Both the position numbers and the translations under genes were made by a program. Under the pieces are notes generated by a model. The model did no database searches. It saw only the letters and a program-made list of their open reading frames with translations, and was not told where the DNA came from. From an uncultured Caulobacterales bacterium (GTDB lineage Bacteria; Pseudomonadota; Alphaproteobacteria; Caulobacterales; Maricaulaceae), in NCBI GenBank assembly GCA_937924355.1, contig CALDSY010000186.1, positions 1 through 64,000 on the forward strand: a DNA stretch of 64,000 nt. Reading direction: 5' to 3'. Positions within the stretch are counted from its first letter, which is position 1, and each line of letters begins with the position of its first letter. Below are positions 1 through 64,000 of the stretch, piece after piece.

Positions 1-1136
1 CGGGCAATAACCTCTTCGCGGAAGGCCAGAAAGGCCTCGATCATCTGACGCACATTCATCTGCATCGGACGACCGCCATTAAGCGCCAGCATGTTGGATG
101 AGAAATTTTGCTGTAGCTGCGAGTAACGGAAAAGCTGGTTCAAAACCACATCTGGAACGGCGTCCCGCTTGAGCTCGATCACCACCCGCATGCCGTTGCG
201 GTCAGACTCGTCTTGCAAGTGCGCAATTCCTTCGACCCGCTTATCCCGAACCAGCTCAGCGATCTTCTTGATCATGTTGGCCTTGTTCACCTGATAGGGA
301 ATTTCCGTGACAATGATCGCATGACGGTCCTTGCGGATTTCTTCCATATGGGTACGGGCCCGCATGATGATGGAGCCCTTGCCATTAAGCACACTGGCTT
401 TGGACCCCGAGCGCCCCATAATAAGCGCACCAGTTGGAAAATCAGGTCCTGGGATCAACTGGATCAGTTCTTCGTCGGTGAGATTGCCATTTTCCAAAAG
501 CGCTATAGCCGCATCGCACACCTCTCCCAAGTTATGCGGCGGGATATTGGTTGCCATACCCACAGCAATACCGCCGGCGCCATTGACCAGAATGTTTGGA
601 TATTTAGCCGGAAGGACAACCGGCTCGCTTTCTGAGGCATCGTAGTTATCTTGGAACCCGACCGTATTTTTCTCGATATCAGCCAAAAGAGACGCCGCAG
701 GGCGATCCATCCGCACTTCGGTATACCGCATAGCCGCAGGCGGATCCCCGTCAACTGACCCAAAATTGCCCTGTCCGTCCAGAAGCGGCAGGCTCATAGA
801 GAAATCCTGCGCCATACGCACCAGCGCATCATAAACAGCACTATCACCATGAGGGTGATACTTACCAATCACATCGCCAACGACACGGGCTGATTTTTTA
901 TAAGGTTTCTCACGGGTAAAGCCGTTCTCGTGCATGGAATACAAAATGCGCCGGTGGACCGGCTTTAGGCCGTCGCGAACATCTGGAATCGCCCGCGAAA
1001 CGATAACGCTCATGGCGTAGTCTAGATAGGAGCGTTTCATTTCCTCTTCGATGGCTATGGGGGAAACGCCCTGTTCCGGAAGGCCCGGTTTGCCGTCATC
1101 TTCATCGTCTTCAGGAATGTCGTTTTCGTCGCTCAT
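1..1136 (-). CDS. gyrA: DNA gyrase subunit A (N-terminal part, cut by window edge)
   Basis: DNA gyrase subunit A, the DNA-cleaving and rejoining subunit of the A2B2 enzyme that introduces negative supercoils. About 378 N-terminal residues are visible; the gene continues beyond the left edge. An acidic N-tail of roughly 25 residues precedes the breakage-reunion domain, with [23 protein letters not shown] and AAMRYTE, whose Tyr is the catalytic residue. FGSVDGD favours GyrA over ParC. In [10 protein letters not shown] the Ser and Asp matching E. coli positions 83 and 87 are both present, so there is no classical quinolone-resistance substitution. It is divergent from the SOD-like gene. The ATG at 1134-1136 is the first in-frame start and fits family alignment. 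Confidence 0.97.
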
Positions 1137-1258
1137 ATCGGTCTTTCTGGAGCTCGATATTGGGTCAAAAAACCCCAAGCAAATGAGGCGCTTCGAATCG
1201 AGCGTTTATCTACCTGTTTAGTAGCATTTCATGGGTCTAAACTCAAACCTTCGGAGTT

Positions 1259-1279
1259 CTTTTTTGCTTTGCAAAAAGG
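1259..1279 (+). other. Small inverted repeat in the SOD gene leader
   Basis: Arms CTTTTTTGC and GCAAAAAGG flank a TTT loop about 40 bases before the sodC start. It could form a short hairpin in the sodC leader or mark a regulator site. There is no direct evidence of function. Confidence 0.25.
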
Positions 1280-1320
1280 TCAACTTTTTCATACGCTGAC
1301 CACTGACAAAGGAAAGCCTT

Positions 1321-1851
1321 ATGAGAGTATTCACAGCCGTTTCTATAGCCGCAATTCTGATGTTTGCTGGCTGTAAATCTGAACAGAGTAAAATTGCTCC
1401 AGAGGCGCAAAGCTATGACCTCATAGGAAGTTCCGGGGAGGTTATCGGGTCTCTAAAGCTGACCGAAACCAATCAAGGGGTGAACGTTGAAGTCCGAGCC
1501 TCAGGCATAGCTCCGGGCGAACACGGCATTCACCTGCATCACACGGGCAGCTGTGTCGCGCCCGATTTTAAAAGCGCGGGCGGTCACATTAATCCGATGA
1601 AAAAAGCCCATGGTTTGAACAACCCGGATGGACCGGACAATGCAGATATGCCAAATGCCGTCGCCAATGCAAATGGAGACGTCCTCTTCGAGTACATGAA
1701 TGAGCGGGTCTCGCTTCGCGGCACCTCAAACCGACCTGCGTTATTGGACGATAACGGGTCAGCCCTTGTTATGCACCAAAACCCTGATGACGGTATCACG
1801 CAGCCCATAGGCGGCGCCGGCCCTAGAATTGCCTGCGCCGAAATTAATTAG
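1321..1851 (+). CDS. sodC: Cu/Zn superoxide dismutase-family lipoprotein
   Basis: SodC-family protein, expected to dismutate superoxide in the periplasm. The signal peptide ends in a lipobox-like FAGC (Cys18), so it is probably a membrane-anchored lipoprotein. Copper-ligand equivalents are His71 and His73 (HGIHLH) and His152 (VMHQNPDD). The bridging His is His89 (GGHINP), zinc-site His97 and Asp109 remain, Arg169 is in GPRIACA, and the disulphide pair is Cys78/Cys172. The zinc-site position equal to human His80 is Asp106 (GPDNADMPN instead of the usual GPHAGDLPN). A clear AAGGAAAG ribosome binding site precedes the ATG. The stop overlaps the convergent TadG-like gene by four bases. Activity is likely but not assured given the zinc-ligand change. 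Confidence 0.88.
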   Translation: MRVFTAVSIAAILMFAGCKSEQSKIAPEAQSYDLIGSSGEVIGSLKLTETNQGVNVEVRASGIAPGEHGIHLHHTGSCVAPDFKSAGGHINPMKKAHGLNNPDGPDNADMPNAVANANGDVLFEYMNERVSLRGTSNRPALLDDNGSALVMHQNPDDGITQPIGGAGPRIACAEIN

Positions 1852-3077
1852 GACTTAATCCGGATAGATCCTTCATTGATCTTCTGACCGATGAGGCGGA
1901 AGATTTCTTTGAAACTCTTGGCGTCATCGGCATCAAAATAATGTTCTTCCTTATCGCCTACAACGTCGTCTCGACATTTCGATAATGCCGCTTCAGCTTG
2001 ATCGGTAAATCCATTATTGTTATTGCGGGCGTTGTCTCTCCCATCATCACCATTATTGCCGCCACATCTTCGGCCTCGATTTTGGTTCCGTTTCGACTCT
2101 TTATCTGCGGCCTCATCATCCCAAGACGCACAGTCAATCAGGAGGAGTTGACCTTTGGATGGAGCTGTGAATGCCACGGCATAGACTTCGATCCCGTCAT
2201 CTCGCATTGATAAACATGTCTCATAAGAATCTTCGTCCAGTATTTCAGGAATCCCACCCGCCGTATTTTCACCGTCTGTCATGAAAATTACAAACTCATC
2301 GAGTGTCGCAAGATTAAATTTGGGGTCAACCGATTTCCGATAAGCCCTGTCGTCGATGATTTGTTTGTAAGCGTTTTCGAGCGCAACTGCGGAGTTTGTC
2401 GAACCTCCAGCAACGAGGCCATCTACAGCAGATTCAACGTCCACAAAGCCCCAGGACATTGCCTGCTCCGCTGCCAAAACGCTACTAAAAGCGGACATTC
2501 CTGTCCGTAGATATTTATCAATTGATGTTTTGTTTCGGACATTTGCATCTATTTCAGCAAACAGCTGCTTCGTCGCGTCTTTCAATACATTTAACTTGAT
2601 TTGCCCATCTTTGGTATTCCACCCCATTGAGCCTGAAACATCTAAGGCAAACGCGATGGTTAGTGGATCAATGCTATTGGGGTAAGCAACCACACTCTTG
2701 TAATCGACTTGTTGCGTATTCTTACCCATCATTTTTGCAAATGGAAGGTCTACTTCAGTCCCCACAGAAACAATGACGTCCCCGGAATCATCATCAAAAT
2801 GAATTACAGGTTCACCGACAAATTTACCCGGCAACATCTGATAACCATTGGCTTCCAGATACCGTTGAACAATCAGAGCTCTTTCTGGAGAATCAAACGC
2901 TTGAGCGCCAGCGAGTGCTGCCGCATCTGTTATCGCAGCGACTTTTCGTTTGGTGCTGACAACTTTAGCAAAATCCACAGCCATCATCGTCAACAGTAAT
3001 AAAACCGTTGCACACACTGAAAACATAATGGCGAAATTTCCATTTTCGTCACGCCAAAACTTTTTGACAATGCCCAT
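1848..3077 (-). CDS. TadG-like pilus assembly protein with von Willebrand factor A domain
   Basis: TadG-like protein: an N-terminal membrane anchor with a TadE/TadG-type hydrophobic segment (NFAIMFSVCATVLLLL onward), followed by the DAAALAGAQA segment typical of TadG and a VWA domain with MIDAS motif DVSGSMG at about residue 146. TadG proteins belong to Flp/Tad pilus loci, but no other tad gene lies here, so this is an orphan whose pilus role is inferred. An Asn/Arg/Gly-rich insertion (NNGDDGRDNARNNNN) interrupts the C-terminal part of the VWA domain. I chose the ATG at 3075-3077 because GGGAG lies seven bases upstream; a TTG two codons earlier is less likely. A near-match CtrA box lies upstream. 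Confidence 0.85.
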   Translation of the reverse strand: MGIVKKFWRDENGNFAIMFSVCATVLLLLTMMAVDFAKVVSTKRKVAAITDAAALAGAQAFDSPERALIVQRYLEANGYQMLPGKFVGEPVIHFDDDSGDVIVSVGTEVDLPFAKMMGKNTQQVDYKSVVAYPNSIDPLTIAFALDVSGSMGWNTKDGQIKLNVLKDATKQLFAEIDANVRNKTSIDKYLRTGMSAFSSVLAAEQAMSWGFVDVESAVDGLVAGGSTNSAVALENAYKQIIDDRAYRKSVDPKFNLATLDEFVIFMTDGENTAGGIPEILDEDSYETCLSMRDDGIEVYAVAFTAPSKGQLLLIDCASWDDEAADKESKRNQNRGRRCGGNNGDDGRDNARNNNNGFTDQAEAALSKCRDDVVGDKEEHYFDADDAKSFKEIFRLIGQKINEGSIRIKS

Positions 3078-3146
3078 CGCCAATCTCCCAAATAATCCCA
3101 GTTTTCTCGAATTCTCAATAGATTAAGGAATCCGCTGAAAACGAAA

Positions 3147-3161
3147 TTAACAAACAGTAAA
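3147..3161. promoter_or_regulatory. Near-consensus CtrA box (TTAA-N7-TAAA)
   Basis: TTAA-CAAACAG-TAAA differs in one base from the alphaproteobacterial CtrA consensus TTAA-N7-TTAA. It sits about 70 bases upstream of the TadG-like start and 106 bases upstream of aspS on the other strand. CtrA controls pilus genes in Caulobacter, so the first is the more natural target. This is inference from a short motif that can occur by chance. Confidence 0.35.
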
Positions 3162-3267
3162 TTTTGATTGCTTCAGTTAGATGCTATTACCAATCTGACC
3201 CTCCAAAACTTTCTTGACTTAATGCCCTAGTCCGTTAAGCCGCGTCAAAGATTTGACGGAGCCAATG

Positions 3268-5082
3268 ATGCACGCTTTTCGTAGCCATACTTGCGGACAA
3301 CTTCGCGGAGCCGATGCGGGAAACACCGTTCGTCTGTCGGGGTGGATTCACCGAAAAAGAGAACATGCGAATGCGCTGTTTATCGACTTGCGGGACCATT
3401 ACGGTATAACACAGGTTGTGGTCTATCCCGTCGCGGATTTCTATGAGACCGCAAAACGCGCACCGGCGGAAAGTGTTATTACCGTTACCGGCGAGGTTTT
3501 ATCCCGCGATGGTGAAGCAGTGAATAAGGAAATTGATACGGGCGAGGTCGAAATCCGTGTTGATGAATTTATTCTGGAAAGTGTCGCTGAACAGGTTCCT
3601 GTTCCTGTGTTTGGAGAGCCGGATTACCCGGAAGATCTCAGACTTAAATATCGCTACTTGGATCTAAGACGAGAGACTCTCCACAAAAACATTATGTTGC
3701 GCGGACAGGTTATCAACTCCATTCGGCGCCGGATGGTTGAAGAAGGATTTTTTGAATTTCAGACCCCCATTCTGACTGCAAGTTCCCCAGAAGGCGCGCG
3801 CGACTTTCTCGTGCCATCACGCCTTAATCCGGGAAAGTTTTATGCCCTGCCCCAGGCGCCTCAACAGTTCAAACAGCTGATCATGGTCTCAGGCTTTGAC
3901 CGCTACTTTCAGATTGCGCCCTGTTTCCGGGACGAGGATGCCCGCGCAGATCGCTCTCCTGGCGAATTTTATCAACTCGATATAGAGATGAGCTTCGTTA
4001 CGCAGGACGATGTATTCAACGCAATTGAGCCTGTCATGGCCGGCGTTTTCGAAGAATTTGCAGATGGCAGAACAGTCGAGACGCCTTTCCCGCGCATACC
4101 CTATAAAGAGTCCATGGAAAAATACGGTTCGGATAAACCGGACTTACGAAATCCAATCCTTCTGAAAGATGTTTCGGATTTCTTCACGGATGAAAGCCTG
4201 ACGGGTTTCGGGATTTTTGCCAAGATCACTGGCGGCGGCGGTAAAGTTATCGCTATTCCCGCTCCTAAAGCTGCAGCCGAGAAATCGCGCAAATTTTTCG
4301 ACGACATGGACAAGTGGGCGAAGAAAGAAATGCAAATGCCAGGGTTGGGTTATGCGAGATTGTCCGGAGGCGACGACGGAGCGACTCGGTCTCAAGACCC
4401 CGTCCTGAAAAATTTCAAACCCGAACATCTGGCGAAATTCTTGGAAGTGACCGGCTTGTCTGCGGGTGACGGCGTCTTCTTTGCCGCCGGCAAAAAAACC
4501 GATGCCTATAAGCTCGCAGGCGCCGCTCGGAACAGCATTGGTGAGCAATTAGACTTGCTTGATGACGGGGTTTTCAAGTTCTGCTGGATCGTCGATTTTC
4601 CCATGTATGAATGGGATGAAGACAATAAAAAGATCGATTTCTCTCATAATCCATTCTCTATGCCCCAGGGCGGAATGGCGGCGCTGGAGAACGCTAAATC
4701 CGATGACGAGCTATTGGATATTCTTGCCTATCAATATGATATTGTTTGTAACGGCGTGGAACTGTCCTCCGGGGCGATCCGAAACCACAAGCCTGAGATC
4801 ATGTATAAGGCTTTTGAAAATGTTGGATACGGGCCTGAGGTCGTTGACGACAAATTCGCCGGCATGATCAATGCGTTTAAATCAGGCGCGCCGCCGCACG
4901 GAGGCATTGCACCAGGAATTGACCGTATCGTGATGTTATTGGCTGGCGCGAAAAACATTCGCGAAGTCATTCTCTTCCCGATGAACGGGCAGGCGCAAGA
5001 CTTAATGATGAATGCGCCGTCTGATGCTGATCCGAAACAGTTAAAAGAACTCTATCTCAAGCATCTACCGATTGAGGAATAA
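3268..5082 (+). CDS. aspS: Aspartyl-tRNA synthetase
   Basis: Class IIb aspartyl-tRNA synthetase of the bacterial type, which charges tRNA-Asp with aspartate. In order it has the OB-fold anticodon-binding domain ([10 protein letters not shown]), the catalytic core with class II motif 2 ([25 protein letters not shown]), the bacterial GAD insertion, and motif 3 ([14 protein letters not shown]). Its roughly 604 residues match the family. The start is the ATG at 3268 ([10 protein letters not shown]), which aligns with family starts and lies six bases after CGGAG; a TTG at 3253 and an ATG at 3265 are also in frame. Whether it also makes Asp-tRNA-Asn cannot be decided here. Confidence 0.97.
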
Positions 5083-5129
5083 TGATCATCATCATCTCGC
5101 CGCCGTTAAGTCTGGCAGCAAGGGAAGCT

Positions 5130-6071
5130 TCATTCCTCGATTTTTCGGCGAATACCTAATAGGTCGGCATGAACACGTTGCAGGGCCCGGCGGCCTTCCG
5201 GCGTCGTACTCTTCATGAGGACTTCGAGATTTTGGATGGCGCGCTCAGTTCGCAACGCTATTTCCCTGTCCCGCGCCACCATATATCCATGTTCCGCCAG
5301 ATCATGAATTTCTGTGGCTTCGGAATTTTCTTTGCAATAGGAGATGGTCAAATCTACAGGAAGCTGTGTTTGCCCATTACCACAAGCCTTGTCTAAATGT
5401 TCTTGTGTTAGCCCGCTAACCGACACCATTTTCGCACCGGATAAATCAGCGCCCGAAAAATTAGCTGCGCTTAAATTTGCCGATCCAAAGTCCGTCTTTA
5501 CTAAAGTCGCATCAACAAAACTTGCACCTGTCAAATTGGCTCCGTCCAGTCTTGCCAGCGTTAGATCGGATCCATCAAAGGATGCCGCCAGTGCCGACAA
5601 GCGGCTTAGGTTCGCGCCCTTCAAACTGGAGTTAAGAATACGTCCTTTTTTCAATTCTGCGGCAGCTAGCGTCGCGCCTTGCAGATCGGATTCATCCAAA
5701 ACGATTTCCGTCAAAGTCGAGTCTTTGAGGTTTGCACCCCGAAGCAGGATGTTCTTGGCCTTTACTCGCGCAAAGAAGGATCTACTGAGCTGCGCCCCTG
5801 ACAGGTCGGAATGTTCGATTTTTGCACCTGAAAAATTGACCCGATTTAAGATTGCTCCCGAAAGATCAGAATGCTTCATATTGGTTCCGCTATAATCGGA
5901 ACCCGAAAGATCACATCCCGAGCAATTCATATTGGAAATGCTAATCTGCTTTTTGACGCTGGTTTTATAATCCCATTGTGCGTGAGATATCCCGGCCGTA
6001 GACGCCAGAAGAGCGGCTGAAAACAGAACACGATGGAGAATTCGATAAGTCATCGATCCGCTTATAGACAT
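5130..6071 (-). CDS. Exported pentapeptide-repeat protein
   Basis: Pentapeptide-repeat protein with a signal peptide (hydrophobic run then ISHA/QWDY, signal peptidase I-like). Tandem A(D/N)LxG-type pentapeptides run from about residue 45 to 230 (SDLSGA, ANLKDS, ANLTGA, ADLSGA), predicting a right-handed quadrilateral beta-helix. A charged, probably helical tail of about 65 residues follows. Cys50 and Cys53 form a CxxC-like pair at the entrance to the helix. Function is unknown. The signal peptide places it outside the cytoplasm, arguing against a gyrase-protecting Qnr/MfpA role. Either ATG (6071 or 6053) could be the start; neither has a strong ribosome site. It converges with aspS with a 47-base gap. 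Confidence 0.85.
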   Translation of the reverse strand: MSISGSMTYRILHRVLFSAALLASTAGISHAQWDYKTSVKKQISISNMNCSGCDLSGSDYSGTNMKHSDLSGAILNRVNFSGAKIEHSDLSGAQLSRSFFARVKAKNILLRGANLKDSTLTEIVLDESDLQGATLAAAELKKGRILNSSLKGANLSRLSALAASFDGSDLTLARLDGANLTGASFVDATLVKTDFGSANLSAANFSGADLSGAKMVSVSGLTQEHLDKACGNGQTQLPVDLTISYCKENSEATEIHDLAEHGYMVARDREIALRTERAIQNLEVLMKSTTPEGRRALQRVHADLLGIRRKIEE

Positions 6072-6144
6072 CTCTTACATGAACTTCGAGTAAAAATACG
6101 GTAATGTATGGCACCAATTACACGTAAAATACGAACGATATTCC

Positions 6145-9100
6145 CTAGGAACAGCCGGTTGTTGTCCCGCAAGTGTCACATTTCAAACAGGTTCCGTTTC
6201 GAACAAGGGTAAAATGTCCGCACTCATCGCAAGAGTCGCCCGTATATCCACGGAACCGCGCCTGGCTGGACGTGGAAATCGCGCTGGATTTATTGGCGGA
6301 TTTGACCGACCTGATTTCTTCTTGAGAAATTTCTATATTTTCTTCATCGATGGCCAGGTCTAGGGCGTCCTGCTCTTTTTCATTGGCTGGACGGGTTACA
6401 AATGGAACAACATTTTTTTCCGGTACATCCCGGTTAAATCCTTTAGAGTAACCCGGCAGAAATAACTGTTCCCCGGCCTGCCCTGGTCCGGGATTACGTT
6501 CTTCTTCACCCCGGCCAATATGATCGGGCGTCGCTTCGTGCGGATTTACATGGGCGAGATCATCCCAACCCAGATAGGAGACGCCAAGTTCCCGGAAAAT
6601 ATAATCAAGAATAGAATTGGCGAACTTGATCCGATCATTGCCAACGACAGGTCCAGACGGCTCAAACCGCGTAAACACAAAGGCTTCGACAAACTCGTCC
6701 AGAGGCACGCCATATTGAAGGCCAATTGAAATTGCGATGGCAAAATTGTTCATCAAAGACCGGAAGGCTGCGCCCTCTTTGTGCATATCAATGAAAATTT
6801 CACCTAATCGCCCGCTCTCAAATTCGCCCGTGTGGAGGTAAACCTTATGTCCGCCAATGGTCGCTTTCTGGATATACCCGGTTCGCCGATCTGGCAGGCG
6901 TTCTCGTTCAATGGGTTTTTCGATAATGCGCTCGATAACCTTTTCGACAATCCGTTCGGTTGTCTGAACTGTTTTTTGCGCCGTTGATTGATCAAAGGCA
7001 TCTTCAAGGGCTTCCAGATCGTCATCCCCGAATACGGCTGAATTCAACGGTTGTGAAAGCTTGGAGCCATCGCGATAAATAGCAATCGACTTCAGCCCCT
7101 CTGTCCATGCCAAATCATAGATATCGCGACACTCTGAAATGCTGGACTTCGACGGCATATTGACGGTTTTGGATATAGCGCCAGAAATAAAGGGTTGCGC
7201 CGCCGCCATCATTAAAACATGGGAATTTGCGCTCAACGAACGCGTACCACTACGCCCGCATGGCGTCGCGCAATCAAACACCGGTAAATCGGTATCTTTC
7301 AAGTGAGGCGCGCCTTCCAAAGTCATTGCGCCGGTACAATAGATGTTTGCCTGCAAAATTTGATCTTCGCTAAATCCTAGCACAGGCAATAAATCAAATG
7401 CGTGTTTGCTAATTTGCTCTTCTGTCAGCCCAAGTGCCTTTCGGCAAAACTCTGGATCCAGTACGCTTGTGGAGAACGCAAACCGAATATCAAAAGCTTG
7501 CTTGAGTGCATCCTCAACCAGCGCGATTTCCAGATCACTAAACCCGCGATCTTTCAAAGCTCTATGCCCGATAGCAGGGGATCCTTTTAATGTCCCCCGC
7601 CCAAGAGCGTATTCAATCATTTCTTCGATTTGTTCTTGTGAATATCCCAGAACTTTTAGGGCAGACGGCACAGCCTGATTGATTATTTTAAAATGGCCTC
7701 CACCGGCCAATGATTTAAATTTCACAAGAGCGAAGTCAGGCTCGATCCCGGTCGTATCGCAATCCATCAATAGTCCAATGGTTCCCGTCGGGGCTATGAC
7801 GCTGACCTGCGCATTTCTGAACCCATATTGAGCGCCAAGTTTTTCTGCATCACGCCAGGATTTCACAGCGGCGGACACCAATCCATCGAAATGACATAGA
7901 TCGGCCTCAAGACCCCGCGGCCGGTAGGAAAGCCCGTCATAGGTTTTACGGTTCTCAGCAGCGCGGCGATGGTTTTTGATCACCCGCTGCATGGAGGATG
8001 CGTTTTTTTCATAGCTGGCGAAAGGACCGGCAAAAGCGGCCATTTCTGCTGAGGTTTTATAAGCAATTCCGGACATAAGTGCCGTGATGGCGCCGCATAC
8101 AGATCGCCCTTCTACACTGTCATAAGCTAGGCCGCTCGACATCAGCAGCCCGCCTATATTAGCAAACCCAAGTCCTAACGTACGAAATTCAAAAGATCGG
8201 CTCGCAATGGCTTTCGATGGGAACTGAGCCATCAAGACAGAAATCTCGAGTACGATTGTCCAAATGCGGCATGCATGTTCGAACGCTTCGATATAAAATT
8301 GTCCATCAGAACGAAGAAACTTCGTAAGATTGAGTGATGCCAAATTACAGGCTGTATCATCCAGAAACATATATTCGGAACAGGGGTTTGACCCGCGAAT
8401 ATCACCCGAATGTTGACAAGTATTCCAAGCATTAATTGTGTCATGGAACTGCACGCCAGGGTCCGCACTGCTCCAGGCCGCTTTGGCGATTTTCTCCCAA
8501 AGAGACTTTGCCGAAACACTCTGCGCGATGGCACCGTCCACCCGCCGAACCAAATCCCATTGCTCATCATTGGCAACAGCTTTGAGAAAACGGTCCGTTA
8601 CCCGGACCGAATTATTGGCATTTTGACCGGCAACTGTGGCATAAGCCGCGCCGTTCCAGTCCGTGGATAATTCCTCTATTTGGATAAAATCAATGCCTTG
8701 CGCTGCAAGCGCCAGAGCACGCTGGATAATTCCGCCGGGAACACCATCCCTTCGGGCGTTTTGCATGGCACGTTTTAGCGCGGTGTTTTTGGCAGGATCG
8801 AAACAATCGGCCTCTGCGCCTGAACAATTCAGCGCGGCCTCCATGACTTTATCGAGGCGCTTTTTAATAACTTTGGACCCCGCAACCAAGGCAGCGACTT
8901 TAACTTCCTCATCGGTTTTCCAGTCGATGAAGGCCTCAATATCAGGATGATCGATGTCAACGATGACCATTTTGGCGGCGCGGCGAGTTGTGCCGCCGGA
9001 TTTAATTGCGCCTGCAGATGCATCGCCGACCTTCAAAAAGCTCATCAGTCCGGATGATTGACCGCCACCTGATAAAGGCTCGTCCACACCGCGGAGGCTT

Positions 9101-9780
9101 GAGAAGTTGGACCCGGTTCCCGACCCATATTTGAACAATCTGGCTTCCCGGTGCCACAAATCCATAATTGAGTTTTCACCGAGCAACCGATCGTCGACAG
9201 ATTGGATGAAACACGCATGAGGCTGCGGACGTTCAAAAGCTGTTTTGGATTGATGAACATCGCCCGTTTCGTGATCGACATAGAAATGCCCCTGCCCGTC
9301 TCCGGTAAGTCCATAAGCCCAATTTAGTCCGGTATTGAACCATTGCGGAGAATTCGGCGCGGCCATTTGAGTGGCCAGCATATACCTTAATTCATCATTG
9401 AATACAGCGGCATCAGACTCGCTATCAAAAAAGCCGCCTTTCCACCCCCAATAGGTCCAGCAACCGGCCAATCGATCAAACACCTGCCGAGCATCGTTTT
9501 CACCGCCTGTTGACCGCCCAACGGGGACGCGGCGGTGCAACCATGTTGGCATTCCGGCCTCTGCAACCTTTTTGGTTTTCGCGGGGACCTCAGCGCGGCG
9601 AAAATATTTCCGAGCCATGATATCACTGGCTACCTGAGAGAAATTTTCCGGGACTTTAAAGTCACCAGTTTCTGACATGATAGTTCCGTCCGCTTTGCGC
9701 AGCGCGCTGCGTACGGTTTTAAAAGCAATATCTTCGTAAGGCCCTTTGTCCTTACGCGTAAATTTTCGCGATACTTTCAT
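6145..9780 (-). CDS. nrdJ: Vitamin B12-dependent (class II) ribonucleoside-diphosphate reductase
   Basis: Adenosylcobalamin-dependent ribonucleotide reductase, which makes deoxyribonucleotides independently of oxygen. The large class II form of about 1,211 residues. Visible are the catalytic-barrel motifs ([21 protein letters not shown] region, finger loop [19 protein letters not shown]), a substrate/effector core, a charged linker, a TSCPD-type domain, and a C-terminal zinc-ribbon-like tail with two CxxC pairs (CDECG and CDTCG) expected to re-reduce the active site. I chose the ATG at 9778-9780, with AGGTGAG just upstream, over an in-frame GTG three codons earlier. No cobalamin riboswitch is recognisable upstream. 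It implies B12 synthesis or uptake. No other ribonucleotide reductase lies here. Confidence 0.97.
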
Positions 9781-9939
9781 GAAGCTCACCTGCCAGTGCC
9801 AGAATATAAAGATAAGACTTTAAAAAACCATGTTCAAGGCTCTTTGACCGTCTTGTTTCACCAGCCAGATCACGGCGCGTTAACAAAGCGCTCATTGATC
9901 GTTAACTGGATTTTATGCCGAATCGCCTATAGTGCCCTT

Positions 9940-10029
9940 ATGTTGAATTACATTGTCATACCTGGGGCAATTTTAGGCGTAATTCTAATGCTCGCCGTTA
10001 TTGCTGCCGATATACGCTCAGCCGGTTAG
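9940..10029 (+). CDS. Possible 29-residue membrane microprotein
   Basis: A short reading frame encoding one predicted transmembrane segment (LNYIVIPGAILGVILMLAVIAAD) and a short charged tail. There is no clear ribosome site, but a TATAGT element lies six bases before the ATG, which could allow near-leaderless translation. Its TAG stop overlaps the stop of the convergent lipocalin gene by four bases (TTAG), the same arrangement as three other convergent pairs in this window, which modestly supports reality. I do not recognise a family. Confidence 0.35.
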   Translation: MLNYIVIPGAILGVILMLAVIAADIRSAG

Positions 10030-10556
10030 TTCGGCGATTGATCTACCCAGATCAGGTCTTCGGTATCGAAGTCCATCGCATTGATTTTGTTCATAAAATT
10101 GGATTTCACATGATTTGGAATTGTTGGCGTGCGCGATAACAGCCACAGATATTTTTTATTATGGTTGGTCACAAAGCTATATTGGTAATTGTCATCCAAT
10201 TCGAAAACGACATAGGGTCCATATATAGGTCCAAAGAATGAAACCTTTAGGTGTCCTTTGTCTTCACCATCAACAAAGTACGCTTTTCCATTGGCAACTT
10301 TCCACTTTTGCTTATCGGCTTTATAACCCTTGTTAACGACCTTGATGCCACCATCTTCGCGCTTAGAATAATTGGCGGTCACCTGCGTCATGCCTTTTTC
10401 GAACCTATTTTCTATTCTCGCAATTTCATACCATTGGCCCAAATAACGATCGGCTTTGAAGTGACTGACAGGCACGACATCGCTCGCCAGGGTTGTCGAA
10501 CATGCACAGAACAATAAAGAAAGAGAAATGACTATCGTGAAACGAATAAAGTGCAT
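10026..10556 (-). CDS. blc: Outer-membrane lipocalin (Blc-like lipoprotein)
   Basis: Bacterial lipocalin, a small beta-barrel that binds lipids at the outer membrane and is linked to envelope stress and membrane repair in E. coli. The signal sequence ends in a lipobox-like CAC-S, followed by the lipocalin signature YLGQWYEIARIENRFEKGM and conserved GPIYGPYVVFELD and YLWLLSRTP segments. Its 176 residues match Blc. I start at the ATG at 10554-10556, which follows AGGA by eight bases and gives a proper signal peptide; the longer upstream frame lacks this. It converges with a microprotein and diverges from the flavin oxidoreductase. Confidence 0.92.
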   Translation of the reverse strand: MHFIRFTIVISLSLLFCACSTTLASDVVPVSHFKADRYLGQWYEIARIENRFEKGMTQVTANYSKREDGGIKVVNKGYKADKQKWKVANGKAYFVDGEDKGHLKVSFFGPIYGPYVVFELDDNYQYSFVTNHNKKYLWLLSRTPTIPNHVKSNFMNKINAMDFDTEDLIWVDQSPN

Positions 10557-10605
10557 ACAGAAATCCTGCTTGAGAGAATAGGAAAAGACAACTATCAGAC
10601 AAACT

Positions 10606-11709
10606 ATGACCGACACGACACCTTTATTCAAACCCTTCACCTGTAAAAACCTGGCCCTGCCCAATCGGATTGTTATGGCGCCCATGACACGGGAGCAATC
10701 TCCAGATGGAATTCCCGGTCCGGATGTTGCCGCTTATTATGCGCGCAGAGCGGCGGCCGATGTCGGCTTGATAATCACTGAGGGAACAACCATTGATCGA
10801 GATGGAGCGTCATCCGACCCCAATATTCCCAATTTCCATGACCCCAAGGCATTGAAGGGCTGGAAAAATGTGGCCGAGGAGGTTCACAAAGCGGGCGGGA
10901 AAATCGCCCCTCAACTCTGGCATATGGGCATGATGCGTAAGCCTGGAACCGGACCCCATCCCGAAGCTCCAAGTGATAGTCCATCTGGCATAACCCATAC
11001 GGGAAAACAGGTATTGCCCGAACCTACAGCCAAAGACGTTGAAGATATGGTGTCTGCCTATGCCAAGGCAGCCGGTGAAGCGGTAAAGCTTGGATTTGAC
11101 TGCGTGGAGATTCATGGCGCTCATGGATATCTGGTAGATCAGTTTTTCTGGGACGGGATGAATCACCGTTCAGATAAATATGGCGGTGAACTCATAGACC
11201 GGGCCCAGTTTGGCGGTGACATCATTCGAGAAACCCGCAAGGCCGTTGGACCGGACATTCCCATCATCTTGCGGTGGTCACAATGGAAACAACAAAATTA
11301 TGAAAGCCGCCTGGCCAACACGCCAAAAGAACTCGAACAGTTTCTGGGCGTATTCGTTGATGCGGGAGTCGACATTTTACACTGCTCTACACGCCGTTTC
11401 TGGGAACCGGAGTTCGAAGGGTCCCATATGAATCTTGCAGGGTGGGCTAAAAAGGTCACCGGCCTTCCCACCATCGCCGTCGGCTCCGTGGGTTTATCCG
11501 TCGATTTTATCTCGACGCTGGTCAAACAAGAAAGCTCTGCCAAGCGGTCTCTTGATGACCTTATGGTGCGTTTAGATGCCGGAGAATTTGATCTAGTCGC
11601 TGTTGGTCGCGCCTTGCTGCAGGATCCTTTATGGGCGCAAAAGGTCAAACAAGACCGAATGGACGAATTAGAGGATTATGATCCGGCGGCCCGGTCCGTC
11701 TATTACTAG
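10606..11709 (+). CDS. Old yellow enzyme-family NADH:flavin oxidoreductase
   Basis: FMN-dependent ene-reductase of the old yellow enzyme family: a TIM barrel of 367 residues that reduces activated C=C bonds using NAD(P)H. Visible are the FMN-binding start (PLFKPFTCKNLALPNRIVMAPMTR), the paired histidine motif HGAHGYLVDQFFWDGMNHR with the DKYGG segment, and the C-terminal FMN phosphate loop (IAVGSVG, LVAVGRALLQDPLWAQKV). The substrate is unknown. It is divergent from the lipocalin (49 bases) and its TAG stop overlaps that of the convergent alcohol dehydrogenase by four bases (CTAG). The ribosome site is weak, but the first ATG fits the family start. Confidence 0.92.
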   Translation: MTDTTPLFKPFTCKNLALPNRIVMAPMTREQSPDGIPGPDVAAYYARRAAADVGLIITEGTTIDRDGASSDPNIPNFHDPKALKGWKNVAEEVHKAGGKIAPQLWHMGMMRKPGTGPHPEAPSDSPSGITHTGKQVLPEPTAKDVEDMVSAYAKAAGEAVKLGFDCVEIHGAHGYLVDQFFWDGMNHRSDKYGGELIDRAQFGGDIIRETRKAVGPDIPIILRWSQWKQQNYESRLANTPKELEQFLGVFVDAGVDILHCSTRRFWEPEFEGSHMNLAGWAKKVTGLPTIAVGSVGLSVDFISTLVKQESSAKRSLDDLMVRLDAGEFDLVAVGRALLQDPLWAQKVKQDRMDELEDYDPAARSVYY

Positions 11710-12713
11710 TTAGACAAAACAATCCGGTAACGGGCCTTGCCTGATTTCAATCGTTTGATGGCCTTATTCACATCGGACATGTCGAAGTATTCCACTTGAG
11801 GCTCGATATTGTGGCGCGCGCAAAATTCCAGCATGGTCGCGATTGTCGCCGGAGAACCCGTATCAGATCCACCCACTGATTTCTGTCCAGCTATGAGTGA
11901 CATGGAGGGGATAGGCATGGGTTCGGTGACAATCCCCACCTGCACAAGCTTTCCTCTAGGGGCCAATGCCGACATATAATTAAACCATGGCAGGTTCACA
12001 TTAACGGTCGAAATGATCATATCGAACCGGCCTTTTAGGGCCGCAATGGCGTCATTGTCCCGAGAATTGACAACATGATGCGCCCCAAGCTCTTTAAGCT
12101 CATCTGTTTTGTCCGCCGAGCTCGTGAAGGCCGTCACCTCACACCCCCACGCCTTGGCAAATTTCAGCGCCAAATGCCCTAGCCCGCCAATTCCGATCAC
12201 GGCAACCCTGTGAATAGGTAAAAGACCAAAATCCAGCATAGGCGCAAAAACGGTTATCCCGCCGCAAAACAAAGGCCCTGCCGATCTCGGGTCTAATCCT
12301 TCTGGCAGCGGTATAGCCCAGGCTGACTGCGCTCGCACCCGGTTCGCAAATCCCCCATATCGGCCAATAATCGTCGGACGCGCCTTGCGGCAATGATGCT
12401 GACTCCCTTGCGAACACTGGGCACATGTTAGGCAGCTTTGAGACAGCCAACCTACGCCGACCATCTGACCTTCTTCTAGATGGGAGACACCGGCCCCTAA
12501 TTTGCGAATGCGTCCGACGATTTCGTGTCCGGGGACCAGCGGGTAACGAGCAAATCCCCATTCATTGTCAATCATGGATAAATCTGAATGGCATAAACCA
12601 CAGGCCACAACATCAATTTCAACTTGATCCGATGCTAACACTCCAGGATCATATTCTATTTGTTCCAATTCGGAACCGGCCGCCTTGGCAGCATATGCTG
12701 AAATTTTCTCCAT
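11706..12713 (-). CDS. Zinc-dependent alcohol dehydrogenase (YahK/cinnamyl-alcohol type)
   Basis: Medium-chain NAD(P)-dependent alcohol/aldehyde oxidoreductase. Catalytic zinc ligands appear in CGLCHSD and GHEIVG, and the structural zinc lobe CxxCxxCxxxxxxxC (CLTCAQCSQGSQHHC) is intact. The Rossmann motif IGIGGLGHLALKFAKAWG gives cofactor binding. Its 335 residues and LEEGQMVGVGWL resemble the YahK/CAD branch that reduces aldehydes with NADPH. The substrate is unknown. It lies 15 bases downstream of the homocysteine methyltransferase gene on the same strand and is probably co-transcribed. Confidence 0.93.
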   Translation of the reverse strand: MEKISAYAAKAAGSELEQIEYDPGVLASDQVEIDVVACGLCHSDLSMIDNEWGFARYPLVPGHEIVGRIRKLGAGVSHLEEGQMVGVGWLSQSCLTCAQCSQGSQHHCRKARPTIIGRYGGFANRVRAQSAWAIPLPEGLDPRSAGPLFCGGITVFAPMLDFGLLPIHRVAVIGIGGLGHLALKFAKAWGCEVTAFTSSADKTDELKELGAHHVVNSRDNDAIAALKGRFDMIISTVNVNLPWFNYMSALAPRGKLVQVGIVTEPMPIPSMSLIAGQKSVGGSDTGSPATIATMLEFCARHNIEPQVEYFDMSDVNKAIKRLKSGKARYRIVLSN

Positions 12714-12728
12714 GGCGTCACACGCTTT

Positions 12729-13637
12729 CTAGATATCTGAGGTTATGCTGTAGCCGCTGTTTTCCAGTACAGATTTAAGCGCCGCAATATGATCGGGCCC
12801 CGTCTCGCAGCAACCACCAATTATTTGTAAGCCCGCATCGACACAGCGAAGTCCCCACTGCGCGTAAGCTTGCGGTCCGAGATCCGTTCTTGCGCTCAAC
12901 GATTCGACTGTACCCCCGGCATCTAGCGCAGCAATCGAAGTAAACCCATTGGCATAGGCCCCGGCCGGTACAGGCAGATTAGTCAAAATAGGAAGTACGG
13001 CCTCAATGGTTTCCGGCATGGAGCAGTTGACCATGATAGCATCCGCGCCGGCTTCGATGACCTTCTCGCAGGCCTCTTCCAGTTTTTCGCCGGATCGTAA
13101 AAGTTGGGGGTTGTCATCATCAAGCGTAAAACTCGTCCAACACGGCAAACCTGCATCGGTGACCGCGCGCGTTGCCGCGACCCCTTCCAGGATATTCGCG
13201 GCTGTCTCCACCATAAAGTGCTCAACACCTTGTTTTTGCAGAGCCACCAATTCCAGGAAACTCTCGAAGCATTCTTCTCCGCATGGGGACAGACCTGGTT
13301 TATAGCTGGCCACAAGAGGCGGTAAACACCCGGCTATTTTGACGTTTTTTTGTCCGGCATTTTCCTTGGCACGATGCGCAATATTGATCGCAGCGTCATG
13401 AATGGGTTTCAAGAGGCTAACATCTGCATCCCGTCCCAGTCGTTGCCGGGTCGCCGTATAATTATTAAGGGTAATAACCGTCGCTCCGGCGCGGATAAAA
13501 TCCTCATGGACACCGCAAACCAGATCCGGATCATCCAGCATAACGCGCGTGGACCAAAGGGGTGTAGCTGTGTCCCCCGAACGTTTGACAATCTCTTGTC
13601 CCACGCCTCCGTCAAGCAATACGATAGCCCGGGTCAT
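12729..13637 (-). CDS. Homocysteine S-methyltransferase family protein
   Basis: Pfam S-methyl_trans family, the zinc-dependent barrel used by MmuM, BHMT and the N-terminal part of MetH to transfer methyl groups to homocysteine. Zinc ligands are the Cys of MVNCSMPETI and the paired Cys of IIGGCCETGPDHIAAL; the N-terminus has DGGVGQEIVKRSG. At 302 residues it is a stand-alone enzyme probably using S-methylmethionine or a betaine, though the donor is not fixed by sequence. Its ATG overlaps the M1 peptidase stop (TAATG), so the two are translationally coupled. Confidence 0.9.
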   Translation of the reverse strand: MTRAIVLLDGGVGQEIVKRSGDTATPLWSTRVMLDDPDLVCGVHEDFIRAGATVITLNNYTATRQRLGRDADVSLLKPIHDAAINIAHRAKENAGQKNVKIAGCLPPLVASYKPGLSPCGEECFESFLELVALQKQGVEHFMVETAANILEGVAATRAVTDAGLPCWTSFTLDDDNPQLLRSGEKLEEACEKVIEAGADAIMVNCSMPETIEAVLPILTNLPVPAGAYANGFTSIAALDAGGTVESLSARTDLGPQAYAQWGLRCVDAGLQIIGGCCETGPDHIAALKSVLENSGYSITSDI

Positions 13638-15544
13638 TAGTTTAAAATCGCATCAATGCGTCTTTGCGCTATTGGATGATAGCCTGATCGCGCCGAAGCA
13701 TAGATGTCCTTAGCCCAATCCGCTTTGCCATTGTCATTCAGCGCCCCGTAGAGACGATAAATAAATTTCCCCCGACCTACCGTCATAAGAAAATCCTTGA
13801 TGGCCGGATTGGCCGGCTCATAATTATTCTTTATGGCCTGCATATACCACGCATAGGCAGTTTCAGCGTTGGACGTTCCCGTAAAGTTAAACGCTGCGTC
13901 CAGTTCGTTCATTTGAGGCCCGGACAATCCGTCTGGCATGGAGTTGAGAAAATGCAGCCATTCATGGGTTGACCATTCAGACGTATTTATATCGGCCGCG
14001 GCCAGCTTACCGCTAATCCAATCACCCTGAATTTTTGAGACCTGATCAAAGGCATCGGATTTGGGATCCCTGGCTGTGTCCGGCAAACCGGGACCATACA
14101 CCCAGGCATTGATTTCAGCATCGGTTACGGCATCGGGAAAACGATTGCGAAGATTATCATTCATGTAATTCAAGAAGTCTTCGGTTGTAACACTCTTAAA
14201 GGCATAGGTATCGAAATAGTCTTTCAGGAACGGATCAAAATGTTCACGTCCAAAACGGTCTTCTAGGAAAAACAGGAAATTAGCCCCCTTGATGTAAGAC
14301 ACTAATGTAAAGGCATCATCGGGATGAGAGATATTCTCGGGCATTTTCAAATGAGTCAGCTCTGGACGGGAGGCTTCACCCAAATCCCGTTTGAGACCTT
14401 CCATATCCAAAGCCTGTTCCATAACCGCGCGGCGTTCGCCATATAGCTTTTCCATGACCCGGTTCTCGACATAAGACGTAAAACCTTCATTGAGCCAGGC
14501 GTCCCGCCACGTCGCATTTGTCACCAAATTCCCAGACCAGCTATGCGCAAGTTCATGGGCAACCACATTGGTCAAACTTTTATCGCCTGCGACCAGAGTC
14601 GGAGTCAAAAATGACAATCTTGGATTTTCCATTCCGCCGAACGGAAAACTCGGTGGAAGTACGATCAAATCATATCGCCCCCAGCGATAAGGACCATATA
14701 GCTCAGCATTCGCTACTTCCATTTGCGGGGTTTCCGAAAACTCTTCAGCCGAAGCCTCCAGAATATAGCTTTCGGAATAGACACCGATATGATCATTTAT
14801 GGCTTTGAAATCGATGTCGCCAACGGCAAATGCCAGCAAATAGGCCGGAATTGGTTGGGGCATATCAAAACTATATTCGCCGTCTCTCGGGGTATTTGGG
14901 TCCTGGTCAGCACTCATCAAGGCGATCAGTTCAGGCGGTGTGCGCAGGGTTGCGCTATAGGTAATGCGAACGGCCGGCGTATCTTGGACCGGGGCCATGG
15001 TCCGCGCGTGAATAGGCTGACCTTGCGAGAACATATAGGGGTGCTCTTTGCCGGCTGTTTGATCCGGAGAAAGCCACTGCAAACCCTCGGCTTCGGGACT
15101 GGTTTCGTAATCGATCCGGACTTTTTCGGTGGATGACGATAAAGGAATTGTCAGGGCCTGGCCCAATAGATCATCTTCAGAAGAAAGACCGTAACTACTT
15201 TTCGTCCAGTCGGTTCCATCAAAAACTTCGACCGACTCAATTTTCAGCTTTCGGGTATCCAGAACAAGTTCTGACGCAGTCTTGTCAGTTCGGTCAAAAT
15301 CAATCGTGGCTATACCGTCTAGGACTTTGCGGTCAAAATTGACATCTAGATTGAGATCCAGATGGGTCATTCGAACGTCGCCATAATTGGCATAGGTGAA
15401 CTTGTCAGCCTTATCTGGGCTTTGATTGATTTCGGATATTTTGACCGCTTGGGCAGAATTGTCGGAGCTGGCACTGGTGCCATCTTTACAGCCCGCAAAC
15501 CCAATGATGAGCAAGCTTGCCCCAATTAATTTCAAATGTTTCAC
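13637..15544 (-). CDS. M1-family metallo-aminopeptidase lipoprotein
   Basis: Zinc aminopeptidase of family M1 (leukotriene A4 hydrolase/aminopeptidase N type) with an LTA4H-like C-terminal helical domain. The substrate-recognition motif GGMEN (FPFGGMENPRLSFL), zinc motif HELAH and downstream Glu of LNEGFTSYVE are intact. It begins with a lipoprotein signal, IIGFAGC, so it acts in the periplasm or at the outer membrane. I choose the GTG at 15542-15544, six bases after AGGGG, which places the gene just beyond the der stop, giving 635 residues. An ATG seven codons upstream would overlap der more. Confidence 0.93.
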   Translation of the reverse strand: MKHLKLIGASLLIIGFAGCKDGTSASSDNSAQAVKISEINQSPDKADKFTYANYGDVRMTHLDLNLDVNFDRKVLDGIATIDFDRTDKTASELVLDTRKLKIESVEVFDGTDWTKSSYGLSSEDDLLGQALTIPLSSSTEKVRIDYETSPEAEGLQWLSPDQTAGKEHPYMFSQGQPIHARTMAPVQDTPAVRITYSATLRTPPELIALMSADQDPNTPRDGEYSFDMPQPIPAYLLAFAVGDIDFKAINDHIGVYSESYILEASAEEFSETPQMEVANAELYGPYRWGRYDLIVLPPSFPFGGMENPRLSFLTPTLVAGDKSLTNVVAHELAHSWSGNLVTNATWRDAWLNEGFTSYVENRVMEKLYGERRAVMEQALDMEGLKRDLGEASRPELTHLKMPENISHPDDAFTLVSYIKGANFLFFLEDRFGREHFDPFLKDYFDTYAFKSVTTEDFLNYMNDNLRNRFPDAVTDAEINAWVYGPGLPDTARDPKSDAFDQVSKIQGDWISGKLAAADINTSEWSTHEWLHFLNSMPDGLSGPQMNELDAAFNFTGTSNAETAYAWYMQAIKNNYEPANPAIKDFLMTVGRGKFIYRLYGALNDNGKADWAKDIYASARSGYHPIAQRRIDAILN

Positions 15545-15545
15545 A

Positions 15546-16955
15546 CTAATCCCCTTTGTTATCATACGGATTTGTTCCGCCCCTTACGAAAAGCCGAATA
15601 GGTGTTCCCGGTAAATCAAAGTCCTCGCGAAGGCCATTAATGAGATAGCGCCTGTAACTATCCGGCAGGCGGTCCGCTCGCGAGCATTTTAAGATAAATG
15701 TAGGCGGGCGGGTTTTTGTTTGCGATATATATTTTGGCTTAATACGCCGGCCATTGACCGCAGGCGGCGGATGTCTCTGAATTTTTTCCTTTAACCACTC
15801 ATTCAGTTCAGATGTTTTAACCTTGGCGCTCCAATCGATATGGACGCGCTCGATGGCGGGTAATAGCCGGTCGACACTTTTACCGGTTAGGCCTGAAAAC
15901 ATGACCACTGAAACACCCTTAAGCTGAGGCAACAATCGCGCGGCCTGTTCTCGTAAGGCTTTGGCCATTTCGGATTTGTTCTCTACCAGATCCCATTTGG
16001 TGACGCCAATAACCATGGCCCGGCCCTCTCGTTCGCAAAGCGACGCGATTTGCATGTCCTGTTTGTCAAACGGTCTGCCCGCATCCATGAGCAAAATGAC
16101 AACCTGAGCAAACTTAATAGCCCGCAATGTCTCAGCGACTGAAAGTTTTTCCAAAGTCTCTTGAACTTTGGCTTTCTTCCGCATACCGGCCGTATCGTGA
16201 AACAGAACCCGCCGTCCCGCCCACATATAGTCAATTGTAATCGCATCACGCGTAACGCCGGCCTCGGGCCCCGTCAAAAGACGATTTTCGCCGATTAAAG
16301 TGTTGATCAACGTTGATTTTCCTGCATTAGGACGACCGACAATGGCAATGCGGACCGGCGCGTCGGAACGATCAATCTCATCTATAACCGGTGACAGGTC
16401 CACATCCCGCAACGCCATTTCCATGGCGTCATCCAGATCAACCATCCCGATATTATGCTCGGCGGCAACTTCGATGGGATCACCCAGTCCCAGCGCGTAG
16501 CCTTCGTTCACCCCATCATCGGCGGCCCGAGACTCGCATTTATTGGCCACCAGCACTGTGGGCTTGCCAGACTTTCTTACGAAATCCGCAAAAATGCGGT
16601 CCAGGGGCGTCACGCCGATGCGCGCGTCATAGACAAACAGGCAGATATCAGCGTCCATAACGGCCGCCTCTGTTTGCGCCCGCATTTTTGCTTCCAGCTT
16701 CTCACCCTTGGCGTTTTCAAACCCGGCTGTGTCCATCAATAGCAATGAACGCCCGCGTAAACGACCCGAAGTTTCGCGCCGGTCTCTCGTTACGCCTGGT
16801 GTATCATTGACAATGGCAAGCTTTTTTCCGGCCATTCGATTGAAAAGCGTTGACTTCCCCACATTAGGGCGACCGATAATGGCAACTTTCGCCGGACGCG
16901 GCCCAAGGTCTTCCGCCTCTTCCGGCGGTAGTTCTGTTACGTCCCCTTCGCCCAT
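15546..16955 (-). CDS. der: GTPase Der (EngA), ribosome assembly
   Basis: Double-GTPase required for 50S ribosomal subunit maturation. Two tandem G domains are evident: GRPNVGKSTLFN with DTAGF and NKCES in the first, GRPNAGKSTLIN with DTAGMRKKAK and TKWDLVE in the second. A C-terminal KH-like domain ends in GTPIRLFVRGGTNPY, typical of Der. A 20-residue acidic N-extension precedes the first G domain. It is four bases downstream of bamB, completing the YfgM-like/bamB/der operon known in many proteobacteria. Confidence 0.98.
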   Translation of the reverse strand: MGEGDVTELPPEEAEDLGPRPAKVAIIGRPNVGKSTLFNRMAGKKLAIVNDTPGVTRDRRETSGRLRGRSLLLMDTAGFENAKGEKLEAKMRAQTEAAVMDADICLFVYDARIGVTPLDRIFADFVRKSGKPTVLVANKCESRAADDGVNEGYALGLGDPIEVAAEHNIGMVDLDDAMEMALRDVDLSPVIDEIDRSDAPVRIAIVGRPNAGKSTLINTLIGENRLLTGPEAGVTRDAITIDYMWAGRRVLFHDTAGMRKKAKVQETLEKLSVAETLRAIKFAQVVILLMDAGRPFDKQDMQIASLCEREGRAMVIGVTKWDLVENKSEMAKALREQAARLLPQLKGVSVVMFSGLTGKSVDRLLPAIERVHIDWSAKVKTSELNEWLKEKIQRHPPPAVNGRRIKPKYISQTKTRPPTFILKCSRADRLPDSYRRYLINGLREDFDLPGTPIRLFVRGGTNPYDNKGD

Positions 16956-16959
16956 AGCA

Positions 16960-18408
16960 TTAGCGCAATGCGATCAGTTTGGCTTTGTCATTCAGGACAT
17001 AAACGGTCTGGTTGGCAACAATCGGCGAGACAAAGACCGGATCGCCCAACTTAAACTTCCGGAAGACCTCACCCGTATAAGGATTAAGCTCAACAGCTTC
17101 TCCTCGGGACGACACCGTCAATAGAGAATTCCCAATCAGAATTGGGCCCGCCCAAGCAATACGCTCTTTACGCTTCTTCTCATTCTTGAAAGCGCGTAAT
17201 TGTTGCGTCCAGACAACAGCCCCGCTTGTCTTGGACATACAGGCGACTTCGCCGCCCGTTGTCACCGTATAAACAAAATCACCAGCAACCCACGGATATC
17301 CCAATGACCCTGCAGGCTGGGTCCAGACACGCTGTCCATTTCTAAGGTCAAAAGCACTAATGACCCCGGACTGAGCCGTCGCGATGACATAACCGTCTGC
17401 AATGACGGGTCCGGATGCAATATCATTAAGACTGGAAAGAGGTGTCAGTTGACCCGAAGACGATAGAGCATCTTGCCAGAGTACAACCCCGTTTTGCACT
17501 CTTAACGCTACAAGTTCACCTGAGGCAAACGGCGCGATGACAACGTCCTCAAAGACGGCCGGGCTGGGCGCTGTTAACATACGGGCGCTTTCGACAATGC
17601 CCTGATAAGTCCATAAAACCTCACCTGTTGCGGAATTAATTGCAAACAATTCATTGTCGTCAGAGACTGCGAACAGGCGACCATTTGATACGGTCGGCGC
17701 AGAATGTAAGGGTGTTGTGAGGCGCTTTTTCCAGACCGATTGACCGGTTTGGGCGTCTAATGCTTCTACTGCCCCTAATCCAGATGTAACGAAAATTTTG
17801 CCATCAGCCGCCGCGATCCCGCCCCCGACAGATTCTCGGTCATCACCACCGCCATCGCCAAATGGATTGGTTACGCGCTCAAACAGATTAGCTCGGCCTT
17901 CACGGGTTCGGCCCGCGGCTTCAACACGCACCACATGGGACCAAACTCGCGCCCCTGAATTAGCATCGTAGGCCGTGACTCGGTTTTTACCGTCCATCAC
18001 AAAAATTTTGCCGCCTGCGACAACCGGCGAAGCTACGATCCGTCCTTTGCGCGACGAACCATCGCCCACATCACGAGTCCAAAGCCGGGTCAATTGACCA
18101 TCCGTTGTAGGCCGCTGCATAGCATGGACGGCATTACCACCGGGCTGCGGCCAGTCGGCATTCACATAGGTTTGCGGCAACGCAATATCCGCTGGCGTAA
18201 TCTCTTCCGATGGCTGCAAGGACTCTTCAGCCGTCAAAAGAGAAATTCGTTGTTCTTTCCCAGCAACGTCACCCTGTTTTTTAAGCTTCTGCGCTGCGGT
18301 TTCATCAAATGGGTTGATGGCGTCCGCGACACTTCCAATCGTTGAGCAGCCCGACAGCATCAGCAGGCCAAGCGTCGGCACCAATATGTGTTTCAAAGAT
18401 TTATTCAT
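16960..18408 (-). CDS. bamB: Outer membrane assembly lipoprotein BamB
   Basis: BamB, the beta-propeller lipoprotein of the BAM complex that inserts beta-barrel proteins into the outer membrane. The lipoprotein signal ends in LLMLSGC. Repeated PQQ-like blades recur through the protein (for example IFVMDGKNRVTAYDANSGARVW, VYVLNDKAKLIALR). It has 482 residues, longer than E. coli BamB (about 390), mostly because of an extended N-terminal linker. I start at the ATG at 18406-18408, which overlaps the end of the upstream TPR gene by eight bases and gives a proper signal peptide; an upstream in-frame start would put a basic tail before it. Confidence 0.95.
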   Translation of the reverse strand: MNKSLKHILVPTLGLLMLSGCSTIGSVADAINPFDETAAQKLKKQGDVAGKEQRISLLTAEESLQPSEEITPADIALPQTYVNADWPQPGGNAVHAMQRPTTDGQLTRLWTRDVGDGSSRKGRIVASPVVAGGKIFVMDGKNRVTAYDANSGARVWSHVVRVEAAGRTREGRANLFERVTNPFGDGGGDDRESVGGGIAAADGKIFVTSGLGAVEALDAQTGQSVWKKRLTTPLHSAPTVSNGRLFAVSDDNELFAINSATGEVLWTYQGIVESARMLTAPSPAVFEDVVIAPFASGELVALRVQNGVVLWQDALSSSGQLTPLSSLNDIASGPVIADGYVIATAQSGVISAFDLRNGQRVWTQPAGSLGYPWVAGDFVYTVTTGGEVACMSKTSGAVVWTQQLRAFKNEKKRKERIAWAGPILIGNSLLTVSSRGEAVELNPYTGEVFRKFKLGDPVFVSPIVANQTVYVLNDKAKLIALR

Positions 18409-19144
18409 TTTCTTCGGTCTCCGTAGGCGCCGATTCAGTGTCATCGCCGGGTTCAGCTGGCGAGGTCATTTCTGTTTCCGTGGGCGCGGTCGTCGCGTCC
18501 GAGGCGGAAGTGTTGAGTATAAGCAGATTTTGTTTGGCCCGTCTGACGATCGACTCCGGGGCGCCCGGACTGGTCTCGATGTAGGACAGATGCATTCTGG
18601 CCGTTTTAAGATCATTTGTTTCTTGCGCCGCATAAGCCATCAACTCCCTTGCCAGATACTGGTAGGGTTCGTCCTTTTGAGTCAGAGGCTCGATCCGAGA
18701 TTTGACATCTTCAAACTTTCCGAGACCTGCAAGGATATATCCGGCTTTTAGTTGGGCCAGTTGGATATGGCGCTTTTTTGAAAACTTCGTCGCCGCATCG
18801 TCGAAAAAGGCCACAGCCTTTTCCTTATTACCGTTTTCAAGCTCCAGCTCCGCCGCGCGTAGAAGTGATATCCCAGCATAACCGTCCGGCGCATTTTGCG
18901 ATAGAGTTGTAAATTTTGCGACAGCGCCGGTCTTGTCATCGCCAATAGAGTCAACCACTTCAATATAGTCGTAGGATGTACTTTCGGACACTTGCTCAGC
19001 TCTATATTCGCGCCACTGGAACAATGCCGTTCCGGCAACAATCAAAACAATGAGCGCAGCCAGATAGGGCCCATATTTTTTGAGCCAGAGATTGTAATCG
19101 TCTTTACGAAGTTCTTCCTGAACTTCACTGATAAAATCGACCAC
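18401..19144 (-). CDS. YfgM-like tetratricopeptide membrane protein
   Basis: Homologue of the YfgM/TPR_21 family, an inner-membrane-anchored periplasmic protein that accompanies the SecYEG translocon and chaperones. An N-terminal cytoplasmic helix (VDFISEVQEELRKDD) precedes one transmembrane segment (residues about 25-43), then TPR-like helical pairs and a Glu/Thr-rich acidic tail. The family role comes from E. coli; here it rests on domain layout and its place as first gene of the operon with bamB and der. It shares eight bases with the bamB start. Confidence 0.88.
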   Translation of the reverse strand: MVDFISEVQEELRKDDYNLWLKKYGPYLAALIVLIVAGTALFQWREYRAEQVSESTSYDYIEVVDSIGDDKTGAVAKFTTLSQNAPDGYAGISLLRAAELELENGNKEKAVAFFDDAATKFSKKRHIQLAQLKAGYILAGLGKFEDVKSRIEPLTQKDEPYQYLARELMAYAAQETNDLKTARMHLSYIETSPGAPESIVRRAKQNLLILNTSASDATTAPTETEMTSPAEPGDDTESAPTETEENE

Positions 19145-19261
19145 GTTTATTCCTTAATTTTTTTGACCGGAGACTCGGTTATCTTGCGGCGCAAACTATC
19201 CGCCCTTTTATATAATCGCAACACCAAACGGCATGACGAAACGGTAAGAATGCGCAATTAA

Positions 19262-20077
19262 TCAGCTAAACTTATATGTGTTGTCGGGGCCCGGAAATGA
19301 CCGGTTCTTAACCTCGTTTGCGTAATTCTCCACTGAGTCGCGGATTATTGACTGCATGTCCGAATATTTCTTCACAAATTTAGGCACGCGGGTGAACATA
19401 CCCAGCATATCCGGTGTGACCAATATCTGACCATCGCACCCTGCTGAGGCGCCAATGCCGATTGTTGGAATTGATACGGCCTTGGTTACTTTGTCAGCCA
19501 ATTCCGCTGATACGCCTTCGACGACAACGGCAAAAGACCCAGCATCCGCAGCCGCTTTTGCATTTTCCACGATTTCTTCTGCGACTTTGGGATTTCGGCC
19601 TCTGGCTCTGAAACCGCCCAAGACATTCATAGATTGGGGCCGTAGACCGACATGACTCATAACGGGTATTCCCCGCTCCACCAGATAAGCAATCGTTTCG
19701 GCCGCGTAAGTTCCGCTTTCAATTTTAATGGCCTGACAGCCTGTTTCTCGCATCACGCGCGCCGCGCTGTTAAAAGCCCGCTCCGGACTATCCTCGTAAT
19801 ATCCGAACGGGAGATCGACAACAACGAGCGCGGATTTCGACCCCCGCATGACAGCCTGACCATGCAGGATCATCATATCCAAAGTTACGCCGACTGTTGT
19901 CGTCAGACCGTGGACAACCATTCCGACACTGTCGCCAACCAGAATCAGGTCACAATACTCATCTAATATTTCAGCCGTCGGCGCATCATAGGCCGTGAGA
20001 CAAACAATGGGCTCTTGACCTTTTCGGGCGGTAATTTCAGGGGCCGTTTTCCGGCGCATTTGATTTTGAGCTGACAT
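19262..20077 (-). CDS. panB: 3-methyl-2-oxobutanoate hydroxymethyltransferase
   Basis: PanB (ketopantoate hydroxymethyltransferase), first committed step of pantothenate and coenzyme A synthesis: adds a hydroxymethyl from methylenetetrahydrofolate to 2-oxoisovalerate. The TIM-barrel motifs LTAYDAPTAEILDEYCDLILVGDSVGMVVHG, VVDLPFGYYEDSPERA, GIPVMSHVGLRPQ and TIGIGASAGCDGQILVTPDMLG are intact. Its 271 residues match the family. Another coenzyme A gene, coaD, lies 22 kb away. It is transcribed separately. Confidence 0.97.
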   Translation of the reverse strand: MSAQNQMRRKTAPEITARKGQEPIVCLTAYDAPTAEILDEYCDLILVGDSVGMVVHGLTTTVGVTLDMMILHGQAVMRGSKSALVVVDLPFGYYEDSPERAFNSAARVMRETGCQAIKIESGTYAAETIAYLVERGIPVMSHVGLRPQSMNVLGGFRARGRNPKVAEEIVENAKAAADAGSFAVVVEGVSAELADKVTKAVSIPTIGIGASAGCDGQILVTPDMLGMFTRVPKFVKKYSDMQSIIRDSVENYANEVKNRSFPGPDNTYKFS

Positions 20078-20142
20078 GGTCTTTCACCCATTACGTTTCA
20101 CCCGGGACTATAGGCGCTTTAATCTCTGATTATAAGTGAAAA

Positions 20143-21891
20143 TCAGAGATCAGCCAGACTAGCTTGTGGGAAGTCGTAAAGCGTCGCGGATCCAGCCTTG
20201 ATAAAGTCAAGATGCGCCCCGGATTCCGGCAAAACAACTTGTGCATGATACCGGGCCAAAGACATCATTTGCGTAGCATGACCATCACCGGCTTCGGTTC
20301 CGCGGCAGGCCGCCTTTATGAGTAAAGCACCGGAAATTACGTGCCCTGCGAGGCGTAAATAATTCGTCGCAACGGCTAACACGTCCATTTCATCTGCGCC
20401 CAGGATAATATGGGTCGCAGTTTCCAAGTTTTTCAATCCTTCTGATAAGGACTTGGCTAATCCCGCGTCGTGCGCCCCGGCCAAAGTCTCAACTTTTGCG
20501 AGCTCCGCCATGAGCGTCTTCATCCCCTCGCCGCCATCTCGGCGTAGTTTTCGGCCGGTGAGATCCATAGCTTGAATGCCATTGGTCCCTTCATAGATAG
20601 GCGCGATGCGCGCGTCGCGGTAATGTTGGGCCGCTCCTGTTTCCTCAACATATCCCATGCCGCCAAATACTTGAATGGACTGCGAGGCTATCTCAACCCC
20701 AATATCGGACCCATAAGCTTTGGCGATCGGAGTCAACAATGCCTCCCGTACATGCCAGAATTTGCGGCTCTCTTCATCTGGCGAACCCATGGACATATCA
20801 TAGGCCGCGGCGGTCGCCATACAGATGGCTCGCGCGCCTAATAAACGCACTTTGGAATCTAAAAGCATACGCCGGACATCCGGGTGGCCAATAATGGGAT
20901 CGCCCGGTTCCCCATTTGGGACCCGCCCCTGTACCCGGTCCTTCGAAAATGCCAAAGCGCCTTGGTAAGCGCGCTCTCCGATCGCCACGCCTTGCACACC
21001 TACGAAAAGGCGGGCCTCATTCATCATCGTAAACATACACGCAAGACCACGGTTAGCCTCGCCGATTAGCCATCCTTTTGCGCCAGCAAATTCCATCACA
21101 CAAGTTGGGCTACCGTGAATACCGATTTTATGTTCTAGACTAATGGCCTTAAATTGATTTCGTTCACCCAAACTGCCGTCTTCATTTACGAGGAATTTCG
21201 GACAAAGAAATAATGATATTCCTTTGGACCCCGCCGGGGCGTCTGGCAATCTGGCCAAGACCAAATGGATAATATTTTCCGCGCAGTCATGATCACCCCA
21301 GGTGATATAGATCTTTTGGCCGGAAATCGAAAAACTTCCATCGGAGTTGGGCACGGCTTTCGTGCGAACCGGGCCCAGATCCGATCCAGCTTGGGGTTCC
21401 GTCAAATCCATGGCACCGCTCCATGTTCCGTCCACCATTTTCGGCAGATAGGTCGCGCGCAGATCATCCGACGCATGAGCGGCAATAGCTTTGGCCGCGC
21501 TGGATGTCAGCATCGGACAAAGCCCAAAGGCCATATTGGAAGCATAGATCATTTCATTGACCGCAACGCTTACGACAGCCGGCAATCCCGCCCCGCCTAT
21601 GTCCTCTGCAGCCCCAAGGCTCAACCACCCGGCTTCAACGAAATCCGCATAAGCAGACTTAAAACCAGGCGACGCAATGACATTGTCGCCATCCAGATAT
21701 GCGGGCTTTAGATCACCCTCGCGGTTGATGGGCGCTAAAATATCTTCGGCAAAAGACGCCGCGCCTGCCATAATATCTGTCACCAGCTCTTCATTGACAT
21801 TGGCAAAAGCAGGAAGTGCCAGAATTTGATCTAATTCCACGGCATGATTTAGAAGGAATTTCTTGGCATTAACAGGTGCAGCGTAGCTCAT
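20143..21891 (-). CDS. Acyl-CoA dehydrogenase (DmdC/FadE-like, with C-terminal extension)
   Basis: FAD-dependent acyl-CoA dehydrogenase, which oxidises an acyl-CoA to the enoyl-CoA in fatty-acid or related degradation. The FAD-binding MDLTEPQAGSDLGPVRTKA motif and catalytic-base region PIYEGTNGIQAMDLTGRKL are visible. It has 582 residues, with the N-terminal AcylCoA_DH_N and C-terminal DUF1974-like domains characteristic of the large group that includes 3-methylmercaptopropionyl-CoA dehydrogenase (DmdC). The precise substrate is not decidable. There is no adjacent beta-oxidation partner, so the pathway is inferred from family only. Confidence 0.93.
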   Translation of the reverse strand: MSYAAPVNAKKFLLNHAVELDQILALPAFANVNEELVTDIMAGAASFAEDILAPINREGDLKPAYLDGDNVIASPGFKSAYADFVEAGWLSLGAAEDIGGAGLPAVVSVAVNEMIYASNMAFGLCPMLTSSAAKAIAAHASDDLRATYLPKMVDGTWSGAMDLTEPQAGSDLGPVRTKAVPNSDGSFSISGQKIYITWGDHDCAENIIHLVLARLPDAPAGSKGISLFLCPKFLVNEDGSLGERNQFKAISLEHKIGIHGSPTCVMEFAGAKGWLIGEANRGLACMFTMMNEARLFVGVQGVAIGERAYQGALAFSKDRVQGRVPNGEPGDPIIGHPDVRRMLLDSKVRLLGARAICMATAAAYDMSMGSPDEESRKFWHVREALLTPIAKAYGSDIGVEIASQSIQVFGGMGYVEETGAAQHYRDARIAPIYEGTNGIQAMDLTGRKLRRDGGEGMKTLMAELAKVETLAGAHDAGLAKSLSEGLKNLETATHIILGADEMDVLAVATNYLRLAGHVISGALLIKAACRGTEAGDGHATQMMSLARYHAQVVLPESGAHLDFIKAGSATLYDFPQASLADL

Positions 21892-21969
21892 ATTAGCTCC
21901 ATTAACGAACTCACCGCTTCTCTAAAAACTTGAGACGACACATACCATACGTCAATTGCGCGCAGACAC

Positions 21970-21996
21970 AAAAAAACGCGCCCCGCTAGGGCGCGT
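21970..21996 (-). terminator. Rho-independent terminator
   Basis: Hairpin with 8-bp arms ACGCGCCC/GGGCGCGT and loop CGCTA; on the minus strand it is followed by a run of seven T. It directly follows the glycine-rich small gene. Confidence 0.9.
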
Positions 21997-22020
21997 CAGG
22001 AATTTAAAATCTGGTTTTGG

Positions 22021-22308
22021 CTATGCCTTATTGAACATTCCGAGAATGCCAGTCAGGATACCGCCGCCAACGCCACCGGAAACAAGACCAGCAACAGCGC
22101 CTTTTGCATTAAATCCAGCATCTGTAGGTGCGGTGAACATGCCGCCCAATCCAGGAATCATAGGTGCTAACGCTGCAAGGCCAGTGCCTCCGACGATGCC
22201 GGTCAAGCTACGACCCATAGTTCCCATGCCTGATTTCATCATGCCGCCTGCTACGTTGCCACCAATGGCGCCTGCCGCAAGACCAAATAATGTTGGAATT
22301 AAGTCCAT
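22021..22308 (-). CDS. Small glycine-rich hydrophobic protein of unknown function
   Basis: A 95-residue protein dominated by Gly, Ala and Met with several GxxxG-type segments (GLAAGAIGGNVAGG; GLVSGGVGGGILTG), suggesting glycine-zipper packing in or at a membrane. I do not recognise a named family. The start is the ATG at 22306-22308, preceded by GGGGAG with seven bases spacing. It has its own strong terminator, indicating a monocistronic transcript. Function unknown. Confidence 0.75.
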   Translation of the reverse strand: MDLIPTLFGLAAGAIGGNVAGGMMKSGMGTMGRSLTGIVGGTGLAALAPMIPGLGGMFTAPTDAGFNAKGAVAGLVSGGVGGGILTGILGMFNKA

Positions 22309-22444
22309 AAGATTACTCCCCAAAAAACTAGCGCGCTCGCGCTTATAAAAATGCCCTCCATGGGCACTTATGACGCAAGCTTGCCCCTATTCAAATACTG
22401 AATCAAGTATTAAAAAGAATTTTTAGATATATAATGAGTCGCCC

Positions 22445-22912
22445 ATGGCATATCGCAACCCTTTGTTTTATTTAGCTATTTTATCCGTAGCAATTCTCGC
22501 AAGCTGTGGTGAAAAACCCGATCAGATCAAGAATCCTGTCGAAAAAGCGGCCGATTCCGCAACTAAGACAGAAAATGCGTCAACGAAAACAGTCACGAAG
22601 CCCAAGGTGAATAGAGGTGCCAGCCTTTATAAGAGGTGCCGTACCTGTCATACCTTAAACAAGGGCGGCGCGAATAAAATCGGCCCCAACCTTTATGGTA
22701 TTTTTGGCGCTCAAGCAGGGGCTAATGAAGATTTCCGGTATTCCAAAGCCATGAAAGAGTCTGGCATCAGTTGGACGGATGAAAATCTGGCCGCTTACAT
22801 CCAGGCACCCGCCAAGTTTATGCCTGGAAATACGATGAGCTTTGCCGGCATTAAAGACGACGAAAAGATTGCCTTGTTGCTGGAATACATGCGTGAACAA
22901 GCATCAGAGTAA
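22445..22912 (+). CDS. Membrane-anchored c-type cytochrome (lipoprotein)
   Basis: Class I cytochrome c with a lipoprotein signal (ILASC, Cys21), a charged linker (residues 25-55) and a heme domain with CRTCH at 65-69 and axial Met in KFMPGNTMSF (Met131). It resembles the cytochrome c552/CycM group of electron carriers to terminal oxidases. Heme attachment needs the Ccm system, encoded at 56-59 kb. A TATAAT lies ten bases before the ATG and there is little ribosome-binding sequence, so a very short or leaderless mRNA is possible. It diverges from the glycine-rich gene. Confidence 0.93.
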   Translation: MAYRNPLFYLAILSVAILASCGEKPDQIKNPVEKAADSATKTENASTKTVTKPKVNRGASLYKRCRTCHTLNKGGANKIGPNLYGIFGAQAGANEDFRYSKAMKESGISWTDENLAAYIQAPAKFMPGNTMSFAGIKDDEKIALLLEYMREQASE

Positions 22913-22970
22913 CTGAATTTTTTGACAATTTACTGTCGGCACGCCACATAGCTTGCTGACGGAGGCTGTT

Positions 22971-23759
22971 TTGCCAGATAAAACGCGAAAAATAGAGAAA
23001 ATCTCATTCCTCGCCAGTGAGCGAAAGGAAGCCAAGGACTCGTTAAAGGCTCTGGTCGCCCAATATGGCAATTGCGACGCCGCTGATGCCGATGTGATCG
23101 TGGCGCTTGGCGGCGACGGGTTCATGCTCGAAACCCTGCGCCGTTATCGTACTTTGCTCATAAGAGGACTCCCCGTCTACGGTATGAACAAAGGCACGAT
23201 CGGTTTCTTGATGAATGAATATCAGGAAGATGATTTACTTCGCCTCATTGAAAAAGCGAAAGACGCCACAGTGTCACCTTTGAAAATGGTGGCAAAAGCT
23301 CCCGGTGGAGTCTTCGAAGAGCTGGCCTTCAACGAAGTGTCTGTTTTTCGCCAAACCCGGCAGGCCGCCCATATCAAAATTTCGGTCGATGGGCGTGTGC
23401 GGTTGGATCGTCTGATTGCAGATGGGATTTTGTTAGCCACCCCGGCCGGTTCAACGGCTTATAATCTCTCCGCCCATGGACCGGTTTTACCGCTAGGCAG
23501 CGAAATTCTGGCCCTTACACCTATTAGTGCCTTTCGGCCTAGGCGTTGGCGAGGGGCCTTGCTGAAATCCCAGGCACAGGTTTCTTTTGAGAACCTAGAT
23601 CCGAAAAAACGTCCTTTGAGCGCGACCGCCGATGATCGTGAAATACGCAATGTCACCCATGTGAGTATTTCGCGCGACGAAACGACGGCGATTACACTAT
23701 TGTTCAATGAAGATCAGGCTCTAGACGAGAAAATTCTAAGAGAGCAATTCGCGACATAG
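22971..23759 (+). CDS. nadK: NAD kinase
   Basis: NAD kinase (PpnK), which phosphorylates NAD to NADP. Signature GGDG (VIVALGGDGFMLETL), the NE motif (ELAFNEVSVFR) and the TPAGSTAYNLSAHGPVLPL motif are present in order. I start at the TTG at 22971, which follows GGAGG by five bases; no ATG is well placed, so this uses a minor start codon. The product is about 262 residues, typical of alphaproteobacterial NadK. It is convergent with the DUF2336 gene with a five-base gap. Confidence 0.95.
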   Translation: MPDKTRKIEKISFLASERKEAKDSLKALVAQYGNCDAADADVIVALGGDGFMLETLRRYRTLLIRGLPVYGMNKGTIGFLMNEYQEDDLLRLIEKAKDATVSPLKMVAKAPGGVFEELAFNEVSVFRQTRQAAHIKISVDGRVRLDRLIADGILLATPAGSTAYNLSAHGPVLPLGSEILALTPISAFRPRRWRGALLKSQAQVSFENLDPKKRPLSATADDREIRNVTHVSISRDETTAITLLFNEDQALDEKILREQFAT

Positions 23760-23764
23760 AGCCA

Positions 23765-24889
23765 TTAGGCGGCCCGATTGTCCTTTGCATCAAGGCGCTC
23801 CATCAACCACTCTTTATCCGGATCAGGAATATCGAACGGCAGTGTTAGTGTACGCTCCAGCATTAATGTCTGGAAATAGTCTTCGTCATATTCAATCCCG
23901 GAGATTTCGAGATCACGATAAATTGCACATCCCGCAAAGACGATCCTGACACTCAAATCGTCTAATCCCGCCTGTTTACACAAGGATGTCAGGCCAAATG
24001 GTCCGGTATCATACATCATCAACCCGGCTTTGTTTGAGGATATACCTGCCAGAACGGCTAGGCTATGTTTGACCACAGACATGCGTCCAAGACCAATCGC
24101 CCGAATGAGAAAGGATGGCGACAGGCGGCCCATTTGCGCCATATGCAGGCTGAATTCACGAATTTCGCGATCCGTCTGATCTTCATGTATCAGCTCTAGA
24201 CTTGCTCGCTCCCGCGCCCTTCCAGCGATATCGGCGGCTTGTTGACCGGGAATATTATGTCGTTTGTTCAAGACGACAGCCGCCTCTTCCGACGCCAAAG
24301 TAATAAGTTTCTCCATGACTGAATTGGGTAGGTCTGCCCTTGAGATCATGGCTTCCTTGATCAAATCATCGTCATAGTAAAAATCGAGAATATCTTCCGC
24401 AATTTCCTCATCGATCAGAGCGCCGTCATTAGCCGCGACAGTGGCCACAGCTTTACTGTCACCATATCTCACAATCGCTTTAACCAGATTACCAGAGACT
24501 TTGGGACGTCGGGCAACCGCTATTATTTTGGCGGCGGCGTCTGACTTTAAGACCTCGATTAAATCTTCATCGGTCAAGACGGGGGAATTTTCTATAATCG
24601 GAACCGCAATATTATCGACATCAGCGATCAGCTGTAATGCGACGGCTCTGGGGAGATCCGCAGAATTCCGTAAGGTAACCGCTAAAGCGCGCCTGACCAT
24701 CTCCACGGCATCCTTTGCCATAAATTTGAGAAGATCGGTCGCCAAGCGGGTTTCCGCATCAGAGAGAATGGATTTCCGAACGATGTGGCATATGCGTTGC
24801 GCGGCATTCGCGCGCTTTTCCGGATCAGGATGCCGGACCAAAACGCGAATATCCTCTTCGCTAAGATGTTCGAGAGCCAGTTCGCCCAT
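23765..24889 (-). CDS. DUF2336 domain protein
   Basis: Alphaproteobacterial DUF2336-family protein of 374 residues, almost entirely alpha-helical, HEAT-like in pattern (HPDPEKRANAAQRI, DAVEMVRRALAVTLRNSADLP). Family function is unresolved; members are soluble cytoplasmic proteins. The start is the ATG at 24887-24889, following GGAGG by six bases. It is convergent with nadK and divergent from a small acidic protein gene. No catalytic motif is visible. Confidence 0.85.
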   Translation of the reverse strand: MGELALEHLSEEDIRVLVRHPDPEKRANAAQRICHIVRKSILSDAETRLATDLLKFMAKDAVEMVRRALAVTLRNSADLPRAVALQLIADVDNIAVPIIENSPVLTDEDLIEVLKSDAAAKIIAVARRPKVSGNLVKAIVRYGDSKAVATVAANDGALIDEEIAEDILDFYYDDDLIKEAMISRADLPNSVMEKLITLASEEAAVVLNKRHNIPGQQAADIAGRARERASLELIHEDQTDREIREFSLHMAQMGRLSPSFLIRAIGLGRMSVVKHSLAVLAGISSNKAGLMMYDTGPFGLTSLCKQAGLDDLSVRIVFAGCAIYRDLEISGIEYDEDYFQTLMLERTLTLPFDIPDPDKEWLMERLDAKDNRAA

Positions 24890-24950
24890 CACTTACCTCC
24901 ATCAAGGAAGGATAAACAGATAGGGTAAACGGTCACTTAAGAAACTGTTC

Positions 24951-24979
24951 TTGGTAAATTAATTTTCAGTTCATATAGT
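24951..24979 (+). promoter_or_regulatory. Candidate sigma-70-type promoter of the small acidic gene
   Basis: TTGGTA and TATAGT are separated by exactly 17 bases, 30 bases before the next ATG. This is close to a housekeeping promoter and suggests that the small gene downstream is transcribed. Confidence 0.5.
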
Positions 24980-25009
24980 GACGGATATGGTTTCCGCCTT
25001 GGGGGACGA

Positions 25010-25198
25010 ATGGAATCGCTAGAAAATCAAGATAGAATGATTGAAAACCGGGCAATTTTGGCTCGGCTTGAGCGTGAGCGCACCAAAAAGCTTTCCAAAA
25101 TAAATCTCAAATATATTGTAGAAATCAAGGAAGCCGAGTCTGACGACGAAGATGACGGGCTAACAATTCCAGATTTCAGGACCGTCATAAACTTATAG
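25010..25198 (+). CDS. Small acidic protein of unknown function
   Basis: A 62-residue product with a helical basic/acidic N-half (residues about 5-35, heptad-like) and a Glu/Asp-rich stretch EAESDDEDDG, ending in FRTVINL. No family recognised. A good promoter (24951-24979) and the purine-rich GGGGGAC before the ATG support expression. It converges with tRNA-His five bases away. Confidence 0.6.
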   Translation: MESLENQDRMIENRAILARLERERTKKLSKINLKYIVEIKEAESDDEDDGLTIPDFRTVINL

Positions 25199-25203
25199 AT
25201 AAA

Positions 25204-25280
25204 TGGTACCGCCTCTTGGTCTCGAACCAAGGACCTCCGGTTCCACAAACCGGCGCTCTAACCAACTGAGCTAAGGCGGC
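25204..25280 (-). tRNA. tRNA-His (GTG)
   Basis: 77 bases including encoded CCA. Cloverleaf: acceptor GCCGCCT/AGGCGGT, D arm GCTCAGTTGGTTAGAGC, anticodon stem CCGGT/ACCGG around loop TTGTGGA (GTG), T arm with GGTTCGAGACC. The discriminator is A73 and the first pair is G1:U72; this is the derived alphaproteobacterial histidine tRNA that does not need G-1. The GUG anticodon makes it a substrate for queuosine, made by queA/tgt here. Confidence 0.97.
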
Positions 25281-25293
25281 CCACATATGATGA

Positions 25294-25322
25294 GCGCGCC
25301 GCTTCTAACCGAAGCCGCGCGC
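25294..25322 (-). terminator. Strong GC-rich hairpin downstream of the M48 protease gene
   Basis: Twelve-base arms GCGCGCCGCTTC and GAAGCCGCGCGC with a single mismatch and a 5-base loop. It lies 27 bases after the M48 stop and before tRNA-His on the same strand. It lacks a U-run, so it may be a weak terminator, an RNA-processing hairpin or both. Confidence 0.4.
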
Positions 25323-25348
25323 ATCTTCAAGACTATAATGTAAGAGAT

Positions 25349-26350
25349 TTAAGCGTCGTCTGGCAGCTTAATATTTTCCCAACCTTGGCTACCCAATTTT
25401 TCCTGAAAACGGATATAAGCATCCAGCTCACGGGCTCGGCGAGCCGGGCTTGGGTGGGTGGACATAAACTCAGGCGTTTTCCGGGTGCTGGACGCCGCCA
25501 TTTTCTCCCAGAGACGCACGGCCTCATAAGGATTATATCCGGCTTTGTGCATATACTTTGCGCCTAGGCGATCGGACTGCAATTCATGTTTGCGGGAAAA
25601 CGGCAATACAACGCCCAGGGAATACCCCATTCCAAGCGCCGCGCTCAGCAAGCGTGTATTATATTGAGCGCCCTGCATACATTTCTGGTATTCACGCTGG
25701 ATACCGTAAAGTTCCTGCCTTGAAACTTGTTCACGGGTCCGTCCGCCAACTCGGTTCATAGCTTGTGTTTTACATTTTTTCTGCAACTGACTTCCGGCAA
25801 CCGCAGTACCGCCGGCCACAACGAGCTGACCGCCCATTTGCTGGCTAACGCGTTCAGCTGCATGCTTACCTGTAACGTGACCGACTTCGTGGCCCATTAC
25901 GGCGGCGATCTGGTCGTCATTATCGGCAAAATCCATCATGCCTTTGTAAAAGCCAACGCGGTTACCTGGCAGGACAAAAGCGTTTTTTGAGTCCTTTTCG
26001 AAAACCGCATAGTCCCAGGCCTCGTCGCTTTTGTTAGCGCCTCGCGAAACGCGGGAGCCAATATTTTGTAATCTGCGGAGATAGCGTGGATCTCTTGACG
26101 TTGGCAGTTTGGCCTTGGCCTCACTCCAGCTAGACGCAGCCATTTGGCTGAGCTGACTATCACCAACGAGCAAAAACTGTTTTGAACCCGTTTCAGGGTT
26201 TGTTGCACATCCAGACAAAGCCGGAGCCGCTAATGACAGCGCGCCGCCTGCCGCAAGCGCCTGCACCATAAGGCGGCGATTGAGCATTTCTTGCGTGTCT
26301 TTATCTACATGATCACAATTTTCATGATGATGGCCGTGGTTACACAACAT
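25349..26350 (-). CDS. M48-family metalloprotease lipoprotein with Cys/His-rich N-tail
   Basis: M48-type zinc protease (BepA/LoiP-like) with HEVGH and downstream Glu in HELQSDRLGAKYM, expected to handle misfolded outer-membrane or periplasmic proteins. A signal region NRRLMVQALAAGGALSLAAPALSGC ends in a lipobox. Unusually, about 20 residues rich in Cys and His (MLCNHGHHHENCDHVDKD) precede this signal. The full-length start is supported by AAGGAG six bases before the ATG. A conserved cysteine-containing insertion (residues about 190-230) lies between the two zinc-site segments. Confidence 0.9.
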   Translation of the reverse strand: MLCNHGHHHENCDHVDKDTQEMLNRRLMVQALAAGGALSLAAPALSGCATNPETGSKQFLLVGDSQLSQMAASSWSEAKAKLPTSRDPRYLRRLQNIGSRVSRGANKSDEAWDYAVFEKDSKNAFVLPGNRVGFYKGMMDFADNDDQIAAVMGHEVGHVTGKHAAERVSQQMGGQLVVAGGTAVAGSQLQKKCKTQAMNRVGGRTREQVSRQELYGIQREYQKCMQGAQYNTRLLSAALGMGYSLGVVLPFSRKHELQSDRLGAKYMHKAGYNPYEAVRLWEKMAASSTRKTPEFMSTHPSPARRARELDAYIRFQEKLGSQGWENIKLPDDA

Positions 26351-26513
26351 GGCGTTCTCCTTTTTCCGCTAAAGGGAGTATAGAATTAAACGATAAAAAT
26401 GAACAGGGGCTGAGTGCAGTGTTCACCTGTACATTACAGTCAAATAACTGTGATTCCTGATGTTTGCTATGGTATTGCAGGGCATGAGAACAGAAATATA
26501 AGGAAGCCAAGCC

Positions 26514-29500
26514 ATGCGCAAAGTTGTTATCGGCATTTTTGTCATCCTTGTTCTATTGATTCTGACGGCTGTCATTGTCCCGTTTTTGATCCCATCGTCA
26601 GTATATAAAACGACCATTCAGGACCAGTTATCATCGCGCATTGGTCGGGCCGTGAACATTGACGGCGATGTCAAAATCTCTCCATTGCCAAGTTTGAGGG
26701 TCAAAATGGACAATGTCTCCATAGAAAACCCAAACGGTTTTTCAGCGGAGAACTTTGTCCAAATGGAGTCCCTTAGCACCCGCATCAAACTCATACCTTT
26801 GCTTTCTAAACGAGTGGAAGTTGTCTCATTCGACCTCAATCAACCCATAATCTCTTTGGAAAAACGTGCAGACGGAAAAATGAACTGGTTACTGGGCGAA
26901 GGAACGGAAAGCCCCGGTCCCGACAAAGGCCCCTTTCAGCGAGACGGTCGCTACGCCGATATCGAGGCGTCCATAGGAACCTTCCGGGTTCAAAATGGCG
27001 AAATCACCTATGCCGACCTGACAAAAAATAGAGCCCACAATCTCAAGCGTGTAAATATCGCCCTGACAATGAAATCTCTGGCAAACCCGCTGAGTATACA
27101 AGGCGATGTAATCTTCGACGGAATCCCAGCGGATATAGAATTAGAGCTGGAGACCCCGCGCAGTTTTCTCCTGGGGCAAAAAACACCGTTGGATCTCGAA
27201 TTATCCACGGGCCTAGGTAAAGTTTCAGCCCAAGGGTTTTTTACCGAAAGTTCCGATCTTCACTTCGCCCTAGACATGAGCGGAATGCTAGAAGAACTGA
27301 CACCCCTTGCCAGATTTCTACCTGAGAACTTTACATGGCTGGACATCACAAAATCAATCTCGTTTGAGGGTCACTATGAGTATGAAGGCCAGGCCGTAAA
27401 AGCGAGCAAAGCCCTCATTGCGTTGAATGGACCCAAGCTTCAGTCCAAGTTTACAGGTGATGCTAGTATCGGTGAAAAACTCTCTGCATCGGGCAATCTC
27501 GAATTAGAGATAGGTGACCTGCAAAATGTAATGAAAGCATTCAAAATTGAAATGCCCGGCGGCGACGCAATTTCATCCTTGCAAATGAAAACGGCTTTAA
27601 AAACGGACGGCGAAACCATCATCGCCGAGGATGTTGACGCAACCCTCAAAGGGCGTGGGCTGGATGTGGACTTCAAAGGCAACGGTCAGTTTGGAGCAAG
27701 CCGGAAAATCAATGGCCGGTTTGAATCATCCATAGAATCCTTGCCAAAATTGGCCCGTAAGTTTGACGTAGAGAACGCGCAACTCGGTCTTCTTGGGCAA
27801 ACCAATGTCTCAGGGTCATTAGATTATGATGGCTCCACCACTGAACTTGTTTTTGATCAAGCGGACACCATTAGCGCATTTCTAAGCGGACAATATCAGG
27901 GCGCCGTAAAAATTACAGATGGAAGCATAACACTGGACGGAGAATTTGATGGTTTGGTGTCTGATCCCAAAGGCACAGCCGATCTCCTCGGGAACAACTC
28001 CCCATACCTATCCGCTCTCGGGCGAATGGACGTAAAAGGTAAAATTTCCGGCTCTCCAGACAAGATACAAATCCAGAACTTGGATCTAAAACTCGCAGAA
28101 GGTCATTTAAATGGACAATATAATGGCGGGCTGACTTACGAGGAAAGCGGAATTTCTCTTCTCGGGAGGTTTGATGGCAATGTCCCCAACCTGGAATTGC
28201 TTTCTCAGGTGACAGGAATGGAATTGCCTTATGCGCAATCAATCGGGCGCATCAATACGACAGGTGAATTTCAGAGCGAGAGCGGAAAGGTCGCGATGAA
28301 ATCTCTCGTCATCGACCTATCTGACGGCGAACTAAATGGTCGTTTTGATGGCGGCGCCATCTTTGATGACGGCTTTCAATTGGACGGGGACCTGAAAGCC
28401 GATATCCCTTCCGCGCGGACTCTGACACGCAGCACAACGGGCGTCGAACTCCCGCCTAGCACAAATGCCGGAGACATTTATGAGCGGATAGAACTCAACG
28501 GGCGCGTAACTGGTAATCCCGCGGAACTAAAGTTTTCAAGTGCGGGTCTATCCATGGATGCGATGTCCGGAGCGGGTGACTTCATTCTTGATCTGACGCG
28601 AGCCAAGCCAATGCTCAACGGCACATTGGATATGGGCCAAATGGACTTTCGTCCCTACACGGCGGCCTATATGGCGCGCAATCAAGGCCAAGGTATCCAG
28701 CCATGGAGCGAAATACCTTTCAACCTTTCTGCGCTCAAGCTTATGGATGGCAATTACCTGATCAAAACACCTGAGGTTATATTTGGCCCGCTGACTTTCG
28801 GACAAACCGATCTTAATACCACCGTCACAAACGGCGTAATGACCGCTCGACTACCTGAGATAAATCTCTATGGCGGCTTGGGCGTAATGACCGCAACGCT
28901 GGATGCGTCGGGTCAAATTCCCAAGGTCAAACTGGCTGTCACGCTGGAGGATATTCGCTCCAACCGCTTCCTGGGTTCACTGGCCAATTTTACAAAGCTG
29001 GAAGGTCAAGGACATACTTTGCTGGAACTCACGGGCGAAGGACGCAGCCAGGCAGAAATCATGCGATCACTGAATGGGTACGGCGATTTTAAGGTTGTTG
29101 GCGGCGTCATCAAAGGGATCGATCTGTCACAGCTCCTGAACGGCATAGATGAGACATTAACACAGCGCGTTTTGCCTTCTGGCATCGGAGATAAATATGC
29201 GACGAAATTTGACGATATGGTCGGGAAATTCAAAATCAAAGATGGGGTCATATCTATCGACTCTCTAAATCTGAAGGCCTTGGGCGTATTGGCCAGCGGG
29301 TCTGGTCGGTTTGACATTGGTCATCAGAAGGTCGACTTTGGGCTTAGACCGCGGCTGACAGGCACGGATGCGGGCGACATCGGACGCTTCGGCGTTCCTA
29401 TCCGGTTCAAGGGGCCTTGGGGACAGATATCGTCCGGACCAGACTACGATTTTCTCAAAAAAATAGCCGTGGAGAAAGCCAAGATCAAAGCGCAAGAAGA

Positions 29501-29858
29501 AATTCAACAGCGGGTTGGTAGCGGCGTCGGAAATGTCCTCGGAGACCTCTTAGGCATTCCGGAAAGTGAAAACCCGCCAACGGCGCCAGAACCCGAACCT
29601 TTCGAAGATCCAGGCAGCCCAGTCCCTGAAGTACCCGTAGAAACACCTCCGCCGCCGACCGATGCCGAGAATAGTGAGGTCACCGAAACGACCACGCCAG
29701 TCGATCCTGAAACAGTTCCAGAGGATCAGGCCAAACCAGAAGGCAGCGAACCGACCCCAGAGGACACTCCAACCGAAGAGGATAAAAGCCTAGAAGAGAC
29801 AATCCTGGAAAAAGGGCTGGATCAGCTGTTTGGGAAAGACAAAAAAGACCTGCCATAG
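26514..29858 (+). CDS. AsmA-family protein
   Basis: Large AsmA/DUF748-type envelope protein (1,114 residues): one N-terminal transmembrane helix (residues about 5-27), then the AsmA repeating beta domain (SSRIGRAVNIDGDVKISPLPSLRVKMDNVSI) thought to form a long lipid-transfer groove between inner and outer membranes. Roughly 100 C-terminal residues form a Pro/Glu/Thr-rich, probably disordered tail (PEPEPFEDPGSPVPEVPVE; repeated PE-rich stretches), followed by a short basic end. AAGGAAG precedes the ATG. Lipid transport is known for E. coli AsmA relatives; here it is inferred. Confidence 0.93.
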   Translation: MRKVVIGIFVILVLLILTAVIVPFLIPSSVYKTTIQDQLSSRIGRAVNIDGDVKISPLPSLRVKMDNVSIENPNGFSAENFVQMESLSTRIKLIPLLSKRVEVVSFDLNQPIISLEKRADGKMNWLLGEGTESPGPDKGPFQRDGRYADIEASIGTFRVQNGEITYADLTKNRAHNLKRVNIALTMKSLANPLSIQGDVIFDGIPADIELELETPRSFLLGQKTPLDLELSTGLGKVSAQGFFTESSDLHFALDMSGMLEELTPLARFLPENFTWLDITKSISFEGHYEYEGQAVKASKALIALNGPKLQSKFTGDASIGEKLSASGNLELEIGDLQNVMKAFKIEMPGGDAISSLQMKTALKTDGETIIAEDVDATLKGRGLDVDFKGNGQFGASRKINGRFESSIESLPKLARKFDVENAQLGLLGQTNVSGSLDYDGSTTELVFDQADTISAFLSGQYQGAVKITDGSITLDGEFDGLVSDPKGTADLLGNNSPYLSALGRMDVKGKISGSPDKIQIQNLDLKLAEGHLNGQYNGGLTYEESGISLLGRFDGNVPNLELLSQVTGMELPYAQSIGRINTTGEFQSESGKVAMKSLVIDLSDGELNGRFDGGAIFDDGFQLDGDLKADIPSARTLTRSTTGVELPPSTNAGDIYERIELNGRVTGNPAELKFSSAGLSMDAMSGAGDFILDLTRAKPMLNGTLDMGQMDFRPYTAAYMARNQGQGIQPWSEIPFNLSALKLMDGNYLIKTPEVIFGPLTFGQTDLNTTVTNGVMTARLPEINLYGGLGVMTATLDASGQIPKVKLAVTLEDIRSNRFLGSLANFTKLEGQGHTLLELTGEGRSQAEIMRSLNGYGDFKVVGGVIKGIDLSQLLNGIDETLTQRVLPSGIGDKYATKFDDMVGKFKIKDGVISIDSLNLKALGVLASGSGRFDIGHQKVDFGLRPRLTGTDAGDIGRFGVPIRFKGPWGQISSGPDYDFLKKIAVEKAKIKAQEEIQQRVGSGVGNVLGDLLGIPESENPPTAPEPEPFEDPGSPVPEVPVETPPPPTDAENSEVTETTTPVDPETVPEDQAKPEGSEPTPEDTPTEEDKSLEETILEKGLDQLFGKDKKDLP

Positions 29859-29884
29859 AAAGAGCTTGCACGGGGTGGCAATCG

Positions 29885-29902
29885 CCCCCCTTTTAAAGGG
29901 GC
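29885..29902 (+). other. CCCCTTTT/AAAGGGG hairpin after AsmA
   Basis: A short perfect inverted repeat CCCCTTT..AAAGGGG lies about 27 bases after the AsmA stop. It lacks a following T-run, so termination is only possible rather than evident. Confidence 0.3.
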
Positions 29903-29925
29903 AATTATCCTGCGTAACGCGCGAA

Positions 29926-29953
29926 CATGGTAATATTTTTTTACGAAACCATG
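29926..29953. promoter_or_regulatory. Interrupted palindrome upstream of phhA (possible operator)
   Basis: CATGGT and ACCATG arms (29926-29931 and 29948-29953) bracket an inner GTAA/TTAC pair. The dyad centre lies about 47 bases before the phhA start, a suitable place for a regulator such as an Lrp or TyrR/PhhR-type protein. The regulator is not identified. Confidence 0.35.
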
Positions 29954-29986
29954 ATAGTTGGGGCGTAAATCAGCAGGAATGGACTC

Positions 29987-30865
29987 ATGGGCATTAATGA
30001 TCCTGTCATCGCCGAACAAACACCCGCGCCGGACTTTCAGATCGAGCAGCGATGGGCGAAGTACACAGACGACGAACACGCCGTTTGGCGTACTCTTTAT
30101 GAACGTCAAATCAAGGTCCTGAAAAATCGGGCGGTTCCAGAGTTTTATGAAGGCTTGAGCGCGCTCAATCTTAATGAGGGCGGCATTCCGGATTTTGTAA
30201 AGGTCAATGAAAAACTCATGGATTTGACAGGGTGGGAAGTCATCTCGGTGCCCCACCTTATTCCCGACGATATCTTTTTTGACCATCTCGCAAATCGACG
30301 GTTTCCAGCGGGGCGATTTATTCGCTCGCGCGATCAAATGGACTATCTGCAAGAGCCGGATATCTTTCATGATGTCTTTGGCCACGTTCCGCTTTTGACC
30401 CAGCCTGTTTTTGCTAATTATATGGAAGCCTATGGCAAAGGCGGGATTCGCGCGCTCAAATGGGATTGCCTTAAAAATCTGGCCCGCCTGTATTGGTATA
30501 CGGTAGAGTTTGGATTGATGCGCAGCGGCGAAGACTTTCAAATTTATGGGGCCGGCATTGTCTCATCCCGGACTGAGAGCGTTTTTAGCGTGGACGACGC
30601 CTCGCCTAATCGCATTCACTTTGATCTGGAACGGGTCATGCAGACCGACTACCGGATCGATGATTTTCAGCAGGTCTATTTTGTTATTAATTCGTTCGAA
30701 GAATTATTCGAAGTGACACAGCAGGATTTTGCGCCGATTTATGACTTTATGACGGGCAGTGATAAAATGTACGGGCTAACAGAAACGTTAGAGTCTGATC
30801 ATGTCTATAATATTGGAACCCAAGACTACGCCGAGGCTGGCGGAAGATTTGCAAAATCTGGTTGA
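29987..30865 (+). CDS. phhA: Phenylalanine 4-monooxygenase
   Basis: Iron- and tetrahydrobiopterin-dependent hydroxylase converting phenylalanine to tyrosine, first step of phenylalanine catabolism. Iron ligands are the two His of FHDVFGHVPLL and the Glu of YWYTVEFGLM. Its 292 residues match bacterial PhhA. No tetrahydrobiopterin recycling gene (phhB) lies adjacent. The stop codon directly abuts that of the AST operon methyltransferase on the other strand. The palindrome at 29926-29953 may regulate it. Confidence 0.97.
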   Translation: MGINDPVIAEQTPAPDFQIEQRWAKYTDDEHAVWRTLYERQIKVLKNRAVPEFYEGLSALNLNEGGIPDFVKVNEKLMDLTGWEVISVPHLIPDDIFFDHLANRRFPAGRFIRSRDQMDYLQEPDIFHDVFGHVPLLTQPVFANYMEAYGKGGIRALKWDCLKNLARLYWYTVEFGLMRSGEDFQIYGAGIVSSRTESVFSVDDASPNRIHFDLERVMQTDYRIDDFQQVYFVINSFEELFEVTQQDFAPIYDFMTGSDKMYGLTETLESDHVYNIGTQDYAEAGGRFAKSG

Positions 30866-31801
30866 TTAACCGGATTTCGTCCCTTTTAAAATCCAACCGA
30901 GAGACGCCCCCTGGGCATCCAGCAAGGACTGTTCCGGTTCCAACTCTATATTATTTGCAGCAAACAAATCCCGCATGCTCTTCATTTTTTCCGGGTTTAT
31001 CGCAGAGGCATGCATTGACTCCATCCGGCCGAGAAACCGGTCTACATCGTTTTCGATACCGTCAAACCAGATCATAATATCCTTAAAGGTATAATTGCGG
31101 TGCTGGTTATACATGGACTGGGTATTCATATAAATATATTCGGACAGGCCTCGATATTTCTGGGCGAGCGGAAACAATTTCATTTGAGCGGCCCGGAATT
31201 CGGCACTGATCTCTGCATTTGTTTTTTCCGTTTTCCCTGTCATGGCCGCGGCGAATAAAAGCCTGGCGGCCGGGACAAATCCGGTGTCGCGAATTTGCTT
31301 CATTTCGACGATCTGAGCGGACACTTCCTGATGGATGGCACCAACCGTATCATGAGACAACGACACAAATGTACCGCCATTTCTAACGATCCTGGATATT
31401 TCAGGAATGACTTTGGTGAAATCCCCATATTCAAAGCCGTACTGACTAACGACAAGATCAAACTCATCATCCCGAAACGGCATAGCGTCGGCAGGTGTGA
31501 CCACGCCTCTTACATCGCCAATTTCTCGAGATACAATCTCAATTGCCGCTTGAGATATATCTGCGCCTGTCAATTGCGAATATCCCAACCCCTTCAAGAT
31601 TTTTAGTACCGTCCCTGCCCCGCAGCAAAGGTCGAGTACGGGGATAGAAACGTCAAAGCCCTGTAGCTGCGCTTTCCAAAAAGCTTCTATTTCAGGATGT
31701 TTCTCGACGCCAACAAGCGCGGCTCCGCTTTCAACGCCGGTACGCCCCTGCCAGTAATTGCTCCAATCCTGATCCAGTGCTGTCAGATCTCTTTCACTCA
31801 T
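30866..31801 (-). CDS. SAM-dependent methyltransferase in the AST operon
   Basis: Class I methyltransferase with SAM motif I VLDLCCGAGTVL and motif II/III-type strands (DEFDLVVSQYGFEY; VRNGGTFVSLSHD). Its 311 residues include a helical C-terminal extension of unknown role. It is the last gene of the arginine-succinyltransferase operon, with ATGA overlap to astB, so transcription and translation are coupled. No AST-pathway step needs a methyltransferase, so its substrate is unknown. Its stop codon is immediately adjacent to the phhA stop. Confidence 0.85.
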   Translation of the reverse strand: MSERDLTALDQDWSNYWQGRTGVESGAALVGVEKHPEIEAFWKAQLQGFDVSIPVLDLCCGAGTVLKILKGLGYSQLTGADISQAAIEIVSREIGDVRGVVTPADAMPFRDDEFDLVVSQYGFEYGDFTKVIPEISRIVRNGGTFVSLSHDTVGAIHQEVSAQIVEMKQIRDTGFVPAARLLFAAAMTGKTEKTNAEISAEFRAAQMKLFPLAQKYRGLSEYIYMNTQSMYNQHRNYTFKDIMIWFDGIENDVDRFLGRMESMHASAINPEKMKSMRDLFAANNIELEPEQSLLDAQGASLGWILKGTKSG

Positions 31802-33129
31802 GATAAGCGCTGAAACGGATAGAAGTCCGACCCCAGATTTAGAATTTCGGTCAATGCGTCAAGAGCCGCAAAGCTTTCCTCCATCAAAGACGGATCTGGC
31901 AAGTCCTCAGGTGATAAGGTCTCTCTATAATGTTTACGGGCCCAGCGCTCTAATCTGGAAAACAACTGCTCATCCATCTTCATGGCCGGATTGACTTGTG
32001 ACCACTCTTGATCAGTCATTGTGACCCGGAGCCGGAGACAAGCCGGACCGCCGCCATTGCGCATAGACTGGCGCACATCGACATACTGAACCGTTCCGAT
32101 AGGCCCGTTTCCAGAGGTCAATTTATTGCAATATTCTCGGGTACGTTCATTGTCGCGGGTTTCGGTCGGGGCGATCAACGTCAACCGGCTATCGTCTGGA
32201 AATTTAATCAGCATGGAATTGAATAGGTAGGCCTGAATGGCGTCATCAATCGGCACATCTTTGACGGGAACCTCCACTAAAACCGGATCAAAAAGACCCG
32301 CTGCCGCCTTGCGGATGTCGGCGTGTACGGTCTCTTTATTTTCAAACGCTAACTCATGGTAAAACAAGGTATTCAATGCTCCCACACAAACAACATCATT
32401 ATGGAATGCGCCAGCATTGATCGCCTGTCGGGATTGCCGAGCAAACACGGTTCTTTCTGGATTTAAACAGTGTTGGCGCGCGATAGCTTCGGAAGCCTCC
32501 CGGGTTTGCCGGGCCGGAAAGCCATCCGTGGTCGGTTCGAACCCGCCGCGGCCATAGACGAAGAGCTCGACACCCTGTTGCCCTCGGTCGGCGCAAAGCC
32601 TGACGTGATTAGCAGCCCCTTCATCGGAGAATACGGACTGTGAGATCAGAGCCGGATGAACCTTGGCAAAAGGGAATGCCGCACGCAACGCGCGCGAGGT
32701 TTGTTCGTGTTCCAAACTGCGATGCAACATGGTCGAAAGATTGGCGGGTGTCAGATGAAGCTGACCATCCGAGCAGTCCGGGGACGGACTCACCGTTGCG
32801 GCGTTGGCCGCCCACATACTTGAGGCCGAAATAATATTCTTCATAAGTCCTGGGACCTGCTTCCACCCTTGTTCGTACATGGTTCGGTCAGACCCCGAAA
32901 AGCCTAGAGCCCTCAGCGCCGGTAAAAAGGGGCGTTGCTGTGGCGGCAATACGCCCTGCCAAAGTCCGGATTGGTGCATGGTCAGCATTTTGCCAAGCCC
33001 TTGAATGACCGCATCTTTTGGCCGGGCTGTCAGCCCCGCATTGCTCGCAGAAGCAATATTGCCATCAGATAACCCGCCATAATTATGGGTGGGACCTATC
33101 AGACCATCGAAATTGGCTTCCATTGCCAT
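31798..33129 (-). CDS. astB: N-succinylarginine dihydrolase
   Basis: AstB hydrolyses N2-succinylarginine to N2-succinylornithine, ammonia and carbon dioxide in the arginine succinyltransferase (AST) pathway. Conserved stretches include NFDGLIGPTHNYGGLS at the N-terminus, HNDVVCVGALNT, and GGGPACLRLRV containing the catalytic Cys. I start at the ATG at 33127-33129 overlapping the astD stop (TGATG), giving 443 residues; an ATG two codons later fits similarly. The enzyme belongs to the pentein guanidino-group-modifying fold. Confidence 0.95.
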   Translation of the reverse strand: MAMEANFDGLIGPTHNYGGLSDGNIASASNAGLTARPKDAVIQGLGKMLTMHQSGLWQGVLPPQQRPFLPALRALGFSGSDRTMYEQGWKQVPGLMKNIISASSMWAANAATVSPSPDCSDGQLHLTPANLSTMLHRSLEHEQTSRALRAAFPFAKVHPALISQSVFSDEGAANHVRLCADRGQQGVELFVYGRGGFEPTTDGFPARQTREASEAIARQHCLNPERTVFARQSRQAINAGAFHNDVVCVGALNTLFYHELAFENKETVHADIRKAAAGLFDPVLVEVPVKDVPIDDAIQAYLFNSMLIKFPDDSRLTLIAPTETRDNERTREYCNKLTSGNGPIGTVQYVDVRQSMRNGGGPACLRLRVTMTDQEWSQVNPAMKMDEQLFSRLERWARKHYRETLSPEDLPDPSLMEESFAALDALTEILNLGSDFYPFQRLS

Positions 33130-34577
33130 CAGGACATCCCCTTGATTGGCAGCGCTTCCGGTTTTGCAGCAACCTGACTCGCCATCGGCCAAGCACAAAA
33201 ATCAGACGCATAGTAAGCGCCCGGATTGTGATTGCCCGACGCGCCAGGGCCGCCAAAGGGAAGGAAACTCGCGGCGCCTGTTGTCGGCCGATTAAAATTC
33301 ACGACACCTGCGCGTATACGGGTTCGAAAATCATCCCATCGATCGGCATCATCTGAGACCAATCCGGCGGCCAATCCAAATCTTGTATCGTTTGCAATTG
33401 CTATGGCTTGGTCCCAGCTATTTGACCGAACGATCTGCAGGACAGGTCCGAAAATTTCTTCGTCCGGAACATTCACATCCGTTACGTCATAAACACCGGG
33501 TACCACATAAGCATCGCCCTTCTCCGATGCCGTGGCATCAGAAATGACGCGCCCGCCCAGATCAACCAGAGCATTTGCGGATTTCAAAACATGACTGGCA
33601 ACACCGGCGCTAACAACCGGCCCCGTGGAGGCCTTGTCGCCGTCTTTCCAGCTTCCCAGCACAAGTCGGTCCCGTTGGGTTTTAAGGGCTTCGATCACAC
33701 GATCCCCCTTTAAACCGGCCGGTAGAATCAACCGCCTTGTGCAGGTACAACGTTGACCCGTCGTAATGAAAGCAGACTGCAATGCGATCGATGCTGCGGC
33801 CTCAGCATCGGAACTATCCCAAATAATAAGCGGATTGTTGCCGCCCATTTCGAGGGCCAAAATAATCTCGGGGCGACCTCCAAACAATTTATGGATATAG
33901 GCGCCAGTCGAAGCCGATCCCGTAAACAATACACCATCTAAATGTTCATGAGCGAGGACGGCAGCGCCGGTATCCCGCGCCCCTTGAACCATATTGATAA
34001 CGCCCGGTGGAAATCCGGCCTTTTCATAAAGGCGTGTCAGCGCTTCGCCGACAGCAGGACATTGTTCACTGGGTTTAAAGACAACCGTATTTCCGGCAAT
34101 CAGCGCCGGCAGAATTTGTCCGTTCGGCAGATGAGCTGGAAAATTATAAGGCCCCAAGACAGCCATAACCCCATGAGCCCGGTGTTGTAACTGCGCCGCC
34201 CCAAATGCTGTTTCCCGCGATAACACCCCGGTCCGGTCGTGATAAGATGTGACCGAAATATCAGCTTTAGCCGATAGCGCTCCGCCTTCGCCTGTCGCGT
34301 CCCAAAGAACCTTACCGGTTTCCTTGGCAATGATAAGCCCCATTTCAGATTTGGTATCCCGGGCCAGATCGCGATATTTTTCGACAATCTGGATACGGGC
34401 ATCGACCGGGGTTCTGGACCAAGCGTCAAATGCCTTGTGCGCGGCTTGAAATGCGGCGTCCACATCCGTCGCGCTCGCTGCATTTCCGCTCCAAAGATCA
34501 TCGCCGTGAGCGGGATCAGTGCTTTTAAAGGGCTCGCCCGAACCTTCTATCCATTGTCCATTTATGAAATTCGTCAT
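33129..34577 (-). CDS. astD: N-succinylglutamic semialdehyde dehydrogenase
   Basis: AstD, an NAD-dependent aldehyde dehydrogenase oxidising succinylglutamate semialdehyde to succinylglutamate in the AST pathway. Catalytic Glu lies in LEMGGNNPLIIWD and catalytic Cys in TTGQRCTCTRRL. The start (ATG 34575-34577, MTNFINGQWIEG) overlaps the astA stop as ATGA. Its 482 residues match the family. The substrate is assigned from operon context with astA and astB. Confidence 0.94.
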   Translation of the reverse strand: MTNFINGQWIEGSGEPFKSTDPAHGDDLWSGNAASATDVDAAFQAAHKAFDAWSRTPVDARIQIVEKYRDLARDTKSEMGLIIAKETGKVLWDATGEGGALSAKADISVTSYHDRTGVLSRETAFGAAQLQHRAHGVMAVLGPYNFPAHLPNGQILPALIAGNTVVFKPSEQCPAVGEALTRLYEKAGFPPGVINMVQGARDTGAAVLAHEHLDGVLFTGSASTGAYIHKLFGGRPEIILALEMGGNNPLIIWDSSDAEAAASIALQSAFITTGQRCTCTRRLILPAGLKGDRVIEALKTQRDRLVLGSWKDGDKASTGPVVSAGVASHVLKSANALVDLGGRVISDATASEKGDAYVVPGVYDVTDVNVPDEEIFGPVLQIVRSNSWDQAIAIANDTRFGLAAGLVSDDADRWDDFRTRIRAGVVNFNRPTTGAASFLPFGGPGASGNHNPGAYYASDFCAWPMASQVAAKPEALPIKGMS

Positions 34578-35587
34578 CGTTTTATCCAAAGCCGAACCGG
34601 CTCGTCATCTTTTAGTAAAAGGGCCCGCAAATCTTCCTCACGCATAAGCAGCTGATCTCCGTCAAACCCTACTTTGGAAAATATAGAGCGAAATTGAGCA
34701 ATCTGATTATTACAAATCAGCGCATTCAGTTTAAGGTTTTCAGTCGACGGTTTTGGAGTCAAAACACGGCTGTCTTTGATGGTTCGAATTTCGCTTGTCG
34801 GAGCGCTGACCGACGGACCACCGTCAAAAATATCGATCATACCATTAAACCTGAACCCTTCTGCCTCTAGAAACCGGCGCGCGCCTACCCCCGCGGGGTG
34901 GGTTTGTCCCATGACCTTACGGGCGTCCTCAGGCAATAATTCTACATAGATCGGGTAACGCGGCATGAGATCCAGGATAAATTGACTGTCCTGTTCAGCG
35001 GAAATGTGATCGGCTTCTGTAAAATCCATCTGAAAGAATTTTCGGCCGATCGCATCCCAGAATGCCGAATTGCCTTCATCGTCAACATGGCCCCGCAATT
35101 CGGAAACAACCGTATCCGAAAACCGTTCCTGGTCGCTGGCAATGAGCATATATCTGGCCTGAGAAATCAGTCGCCCAGCCCCGGTTCCGCGCATTTCTGG
35201 GACCACATATAATGACCCAACCTCTGTGGCGCCATTATACTCATTGACCATCATCAGAACATCCATGTCGTAACGACGATTGGTGACGGCTGATTTACGC
35301 CCAACCCGCAATATTCGGAAATTGAAAAATGGATCCTTGATCCCAATTTGAGCCTTTACCGCGCTGGTTCCGACAATGTCTCCTGTCTCGGTATTCTCGA
35401 GCATGAACAAATAAATGTGTTCCGGAGAAATCTTCTGTTCGAGCTCGAAGCTGACGACGGATTTACGCAGACGCGCCTCTAGAACCTCTTCACCGACGGC
35501 AAGCGATGTAAAGCCGGGCCCCGCTTTATCGGCGAGACTGATCAACGCATCAAGATCGCTGAGATTTGCGGGACGCACAATTAGCAC
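34574..35587 (-). CDS. astA: Arginine N-succinyltransferase
   Basis: AstA transfers succinyl from succinyl-CoA to the alpha-amino group of arginine, the entry step of the AST pathway. The N-terminus MLIVRPANLSDLDALISLAD, the SLYVVPEMRGTGAGRLISQARYM acyl-CoA-binding segment and the HPAGVGARRFLEAEGF motif are diagnostic. The start is a GTG at 35585-35587 within the 3' end of the upstream hydrolase gene (overlap of seven bases). Its length of 337 matches. Confidence 0.95.
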   Translation of the reverse strand: MLIVRPANLSDLDALISLADKAGPGFTSLAVGEEVLEARLRKSVVSFELEQKISPEHIYLFMLENTETGDIVGTSAVKAQIGIKDPFFNFRILRVGRKSAVTNRRYDMDVLMMVNEYNGATEVGSLYVVPEMRGTGAGRLISQARYMLIASDQERFSDTVVSELRGHVDDEGNSAFWDAIGRKFFQMDFTEADHISAEQDSQFILDLMPRYPIYVELLPEDARKVMGQTHPAGVGARRFLEAEGFRFNGMIDIFDGGPSVSAPTSEIRTIKDSRVLTPKPSTENLKLNALICNNQIAQFRSIFSKVGFDGDQLLMREEDLRALLLKDDEPVRLWIKR

Positions 35588-36858
35588 GAATGGGATTCCG
35601 AGCGCGCAAGAGCTTTGGCTTTTTGAGCATCAAATTCGCCACTGGCAATTTTCATTAGAATCAAGGTGGTCAATTTGGATCTTTCGATCAAGCTTGGCAA
35701 TTTGATATATTCTCTATCCGAATGGATATCGCCGCCTCTGACGCCCAGTGTGTCCACATTTGGACATCCCGAGGCCCAGAGATTATTGCCCTCGCAAACG
35801 CCGCCGCTGGGGTTCCAACTAATCTTCTGGCCGAGTAAATCGCCGGCCCTCTTGACCCAGTCAAATATCATAGCATTAGCCGGAGCCATAGGCTTGGGCG
35901 GGCGGGTAAAATCCCCGGTCAGCTCAGCCGTAATACCGTCTTTGGCGTTTATTTGGCCGATAATCGTGTCGATTTGCTCCCGTATCCATCCCATGTCTTC
36001 GGTTTCCTGCATCCGAACATTAAACCGCCCAATGGCCAAATCTGGCACAACATTTAGGGCGCCGCCGCCATCGATTTTTGCCATATTAAACGTGACGCCT
36101 TCGCGCTGCCCGTTGAGTTGATCCAGCGCTACCGTAAACTCTGACATAGCGGAAATTGCATTTCGCCCAAGATGATGCTCGCGTCCAGCATGAGCCGCCT
36201 TGCCACGGATTATAAGCGCGAAATTTCCGCTTCCCTTTCGCGCGCCGGCCATAGATCCATCTGCGAGCGCTGGCTCGAATGCCAATCCAACATGGCTTTG
36301 CGTGCCGAGCTTGTGCAAAAGCGCGCTCGATCCCGGCGAACCTATTTCCTCATCCGGACTGAGCAAGACATTGTATCCAACTTGATCTTTGTTTTTAGAG
36401 TTCTCAAAGGCCGCTAACGCCTCTGCCATAACCAGTATGCCGCCCTTCATATCGGCGACGCCCGGCCCGTTCACGGTTTCGTCATCTAAATATTCTGGTG
36501 TCTGAAAATGGCTTTCCGCCGGGAAAACTGTGTCGTAATGGCCTGTCAAAACCAGCTGAATCGGGGCCTTGGGACGGACGGTTAGAAGCATTGCCGGCGC
36601 AAAATTCAGAGGCTGTTTCAGTCCCTTCGGCGTGACGTATTCACCGACAGTCAATGGCGGGGTCGTGATCTTTCCTGGCAAAGCCTCGAATTTATCAATA
36701 AGAGCCGTTCGCATCTTATCCAACCCGTCTCTATTGCGGCTGCCGGAATTTATTTTTGACCAAGACAAAAGCCTGTCGACCATCGGATCATATCGACCCT
36801 CAAGGAGATTGAGGACTTCGGCCTCTTCATTTTGGATTTGTAGATCGTAAGCACTCAT
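35581..36858 (-). CDS. M20-family amidohydrolase heading the AST operon
   Basis: Zinc-dependent M20 (ArgE/DapE/CPG2-type) hydrolase. Metal ligands are visible in TGHYDTVF, VADMKGG, SPDEEIGS, AFEP and GGDIHSDREY, with a dimerisation domain insert. The M20 fold includes DapE, which removes succinyl from N-succinyl-diaminopimelate. Standing first in the AST operon and lacking a neighbour AstE (M14-type), it is a plausible substitute succinylglutamate desuccinylase, though that is inference. I use the ATG at 36856-36858 (MSAYDLQIQ), as the upstream frame runs through a promoter-like AT-rich stretch; an ATG at 36924 is also in frame. The stop overlaps astA. Confidence 0.85.
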   Translation of the reverse strand: MSAYDLQIQNEEAEVLNLLEGRYDPMVDRLLSWSKINSGSRNRDGLDKMRTALIDKFEALPGKITTPPLTVGEYVTPKGLKQPLNFAPAMLLTVRPKAPIQLVLTGHYDTVFPAESHFQTPEYLDDETVNGPGVADMKGGILVMAEALAAFENSKNKDQVGYNVLLSPDEEIGSPGSSALLHKLGTQSHVGLAFEPALADGSMAGARKGSGNFALIIRGKAAHAGREHHLGRNAISAMSEFTVALDQLNGQREGVTFNMAKIDGGGALNVVPDLAIGRFNVRMQETEDMGWIREQIDTIIGQINAKDGITAELTGDFTRPPKPMAPANAMIFDWVKRAGDLLGQKISWNPSGGVCEGNNLWASGCPNVDTLGVRGGDIHSDREYIKLPSLIERSKLTTLILMKIASGEFDAQKAKALARSESHSC

Positions 36859-36946
36859 AACACTGCTATAATAGGCCGTCTGAGCAATAATTGTCCAATT
36901 TATAAAGCCAACGGAAAACAACATTCTGTCTTCGGCGAATGGACAA

Positions 36947-36973
36947 TAAAAAAGGCCCGGAAACCCGGGCCTT
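36947..36973 (-). terminator. Rho-independent terminator of the OmpA-family gene
   Basis: Nine-base arms AAGGCCCGG/CCGGGCCTT with a four-base loop; on the minus strand the stem is followed by six T. It lies 26 bases after the stop of the OmpA-family gene. Confidence 0.92.
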
Positions 36974-36998
36974 CAAATTCGCAAGAAAAGAACCTAAT

Positions 36999-38411
36999 TT
37001 AGTTCAGTACGATCGCGCCAGCTTGTGTCAGCTTGATCAGAACTTCTGTACGACGGTTCAATTGTTCTTTCACACCATCACCAGTTGGTACGAATGGCTG
37101 AGTTTCACCCATTCCTTTTGATGAAATGACGCCAGAATTGATACCCTGACGGACCAGCTCGTCTTTGGCGTCTTTTGCACGACGCTGAGATAGAGCCAGA
37201 TTGTAAGAGGCGGCACCAGATGTATCGGTGTGACCGACAACCTGAATGTTATCGACCTGACAGAACTGACCGACATCTAGGATACGGTTGATTGTCGCGC
37301 GAGTCTCTGGAGACTGACCTTTGTCGAATTCGTAGTAAATGATTTCCTGACGATATTCGTTTTCACACAGTGACTGAACCGTTTGACCAGAACGTGTTTC
37401 TGGCTGCGCTGGACAGAACGCGTAGTCTGCTTGCACAGATCCGTCCCAACAAGTGACGGTTGTAGGCTCTGGGCGAGGCTCCGGAGGACAGCTTCCGCCA
37501 GATCCTTCTTCGTAGCTTGATCCATCCCAACAGCTGAAGACGCGAGCGCGTACGGGCTCAGCTGGGCATGTTCCTGCACCCTCTTCAAAGCTAGAACCAT
37601 CCCAGCAAGTGATGATGCGCGGCTGAGTTGGGCAATCTGCCAGCATTTTGACTGAGTCGCCGTTCCAACATGTAACTTTTGGAGACGACTGACCGAAGCG
37701 ATAACGCAAACCTGTCATTAGCATGTGAGCGCCAACATCTTCCATGAACAGTTCACCCGTTCCATCCGGCGTAAAGCCGCGAGATGTTGTCGTCCCGTCA
37801 AATCCAAGATTCTCAAGTGAGTCAAGATAGCGATATTGCGTGTCCCACGTTAAACGGTCGGAGATATCGTAACCTAGGCCGGCCATGACTTGCCATGCCC
37901 ATGCATTATCCTCGTCGCCGTCAACAGCACACGCGGCACGCGCTACACATGTTGGGTTACTTATGAAAGCGCCTTCCTGGCCGAACAAACCATGAGCCTG
38001 AACGTTAGCTGTGTTCCGGATCTTACCGATACCACCGCCTACGTAAGGCTCCCAATTTCCGAACTCATCGAAATCATAAAGGGCGTTAACCATTAAAGCG
38101 TTTGTTCTGAGCTTGGAAAACGTATTTGGGACCTGGCTGACTTTCGCCATATCTGTCCAAAGTGACGCCCCGTCTAGCTCTAACCGCCAGTTATTATCGA
38201 ATTCATACCCGACACCCAGAGAGAATGCCGCATTGCCTTCACTTTCTGTGTCGCCGGTGATGATTCCGGAGTGATCAATATCTGTATGGGTTCCGTACCC
38301 AGCCAGTCCGCGAAGATACCAACCTTCGTCGTCGTGGTCATCTGCCTGTGCGACGACCGGTGCTGCTAGCATTGCGGCTGTGGCCACTGCTGTGAGAAGC
38401 TTGAGCTTCAT
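36999..38411 (-). CDS. OmpA-family outer-membrane beta-barrel with Cys-pair repeat linker
   Basis: Signal peptide (to about residue 24), an N-terminal eight-strand-type beta-barrel (roughly residues 28-240, with WYLRGLAGYG and LRYRFG), a linker of four repeats each beginning CW(D/N)G and ending Cys-Pro (residues 248-334), then an OmpA peptidoglycan-binding domain (residues about 350-465, VVGHTDTSG, LSQRRAKDAKDELV, LNRRTEVLI). It anchors outer membrane to peptidoglycan. I start at the ATG at 38409-38411, which follows GGAGG by seven bases. A paralogue with another C-terminus lies at 43-44.5 kb. Confidence 0.95.
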   Translation of the reverse strand: MKLKLLTAVATAAMLAAPVVAQADDHDDEGWYLRGLAGYGTHTDIDHSGIITGDTESEGNAAFSLGVGYEFDNNWRLELDGASLWTDMAKVSQVPNTFSKLRTNALMVNALYDFDEFGNWEPYVGGGIGKIRNTANVQAHGLFGQEGAFISNPTCVARAACAVDGDEDNAWAWQVMAGLGYDISDRLTWDTQYRYLDSLENLGFDGTTTSRGFTPDGTGELFMEDVGAHMLMTGLRYRFGQSSPKVTCWNGDSVKMLADCPTQPRIITCWDGSSFEEGAGTCPAEPVRARVFSCWDGSSYEEGSGGSCPPEPRPEPTTVTCWDGSVQADYAFCPAQPETRSGQTVQSLCENEYRQEIIYYEFDKGQSPETRATINRILDVGQFCQVDNIQVVGHTDTSGAASYNLALSQRRAKDAKDELVRQGINSGVISSKGMGETQPFVPTGDGVKEQLNRRTEVLIKLTQAGAIVLN

Positions 38412-38452
38412 GTTATTTCCTCCGACAGCGGCGTTTTTGGCCGCGATTCTTA

Positions 38453-38464
38453 GTTTACGTAAAC
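38453..38464. promoter_or_regulatory. Perfect 12-base palindrome upstream of the OmpA-family gene
   Basis: GTTTACGTAAAC is a perfect palindrome 42 bases before the OmpA-family start. Between it and the ribosome site lies a short GCGGC/GCCGC hairpin in the mRNA leader. Operator role is inferred only from symmetry and position. Confidence 0.3.
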
Positions 38465-38656
38465 AAAACATCATGCCAAATCACGGTAACGTGGTAGACA
38501 TATTCCGGTTCGGTACACGATTTGAGGCGCTTTGACCACATAGGATTTTGAATTTTCTCACTTAAATTCTAATTTTTTTTTCAAAAGTTGCGAAAATACA
38601 TCACCGCCAAGTTCTTTGACGCCCCTCCGTTAAGCATTCTTTAATATGGTGAAAAA

Positions 38657-38732
38657 TGGTGAGCCCGCAGGGATTCGAACCCTGGACCTACTGATTAAAA
38701 GTCAGTTGCTCTACCAGCTGAGCTACAGGCTC
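38657..38732 (-). tRNA. tRNA-Lys (TTT)
   Basis: 76 bases with encoded CCA. Acceptor GAGCCTG/CGGGCTC (with one G-U), anticodon stem ACTGA/TCAGT around loop CTTTTAA (TTT, lysine), T arm CAGGGTTCGAATCCCTG, and A73. A T-run follows the CCA end directly. Confidence 0.97.
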
Positions 38733-38805
38733 CTCTTTAAAGGAGCGCGGAATCTAGTGGCGAGATATGTCAGGGTCAAGCCAAAAATTAGCCCATTTTG
38801 GGCAA

Positions 38806-39933
38806 TTATGACGCACCGTAATCCCGGAGAAAATTTCTCCGAAATTCCTCAAACCTTTGTTCTGCAATCGCCAGGCGAATACGTGACATCAGGTCCTGAA
38901 AATATGCGATATTGTGCCACGATAAAATCATTGCCCCGAGTAACTCACCGCTCCTTATAAGATGATGTATGTAAGCTTTGGAATAACTTTGACTGGCTTC
39001 GCAGGATATGGCCGCATCCAATACCGTCGCATCCTCTGCAAATCTGGCATTTTTGATATTGTATGGCCCCTTATCGGTCCAAACCTGACCATGTCGCCCA
39101 GATCGGGTTGGAATAACGCAATCAAACATATCAACGCCGCGATATACGGCTTCGACCAGATCTATGGGCTTGCCTACCCCCATAAGATAACGAGGCCGGT
39201 CCAACGGTAGATGGGGCGTCGTGACATCCAAGGTTTGACACATCATTTCGTGCCCCTCACCAACGGCTAACCCTCCAATCGCGAAACCTCCATACCCACC
39301 ATTTATTGTCTGAGAAACGCTGGCTTCAGCGCTTTGCTTTCGCAGCTCCGGATAGGTTGACCCCTGAATGATGGCAAACAACGTCTGATTTTCCCGATGA
39401 CCAAAGGCCTTGAGCGACCGCTCTCCCCAACGCAAAGACAATTCCATAGATTCCTTAGCGCGCTCACGGGTGGACGGATACTCAGTACACTCGTCAAACT
39501 GCATAGAAATGTCAGCGCCGAGAAGGTCGGCTTGAATCTCAATGGACCGCTCCGGCGTTAGGACATGTTTGGATCCATCAAGGTGGCTCTGAAAGGTCAC
39601 GCCGTCTTCGGATATTTTTCTGAGTTTCGACAAGGACCAAACTTGAAACCCACCTGAGTCTGTCAAAATTGGTCCGTTCCAACCGGAAAATTTATGCAGC
39701 CCTCCTAGTGCTTTTAATCGTTCGGCGCCCGGTCGAAGCATCAAATGGTAGGTGTTCCCTAGGATAATGTCCGATCCTGCCGCGCGAACTTGGTCCATAT
39801 AGACCCCTTTGACAGTGGCGGCAGTCCCAACGGGCATAAAAGCCGGCGTTCTTATTTCGCCGCGCGGAGTGATTAACCGGCCCGTCCTGGCGTGACCTTC
39901 TTTAGCGTCCAAGAGAAAAGGGAAATGGGCCAT
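38806..39933 (-). CDS. tgt: tRNA-guanine (preQ1) transglycosylase
   Basis: Exchanges guanine 34 of GUN-anticodon tRNAs for preQ1 in queuosine synthesis. Catalytic Asp motifs [10 protein letters not shown] and [12 protein letters not shown] and the substrate-contact [16 protein letters not shown] are intact, as is the zinc-site His in SWHN. The canonical zinc cysteines CxCxxC are reduced: here the segment before YSKAYIHHL reads [12 protein letters not shown], keeping only the middle Cys. ATG overlaps the queA stop (TAATG). Queuosine-tRNA substrates tRNA-His and tRNA-Asp are both in this window. Confidence 0.96.
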
Positions 39934-40991
39934 TACCGCTTCATCCAGATAAGACTTGAGTCGCCATAAGAATAGAACCTGTAACCCGATTTTAAGGCGT
40001 GCCCATAAGCTTTTTGCATTGTCTCAGTTCCTGCCAAAGCGCAGACCAGCATAAACAGGCTGGACCGAGGCAAATGAAAATTGGTCATTAGGCCATCCAC
40101 AATGTTAAATCTATAACCCGGGGTGATAAATATATCAGTCTCTTCGGTCTTAGGTGAAATTGCGCCGTTTCGGGCGGCGCTTTCCAAAGCTCTGAGCGAC
40201 GTGGTCCCGACGGCAATAATTCGTCCGCCGCGCTTTTTGGCCGCTTGAATGGACGCGCACGTCTTGTCATCAATGGTGTACCACTCTTTATGCATGTGAT
40301 GGTCGTGAACATTTTCTGTTTTCACGGGCAAGAATGTGCCTGCGCCCACATGAAGGGTCAGGCTGACCGTTTCAATCCCATTTTCCGAGAGGGCCGAGAA
40401 GAGCGATGGTGTAAAATGTAGCCCGGCCGTCGGTGCTGCAACGGAACCGTTTTTTCGCGCATACACCGTTTGGTAATCCTCAAGGTCACGCGCGTCGACA
40501 GCCCGCTGGCGGCCAATATAGGGCGGCAAAGGCACCTCGCCGATTGCCTGTATGACGTTCATGAGCGCGGGCCCAGATTGACTAAAAACCAATTTGATAT
40601 CTCCGCCATCTTGTTTGTCTTCTACAACCGCGGTCAACCGATTAGGGAAATGAATGACGTCGCCCTCTTTCAATCTCTTTGCAGGCTTGACGAAAGCTCT
40701 CCAGGACGTTTCGTCAATGGATTGATGCAGGTTTACACGAATAGAGACATCGCCGCCTCCCCCCACAGGGCGCGCTTTGCGCAATCCGTTGAGCGCGGCC
40801 GGGAAGACCTGCGTATCATTTACAACAAGCAGATCGCCACGTCTTAATAATGAGGGCAGCTCAAAAACATGATGGTCTGAGAAATCCTTGTCCGGCGTGA
40901 CATGAAGCAGTCTGGCCTGATCACGGGGAACAGCTGGCCGAAGCGCAATCGCTTCGTCAGGGAGGTCAAAGTCAAACGCGGCCAGTTTCAT
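39933..40991 (-). CDS. queA: S-adenosylmethionine:tRNA ribosyltransferase-isomerase
   Basis: QueA adds the epoxycyclopentanediol ribose moiety from SAM to preQ1-tRNA, forming epoxyqueuosine. Typical N-terminal [22 protein letters not shown], the [11 protein letters not shown] segment, and C-terminal [32 protein letters not shown] and SYGDSSLI are visible. It is coupled to tgt by TAATG. Its 352 residues match. PpiB-like and other genes upstream are on the same strand, so the block is probably one operon. Confidence 0.97.
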
Positions 40992-41035
40992 GGCCGCGCT
41001 TCTAGCTTTAATGACGGCTTATTCAAGCCCAATCG

Positions 41036-41494
41036 TTATTGACTAACGGCTTTTACAATCTTTCCAGGATATCTTGGCGGTTCACCGCGCGGCAATGCAT
41101 CGACAAGCTCCATACCCGACTCAACGACGCCCCAGACAGAATATTGGCCATCTAGAAAGCCCGAGTCATCAAAACAGATGAAGAACTGGGAACTTGCAGA
41201 ATTAGGATTTTGGGCCCGCGCCATGGAGCAGACACCTTTCACATGGGGTTCTTGGGAAAACTCACCTGGAATTTTCACATCAGCGCCGCCCATACCGGTC
41301 CCGTCCGGACAACCGCCCTGCGCCATGAAACCGTCTATGACACGATGAAATGTCAGCCCGTCATAAAACCCCTCATCCACCAAGCGCGTGATCTGCGCAC
41401 AATGCGCGGGCGCTAAATCGGGACGTAGCTTGATTGTGACATCGCCCGTTTGACCCGTTTGGGTATCGATCGAAAGAATAATTTTCTCAGCCAT
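41036..41494 (-). CDS. ppiB: Cytoplasmic cyclophilin peptidyl-prolyl isomerase
   Basis: Small cyclophilin of 152 residues without signal peptide; catalyses cis-trans isomerisation of proline bonds. The cyclophilin motif FHRVIDGFMAQGG and SSQFFICFDDSGFLDGQYSVWGVV are intact. It is nine bases downstream of a larger periplasmic cyclophilin gene, in the conserved coaD-ppi-ppi-queA-tgt order. Confidence 0.94.
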   Translation of the reverse strand: MAEKIILSIDTQTGQTGDVTIKLRPDLAPAHCAQITRLVDEGFYDGLTFHRVIDGFMAQGGCPDGTGMGGADVKIPGEFSQEPHVKGVCSMARAQNPNSASSQFFICFDDSGFLDGQYSVWGVVESGMELVDALPRGEPPRYPGKIVKAVSQ

Positions 41495-41502
41495 AATTTT
41501 TC

Positions 41503-42483
41503 CTATTTTTTGAGCCGTGACGGGAGTTTAACATCGCAGATCTTGGATCTTTTCCCGTTTTGTTTTTTAAGCCAATTTGAGTAGTCATAGATATCTTTTG
41601 TGTCCGTCCTAAGAACCTCAACGGGCAGACGCTCACCTGCCGGAACATCCGCGGCAATCTGAACCTTTACCATCTGGTCAGGGGTAAAATTAGGCTCGCC
41701 CACGACACCGATCTTAATCTTGGTCAACACGTCATGACCATGAACGGTCGCGCCCCATATCGTATATTCGGCGTCTAATGACCGATACTCGCTGCGCATC
41801 AGGAAAAACTGACTATTTGCAGAATCGGGGATTTGTGTGCGAGCCATTGAGGCGACGCCTTTGCAGTGCAAGCCATAAGAATTGATCGCGCCTTTTTTGG
41901 TCATGAAAAGCGTATCATCAGATACGGTCGCGACAGGCAGGGCTTTGTAAAAACCGGTCATGGCATTTGCGCCATTCAGCTTGCTTTTTAGATCGCCCAT
42001 AATCTGAACCGGCATGGATTTCGCGTCGCGGGAAAATGCGAATTCAGCCTTGAGGTCTTCATAGGGTGAATCGCCGGTTCCGTCGCCCTTGGGATCACCG
42101 GTCTGGTTCATAAAGCCATCGATAACCCGGTGAAAAACAACGCCGTTATAAAAACCTTCTTTTGCCAGTTTTTTGATGCGAGCGACATGACCCGGGGCAA
42201 TTTCCGGGTAAAGCTCGACAACAATACGGCCATGAACCGTATCAATATAAAGTGTGTTCTCTGGATCAGGAGCTCGCCAAGCACTATCGGGCGCTGTGAA
42301 AACCGGTATCGCTTCAACGGTTTCAGTAACCGTTTCAACGGCTTGCTGTGCAACCTCTTTGACTTGCTCGTGAGCTTGCGCTTGAGCGTCCAGCTTTTCG
42401 GGAACGGCGCCCTTGTCCTGCGCGCAGGCGGATTGAAACATGGCGACTGAACACATCAGGGCCAGAATGGTTTTTCTTATCAT
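41503..42483 (-). CDS. ppiA: Exported cyclophilin peptidyl-prolyl isomerase
   Basis: Cyclophilin with an N-terminal signal (ALMCSVAMFQSACA/QDK, signal peptidase I-like or lipobox-like) and a Gln/Glu/Val-rich linker (residues 25-65) before the isomerase domain (VVFHRVIDGFMNQTGDPKGDGTGDSPY; SANSQFFLMRS). A C-terminal extension of about 60 residues follows. The 4-base ATGA overlap with coaD implies translational coupling. Location is periplasmic by signal peptide. Confidence 0.92.
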   Translation of the reverse strand: MIRKTILALMCSVAMFQSACAQDKGAVPEKLDAQAQAHEQVKEVAQQAVETVTETVEAIPVFTAPDSAWRAPDPENTLYIDTVHGRIVVELYPEIAPGHVARIKKLAKEGFYNGVVFHRVIDGFMNQTGDPKGDGTGDSPYEDLKAEFAFSRDAKSMPVQIMGDLKSKLNGANAMTGFYKALPVATVSDDTLFMTKKGAINSYGLHCKGVASMARTQIPDSANSQFFLMRSEYRSLDAEYTIWGATVHGHDVLTKIKIGVVGEPNFTPDQMVKVQIAADVPAGERLPVEVLRTDTKDIYDYSNWLKKQNGKRSKICDVKLPSRLKK

Positions 42484-42971
42484 GAATATTTTTCCTTGAG
42501 TCTCGTTGCGACTTCCGGGGTAACGAATTGAGAGACATCCCCCCCCAAACGGGCGATTTCTTTCACGAGCCGCGAAGCAATCGTTTGGTATTGCGGGTCT
42601 GCCATCAAGAATACGGTCTCTATATCCGGGTTAAGTCGATCATTCATACCGGCCATCTGGAACTCATATTCGAAATCCGAGACAGCCCGTAATCCGCGGA
42701 CTATCATGCTGGCCCCGCACTTTTCAACAAAGTGTATCAGTAAACCTTCAAATGGAAGCACCTCAACATCAATACGTTTGCGAAAAGGTTTGACCACATG
42801 TTCGACCATTTCAACCCGTTCTTCGAGACTGAACAGAGGGTTCTTATCCCGATTGATGGCGACGGCGATAATTAGCTTGTCACACAAACGACTTGCGCGT
42901 TTCATGATGTCAAGATGTCCCAAAGTCATGGGATCAAAGGTTCCTGGATAAAAGGCGACACGATTGCTCAT
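42480..42971 (-). CDS. coaD: Phosphopantetheine adenylyltransferase
   Basis: CoaD couples 4'-phosphopantetheine with ATP to form dephospho-CoA. The nucleotidyltransferase motif (T/H)xGH is TLGH in YPGTFDPMTLGHLDIMKRA, and the C-terminal YQTIASRLVKEIARLGGDVSQFVTP is typical. Its 163 residues match. First gene of the block that continues into the ppi genes, queA and tgt. Confidence 0.96.
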   Translation of the reverse strand: MSNRVAFYPGTFDPMTLGHLDIMKRASRLCDKLIIAVAINRDKNPLFSLEERVEMVEHVVKPFRKRIDVEVLPFEGLLIHFVEKCGASMIVRGLRAVSDFEYEFQMAGMNDRLNPDIETVFLMADPQYQTIASRLVKEIARLGGDVSQFVTPEVATRLKEKYS

Positions 42972-43005
42972 GCTTTGCTTATAGCGCGGAGCGAATAGTG
43001 CGCAA

Positions 43006-43032
43006 TAAAAAAGCCGCCCCGAAGGGCGGCTT
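43006..43032 (-). terminator. Rho-independent terminator of the second outer-membrane protein gene
   Basis: Nine-base arms AAGCCGCCC/GGGCGGCTT with a CGAA (TTCG on the RNA) tetraloop and a following T-run on the minus strand, 22 bases after the stop. Confidence 0.93.
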
Positions 43033-43053
43033 AAAATTCGGCGAAATGCCAGC

Positions 43054-44556
43054 CTAGTTACAGGCGTACATGTAGTTACCGCAAGTCTTCATGAAGTGAA
43101 CAACGGAACCGTTGGCACTCTGGATGCGGAAAGCCTGACGGTCACGGTCGTTGGACGGCAGGACTGAGTACTCATAGTGGTGAGCAGCGCCCAGACCCAA
43201 CAGTCCGGTTGTGCCGACTGGCAGAGTTTCTTCAGAGAACATGAACTCGTTCGCGTCCTTGAAGCCATTTGAGTAGCCCATAGACTTGAACAGGTAGTTC
43301 AAATAAGCGCGGTCCGTTGCGTTAGCGGCATAACGGGCCTGCAGCTTCTCATAGAACTGCGTTGGTGTCAGACCATGTGAGTCGCCAAACTCAGGCATTG
43401 TACCCAGGCGGCTCATGCTCTTCGGCGTGCTGGAAACCGGCACGTTGAAGATAGCCACGTTTGACGGTCCACAATTGTTGTAAGCCTGAACGATTGGCTG
43501 CGGAATGACCTGGACTGGCTGACAGTAAGCACGGTCAGTAACGCGCGTTCCGTCATCACAAGTATAATAGGTCGGCTCAACAATAGTCACCGGCATTGGC
43601 TGCGGAGCTGGCTCAGGCGGACACGCTGACAGATCTGTAACGATCGTCTGACGATCCCAACATGTGTAAGTTTTGACGGGCTCTGGCGTTGCAACAACCT
43701 CTGGACGACATTCGCCAGAGTTAAATACCATGGATCCATCCCAACACTTGAAGTTAGGCGTCGGAACGGGAGGTGCAACAACTTCTGGTGACCCACCAAA
43801 GCGATAGCGCAGACCGGTCATGATTGATGCACCGATTACATCATCGAGCTCATTCATGTGCAGGAAGCCTTGACGCGGCGCACGATCGGTAAACAGCGGT
43901 GTGAATTGACCTTCAATGTCAAATCCACCGGCATCAACCATCATGACACTAGCATGTGTATCCCAAAACAGGTCGTCGGCAACTTCGATGCCCAGACCGG
44001 CCAGGGCTTGAGCACCCCAAGTTTGGTCTTTATCGAAAGCAGAACAAGTACCGAAAATGTCACCCAGACAGGCTTGGCTATTGACGACACCGCCATTTAC
44101 GCCAGCTGTGTCTGAAGCGAATGCACTGACTGTACCTTGAACCAGACCGGCACCGATACCGACGTAAGGCTGTAGTGCTCCATCTGACTCAAAGTCATAG
44201 ATCAGGTTCAACATAACTGAGTCTGTGTGCAGTTTTGCAAAAGACCCTTCAACGTTACCGATTTGACCTAAGTCTGAATAAAGTGAGTCGCCATCAAGCT
44301 CGATACGGAACCCAGCGAGATCGCTGTCATTGCCGAAATCGTAACCGATGCCCAAAGAACCGGCAATGCTGCCTTCGCCTTGGACTTCCGCGTCATTATG
44401 CGGACCAAAGAGGCCGCCATCAAAGCCGCCCTCTAAAATGCCGTAACCTGCATTACCGCGAATGTAAAAGCCGCTATCATCATCATGATCGTCGGCCATC
44501 GCCGGAGAAGCCAATAATATGGCTGAACTCACAGCTAAAGTTAAAATTTTTCTCAT
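43054..44556 (-). CDS. Outer-membrane beta-barrel with Cys-pair repeats and novel C-terminal domain
   Basis: Paralogue of the OmpA-family protein at 37-38.4 kb: signal peptide, an acidic His-containing start (ADDHDDDSGFYIRGNAGYG), beta-barrel to about residue 253 (LRYRFGG), then three Cys-pair repeats (Cys271/283, 299/312, 333/345). The C-terminus (about residues 355-500) is not an OmpA domain: it has SRLGTMPEFGDSHGLTPTQFYEKL, a helical middle, and ends FMKTCGNYMYACN with two cysteines. I do not recognise this domain. A TGGGG site precedes the ATG by six bases. Confidence 0.88.
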   Translation of the reverse strand: MRKILTLAVSSAILLASPAMADDHDDDSGFYIRGNAGYGILEGGFDGGLFGPHNDAEVQGEGSIAGSLGIGYDFGNDSDLAGFRIELDGDSLYSDLGQIGNVEGSFAKLHTDSVMLNLIYDFESDGALQPYVGIGAGLVQGTVSAFASDTAGVNGGVVNSQACLGDIFGTCSAFDKDQTWGAQALAGLGIEVADDLFWDTHASVMMVDAGGFDIEGQFTPLFTDRAPRQGFLHMNELDDVIGASIMTGLRYRFGGSPEVVAPPVPTPNFKCWDGSMVFNSGECRPEVVATPEPVKTYTCWDRQTIVTDLSACPPEPAPQPMPVTIVEPTYYTCDDGTRVTDRAYCQPVQVIPQPIVQAYNNCGPSNVAIFNVPVSSTPKSMSRLGTMPEFGDSHGLTPTQFYEKLQARYAANATDRAYLNYLFKSMGYSNGFKDANEFMFSEETLPVGTTGLLGLGAAHHYEYSVLPSNDRDRQAFRIQSANGSVVHFMKTCGNYMYACN

Positions 44557-44746
44557 AGGAAACCCCAGTTTGTAAAACAGTTTTTAGTGAATCAGAAGTT
44601 TATCTCCACGTCAACTATATAAATCAAAGCTAATATGAACGGAAACAAAACACCACAGTAGATTCATGCTATTTGGCACTTTGTGTGGCTATTGAGCAAC
44701 AAATTTAGTGAAACAAGGTGAAATTAGGCACAAATCGTTGATTACT

Positions 44747-45505
44747 CTATATATATCGATGCGCCCACGCCGCCAGCACATGGGCGACATATTCGGCATC
44801 TTTCGCGTTTTTGAGTAGCAAATGATCAGCACCGTCAAGAGAAACAAAGCTTTTGGGGTGTCTGGCCTTGGAATAAATATGGGATGCATTGTTGATTCCC
44901 ACGACCACATCCTGCGGAGAATGAAAAATCATTAAGGCCCGATCCAGACTTTGTATCTCTGAAGCAATGTCATGATTGCCAATATCATCCAGGAATTGCT
45001 CTTTGATCACGAAAGGCCTCCCGCCCAGTAATACCTTCGCTTCGCCCTCCTCCTCGATTTCTTCGATCTGGTCGGCAAATTGGTGAATAATATGCGTGGT
45101 GTCGCAAGGCGAACCGATCGTTGCAACAGCTTTACACTCCGGGATTTCATCAGCCACTTTAAGGGCAGCCGTGCCGCCGAAACTGTGTCCGATCAAAACA
45201 CATGGCGCGTGAAAATTTTCACGTAGAAAATTGGCGGCCTGGCGCAAATCCTCACAATTGGACGAGAAATTTGTATCGGAGAAATTCCCGCCCGACTCAC
45301 CCAGACCGGTGAAATCAAACCGCATCATTCCATAGCCGTCTTCAACCAAGGTTTTGGATATGGTTCGAACCGGCTTCAAATCCTTACCGATAGAAAAACC
45401 GTGTGCAAACAGCACCCAGCTTTTGAGCCCCTTTTCAGGCCAATCGAGTTTCGCCGATAGATGATCGCCAAATGCGCCTTTAAACGTCACTTTTTTACTG
45501 GGCAT
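44747..45505 (-). CDS. Alpha/beta hydrolase (stand-alone form of an OsmC-fused family)
   Basis: Serine hydrolase with the nucleophile motif GHSFGG, acid/base triad candidates in the C-terminal part ([27 protein letters not shown]), and an [20 protein letters not shown] oxyanion-side motif. The closest recognisable family is the hydrolase half of bifunctional alpha/beta-hydrolase/OsmC proteins. Here the protein ends where the OsmC domain would begin, and no OsmC frame follows. I start at the ATG at 45503-45505, after GGAGG; the longer frame upstream lacks a ribosome site. Confidence 0.85.
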
Positions 45506-45603
45506 TTCGCAGTCCTCCTTCGGCTGTATTAAAGACCAGATCGCTAAATTCAATTCAAATAGCGCCCTTGCCGGGCATTTATTGGCATGTCATAGGCGGC
45601 TCT

Positions 45604-46491
45604 ATGAATCAGATCATCGATATAACCCGGCCAAATTTGTTTGAAACCGCGCCCGATACAGTGAATTTCAAAAAATTGCGCAAGCGCCTCGTTCGCCAAG
45701 CCCAGGACGTGATCGACAGCTATGGTCTTGTTGATCGTTACGCGGTCAAAACCGGCAAAGCGAAACGGCCGAAATGGCTGGTTTGCCTATCCGGCGGCAA
45801 GGATAGTTATGGCCTTTTGGCTGTTCTCCTAGATTTGCAATGGCAGGGCGCCCTACCCGTCGATCTTTTGGCGTGTAATCTTGATCAAGGCCAACCGGGG
45901 TTTCCGAAACATGTTTTGCCTGAGTGGCTGGAGACGACGGGCGTGCCCTACCGGATTGAAACGCAGGATACTTATTCCATTGTTACTGAAAAAGTCCCAG
46001 AAAATAAGACTTACTGCGCGCTATGCTCACGGTTGCGCCGAGGGATTTTATACAGAATTGCCAGAGAAGAAGGCTGCGATGCCATTGTTCTAGGCCACCA
46101 CCGGGATGACGCGCTGGAAACCTTTATGATGAACTTGCTGCATGGTGGTCGACTGGCCGCCATGCCGCCCACGCTCTTAAATGACGAGGGCGATGTGTTT
46201 GTCTACCGCCCGTTAATCACCAGCGCTGAAGCTGATCTGCAGAAGTTTTCAGATGCTATGAATTTTCCCATTATCCCCTGCAATCTGTGCGGATCTCAGG
46301 ATGGCCTCCAGCGACAGGCCATGAAACACCTCTTGGATGATTGGGAAAAACGAAAGCCCGGCACCCGTCAAGTTATGGCCAAAGCCTTGACGACTGTTCG
46401 GCCGAGCCATCTGCACGATAGCCGGGTTTTTGATTTCGCAGGACTAGTGCCCGGATCATCCGGTGAAAAGGATGACGGGGTTCCTTTTTAG
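45604..46491 (+). CDS. ttcA: tRNA 2-thiocytidine synthetase
   Basis: TtcA thiolates C32 of certain tRNAs, using ATP and an iron-sulphur cluster. PP-loop [13 protein letters not shown], the CALC pair before [11 protein letters not shown], and the CNLCGSQDG motif are present. Its 295 residues match. I start at the ATG at 45604 ([10 protein letters not shown]), following AGGCGG. Convergent with the redoxin-monooxygenase gene at a 15-base gap. Confidence 0.95.
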
Positions 46492-46506
46492 GTTCAAACG
46501 CCCTGG

Positions 46507-48567
46507 TTAGTTTCCACCACCTCTGGCGGCTCTGAATTTTTGCATCGCCAGAAATTCATTGAATGCCATAGCCCCGTCCTTATCAAAGTCGGCGCGTTTT
46601 GCCGGACCATCATTCCAGGCATTACGTAACCAACCGGGCATTTCTGCGGGGCTGAGCTTTCCGTCCATATCCGCATCGGCAAATCCATATAGCTGCCGTA
46701 TCTCAAATCCCATCGGATCATGTAAAACTTTGTCGTGAGTCTCATCTGTCCAACGAAAAAAGAAGCTCCCATACAGCATCTCATCATGAGACTGCAGGCC
46801 CCAAGGAACATTTCTATCGGGATCGGGATTGGCGAAATTCTTTTCGGAATTATCGTAGATCGTGGTGTGAATAAGTTTTGATCCCGCCGGGACCTTCAAC
46901 GAATTTTTCAAGGGATAATTGTGCTGCCAATTAAAATCATATTTGGGCACAGATAATAATGTTTCCTGACGGCCGTCCGGGTAGCGAATATCGAATTTGC
47001 TGGATTTCCCTCGATAATGCGCATGCGGGAACAGAAAGTAGATTTCAGCATTATGATCAAATTCGAAATAGGCGGTTTCCTGGTGATCGCTACTATTTGC
47101 AGGAATATTGATCCGCGGGTTCAGAATAACTTGCTGTCGCAAGACATGTTCCGGTTTCTTGTCATGGAAATAAAGACCCACGCGCGTCACATCTGTGGCG
47201 GGCTTCCCGGATGGTGTGTAATGAAATTGGAAGCGAAATTCTCCGCCTTTTTCCACCAGAATTCCTGTGTTATCCGGATACTCATAGGACGGCACACCGG
47301 GCGCAAATCCATATAGAAAATTATCAAATACACTTTCCTGATCGCCTTCACCGGGCGCCGTCACTTCTGAGGATGAACCCAGTAGAACATGGTGGACAAC
47401 AGATTTGTCACCCGGAAGAACCGTAACGGCGCGCACCCATTTGTCCTCGGAGGACGGATTTGCGACGGACGGAAACTGATAATCGACGATTCCTGTGGCG
47501 GGAACGTCAAACGCCGGGGCTTCGACAATGAGATCAGGTTTCCCGAGGGGCCATTCCACGGCATCGTTTTCGCGCTCGGCCAAAGGATCCGGTCCCTCGC
47601 CCCGCGGCGCGCCTGCCTCAATCCAGCGCACTAGCAATTGTTGATCTTCTACACTTAGATCTCGCGCCTGAAGAAATTCACCCACATGAGGGTCAGCCGA
47701 CCATGGCGGCATTCTTTTAGTCCGCACCACTTCCCGGATCATGGGCGCAAACCCCTCGACCTCTTCATAATTGGTCATAGACCAAGGTCCGATGCCGCCG
47801 TCTTGGTGACAGGACGCACAATTTTTTTCCAAAATAGGCGCAATGGTTTTTGAATAACTAATTTGGGCGTGAGCTTCGCGGTCCAGCCCGTCTTTCAAAT
47901 TGACGATACAGCCCTTGGTCGGGCGTGCTTTGGTTGCCACGGCTTCGCCGGCCAGTACGGCATTCAGGGCGTCCTTGAGATAATGTTCTTTCGCTTCATT
48001 CTTCTGGCGCTCATAGGTAATACGATCATTGACGGGGCCGCGATAAACGATTTCCCAGCCGGCAGGATTTATCACCAAGACTTCAGCTGTGCGCGTTATG
48101 CCCATTGACGCCGCGATGAGCTGGGAGTCGTCTTTCATGATTGGAATATCAATCCCGTACTCGGCGGCCTCTTGTGCGACTTCGGCGCGCGTATCATTGG
48201 GATTGGCGTTGAGCATCAGAAATTTAATGCCCTTGCTTTCGAATTCATCGCGAACAGCCCTGTAATCATTGGCCAAATTTCGAACGATCGGACATCCATT
48301 TCCCTGGACCATTATAACGACAGCATTGGCATCGTAATTATAGAAAAGTTCCTGCGCTTTGCCTGTGTGATCCAACAGCATAAAATTATCGACCAGGTTA
48401 TCGCTCATATCCGGTATGGTCTTGGTCGCGAAATTATGGGCCGTCTTTGTGACAGTAGGCTCGGCATTAGAATTTTCATGGACGGTCGGGGATTCGCCGC
48501 CGCTATCCGCGCAAGCTGCCAAAACAAGAAAGGCGCTTAATGAGAAAAGAAATCTACGAAATGACAT
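46507..48567 (-). CDS. Redoxin-cytochrome c-copper monooxygenase-EF-hand fusion lipoprotein
   Basis: Lipoprotein signal (VLAAC, Cys19), then a thioredoxin-fold redoxin domain (about residues 48-222) with GNGCPIVR (Cys92) and a second cysteine in KGCIVNL (Cys220). A heme c site CASCH follows (250-254) with Met ligand candidate in RMPPW. Residues about 345-605 resemble ascorbate-dependent copper type II monooxygenases (PHM-like) with His-His (392-393), His449, HAH (515/517) and Met597 matching copper ligands. Two EF-hand loops (DADMDGKLSPAE, DFDKDGAMAFNE) end it. Probable periplasmic oxidoreductase; the substrate is unknown. Confidence 0.88.
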   Translation of the reverse strand: MSFRRFLFSLSAFLVLAACADSGGESPTVHENSNAEPTVTKTAHNFATKTIPDMSDNLVDNFMLLDHTGKAQELFYNYDANAVVIMVQGNGCPIVRNLANDYRAVRDEFESKGIKFLMLNANPNDTRAEVAQEAAEYGIDIPIMKDDSQLIAASMGITRTAEVLVINPAGWEIVYRGPVNDRITYERQKNEAKEHYLKDALNAVLAGEAVATKARPTKGCIVNLKDGLDREAHAQISYSKTIAPILEKNCASCHQDGGIGPWSMTNYEEVEGFAPMIREVVRTKRMPPWSADPHVGEFLQARDLSVEDQQLLVRWIEAGAPRGEGPDPLAERENDAVEWPLGKPDLIVEAPAFDVPATGIVDYQFPSVANPSSEDKWVRAVTVLPGDKSVVHHVLLGSSSEVTAPGEGDQESVFDNFLYGFAPGVPSYEYPDNTGILVEKGGEFRFQFHYTPSGKPATDVTRVGLYFHDKKPEHVLRQQVILNPRINIPANSSDHQETAYFEFDHNAEIYFLFPHAHYRGKSSKFDIRYPDGRQETLLSVPKYDFNWQHNYPLKNSLKVPAGSKLIHTTIYDNSEKNFANPDPDRNVPWGLQSHDEMLYGSFFFRWTDETHDKVLHDPMGFEIRQLYGFADADMDGKLSPAEMPGWLRNAWNDGPAKRADFDKDGAMAFNEFLAMQKFRAARGGGN

Positions 48568-48649
48568 ATGAACCTCGGGGCAGAACAGGCTTTGGAGCCA
48601 GCTACCACAGATTTGATGCTAATGGGACTAAATTCTTGAATTACGCCTG

Positions 48650-48675
48650 TTCAATTTCATAGACCTGAAATTGAA
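48650..48675 (-). terminator. AT-rich 10-bp hairpin abutting the tRNA-Asp 3' end
   Basis: Perfect arms TTCAATTTCA/TGAAATTGAA with a six-base loop begin at the base after the tRNA-Asp CCA. It may fix the precursor 3' end or terminate, though there is no clear U-run after it. Confidence 0.4.
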
Positions 48676-48752
<77 letters not shown>

Positions 48753-48875
48753 TAAGAAGTGTGAGCCGCCGTATAGGGCCAAGGTATTTTATCGTCAATG
48801 TGAAAATGAGTAGAATTCGTACTTTTTTCGAGAATTCAAGATTGGGAGTAAGTTTTTGAAATCGCCTGACAAGCC

Positions 48876-48894
48876 CGCGCCTTGGTCCGGCGCG
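48876..48894 (-). terminator. GC hairpin just after tRNA-Val
   Basis: Arms CGCGCC/GGCGCG with a 7-base loop just downstream of the tRNA-Val 3' end, with an outer AGCC/GGCT pair. No U-run, so termination is uncertain. Confidence 0.35.
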
Positions 48895-48899
48895 AAGGC

Positions 48900-48975
48900 T
48901 GGTGGGTGGTAACGGGTTCGAACCGCTGACCCTCTCGGTGTAAACGAGATGCTCTACCAGCTGAGCTAACCACCC
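48900..48975 (-). tRNA. tRNA-Val (TAC)
   Basis: 76 bases with encoded CCA. Acceptor GGGTGGT/ACCACCC perfect, anticodon stem TCTCG/CGAGA around loop TTTACAC (TAC), T arm CGGTTCGAACCCG, A73. It lies 62 bases downstream of lon on the same strand. Confidence 0.97.
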
Positions 48976-49037
48976 TTTTCCAGCATATATTCGCTGATTT
49001 TTAGAAGCCAAATGTGCCTCTAGGTCAAACGCGCGCC

Positions 49038-51434
49038 TTAATGCGCCGAACGTCCGCCGACGTCAACCTTTTCTCCCAAAATAATTCCGGAAAGCGCGGC
49101 TTCGTCACTGGCGGTCCATTGGATTGCCTTAGGCTTACTTATAAGCGCCGCCTTTAAAACCTCATCCACGGTAGAGACCGGAATAATTTTAAGGACCGAT
49201 TTCACATTATCAGGTATTTCAGCCAGATCTTTTTCATTCTCAATCGGAATCAAAACGGTTTTCACCCCGCCGCGTATGGCCGCGAGCAGTTTCTCTTTTA
49301 ACCCGCCAATTGGTAATACACGCCCTCGCAGCGTAACCTCGCCCGTCATCGCTACATCTTTGCGAACAGGGATATTTGTGAGAACAGAAACCATGGCGGT
49401 CACCATGGCGATACCCGCGCTGGGCCCGTCTTTTGGCGTTGCGCCCTCGGGGACGTGCACATGGATATCCGTGCTTTGGAATGCCCGCGGACTAATACCG
49501 AGCTTTGGCGCCCGGCTTTGAACAAATGAGTTGGCAGCCGAGATAGATTCTTTCATCACGTCCTTCAGATTGCCTGTGACCGTCATCTTGCCTTTGCCGG
49601 GCATGGAAACCGCTTCAATGGTGAGGATATCGCCCCCGGCAGCCGTCCAGGCCAATCCTGTCACAATACCTATCTGATCTTCTTGATCTGTTTGACCATA
49701 GCGGAATTTCCGGACACCCAGAAAGTCTCCGAGGTTCTTTACGGTAATAGAAACGGATTTTTTCTGGCCGCCGACAATTGCCTTGATGGATTTGCGGCCA
49801 AGGTTTGCAATTTCCCGCTTGAGATTCCGGACACCGGCCTCTCGCGTGTAATATCGGATGGCGTCCCGCAGGGCCCCTTCAGATATTTTAAGCTCACCTT
49901 TGCGAAGCCCGTGTTCTTCGAGCATCTCCGGAATAAGGTGCCGGGTCGCGATTTCCACTTTTTCGTCTTCGGTGTAACCCGGAATTCGAATGATTTCCAT
50001 TCGGTCCAGCAAAGGTTGGGACATGTTCAAAGAATTGGCCGTCGTAATGAACAGGACATCCGAAAGATCATATTCCGTGTCCAGGTAGTGGTCACCAAAC
50101 GTATCGTTTTGCTCTGGGTCTAGGACTTCCAGCAAAGCCGCAGCCGGATCGCCTCTAAAATCAGCGCCCATTTTATCAATTTCATCCAACAAAAACAGCG
50201 GGTTGCTATATTTGGCTTTTTTCATGGATTGAATAATCCGCCCTGGCATAGAGCCAATATAGGTTCTGCGGTGACCGCGAATTTCAGACTCGTCCCGGAC
50301 GCCCCCTAAGGATACGCGGACAAATTCCCGACCGGTCGCCCGGGCAATTGACTTGCCCAAAGATGTTTTACCAACACCGGGTGGTCCAACCAAACATAGG
50401 ATCGGCCCTCTAATCTTTTTCGTGCGGACCTGCACCGCCAAATGCTCAACGATTCGGTCTTTGACTTTTTCAAGCCCGTAATGATCCGCATCGAGAATCT
50501 CTTGCGCTTTGTCCAAATCCGTCCGTAATCGCTTTTTCTTGCCCCACGGCACAGACAGCATCCAATCAAGGTAGTTCCGGGAAACATTCGCTTCAGCCGA
50601 CATGGGGCTCATTTGCTTTAACTTCCGAAGCTCGGCCTCAGCTTTTTCACGGGCGGCCTTAGGGAATTTCGTATTTTCAATCTTCTCTTTGATCTCCGAA
50701 ATTTCGTCAGGGCCTTCATTCCCGAGCTCATTCTGAATAGCTTTCATCTGCTCGTTTAGGTAATATTCGCGCTGGGTTTTCTCCATCTGCCGCTTGACGC
50801 GTCCGCGAATTTTTTTCTCGACCTTTAATACGGAAAACTCGCCTTCGATCAGACCCAGAATATATTCTAGTCGATCCGCTGTTTGCGTCATCGATAAAAG
50901 TTTTTGTTTATCCTCGATTTTTACATTGAGGTGGACGGCAATTACATCGCAAAGTTTGGAGGGCTCATCAATTTCAGAGACCGAACCCATGACTTCGTCA
51001 GCGATTTTTTTGTCTAACTTGCCGTATCGAGCAAACTCTTCTCGGACCGTATTTGCCAAGGCAATCAGAGGGCCATCGGCCGTTTCGTCTTCTGCAATCA
51101 AACGGGTTTCGGCTTCTATGAAGTCCGCATTGTCTGTGAACGCGACAACCTCTGCACGGGTCTGACCCTCGACTAATACCCGTACCGTACCGTCCGGCAA
51201 TTTTAACAGCTGAAGAATTTTGGCGACACAACCAAGATGAAAAATATCTTCTGTTCCAGGTTCATCCGTATCGGCGATTTTTTGAGTCAGCAGGAAAATC
51301 CGTTTTTCCTGGTCCATGACCTCTTCCAGAGCCTTGATGGATTTGTCGCGCCCTACAAATAGCGGCACCACCATATGCGGAAACACCACTATATCTCTCA
51401 AGGGTAATACGGGTAAAACGGTTGTATCTGTCAT
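49038..51434 (-). CDS. lon: ATP-dependent protease Lon
   Basis: Cytosolic AAA+ serine protease degrading misfolded and regulatory proteins. The N-terminal LAN substrate-binding domain ([23 protein letters not shown]), Walker [11 protein letters not shown], Walker [10 protein letters not shown], sensor segments, and the C-terminal protease domain with catalytic Ser in [10 protein letters not shown] and Lys in [10 protein letters not shown] are intact. Its 798 residues match. It lies downstream of clpX on the same strand, and a heat-shock-like promoter lies just upstream. Confidence 0.98.
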
Positions 51435-51474
51435 TTATTTCCAGCCGAGGTTCACTTAATCATTGGTATCAAGG

Positions 51475-51504
51475 ATAAGTGGGCTCTTATTCCGGGAATG
51501 CAAG
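51475..51504 (-). promoter_or_regulatory. Heat-shock (sigma-32-like) promoter of lon
   Basis: On the minus strand CTTGCA is followed, after 15 bases, by CCCACTTAT, resembling the sigma-32 pattern CTTGAA-N13-17-CCCCATnTA. It lies about 41 bases before the lon start codon. The lon gene is a classical heat-shock target; the motif is approximate. Confidence 0.4.
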
Positions 51505-51553
51505 CCTTGAATCAGTGATTTTTTCAATTTGTCACAGCTGGGTTTGAATTTTG

Positions 51554-52816
51554 TTAAGAGGCCTTGTCTGACGCCTTTTTGCGCTCGGCGTAAATCAGTA
51601 AAGGCTTGGCCTGACCGCTGACAACTTCACCATTAATGACAACCTCACGGACACCTTCATAAGTGGGAAGATCATACATCGTGTCCAGTAAAATACCTTC
51701 CATAATGGATCTCAGTCCCCGGGCACCGGTTCTGCGCTCAATGGCTCTCTTAGCAATTTCGCTCAATGCTTCTTCAGAGAAGCTCAATTGAACCTCTTCC
51801 ATCTGGAAAAGCGTTTGATATTGTTTGACCAAGGCATTTCTGGGCTGTGTCAGAATTTTTATCAGAGCTTCTTCGTCAAGATCTTCCAACGTCGCAATTA
51901 CCGGCAAACGGCCGATAAATTCCGGGATAAGACCAAAACGCAACAGATCATCCGGCTCGACCTCTTGGAGGATAGCCCCGACGCGCCGCTCATCGACGTC
52001 TTTGATCTTGGCACCAAAACCAATGGACGATCCGTCGCCCCGGTTGGCAATAACTTTATCGAGTCCCGCGAACGCACCGCCGACGACAAACAGAATATTG
52101 GTTGTATCGACTTGCAAGAATTCCTGCTGCGGATGCTTTCTACCACCTTGAGGCGGCACTGAGGCCACGGTGCCTTCCATGATTTTAAGGAGGGCTTGCT
52201 GTACGCCTTCTCCTGAGACATCTCTTGTGATGGAAGGATTGTCGGATTTCCGGCTGATTTTATCGACTTCATCGATGTAAACAATCCCGCGCTGGGCGCG
52301 TTCAACATTATAATCGGCAGATTGCAGGAGTTTCAAAATGATGTTTTCGACATCTTCGCCCACGTAACCGGCTTCGGTCAGAGTTGTGGCATCTGCCATT
52401 GTAAACGGTACATCCAGAATACGCGCTAAAGTTTGAGCTAGGAGTGTTTTACCACACCCTGTCGGCCCAATTAGAAGAATATTGGATTTTGCCAATTCAA
52501 CATCGGGTTCCTGCGCCGCATGGTTCAGTCGCTTATAGTGATTGTGCACAGCGACAGACAGTACACGCTTCGCGTGGGCCTGACCGATCACATAATCATC
52601 GAGAGTTTCGCAGATTTCCTGAGGGGTGGGAACGCCTTCATGGGATTTTGTCACCGAGGCTTTGCCCTCTTCGCGGATAATATCCATGCAAAGCTCGACG
52701 CACTCATCACAAATAAACACCGTCGGCCCGGCGATCAGTTTTCTGACCTCATGCTGACTTTTACCGCAAAATGAACAGTAAAGTGTGTTTTTAGAGTCGC
52801 CGCTATTTTTGCTCAT
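51554..52816 (-). CDS. clpX: ClpX, ATPase subunit of ClpXP
   Basis: AAA+ unfoldase that delivers substrates to ClpP. The N-terminal zinc domain [11 protein letters not shown]...CDEC, Walker [16 protein letters not shown], Walker [10 protein letters not shown], sensor 2 and [14 protein letters not shown] are intact. The start is the ATG at 52814-52816 ([18 protein letters not shown]), matching family starts; the longer upstream frame has no ribosome site. 420 residues. Substrates in alphaproteobacteria include CtrA, relevant to the CtrA-like box near the TadG gene, though that link is inference. Confidence 0.98.
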
Positions 52817-53009
52817 ATTATATCCGTTCCATTCCTTTTCCTTATAAGCAAAAGGAACGCCCCTTAGCAATTCACCATATTGTTAAAAAGTTACAACAAA
52901 TGTGTTACCTTTGAATTACCGCAGCGGCATAATGGACCACTTTTGTTGCAAGCGACAAGTCACAAATTAACTGAAAGCCGTAAAACTCTCCCGAAATAAC
53001 GCAAATTTC

Positions 53010-53630
53010 CTAGCTTGCGTCGTCTCTATGGGCGATCACCTGATCCACAAGACCGAATTTTTTGGCCTCGTCTGCCGTCATAAAGTGATCACGATCCAGT
53101 GTTTTTTCGATTGTCGCGTATTTTTGACCGGTATGTTTGACGTAAATTTCGTTTAGTCGCTTTTTCATCGCCAGAATATCTTTGGCATGACGCTCAATAT
53201 CCGAGGCCTGCCCACGGAACCCGCCTGAAGGCTGATGTACCATGATCCGGGCATTTGGCAGTGCAATACGCATACCTTCGGCGCCTGCACACAACAAAAG
53301 CGACCCCATAGAGGCAGCCTGACCGATACAGACCGTCGAAATTTTGCATTTCACATATTGCATCGTGTCATAGATCGCCATGCCAGATGTTACGACACCG
53401 CCCGGTGAATTGATGTACATAGCGATTTCTTTTTTCGGATTTTCAGACTCAAGGAACAAGAGCTGAGCTGAAATCGATGCGGCCATATTGTCTTCGACGG
53501 GCCCGTTCAGAAAGATAATCCGGTCACGGAGAAGTCTGGAGAAAACATCATAGCCCCGAATATTGTCTGTCGCGCGCTCAAATACTGTTGGAACGATAAA
53601 GTCTGTGATCACGTCTTCGGGATGTCTCAT
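53010..53630 (-). CDS. clpP: ClpP protease subunit
   Basis: Serine peptidase of ClpXP. Catalytic Ser in [11 protein letters not shown], His in MVHQPSGG and Asp in [13 protein letters not shown] region. 206 residues. AGGA precedes the ATG at eight bases. It stands between tig and clpX, with a consensus heat-shock -35 upstream (53723-53733). Confidence 0.98.
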
Positions 53631-53722
53631 GTTAAATTTTCCTAGTGATTTACGCGAATCATTCTCGCGTTTTGTGTGAATTCTTGAATGTGATTACAAC
53701 AATATCGAAGAGGATTGGTTAA

Positions 53723-53733
53723 TTTCAAGGGGG
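53723..53733 (-). promoter_or_regulatory. Heat-shock -35 element of the clpP promoter
   Basis: CCCCCTTGAAA on the minus strand matches the sigma-32 -35 element. A candidate AT-rich -10 (GATATT) lies about 17 bases later, roughly 65 bases before the clpP ATG. The tig terminator lies just upstream, so clpP-clpX may have their own heat-shock promoter. Confidence 0.5.
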
Positions 53734-53739
53734 TCGAGC

Positions 53740-53771
53740 AAAAATAAAACCCGGCCGCAAGGACCGGGTTT
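53740..53771 (-). terminator. Rho-independent terminator of tig
   Basis: Arms AAACCCGG/CCGGGTTT, 9-base loop, followed on the minus strand by TTTTATTTTT. It lies 28 bases after the tig stop. Confidence 0.9.
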
Positions 53772-53798
53772 GCAATGACCTCATAGACCTATGGCGCG

Positions 53799-55139
53799 TT
53801 AAAGCAGCTCGTCTTCTTCGAATAGCTCGTCTTTTTTCACGGTTTTGTCAGTGATTTTTGCTTTTTCGATGATCAGGTCTACAACCTTTTCCTCGTAAAT
53901 TGGCGCCCGCAACTGAGCGACGGCCTGTGGATTTTTTTGATAAAACTCCAGAACCTGTTGTTCCTGACCGGGATAACGACGCGCTTCGGCGATCATGGCG
54001 CCTTGCAGCTCTTCGTTTGTCACGGTTATCTCGGCCTTTTGGCCCATTTCAGCCAGAACCAATCCAAGGCGGACCCGGCGCTCCGCGATCTTACGGTAGT
54101 CTTTCTCGAGCTGTTTGTCGGATTTCTTTGCATCTTCCTCATCGAGGTTTCCAGCTTCTTTCTCCGCTTGAACCTGAGCCCAGATGTTTGAAAACTCGGC
54201 TTCAACCATCCCTGGAGGCAAATCAAAGCTGTGCTTGGCGTCCAGTTCATCCAGGATCGCCCGCTTTAGTTTCAAGCGGCTTTGCATGCTATACTCGCCC
54301 TCGACCTGTTCTTTTGTGAACTCTTTGAGCTTTTCGAGATCATCAAACCCAAACTTCTGAGCCAGCTCGTCATCGATCTTGGCATCTTGAGCGCCTTGAA
54401 CTTCTAAAACCTCGGTTTCGAAAATGGCTTCTTTCCCCGCCAGAGTATCGACGCCATAATTCTCAGGGAACGTGACGGCTACGTCTTTTTTATCTCCGGC
54501 TTTGACCCCGACAAGCTGATCTTCGAACCCGGGAATAAATGTACCAGATCCCAAAACAAGCTGGTGACCGTCCATTGACCCGCCTTCAAAGGCCTCACCG
54601 TCAATGCGACCGACAAAATTGATTAGGACGGCGTCGTCCTTTTTAGCTTTGGCTGTTTTAGCTTTCTTTTTGAATGTCTTCTGACCCGAGGCAAACGTAT
54701 CCATACGCTCTTTGATATCGGCGTCTTTAATCTCACTGTTAAGACGAGTAAACTTTAACTTAGCTGGATCCGCGGGTTCAAATTCAGGGATCATTTCCAC
54801 AGTCATTTGATACTCAAGGTCAGCTTTGCCCTTGGTTACTTCTTCGCCATTTGCCCGCAAATCGATTTTGGGCTGCCCGGCCGGACGGATATTATTGTCA
54901 TTGATAGCTTTTTGGCTGGTCTCGTTCAGCGTGTCTTCAACGACATCCTTCATGATGGACTGACCAAACATCTTGCGAATATGAGCCGTCGGGACCTTAC
55001 CGGGACGAAACCCCTTCAACGTTACCTGGGGCTGCATTTCCTTGATCTTAGCTTCTAACTTCTTGGCCAGATCTTCCTTTGGGACCTTCACGGAATACGT
55101 CCGGCTCAGCCCTTTGGTTTCGACTTCTTCGATTTGCAT
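53799..55139 (-). CDS. tig: Trigger factor
   Basis: Ribosome-associated chaperone and peptidyl-prolyl isomerase. The N-terminal ribosome-binding motif is present in LKGFRPGKVPTAHIRKMFG; the FKBP domain has DAVLINFVGRIDGEAFEGGSMDGHQLVLGSGTFIPGFEDQLVG; the C-terminal helical arms follow. I prefer the ATG at 55137-55139 (MQIEEVETKGLSRTYSV), the homologous family start with GGA seven bases before it; an ATG four codons upstream is also possible. It has its own terminator and precedes clpP. Confidence 0.97.
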   Translation of the reverse strand: MQIEEVETKGLSRTYSVKVPKEDLAKKLEAKIKEMQPQVTLKGFRPGKVPTAHIRKMFGQSIMKDVVEDTLNETSQKAINDNNIRPAGQPKIDLRANGEEVTKGKADLEYQMTVEMIPEFEPADPAKLKFTRLNSEIKDADIKERMDTFASGQKTFKKKAKTAKAKKDDAVLINFVGRIDGEAFEGGSMDGHQLVLGSGTFIPGFEDQLVGVKAGDKKDVAVTFPENYGVDTLAGKEAIFETEVLEVQGAQDAKIDDELAQKFGFDDLEKLKEFTKEQVEGEYSMQSRLKLKRAILDELDAKHSFDLPPGMVEAEFSNIWAQVQAEKEAGNLDEEDAKKSDKQLEKDYRKIAERRVRLGLVLAEMGQKAEITVTNEELQGAMIAEARRYPGQEQQVLEFYQKNPQAVAQLRAPIYEEKVVDLIIEKAKITDKTVKKDELFEEDELL

Positions 55140-55344
55140 CACATTTTCCATTCTTCAAAGTCCTCACCGAGACACCTTATATAGGGGTCCGCGCAAATTT
55201 CGGACTTGTGGGTAAAAAATTTCGCGCCTTATGTCACGGAGTCAGGCAATAGGCAACCGGAACTCGCAAGGAAAAATAGGGATTCTCTCTTTAATTTGTG
55301 ACACAATTTGCATGATCAATGAAAATTCGATTTAAGTAAGCGCT

Positions 55345-55908
55345 ATGGATGTGCTCAGCCTGATAGATTCGTTGACTCAAAACTACCCTTGGGGGCCCTA
55401 TCTGCTTGTTTTTGCAGCCCCGTTTGTTCAAGAAGACGCTGCCGTTATCGGAACGGCCGCATTGACAGCTTTGGGGAAATTGGCCCTCGGGCCAGCTATT
55501 GTGGCCATTATGCTCGGATTATTCTTTAGCGATATTTGGAAATACTGGATCGGCTGGGCCGCATTGAAAAATGATACAGGCGCAGAGTTTTCGAAAAAAT
55601 CAAAAGTCTTGGCGATGCAAGAGAAAGTCGAATCATTCCCATTTATGACACTGATTGGCGCCCGGTTTATTCCCATGACCCGAATACCGATCTACATCGC
55701 TTGCGGTTTTTTCAAGATATCTTATGCGAAATTTTGTCTCTTTATTGCCATCACCGCGGCCATTTACGTCACGATTTTTTTTAGCGCGTTTCACTTGCTC
55801 GGCGCCGCCATGGCTGAGCAGCTCACCTGGATATTACCCATTATCGGCATTGGACTTATTTCAGCGGTCTTGGGTTTTAGCTACTTAAAGTCTCGATCCA
55901 ACACCTAG
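55345..55908 (+). CDS. DedA-family (VTT domain) membrane protein
   Basis: DedA/VTT family membrane protein of 187 residues with four to five hydrophobic segments, thought to act in lipid flipping or membrane homeostasis. Typical motifs are an acidic residue in the first segment (AAPFVQEDAAVIGTAALTALG) and the GARFIPMTRIPIYIACGFFKISY motif with conserved Arg/Pro. The ribosome site is weak. Its TAG is immediately followed by two tandem hairpin repeats. Confidence 0.9.
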   Translation: MDVLSLIDSLTQNYPWGPYLLVFAAPFVQEDAAVIGTAALTALGKLALGPAIVAIMLGLFFSDIWKYWIGWAALKNDTGAEFSKKSKVLAMQEKVESFPFMTLIGARFIPMTRIPIYIACGFFKISYAKFCLFIAITAAIYVTIFFSAFHLLGAAMAEQLTWILPIIGIGLISAVLGFSYLKSRSNT

Positions 55909-55951
55909 TTTCCGACTGAGATTCGGAAAGTTTCCGAACAAGATTCGGAAA
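55908..55951 (+). repeat. Two tandem 22-base hairpin units right after DedA
   Basis: Two direct copies of a 22-base unit (55908-55929, 55930-55951) start at the last base of the DedA stop and differ only at three central positions. Each has arms TTTCCGA/TCGGAAA, so four alternating half-sites form two hairpins, and the junction TTCGGAAA-G-TTTCCGAA is itself palindromic. A protein-binding array, an mRNA-stability structure or a terminator without U-run are all possible. Confidence 0.7.
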
Positions 55952-56091
55952 TGTCTCGTAAACTGGCTGTAAATACAAATTATATTGAAACTTTTCATTG
56001 TAAAATTGGGTAACAACATAACTATAATGGTATGTTTTCTACAGAAATACGATTTTTTCGTGCGTTTTTCTCTTTCACATTAGAACAACAA

Positions 56092-56169
56092 ATGCCATAT
56101 GACGCTTATCCTCGGATACGAGGTAGGCGGACGCCCGGTTGCCCCACATCGATTGCGGTGTCCGCCTCT
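56092..56169 (+). other. Structured intergenic element between DedA and ccmE
   Basis: Two stems are visible on the plus strand: CCTCG/CGAGG with GATA loop (56110-56123), and a 10-bp stem GGCGGACGCC/GGTGTCCGCC, including a G-U wobble, with a 21-base loop, followed by TCTTT. The wobble pair only works on the plus-strand RNA. It may be a small RNA, a terminator for an upstream transcript, or chance structure. Confidence 0.3.
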
Positions 56170-56607
56170 TTAATCCATTTCGACAGGCTTATAGTTCTCA
56201 TCGTGTTTTGCGAGCACTTCGCGTGCAGTAAATTGATTATTCTTCGTCATCTTACCGGTCACGACCGTAATTTCATTTTCGGCAAACAAATCCGGCAAGA
56301 CTCCCTTGTAGGCCACAAGAATTTCTGACGCATTGTTCTCAAAACTTGTGCCCGCTTCGACAAAGTCCACAATTGAGAACTGAATGGTCAGATCTCTGAG
56401 GGTTTTAAGGGTCCCCGGAACCACAACCCCGCCGACTTTGTAGGTTTCAGACTCAGGTTCAAATCCGGGCGCTAGGACTTCTGATGGGTGATAATAAAAC
56501 TGCAGATTACGATTCAGGGCTGTCATGATCAGAAACAGGCCCAAAATCAATAAAGTGCCGAAGACGCAAATGAGCGCGATGCGCCGATTTCTATTTTTCG
56601 ATATCAT
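56170..56607 (-). CDS. ccmE: Cytochrome c maturation heme chaperone CcmE
   Basis: CcmE receives heme from CcmABCD and passes it to apocytochromes. One N-terminal transmembrane helix, the YYHPSEVL motif, and the heme-attaching histidine in VLAKHDENYKP are present. I start at the ATG at 56605-56607 (MISKNRNRR), following TAGGG, giving 145 residues; the longer upstream frame overlaps the divergent ccmA and lacks support. Unusually it is divergent from ccmABCD instead of within that operon. Confidence 0.95.
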   Translation of the reverse strand: MISKNRNRRIALICVFGTLLILGLFLIMTALNRNLQFYYHPSEVLAPGFEPESETYKVGGVVVPGTLKTLRDLTIQFSIVDFVEAGTSFENNASEILVAYKGVLPDLFAENEITVVTGKMTKNNQFTAREVLAKHDENYKPVEMD

Positions 56608-56698
56608 AGCCCTATAAGAGCACATTCTATCTATCTTCGGCACAGGAAAATTTGACGCGCTTGTTTTACAGCAGCAAGAATGAAATAACACGCCTGTT

Positions 56699-57346
56699 AT
56701 GTTCGCTGCAGACCCCTTGGCCCCAACCGCTTTACGCTTCGAAAACGTTACGTTTTCGCATGGGGAACGACAATTGTTTGGCGGGTTGTCATTTGCACTA
56801 GAGGCGGGGCAAATCCTTTGGATCATTGGTGACAACGGGATCGGCAAAACATCTATTTTGAAGTTGGCGCTTGGCCTCCTAAAACCAGAATCAGGTAAGA
56901 TTAGTTATGAACGCGACGGCGTATCTATAACCGCGCGCCGCTTTGTTGGGTATGTCAGCCATAAAGATGCGTTTGAACCGCTGCTAACGGTTCGGGAAAC
57001 ATTGGCCTTCTGGCGCGATGTTTTTGAAACGGACCCAGAGACTGAACAAGACATCGATGAGATACTAAGCCAATTTGGGTTATCAGGCCAAGCCCTTCAA
57101 AGAACCCATAGCCTGTCAGCGGGGCAAAAAAGGCGCTTGGCTTTGGCGCGAATGCACATTGGCAACAGAGCAATTTGGATAATGGACGAACCCAAAGCGG
57201 CAATGGATCAAACCGGCCAGGCTCTGATCGACTCACTCTTGCGGGCGCATGTTCAGCGCGGCGGCTCTGCGCTCATTGCCTCTCATTATGGCCCCGCGGC
57301 AATTAGTAAAAACACCCGAAAGCTTATTTTAGAGGCGCCGCAATGA
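56699..57346 (+). CDS. ccmA: Heme exporter ATP-binding protein CcmA
   Basis: ABC ATPase releasing heme-loaded CcmE from the CcmC-CcmD complex. Walker A GDNGIGKTS, signature LSAGQKRRLALA, Walker B AIWIMDEP, with the D-loop AAMDQ. 215 residues. ATGA overlap with ccmB follows. First gene of ccmABCD-mazG. Its start is 91 bases from the divergent ccmE start. Confidence 0.95.
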   Translation: MFAADPLAPTALRFENVTFSHGERQLFGGLSFALEAGQILWIIGDNGIGKTSILKLALGLLKPESGKISYERDGVSITARRFVGYVSHKDAFEPLLTVRETLAFWRDVFETDPETEQDIDEILSQFGLSGQALQRTHSLSAGQKRRLALARMHIGNRAIWIMDEPKAAMDQTGQALIDSLLRAHVQRGGSALIASHYGPAAISKNTRKLILEAPQ

Positions 57347-57999
57347 CGGCCCTGTTAAAAAGAGATTTGATGGTTTTGCTCCGCCAACCCCGGGGTTGGC
57401 TCCTGGCACTGACTTTCTTTGTGTTATTTCTAAGCATCATCGCCATCGCCCTTCAGGGTGATATTGGGGTTTTAAACAGGATCGCCGCACCTGTGATCTG
57501 GCTGGCCGTCGTATTTAGCTTGCTTCTAACGTTTGAAACTCTTTTCACGGCAGATGTGCAAAATGGTATTATGGAGCAATACCGGCTGGCCGGACTTTCC
57601 GGCCTTAGCATTGTTCTAAGTAAATTCATCATGGTCTTTCTAACGAGCATTGTACCGCTCGCCCTAGCGATCCCATTAATCGGCGTCATGTATCAGTTGC
57701 CGATGGTCCACATTGCTGCGATTACCCTCAGCCTGTTGATCGGTGCGCCGGCGATCATAGCGCTCGGCCTTGTGTCTGCGGCCCTATTGTCCGGGCAAAG
57801 ATCAGCCGGATTTCTCATCATCCTTCTGACCTTGCCTTTTATGATCCCGGTCATCATTTTTGCCTTGGCCGGTATCAACGCATATCCGATTGAAGGATTA
57901 GACAATCCAGGTTTTATAGCCCTTGCAGGGCTTAGTCTTTTGTCTTTTGCAATCTGTATCCCGGCAAGTTCCGCGGCTTTGAAAATAAATATGGAATGA
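57343..57999 (+). CDS. ccmB: Heme exporter membrane protein CcmB
   Basis: Membrane partner of CcmA with six predicted transmembrane segments in 218 residues; conserved LLKRDLMVLLRQP start and family motif in the central loop (LFTADVQNGIMEQYRLAGLS). It overlaps ccmA by ATGA and is followed directly by ccmC. It functions in the CcmABCD heme delivery complex. Confidence 0.94.
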   Translation: MTALLKRDLMVLLRQPRGWLLALTFFVLFLSIIAIALQGDIGVLNRIAAPVIWLAVVFSLLLTFETLFTADVQNGIMEQYRLAGLSGLSIVLSKFIMVFLTSIVPLALAIPLIGVMYQLPMVHIAAITLSLLIGAPAIIALGLVSAALLSGQRSAGFLIILLTLPFMIPVIIFALAGINAYPIEGLDNPGFIALAGLSLLSFAICIPASSAALKINME

Positions 58000-58000
58000 T

Positions 58001-58741
58001 ATGATCAGCTATTTGGCAAACCCGCAGCGATTTTTAAAATTCGCCCGTATTGCGCGCCCGTTCTTTATGGCCGGGGCCATTGGATTGCTTTGCTTTGGAC
58101 TATGGCAAAGCCTGTTTGTGGCGCCTGCAGATGTCAAACATGGCGAGGCGGTCCGGATCATGTTTGTCCATGTTCCTGCCGCTTATCTTTCTATGCTGGC
58201 CTATACGGCCTTGTTCGTGGCCAGTTTGGTGAGTTTTATCTGGCGGCACAATCTGGCCGATTACGGCGCCCGAGCATTTGCCCGTATTGGTCTTGTCTTC
58301 ACAGCCCTTTGTCTGGCGACAGGCTCGATCTGGGGTAAAACCGGCTGGGGGACGTGGTGGGAGTGGGACGGACGGATGACATCTGTGCTCGTCCTGTTTT
58401 TTATCTACGCGGCCTATCTGTTTCTTTGGGTGGTTGTTGAGGATCAAAAACGCGCCGCGCGAATAGCCGCTATTTTTGCTATGATTGGCATGGTCAACAT
58501 ACCTATTATCAAATTTTCCGTGGAGTGGTGGAATAGTCTGCACCAGAGCGCAACCATTTCCAATGTTGGCGCGCCGGGCCTCGATACGGTCTATGATGTG
58601 CCGCTATGGTCCATGATCCTGGCTTATACATGCATTTTTGCCTGGCTATCTATTCAGCAAGTCGCAACGGATATCGAACGAGCCCGGTCCCGACGCGCCC
58701 CCCAAACCAAAGGCGCCAATATCAAGATTGAGGACGTGTAA
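58001..58741 (+). CDS. ccmC: Heme lyase membrane subunit CcmC
   Basis: Six-transmembrane protein carrying the tryptophan-rich WWEWDGRMTSVLVLFFIY heme-binding motif (WGTWWEWD) and flanking periplasmic histidines (VHVPAAY; WWNSLHQ), which present heme to CcmE. 246 residues. The stop overlaps the ccmD start by one base (TAATG). Confidence 0.95.
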   Translation: MISYLANPQRFLKFARIARPFFMAGAIGLLCFGLWQSLFVAPADVKHGEAVRIMFVHVPAAYLSMLAYTALFVASLVSFIWRHNLADYGARAFARIGLVFTALCLATGSIWGKTGWGTWWEWDGRMTSVLVLFFIYAAYLFLWVVVEDQKRAARIAAIFAMIGMVNIPIIKFSVEWWNSLHQSATISNVGAPGLDTVYDVPLWSMILAYTCIFAWLSIQQVATDIERARSRRAPQTKGANIKIEDV

Positions 58742-58848
58742 TGCTGGACTTTGGTAAACATACGGCATTTGTGCTCTGGTCATATGGGTTATCCGGGCTC
58801 GGTATATTGGCGCTGATTCTCTACACCTATGTCCGGGGCCGGAAATGA
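58741..58848 (+). CDS. ccmD: CcmD, small heme-exporter membrane protein
   Basis: A 35-codon gene directly between ccmC and mazG: one hydrophobic helix (FVLWSYGLSGLGILALILYTYVRGRK) with basic C-terminal end, matching CcmD length and topology. ATG overlaps the ccmC stop (TAATG) and its TGA overlaps the mazG start (ATGA). CcmD stabilises the CcmC-CcmE-CcmAB complex. Position and overlaps support it strongly although it is very short. Confidence 0.85.
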   Translation: MLDFGKHTAFVLWSYGLSGLGILALILYTYVRGRK

Positions 58849-59645
58849 CGGACATATCATTTCTGGGTAAAACTCCCCTTGAGCGGCTCATTCATTTAAT
58901 GGCCAAGCTGCGCAGTGACGCGGGCTGTGCCTGGGATAAAGAACAAACATTTAAGACTATCGCCCCCTACACGATCGAGGAAGCCTATGAGGTCCGAGAG
59001 GCCATCGTAACCGGCGATATGGATGCCCTCAAAGAAGAACTGGGGGACCTTATGTTTCAGGTTATTTTTCATTCTCAGATGGCCGCGGAACAAGAAGCTT
59101 TCAACGTCAACGATGTCTGCGATGCCCTCGCGGAGAAAATGGTTCGGCGACATCCCCATGTCTTTGTTCAGGGCGATGACCGCTCGCCCGAAGAGCAAAC
59201 CATCGCATGGGAAACGATGAAAGCCCACGAACGCAAAACCAAACCCGGCAAAGGGGGCGTATTGGATGACGTTGCGCTCGCGCTTCCGGCGCTGATGCGC
59301 GCGGAAAAATTACAAAAACGAGCCGCACGGGTCGGTTTTGACTGGCCAAATCTTGACGGTGTCCTTGAGAAAATTTCCGAAGAAGCAAAGGAGGTTGCTG
59401 CGGCGGCAGACACGCGGGATGCAGATGCCATCGAGGACGAGATTGGCGACCTTTTATTTGCCGTAACCAATTTGGCCAGAAAACTGAAAGTCGATCCCGA
59501 GAAAGCCCTGCGCCGAACCAATGACAAATTCACCCGCCGTTTTCATTCTATTGAGGTCTATGCAGCGCGCAACAATCGGCCTCTGGAGACCATGTCACTC
59601 GAAGAGATGGAAGCTCAGTGGCAGGCAGCCAAAAAAGCAGACTAG
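58845..59645 (+). CDS. mazG: Nucleoside triphosphate pyrophosphohydrolase MazG
   Basis: Hydrolyses all NTPs/dNTPs to monophosphates and clears damaged nucleotides. Tandem MazG domains show the EExxE..ExxD metal motifs (YTIEEAYEVREAI, KEELGDLMFQVIFHSQM; and SEEAKEVAAAADTRDADAIEDEIGDLLFAV). 266 residues match E. coli MazG length. The start overlaps the ccmD stop (ATGA). Its stop overlaps the convergent hflX stop by four bases (CTAG). Confidence 0.95.
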   Translation: MTDISFLGKTPLERLIHLMAKLRSDAGCAWDKEQTFKTIAPYTIEEAYEVREAIVTGDMDALKEELGDLMFQVIFHSQMAAEQEAFNVNDVCDALAEKMVRRHPHVFVQGDDRSPEEQTIAWETMKAHERKTKPGKGGVLDDVALALPALMRAEKLQKRAARVGFDWPNLDGVLEKISEEAKEVAAAADTRDADAIEDEIGDLLFAVTNLARKLKVDPEKALRRTNDKFTRRFHSIEVYAARNNRPLETMSLEEMEAQWQAAKKAD

Positions 59646-60958
59646 GCCGTTTGTAAAAGATCAGGATGGCGAGATTTGAATTTGCCCACATCCACGTCAC
59701 TCAACTGGACTTGCATATGGCAAACACCGCCCTCGCCCGTATCTTCTGACAACACCAATCCATGTTCGTGCAGCCAAGCGCGCACTTTAAAATCCTTGGG
59801 CGGAATAACAACCTCAATGATATCATCTTTGGCTGTCAGAGCGGCCTCTATACCGAGCATGAGATCGCTGATCCCCTCCCCGGTTTCGCAGCTGATAATG
59901 TGCGCGTCAATTTCCTGGTCCGAGGCCCGAGCTATTTCGGCAAGCGATTCAATCGCTTCAAATTTTTCACCTGAGAGGCGATCAACTTTATTCCAGACTT
60001 CAATGACAATTTGCCCGTGTTCAGGGCCCGCCTCGATCTGATCGAGTACCATCATGACGTCCTCGCGCCGCTGATCCGCCAAGGGATCGGAAATATCACG
60101 CACATGTAAAAGAATATCCGACTCTTTCACCTCCTCGAGCGTCGCGCGAAAGGCGGAAATTAGATCCGTCGGCAAGTCAGCAATAAAACCCACCGTATCC
60201 GAAAGGACGGCAGGTTTCCCATTGGGCAAAGGCAAAACTCGATGCGTCGTATCCAATGTCGCAAATAACATATCTTCTGCCAGAACGCCGCCTTCGGTCA
60301 GTATGTTAAAGAGTGTGGATTTCCCCGCATTGGTATAACCGACGAGCGCCACAACACGCTCTGGCGCCTTTTGACGTTGGCGGCGCTGCAAGCCGCGTGT
60401 ACGGCGCACTTGCTCTAGGGCGCGACGTAGCTTGGTCATTTTCTCAGATAGCACCCGTCGATCAGATTCGATCTGTGTTTCACCTGGCCCTGCCAAGAAG
60501 CCCTGACCGCCCCGCTGACGTTCTAGGTGGGTCCAGGTCCGGACCAATCGAGATCTTTCATAGGCCAGTCGGGCAAGTTCCACCTGAAGTCGGCCTTCTT
60601 TGGTCGCTGCCCGCAACCCAAATATTTCGAGTATGAGCCCGGTGCGGTCAATAACCTTGACCTTCCAAAAACGTTCCAGATTACGTTGTTGAATGGGCGA
60701 AAGCCGGCAATTCATGACAACAATGCTGGCTTTATCTGAGGATATGACTTCGGCGATTTCAGAAATTTTACCGCCGCCCAGATAATTGGCGGCATTAATA
60801 TCTCGCAAGGGCACGACCCCTTGATAGACAACATCAACGCCAAGCGCCTCGGCAAGACCTACGGCTTCTTCTAGCTCGTATTGAGATTGATCCGAATTTC
60901 TAGATGGCCTTGGATGCAGTACAATGCACCGCTCAACGGCCGCTTTGATGACAATCAT
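59642..60958 (-). CDS. hflX: GTPase HflX
   Basis: Ribosome-splitting GTPase active under stress. The HflX-specific N-terminal domain precedes a G domain with VALVGYTNAGKSTLFN, DTVGF (FIADLPTDLI) and NKVDRL. 438 residues. It lies 25 bases downstream of hfq, the standard hfq-hflX order. The start ATG fits the usual HflX N-terminal fold. Confidence 0.96.
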   Translation of the reverse strand: MIVIKAAVERCIVLHPRPSRNSDQSQYELEEAVGLAEALGVDVVYQGVVPLRDINAANYLGGGKISEIAEVISSDKASIVVMNCRLSPIQQRNLERFWKVKVIDRTGLILEIFGLRAATKEGRLQVELARLAYERSRLVRTWTHLERQRGGQGFLAGPGETQIESDRRVLSEKMTKLRRALEQVRRTRGLQRRQRQKAPERVVALVGYTNAGKSTLFNILTEGGVLAEDMLFATLDTTHRVLPLPNGKPAVLSDTVGFIADLPTDLISAFRATLEEVKESDILLHVRDISDPLADQRREDVMMVLDQIEAGPEHGQIVIEVWNKVDRLSGEKFEAIESLAEIARASDQEIDAHIISCETGEGISDLMLGIEAALTAKDDIIEVVIPPKDFKVRAWLHEHGLVLSEDTGEGGVCHMQVQLSDVDVGKFKSRHPDLLQTA

Positions 60959-60983
60959 CTAAGCCGGTACTTTCGTAAATCGG

Positions 60984-61235
60984 CTAAGAATCTGATTCGC
61001 TTTCTTCTTGATCAAACAGCTGAACAGGCACGGACGGCATGATCGTCGAAATCGCATGTTTATACACGAGTTGTATTTGACCATCCCGCCGTAATAATAC
61101 GCAGAAATTGTCAAACCAAGTGACAACACCCTGTAGCTTTACACCATTGACGAGAAAAATTGTCAGAGGTGTTTTTGACTTCCTGACAGAATTCAGAAAG
61201 GCGTCTTGTAAGTTTTGTTTTTTTTCGCCAGACAT
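60984..61235 (-). CDS. hfq: RNA chaperone Hfq
   Basis: Sm-like hexameric RNA chaperone mediating small RNA regulation. Sm1 motif [26 protein letters not shown] and Sm2 YKHAIST are diagnostic. 83 residues with an acidic Ser/Glu/Asp tail. GGGG lies six bases before the ATG. In alphaproteobacteria hfq is typically followed by hflX, as here. Confidence 0.97.
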
Positions 61236-61360
61236 TTTGACCCCACTTAGTCCCCATTTTGACTAGTACCCAGTCCTTGTCTTAAAAGGACCTTCAACCG
61301 CTATGCAAGCGTTTAAAGGGGCTTGGCTCTACTTTTTGCAGTTAGTTTGGTGGATTGTTG

Positions 61361-62794
61361 CTAGCTTACCCACAATCTGGGCGACATAAAGGCGAATATT
61401 GCCAACACCTCGACACGGCCAATCAACATTAGCGAAGAGGATATAACCATTTGGGTCTCGGTAAAGGACTCAAAACCAAAAGGTGCCTGCGTGGCCGCGA
61501 GTAATGGCCCCATATTGGAGACACTTGCGGCACTACTGGCAACGGCAAACGGAAAGTCCATGCCCGTGGCCGCCAGCGCCATAATCCCGCCAGCGAAAAC
61601 CAGTGTGTATCCAAAGAAATACATCCACAGCGATAAGAAGGCATTATCAGGAAGACTTTGCGCCCGAAAAACCACGGGTACAACGCGGGACGGATGGGTC
61701 AAGCGGCTCATATCCGTATCCAAATGCCTAAATAATAACAGAACCCGGATAAGCTTTAGCCCGCCTGTCGTCGACAAAGCACTGCCCCCGATTAATGCGA
61801 GCGCAATAAGAATGACCGGCGGCAACATTTCCACGCCAATTACATGCTGATCAAATCCGGTGGAGGTGGCGAAAAAGACCGCCTCGGGAATCACAGTCGT
61901 TACATGGTGAAAATCCGTGTAGATACAGGCTAGGACGATCAGAAAAGCGATGATACCGAATAGAGTCCGGTGTTCCACATTGGTGAAAAAACGGCGAAAA
62001 TCTCGCCATGTCATGTTACGAACGATGTCCCACAAAACGGCCACGTTAAACGCCCCGAGCAAACAAGAAATACAAAGGGCAAATAATCCAATTCCGCGAA
62101 CGTAGAAATCAAGGGGCTCCCCTCTCGGGGTTAACCCGCCCGTCGCCACAGACGTCAATGCGAGACAGAATGCTTCGAATATGCCCGTACCGGACATAAT
62201 CAGAAATACGAAACAGACCATTGATATTGTCAAATAAATGGCGCCAACAACTTTAAAGACGCTCGCCAAATGCGCAAACAACTCCCCCTTGCGAAAGGTA
62301 AATAGAACCGATCGATGGACCCCTGTTCCCTGAAGATTTAAGGCGGCTAGAATGACAACGGCAAAAGTTGCAACGACGACGCCACCGCTCCATTGCAACA
62401 AGCTTCTGAACACATGGATCGTGCGCGGAATTTCCGATGGATCGAGAGCACTTGCCCCTGTTGTCGTAAAGGCTGAAACGGCTTCGAAATACGCAGATAT
62501 GGCGGTGGAGGACACCCCGGTGGACACATAAGGAATAGCCGCAAACACGGGTATAACCAGCCAGAAAACAACTAAAAACATCAGGGCTTCGGAGAAGGAC
62601 TCTTTGGCCCGCATGCCTCGGGTTGTTAACACCATGATACAGCCAATGAGCGCGCATCCAATGGCGCCGGTCGCCAAAGAGAGCGGGGCCGCGGTTTCAC
62701 CCAATGCCATACCCAGCAAGGCCGATAAAACCATCAACCCGACAAGTCCGAGAAGACTGTACCCTAGCCACAATATGATCCGATTAAGCGCCAA
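61361..62794 (-). CDS. trkH: Potassium uptake protein TrkH
   Basis: Trk-type potassium channel/transporter subunit with four repeated M1-P-M2 units. Selectivity-filter-like segments occur in FTTTGASALDP, SVATGGLTPRG, ATSTGFDQHVIG and SASVSNMGPLLA, as expected for TrkH. 477 residues. The start is a TTG at 62792-62794 after GCGGA (seven bases). It lies 18 bases after trkA, forming a Trk pair with it. Confidence 0.95.
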   Translation of the reverse strand: MALNRIILWLGYSLLGLVGLMVLSALLGMALGETAAPLSLATGAIGCALIGCIMVLTTRGMRAKESFSEALMFLVVFWLVIPVFAAIPYVSTGVSSTAISAYFEAVSAFTTTGASALDPSEIPRTIHVFRSLLQWSGGVVVATFAVVILAALNLQGTGVHRSVLFTFRKGELFAHLASVFKVVGAIYLTISMVCFVFLIMSGTGIFEAFCLALTSVATGGLTPRGEPLDFYVRGIGLFALCISCLLGAFNVAVLWDIVRNMTWRDFRRFFTNVEHRTLFGIIAFLIVLACIYTDFHHVTTVIPEAVFFATSTGFDQHVIGVEMLPPVILIALALIGGSALSTTGGLKLIRVLLLFRHLDTDMSRLTHPSRVVPVVFRAQSLPDNAFLSLWMYFFGYTLVFAGGIMALAATGMDFPFAVASSAASVSNMGPLLAATQAPFGFESFTETQMVISSSLMLIGRVEVLAIFAFMSPRLWVS

Positions 62795-62812
62795 TTTTTT
62801 TCCGCTTAAATG

Positions 62813-64000
62813 TTAAAAATAATCTGTGCTCACGCGGAACACATCTTCAATCTGCTTGAACGCAGATTTTTCAGCGAGCAACACGATGTGATCACCTTTT
62901 TTGAAGACCAGGTTTTTATCCATTCGTGCGACAATGCCGTCTTGAATAATCGCGCCGATGGCAATGCCATCAATCTTGACGTCTTCGAGTTTCTTTCCGG
63001 CCAGCAGGGAGGTGTCCAGCACCTCACCTTCGACCACTTCCGCCTTACCATCGGATAATGTGAAAACATCCCGAATGCGACCGCGCCTAACGTGCCTTAA
63101 AATCGACGAAACGGTTGCGGCGCGCGGATCAACAATCTTGTCAATCGGCAATTCTGAAACCAGCTCTTGAATGGACACATCGTTGACCAGGCTAACCACC
63201 TGTTTCGCCCCCATTTTCTTGGCCAGAACCCCTGAGAGAATATTTGTTTTATCATCATTGGTCAGACAAAGAACCAATTCGGCTTCGGGAACTCCGGCTT
63301 CTTGCTGGATCTCAGCGGTCATAGCATCGCCGTTCAAGACGACAGTGCGTTTCAAGATTTCTGCAGCAATCTCTGCCCGGTCTTTCTTATACTCGATGAC
63401 CCGGCACCGAATGCCGCGAACTGACTCCAGCTCTTTGGCAACGAACGTACCCACATTGCCGCCCCCGATAACCACAATATGACGCGCTCTGTCCTCATTA
63501 GTACCGACGATTTCGAGCAGGCGATTGGCATGTTCTGAGCGCACAATAAAATAGGCATCGTCCCCGACATAGAGCTGATCTTCTGGCGTTGGAACGAAAA
63601 TTTCGCTTTCCCGGCGCACGCCAACAATCTCCGCCTGTAATTCGGTAAACAGATCTGGAATTTGTCCAATAGGCGTTTCTATAATCGGGCAGTCATCTTC
63701 AATATGAATGCCCAAAAGTTTGACCGCATTATCGGCAAAGGGCACGACTTCGAACGCGCCGGGCATATGTAGCCGCCGTAAAATGGCCTTCCCGATTTCG
63801 ACCTCAGGAGAGATAATAATATCGATCGGCATATGCTGACGACTGTAGAGATCGTTCCATTCGTTTTCCAGATAGCTTTGGGCGCGGACACGGGCGACTT
63901 TGGTCGGAACATTGAACAAGGAATGAGAGACCTGACAGGCCATCATATTGACTTCGTCTGAATGGGTAACAGCGATTATCATATCGGCCGACTCAATACC
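62813..64000 (-). CDS. trkA: Trk potassium uptake regulatory protein TrkA (cut by window edge)
   Basis: Two RCK domains: NAD-binding motif IGGGNVGTFVAKELESV in the second half, and the MIIAVTHSDEVNMMACQVSHSLF segment near the visible start. The N-terminus (about 60 residues, including the first GxGxxG) lies beyond the right edge; the frame is open to 64000. It controls TrkH by nucleotide binding. In related genomes trkA lies near ntrX, which would be expected just outside the window; that is inference. Confidence 0.95.
   Translation of the reverse strand, partial: GIESADMIIAVTHSDEVNMMACQVSHSLFNVPTKVARVRAQSYLENEWNDLYSRQHMPIDIIISPEVEIGKAILRRLHMPGAFEVVPFADNAVKLLGIHIEDDCPIIETPIGQIPDLFTELQAEIVGVRRESEIFVPTPEDQLYVGDDAYFIVRSEHANRLLEIVGTNEDRARHIVVIGGGNVGTFVAKELESVRGIRCRVIEYKKDRAEIAAEILKRTVVLNGDAMTAEIQQEAGVPEAELVLCLTNDDKTNILSGVLAKKMGAKQVVSLVNDVSIQELVSELPIDKIVDPRAATVSSILRHVRRGRIRDVFTLSDGKAEVVEGEVLDTSLLAGKKLEDVKIDGIAIGAIIQDGIVARMDKNLVFKKGDHIVLLAEKSAFKQIEDVFRVSTDYF

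Follow-up and report, generated by a model that had tools for sequence, protein, structure and literature searches.

What does a protein do that carries a redoxin, a heme c site, a copper domain of PHM/DBH type and EF-hands in one chain, and which of these modules belong together? PHM and DBH are textbook animal enzymes that depend on ascorbate, with PHM finishing peptide hormones and DBH making noradrenaline. The question is raised here by a gene for a 686-aa protein, lying directly downstream of a tRNA-Asp gene (48676-48752) in the window, that is, in the whole stretch of 64,000 nucleotides that was analyzed (Table 1). A lipoprotein signal is followed, in N- to C-terminal order, by redoxin, cytochrome c, copper domain and EF-hands. 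The presence of all four modules in one polypeptide, as claimed in an earlier note on this DNA, is borne out by Pfam, fold, profile and conservation, with the assignments of copper domain, heme domain and EF-hands (two 12-residue DxDxDG....E loops) resting on fold, profile and conservation, as their Pfam scores alone are below cut-off. The residues named in that note (C92, C220, CASCH at 250-254, H392/H393, H449, H515/H517 and M597) are all found at the positions it gave. Cysteines occur only at residues 19, 92, 220, 250 and 253. The sequence LVLAAC19 has the form of a lipobox, indicating a probable bacterial lipoprotein, and Cys19 is kept solely in the six alphaproteobacterial members of a 29-member alignment.

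Table 1. Positions of the gene, its modules and predicted ligands in the window, and of neighboring genes in homologous loci (L numbers, own coordinates)
Feature	Position	Strand	Basis or remark
Whole gene, 686-aa lipoprotein	46507..48567	(-)	ORF with ATG start; orthologs; dN 0.057 with saturated dS
Lipobox LAAC, residues 16-19, predicted lipidated Cys19	48511..48522	(-)	Sequence
Redoxin domain, residues 55-225	47893..48405	(-)	PF08534 2.2e-9; PDB 2cvb, 2ywi, 3u5r by sequence and fold
Cys92 of redoxin (GNGCPIV)	48292..48294	(-)	Cys in 16/16 redoxin-bearing members; lost in L047, L054
Cys220 of redoxin	47908..47910	(-)	Cys in 16/16 redoxin-bearing members; GC motif aligned in 2cvb, 2ywi, 3u5r
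Cytochrome c domain, residues 234-330	47578..47868	(-)	PF13442 E 3e-4; 25/29 members match at E<=0.01
CASCH heme c attachment motif, residues 250-254	47806..47820	(-)	C250, C253, H254 invariant
Met286 of RMPPW, probable distal heme ligand	47710..47712	(-)	Invariant in 29, nearly all further loci; role inferred
PHM/DBH-like two-lobed copper domain, residues 340-612	46732..47550	(-)	Foldseek 1phm TM(target) 0.69; profile to 4zel 1.7e-5
His392-His393, predicted CuH ligands	47389..47394	(-)	Invariant; aligned to DBH HH
His449, predicted third CuH ligand	47221..47223	(-)	Invariant; aligned to DBH His
His515-x-His517, predicted CuM ligands	47017..47025	(-)	Invariant; aligned to DBH HTH
Met597, predicted CuM ligand	46777..46779	(-)	Invariant; final residue of PF03712 match; outside DBH sequence alignment
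EF-hand loop 1, residues 631-642, DADMDGKLSPAE	46642..46677	(-)	Canonical DxDxDG....E; below Pfam cut-off alone
EF-hand loop 2, residues 660-671, DFDKDGAMAFNE	46555..46590	(-)	Canonical DxDxDG....E; below Pfam cut-off alone
MMPL/RND exporter genes	L005 8047-10350; L007 7823-10384		Directly downstream of redoxin-heme-copper gene
Secreted protein loci	L088 295-1377; also L074-L078, L080-L083, L085-L087, L089, L091		Conserved, beside heme-copper gene

Codon comparison with a 91% identical homolog (L002) points to strong purifying selection on the gene (dN 0.057, dS saturated), with 68/22/338 differences per codon position. GC and GC3 of the gene are unremarkable and like those of its neighbors, and horizontal transfer, judged by composition, was rejected. 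Homologs are found in Planctomycetota, Acidobacteriota, Gemmatimonadota and Alphaproteobacteria. The layout is not unique to the source genome and is indeed familiar in environmental bacteria, as had been said of parts of it before. Relatives that match over the full length come from the same genus (L030-L032) and from Kordiimonas; those from Planctomycetota share about 30% identity. The 29 aligned homologs, which span about 30-91% identity, were gathered largely by sequence patterns, KYDFNWQH among them, and 48 further loci were gathered by profile to offset this pattern bias; as the profile was made from the first 29 homologs, the test with the 48 loci is less biased than the patterns, yet not unbiased. 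No weight was given to the invariant PKYDFNWQH motif, because KYDFNWQH was a search pattern and the relatives recovered by profile show NWQR or other versions of it. Two contigs filed under Acidimicrobiia and Cyanobacteria (L026 and L027) are nested within an Acidobacteriota clade in the tree and are likely mis-binned.

With respect to abundance, we observe copper-domain profile matches in 10 of 150 genomes of the order to which the source genome belongs, in 3 of 349 genomes in the phylum and in 43 of 119 genomes of the planctomycete phylum sample. The richest genomes hold 24, 23, 14 and 14 matches, a few of these being fragments of one split gene, and such paralog expansion (up to 24 per genome) would suit a family of enzymes that has diversified in substrate. 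Searches of PHROGs and of a plasmid collection gave no match for the 686-aa protein. Full-text literature searches for the architecture or for bacterial PHM-like enzymes returned no description of the family, and, judged by titles and abstracts, none of the papers naming the Pfam or InterPro entries deals with a bacterial enzyme. The protein is genuine, conserved and uncharacterized, and its family is large; this large family, a core of heme and copper domains and an auxiliary place for the redoxin are what the present analysis adds to the earlier note.

The predicted heme c and copper domains are the conserved core of this family and an almost obligatory pair, since the ligand sets of both hold in the 29 homologs as well as in 43 of the 47 full-copper-site segments from profile-found loci, where CxxCH plus Met is in frame. 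In two of the four exceptions (L085 and L087), the heme motif closely precedes the copper domain but lies in a different frame, through a frameshift or an assembly error; of the remaining two, one runs into a contig end and the other (L103) is a CX4CH variant without the Met. The Pfam score of the heme domain (PF13442) is 21.4 bits, below the cut-off of 27, and the domain has the features of a class I cytochrome c, a CxxCH site (C250, C253, H254) and a candidate distal Met (M286). The latter had been missed in the earlier note; it belongs to an RMPPW motif that presumably falls where the Cytochrome_CBB3 model carries its Met-Pro motif. The domain thus resembles class I cytochromes c (Cytochrome_CBB3, PF13442) in CxxCH and in an MP motif further along that aligns with the region of the Met ligand, but it is short, has an invariant MPPW and almost always adjoins a copper domain. 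Two loci (L094 and L104) keep the heme motif and have lost the copper ligands, perhaps as a non-copper sub-branch, so some members must serve a different function. The source genome encodes a heme c maturation system (CcmF_C, 1.3e-79) and also a Sco protein.

An AlphaFold2 model built from the window protein and 28 homologs (mean pLDDT 83.3, pTM 0.80) has both PHM lobes in the copper domain. PHM chains head the Foldseek matches in the PDB (E about 1e-14 to 1e-13), with 1phm aligned over 292 columns of its 305-residue chain (TM(target) 0.69) and DBH (4zel) listed too. The two-lobed PHM geometry, named in the earlier note as one of the points on which its claim would turn, is therefore seen in the model. 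A full-length profile against the PDB was swamped by calmodulin, and the copper domain was for this reason searched alone; its best match is DBH 4zel (1.7e-5), with HH, H, HxH and Q548 aligned. The six putative copper ligands are invariant in the 29 aligned homologs, and their alignment to PHM and DBH suggests that they cluster in space. Against a copper oxygenase stand the PF03712 score of 20.5 bits, below the cut-off of 23, the failure of the Pfam search of the 686-aa protein to match the N-terminal lobe (PF01082), and the absence of PHM/DBH disulfides, no Cys being found in residues 340-612.

Compared with PHM (1phm, 1sdw), the copper domain shares the two-lobed double jelly-roll and, in the same order, a three-His CuH site and a CuM site of HxH plus Met, but it belongs to a bacterial protein that has no copper-domain Cys, no peptide-lyase domain and none of the PHM peptide-binding residues, and that has a fused heme c. 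The peptide-binding residues of PHM (Arg240, Asn316 and Tyr318, with positions placed relative to the ligands) correspond to F513, Y599 and S601 here and vary across the family, which makes a glycine-extended peptide an improbable substrate. DBH (4zel) is the best sequence-profile relative in the PDB, with ligands in register; unlike DBH, the bacterial envelope protein has neither DOMON (no match in the Pfam search of the 686-aa protein) nor the DBH disulfides, and it has a fused cytochrome c where DBH uses external ascorbate. On predicted fold and aligned ligands, we place the protein in the PHM/DBH copper type II monooxygenase superfamily, as a heme-fused bacterial branch that is PHM/DBH-like by anatomy. 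It is not PHM or DBH proper, as the PHM substrate residues, the disulfides and DOMON are absent.

Animal PHM and DBH draw their electrons from ascorbate. We propose, with a probability of roughly one half, that the bacterial protein is an O2-dependent PHM-type monooxygenase in which the fused cytochrome c takes the place of ascorbate as electron donor. Anchored in the envelope, and probably facing the periplasm, the lipoprotein would act as a non-coupled two-copper monooxygenase of PHM/DBH type on a small or hydrophobic molecule and not on a C-terminal-glycine peptide. CuM (H515, H517, M597) would bind and activate O2, and CuH (H392, H393, H449) would supply the second electron. In non-coupled binuclear copper enzymes (PAM, DBM), O2 is bound at one copper held by two His and one Met (PMC10371230). 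The class I cytochrome c (CASCH and M286) would pass electrons from a respiratory or periplasmic pool to CuH; this is the most economical reading of a His/Met cytochrome c that directly precedes the copper domain in almost every member. The EF-hands may serve as calcium-dependent structural or surface modules. What the analysis shows directly is the sequence, the conserved ligands, the match in fold and the pairing of heme and copper domains; metal content, electron route, chemistry and class of substrate are inferred from these.

The redoxin domain is recognized far beyond chance (PF08534, 37.7 bits, cut-off 26.6), and its part of the model matches 3u5r, 2ywi and 2cvb in Foldseek (TM(target) 0.77-0.81). 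These uncharacterized thioredoxin-like proteins have CPxx and GC cysteines in register with the redoxin domain but are stand-alone proteins, whereas the redoxin here is fused to the heme-copper core. It lacks the peroxiredoxin PxxxTxxC, with I85 and G89 at the P and T positions ahead of C92; the CxxC of thioredoxin and ResA, with C92-P-I-V95 and V or A at position 95 in 16/16; and the Sco CxxxC with distal His, C92 being followed by PIVR and no second Cys lying close to it. The absence of all three motifs disfavors peroxidase and copper-delivery roles. This bears on the view that the copper domain serves to store, chaperone or sense copper, with heme and redoxin setting the copper redox state and the copper being handed on or detoxified. 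A redoxin beside a copper site recalls copper delivery of Sco/TlpA type, and the lipoprotein location and the EF-hands, taken as metal handling, would also suit such a role. We nevertheless consider it unlikely, as a CuM site of HxH plus Met and a separate CuH trio are exactly PHM/DBH-like across phyla, the Sco CxxxC is missing from the redoxin, the neighbors of the core gene in the loci examined include no recurrent gene for a copper transporter or copper chaperone, and up to 24 paralogs per genome would be odd for a store.

The distribution of the redoxin bears on a further possibility, a version of the intramolecular electron route suggested in the earlier note: that it is a dedicated thiol donor and that electrons run from thiol to heme to copper along one intramolecular wire. 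Redoxin, heme and copper domains are fused in Planctomycetota and Alphaproteobacteria, and in four loci where they are unfused (L072, L095, L100, L105) a stand-alone redoxin gene adjoins the core gene. Furthermore, both cysteines are retained or lost jointly: in L047 and L054, whose genomes belong to the order of the source genome, the redoxin-like domain lacks both (D and T/A instead), suggesting that C92 and C220 act as a pair, probably as a reversible disulfide. Since every heme and copper ligand is intact in these two loci, however, the thiols appear dispensable for the core. In many members the protein contains no redoxin, the Acidobacteriota and Gemmatimonadota members of the 29-member alignment having the heme and copper domains only, and a thiol facing a single heme leaves a two-to-one electron mismatch. 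In the copper-domain tree, the redoxin label calls for four or more gain or loss events on branches that are well supported, with L047 and L054 scored as redoxin-less because their Cys are gone. By sequence comparison, redoxin and EF-hands are accessories that are missing from many lineages, and the redoxin is probably auxiliary, since it stays with the core, either fused to it or encoded by an adjacent gene. A continuous redoxin-heme-copper chain is thus improbable, whereas electron transfer between heme and copper is suggested by the almost constant co-occurrence of the two domains. Our guess is that the thiols of this auxiliary module either maintain the copper sites in a reduced or loaded state or protect the enzyme.

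Peroxide can escape from copper monooxygenases, and it is conceivable that the redoxin removes H2O2 from uncoupled copper turnover, or even that the whole protein is mainly an antioxidant. Although Redoxin and AhpC-TSA Pfam matches are in line with this, I85 and G89 in place of the P and T of PxxxTxxC, together with nearest solved relatives that are uncharacterized thioredoxin-like proteins, make it quite improbable. A copper-free, PNGase F-like protein of the double jelly-roll clan that binds sugar or lipid and uses its histidines for another metal would share its Pfam clan and fold with PHM (PMC8812541), but with PHM and DBH as the closest structures and an exact, invariant set of six ligands we regard this as very unlikely.

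Gene neighborhoods differ between branches. In the planctomycete-type loci L005, L007, L008, L009, L010, L012 and L018, the next gene on the same strand encodes an MMPL/RND exporter (HAE3 type); L007 and L009 are near-identical, leaving six independent cases among the seven. Counting only fused planctomycete-type loci whose downstream sequence is available, the exporter is present in 7/9 (none at L013 and L020). Its place beside the planctomycete copies is a faint hint that these act on, or produce, a hydrophobic molecule. At 15 loci of three genomes from Acidobacteriota and Gemmatimonadota (those of L014, L022 and L028), the core gene adjoins a gene for a secreted protein that matches nothing in Pfam or NCBIfam. 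Neither neighbor adjoins the window copy, and the source genome beyond the window gene has only weak RND matches. The window gene does not share its neighborhood with Kordiimonas, and a neighboring PP-loop ATPase gene is common to L032 only; the surroundings of the window copy are thus uninformative.

The PHM family is widespread in eukaryotes according to a 2022 structural survey (PMC8812541). We tentatively suggest, at slightly less than even confidence, that a large bacterial PHM/DBH branch, found in Planctomycetota, Acidobacteriota, Gemmatimonadota and some Alphaproteobacteria, has replaced ascorbate by a covalently joined cytochrome c, that some of its members have added thiol and calcium modules, and that it constitutes a self-contained, heme-wired class of copper monooxygenases with new substrates. 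If this is true, a two-copper site hard-wired to heme c would offer a direct test of electron delivery to CuH, a step that has long been argued over, and, with up to 24 copies per genome, soil and marine bacteria would hold a large untapped set of oxygenases.
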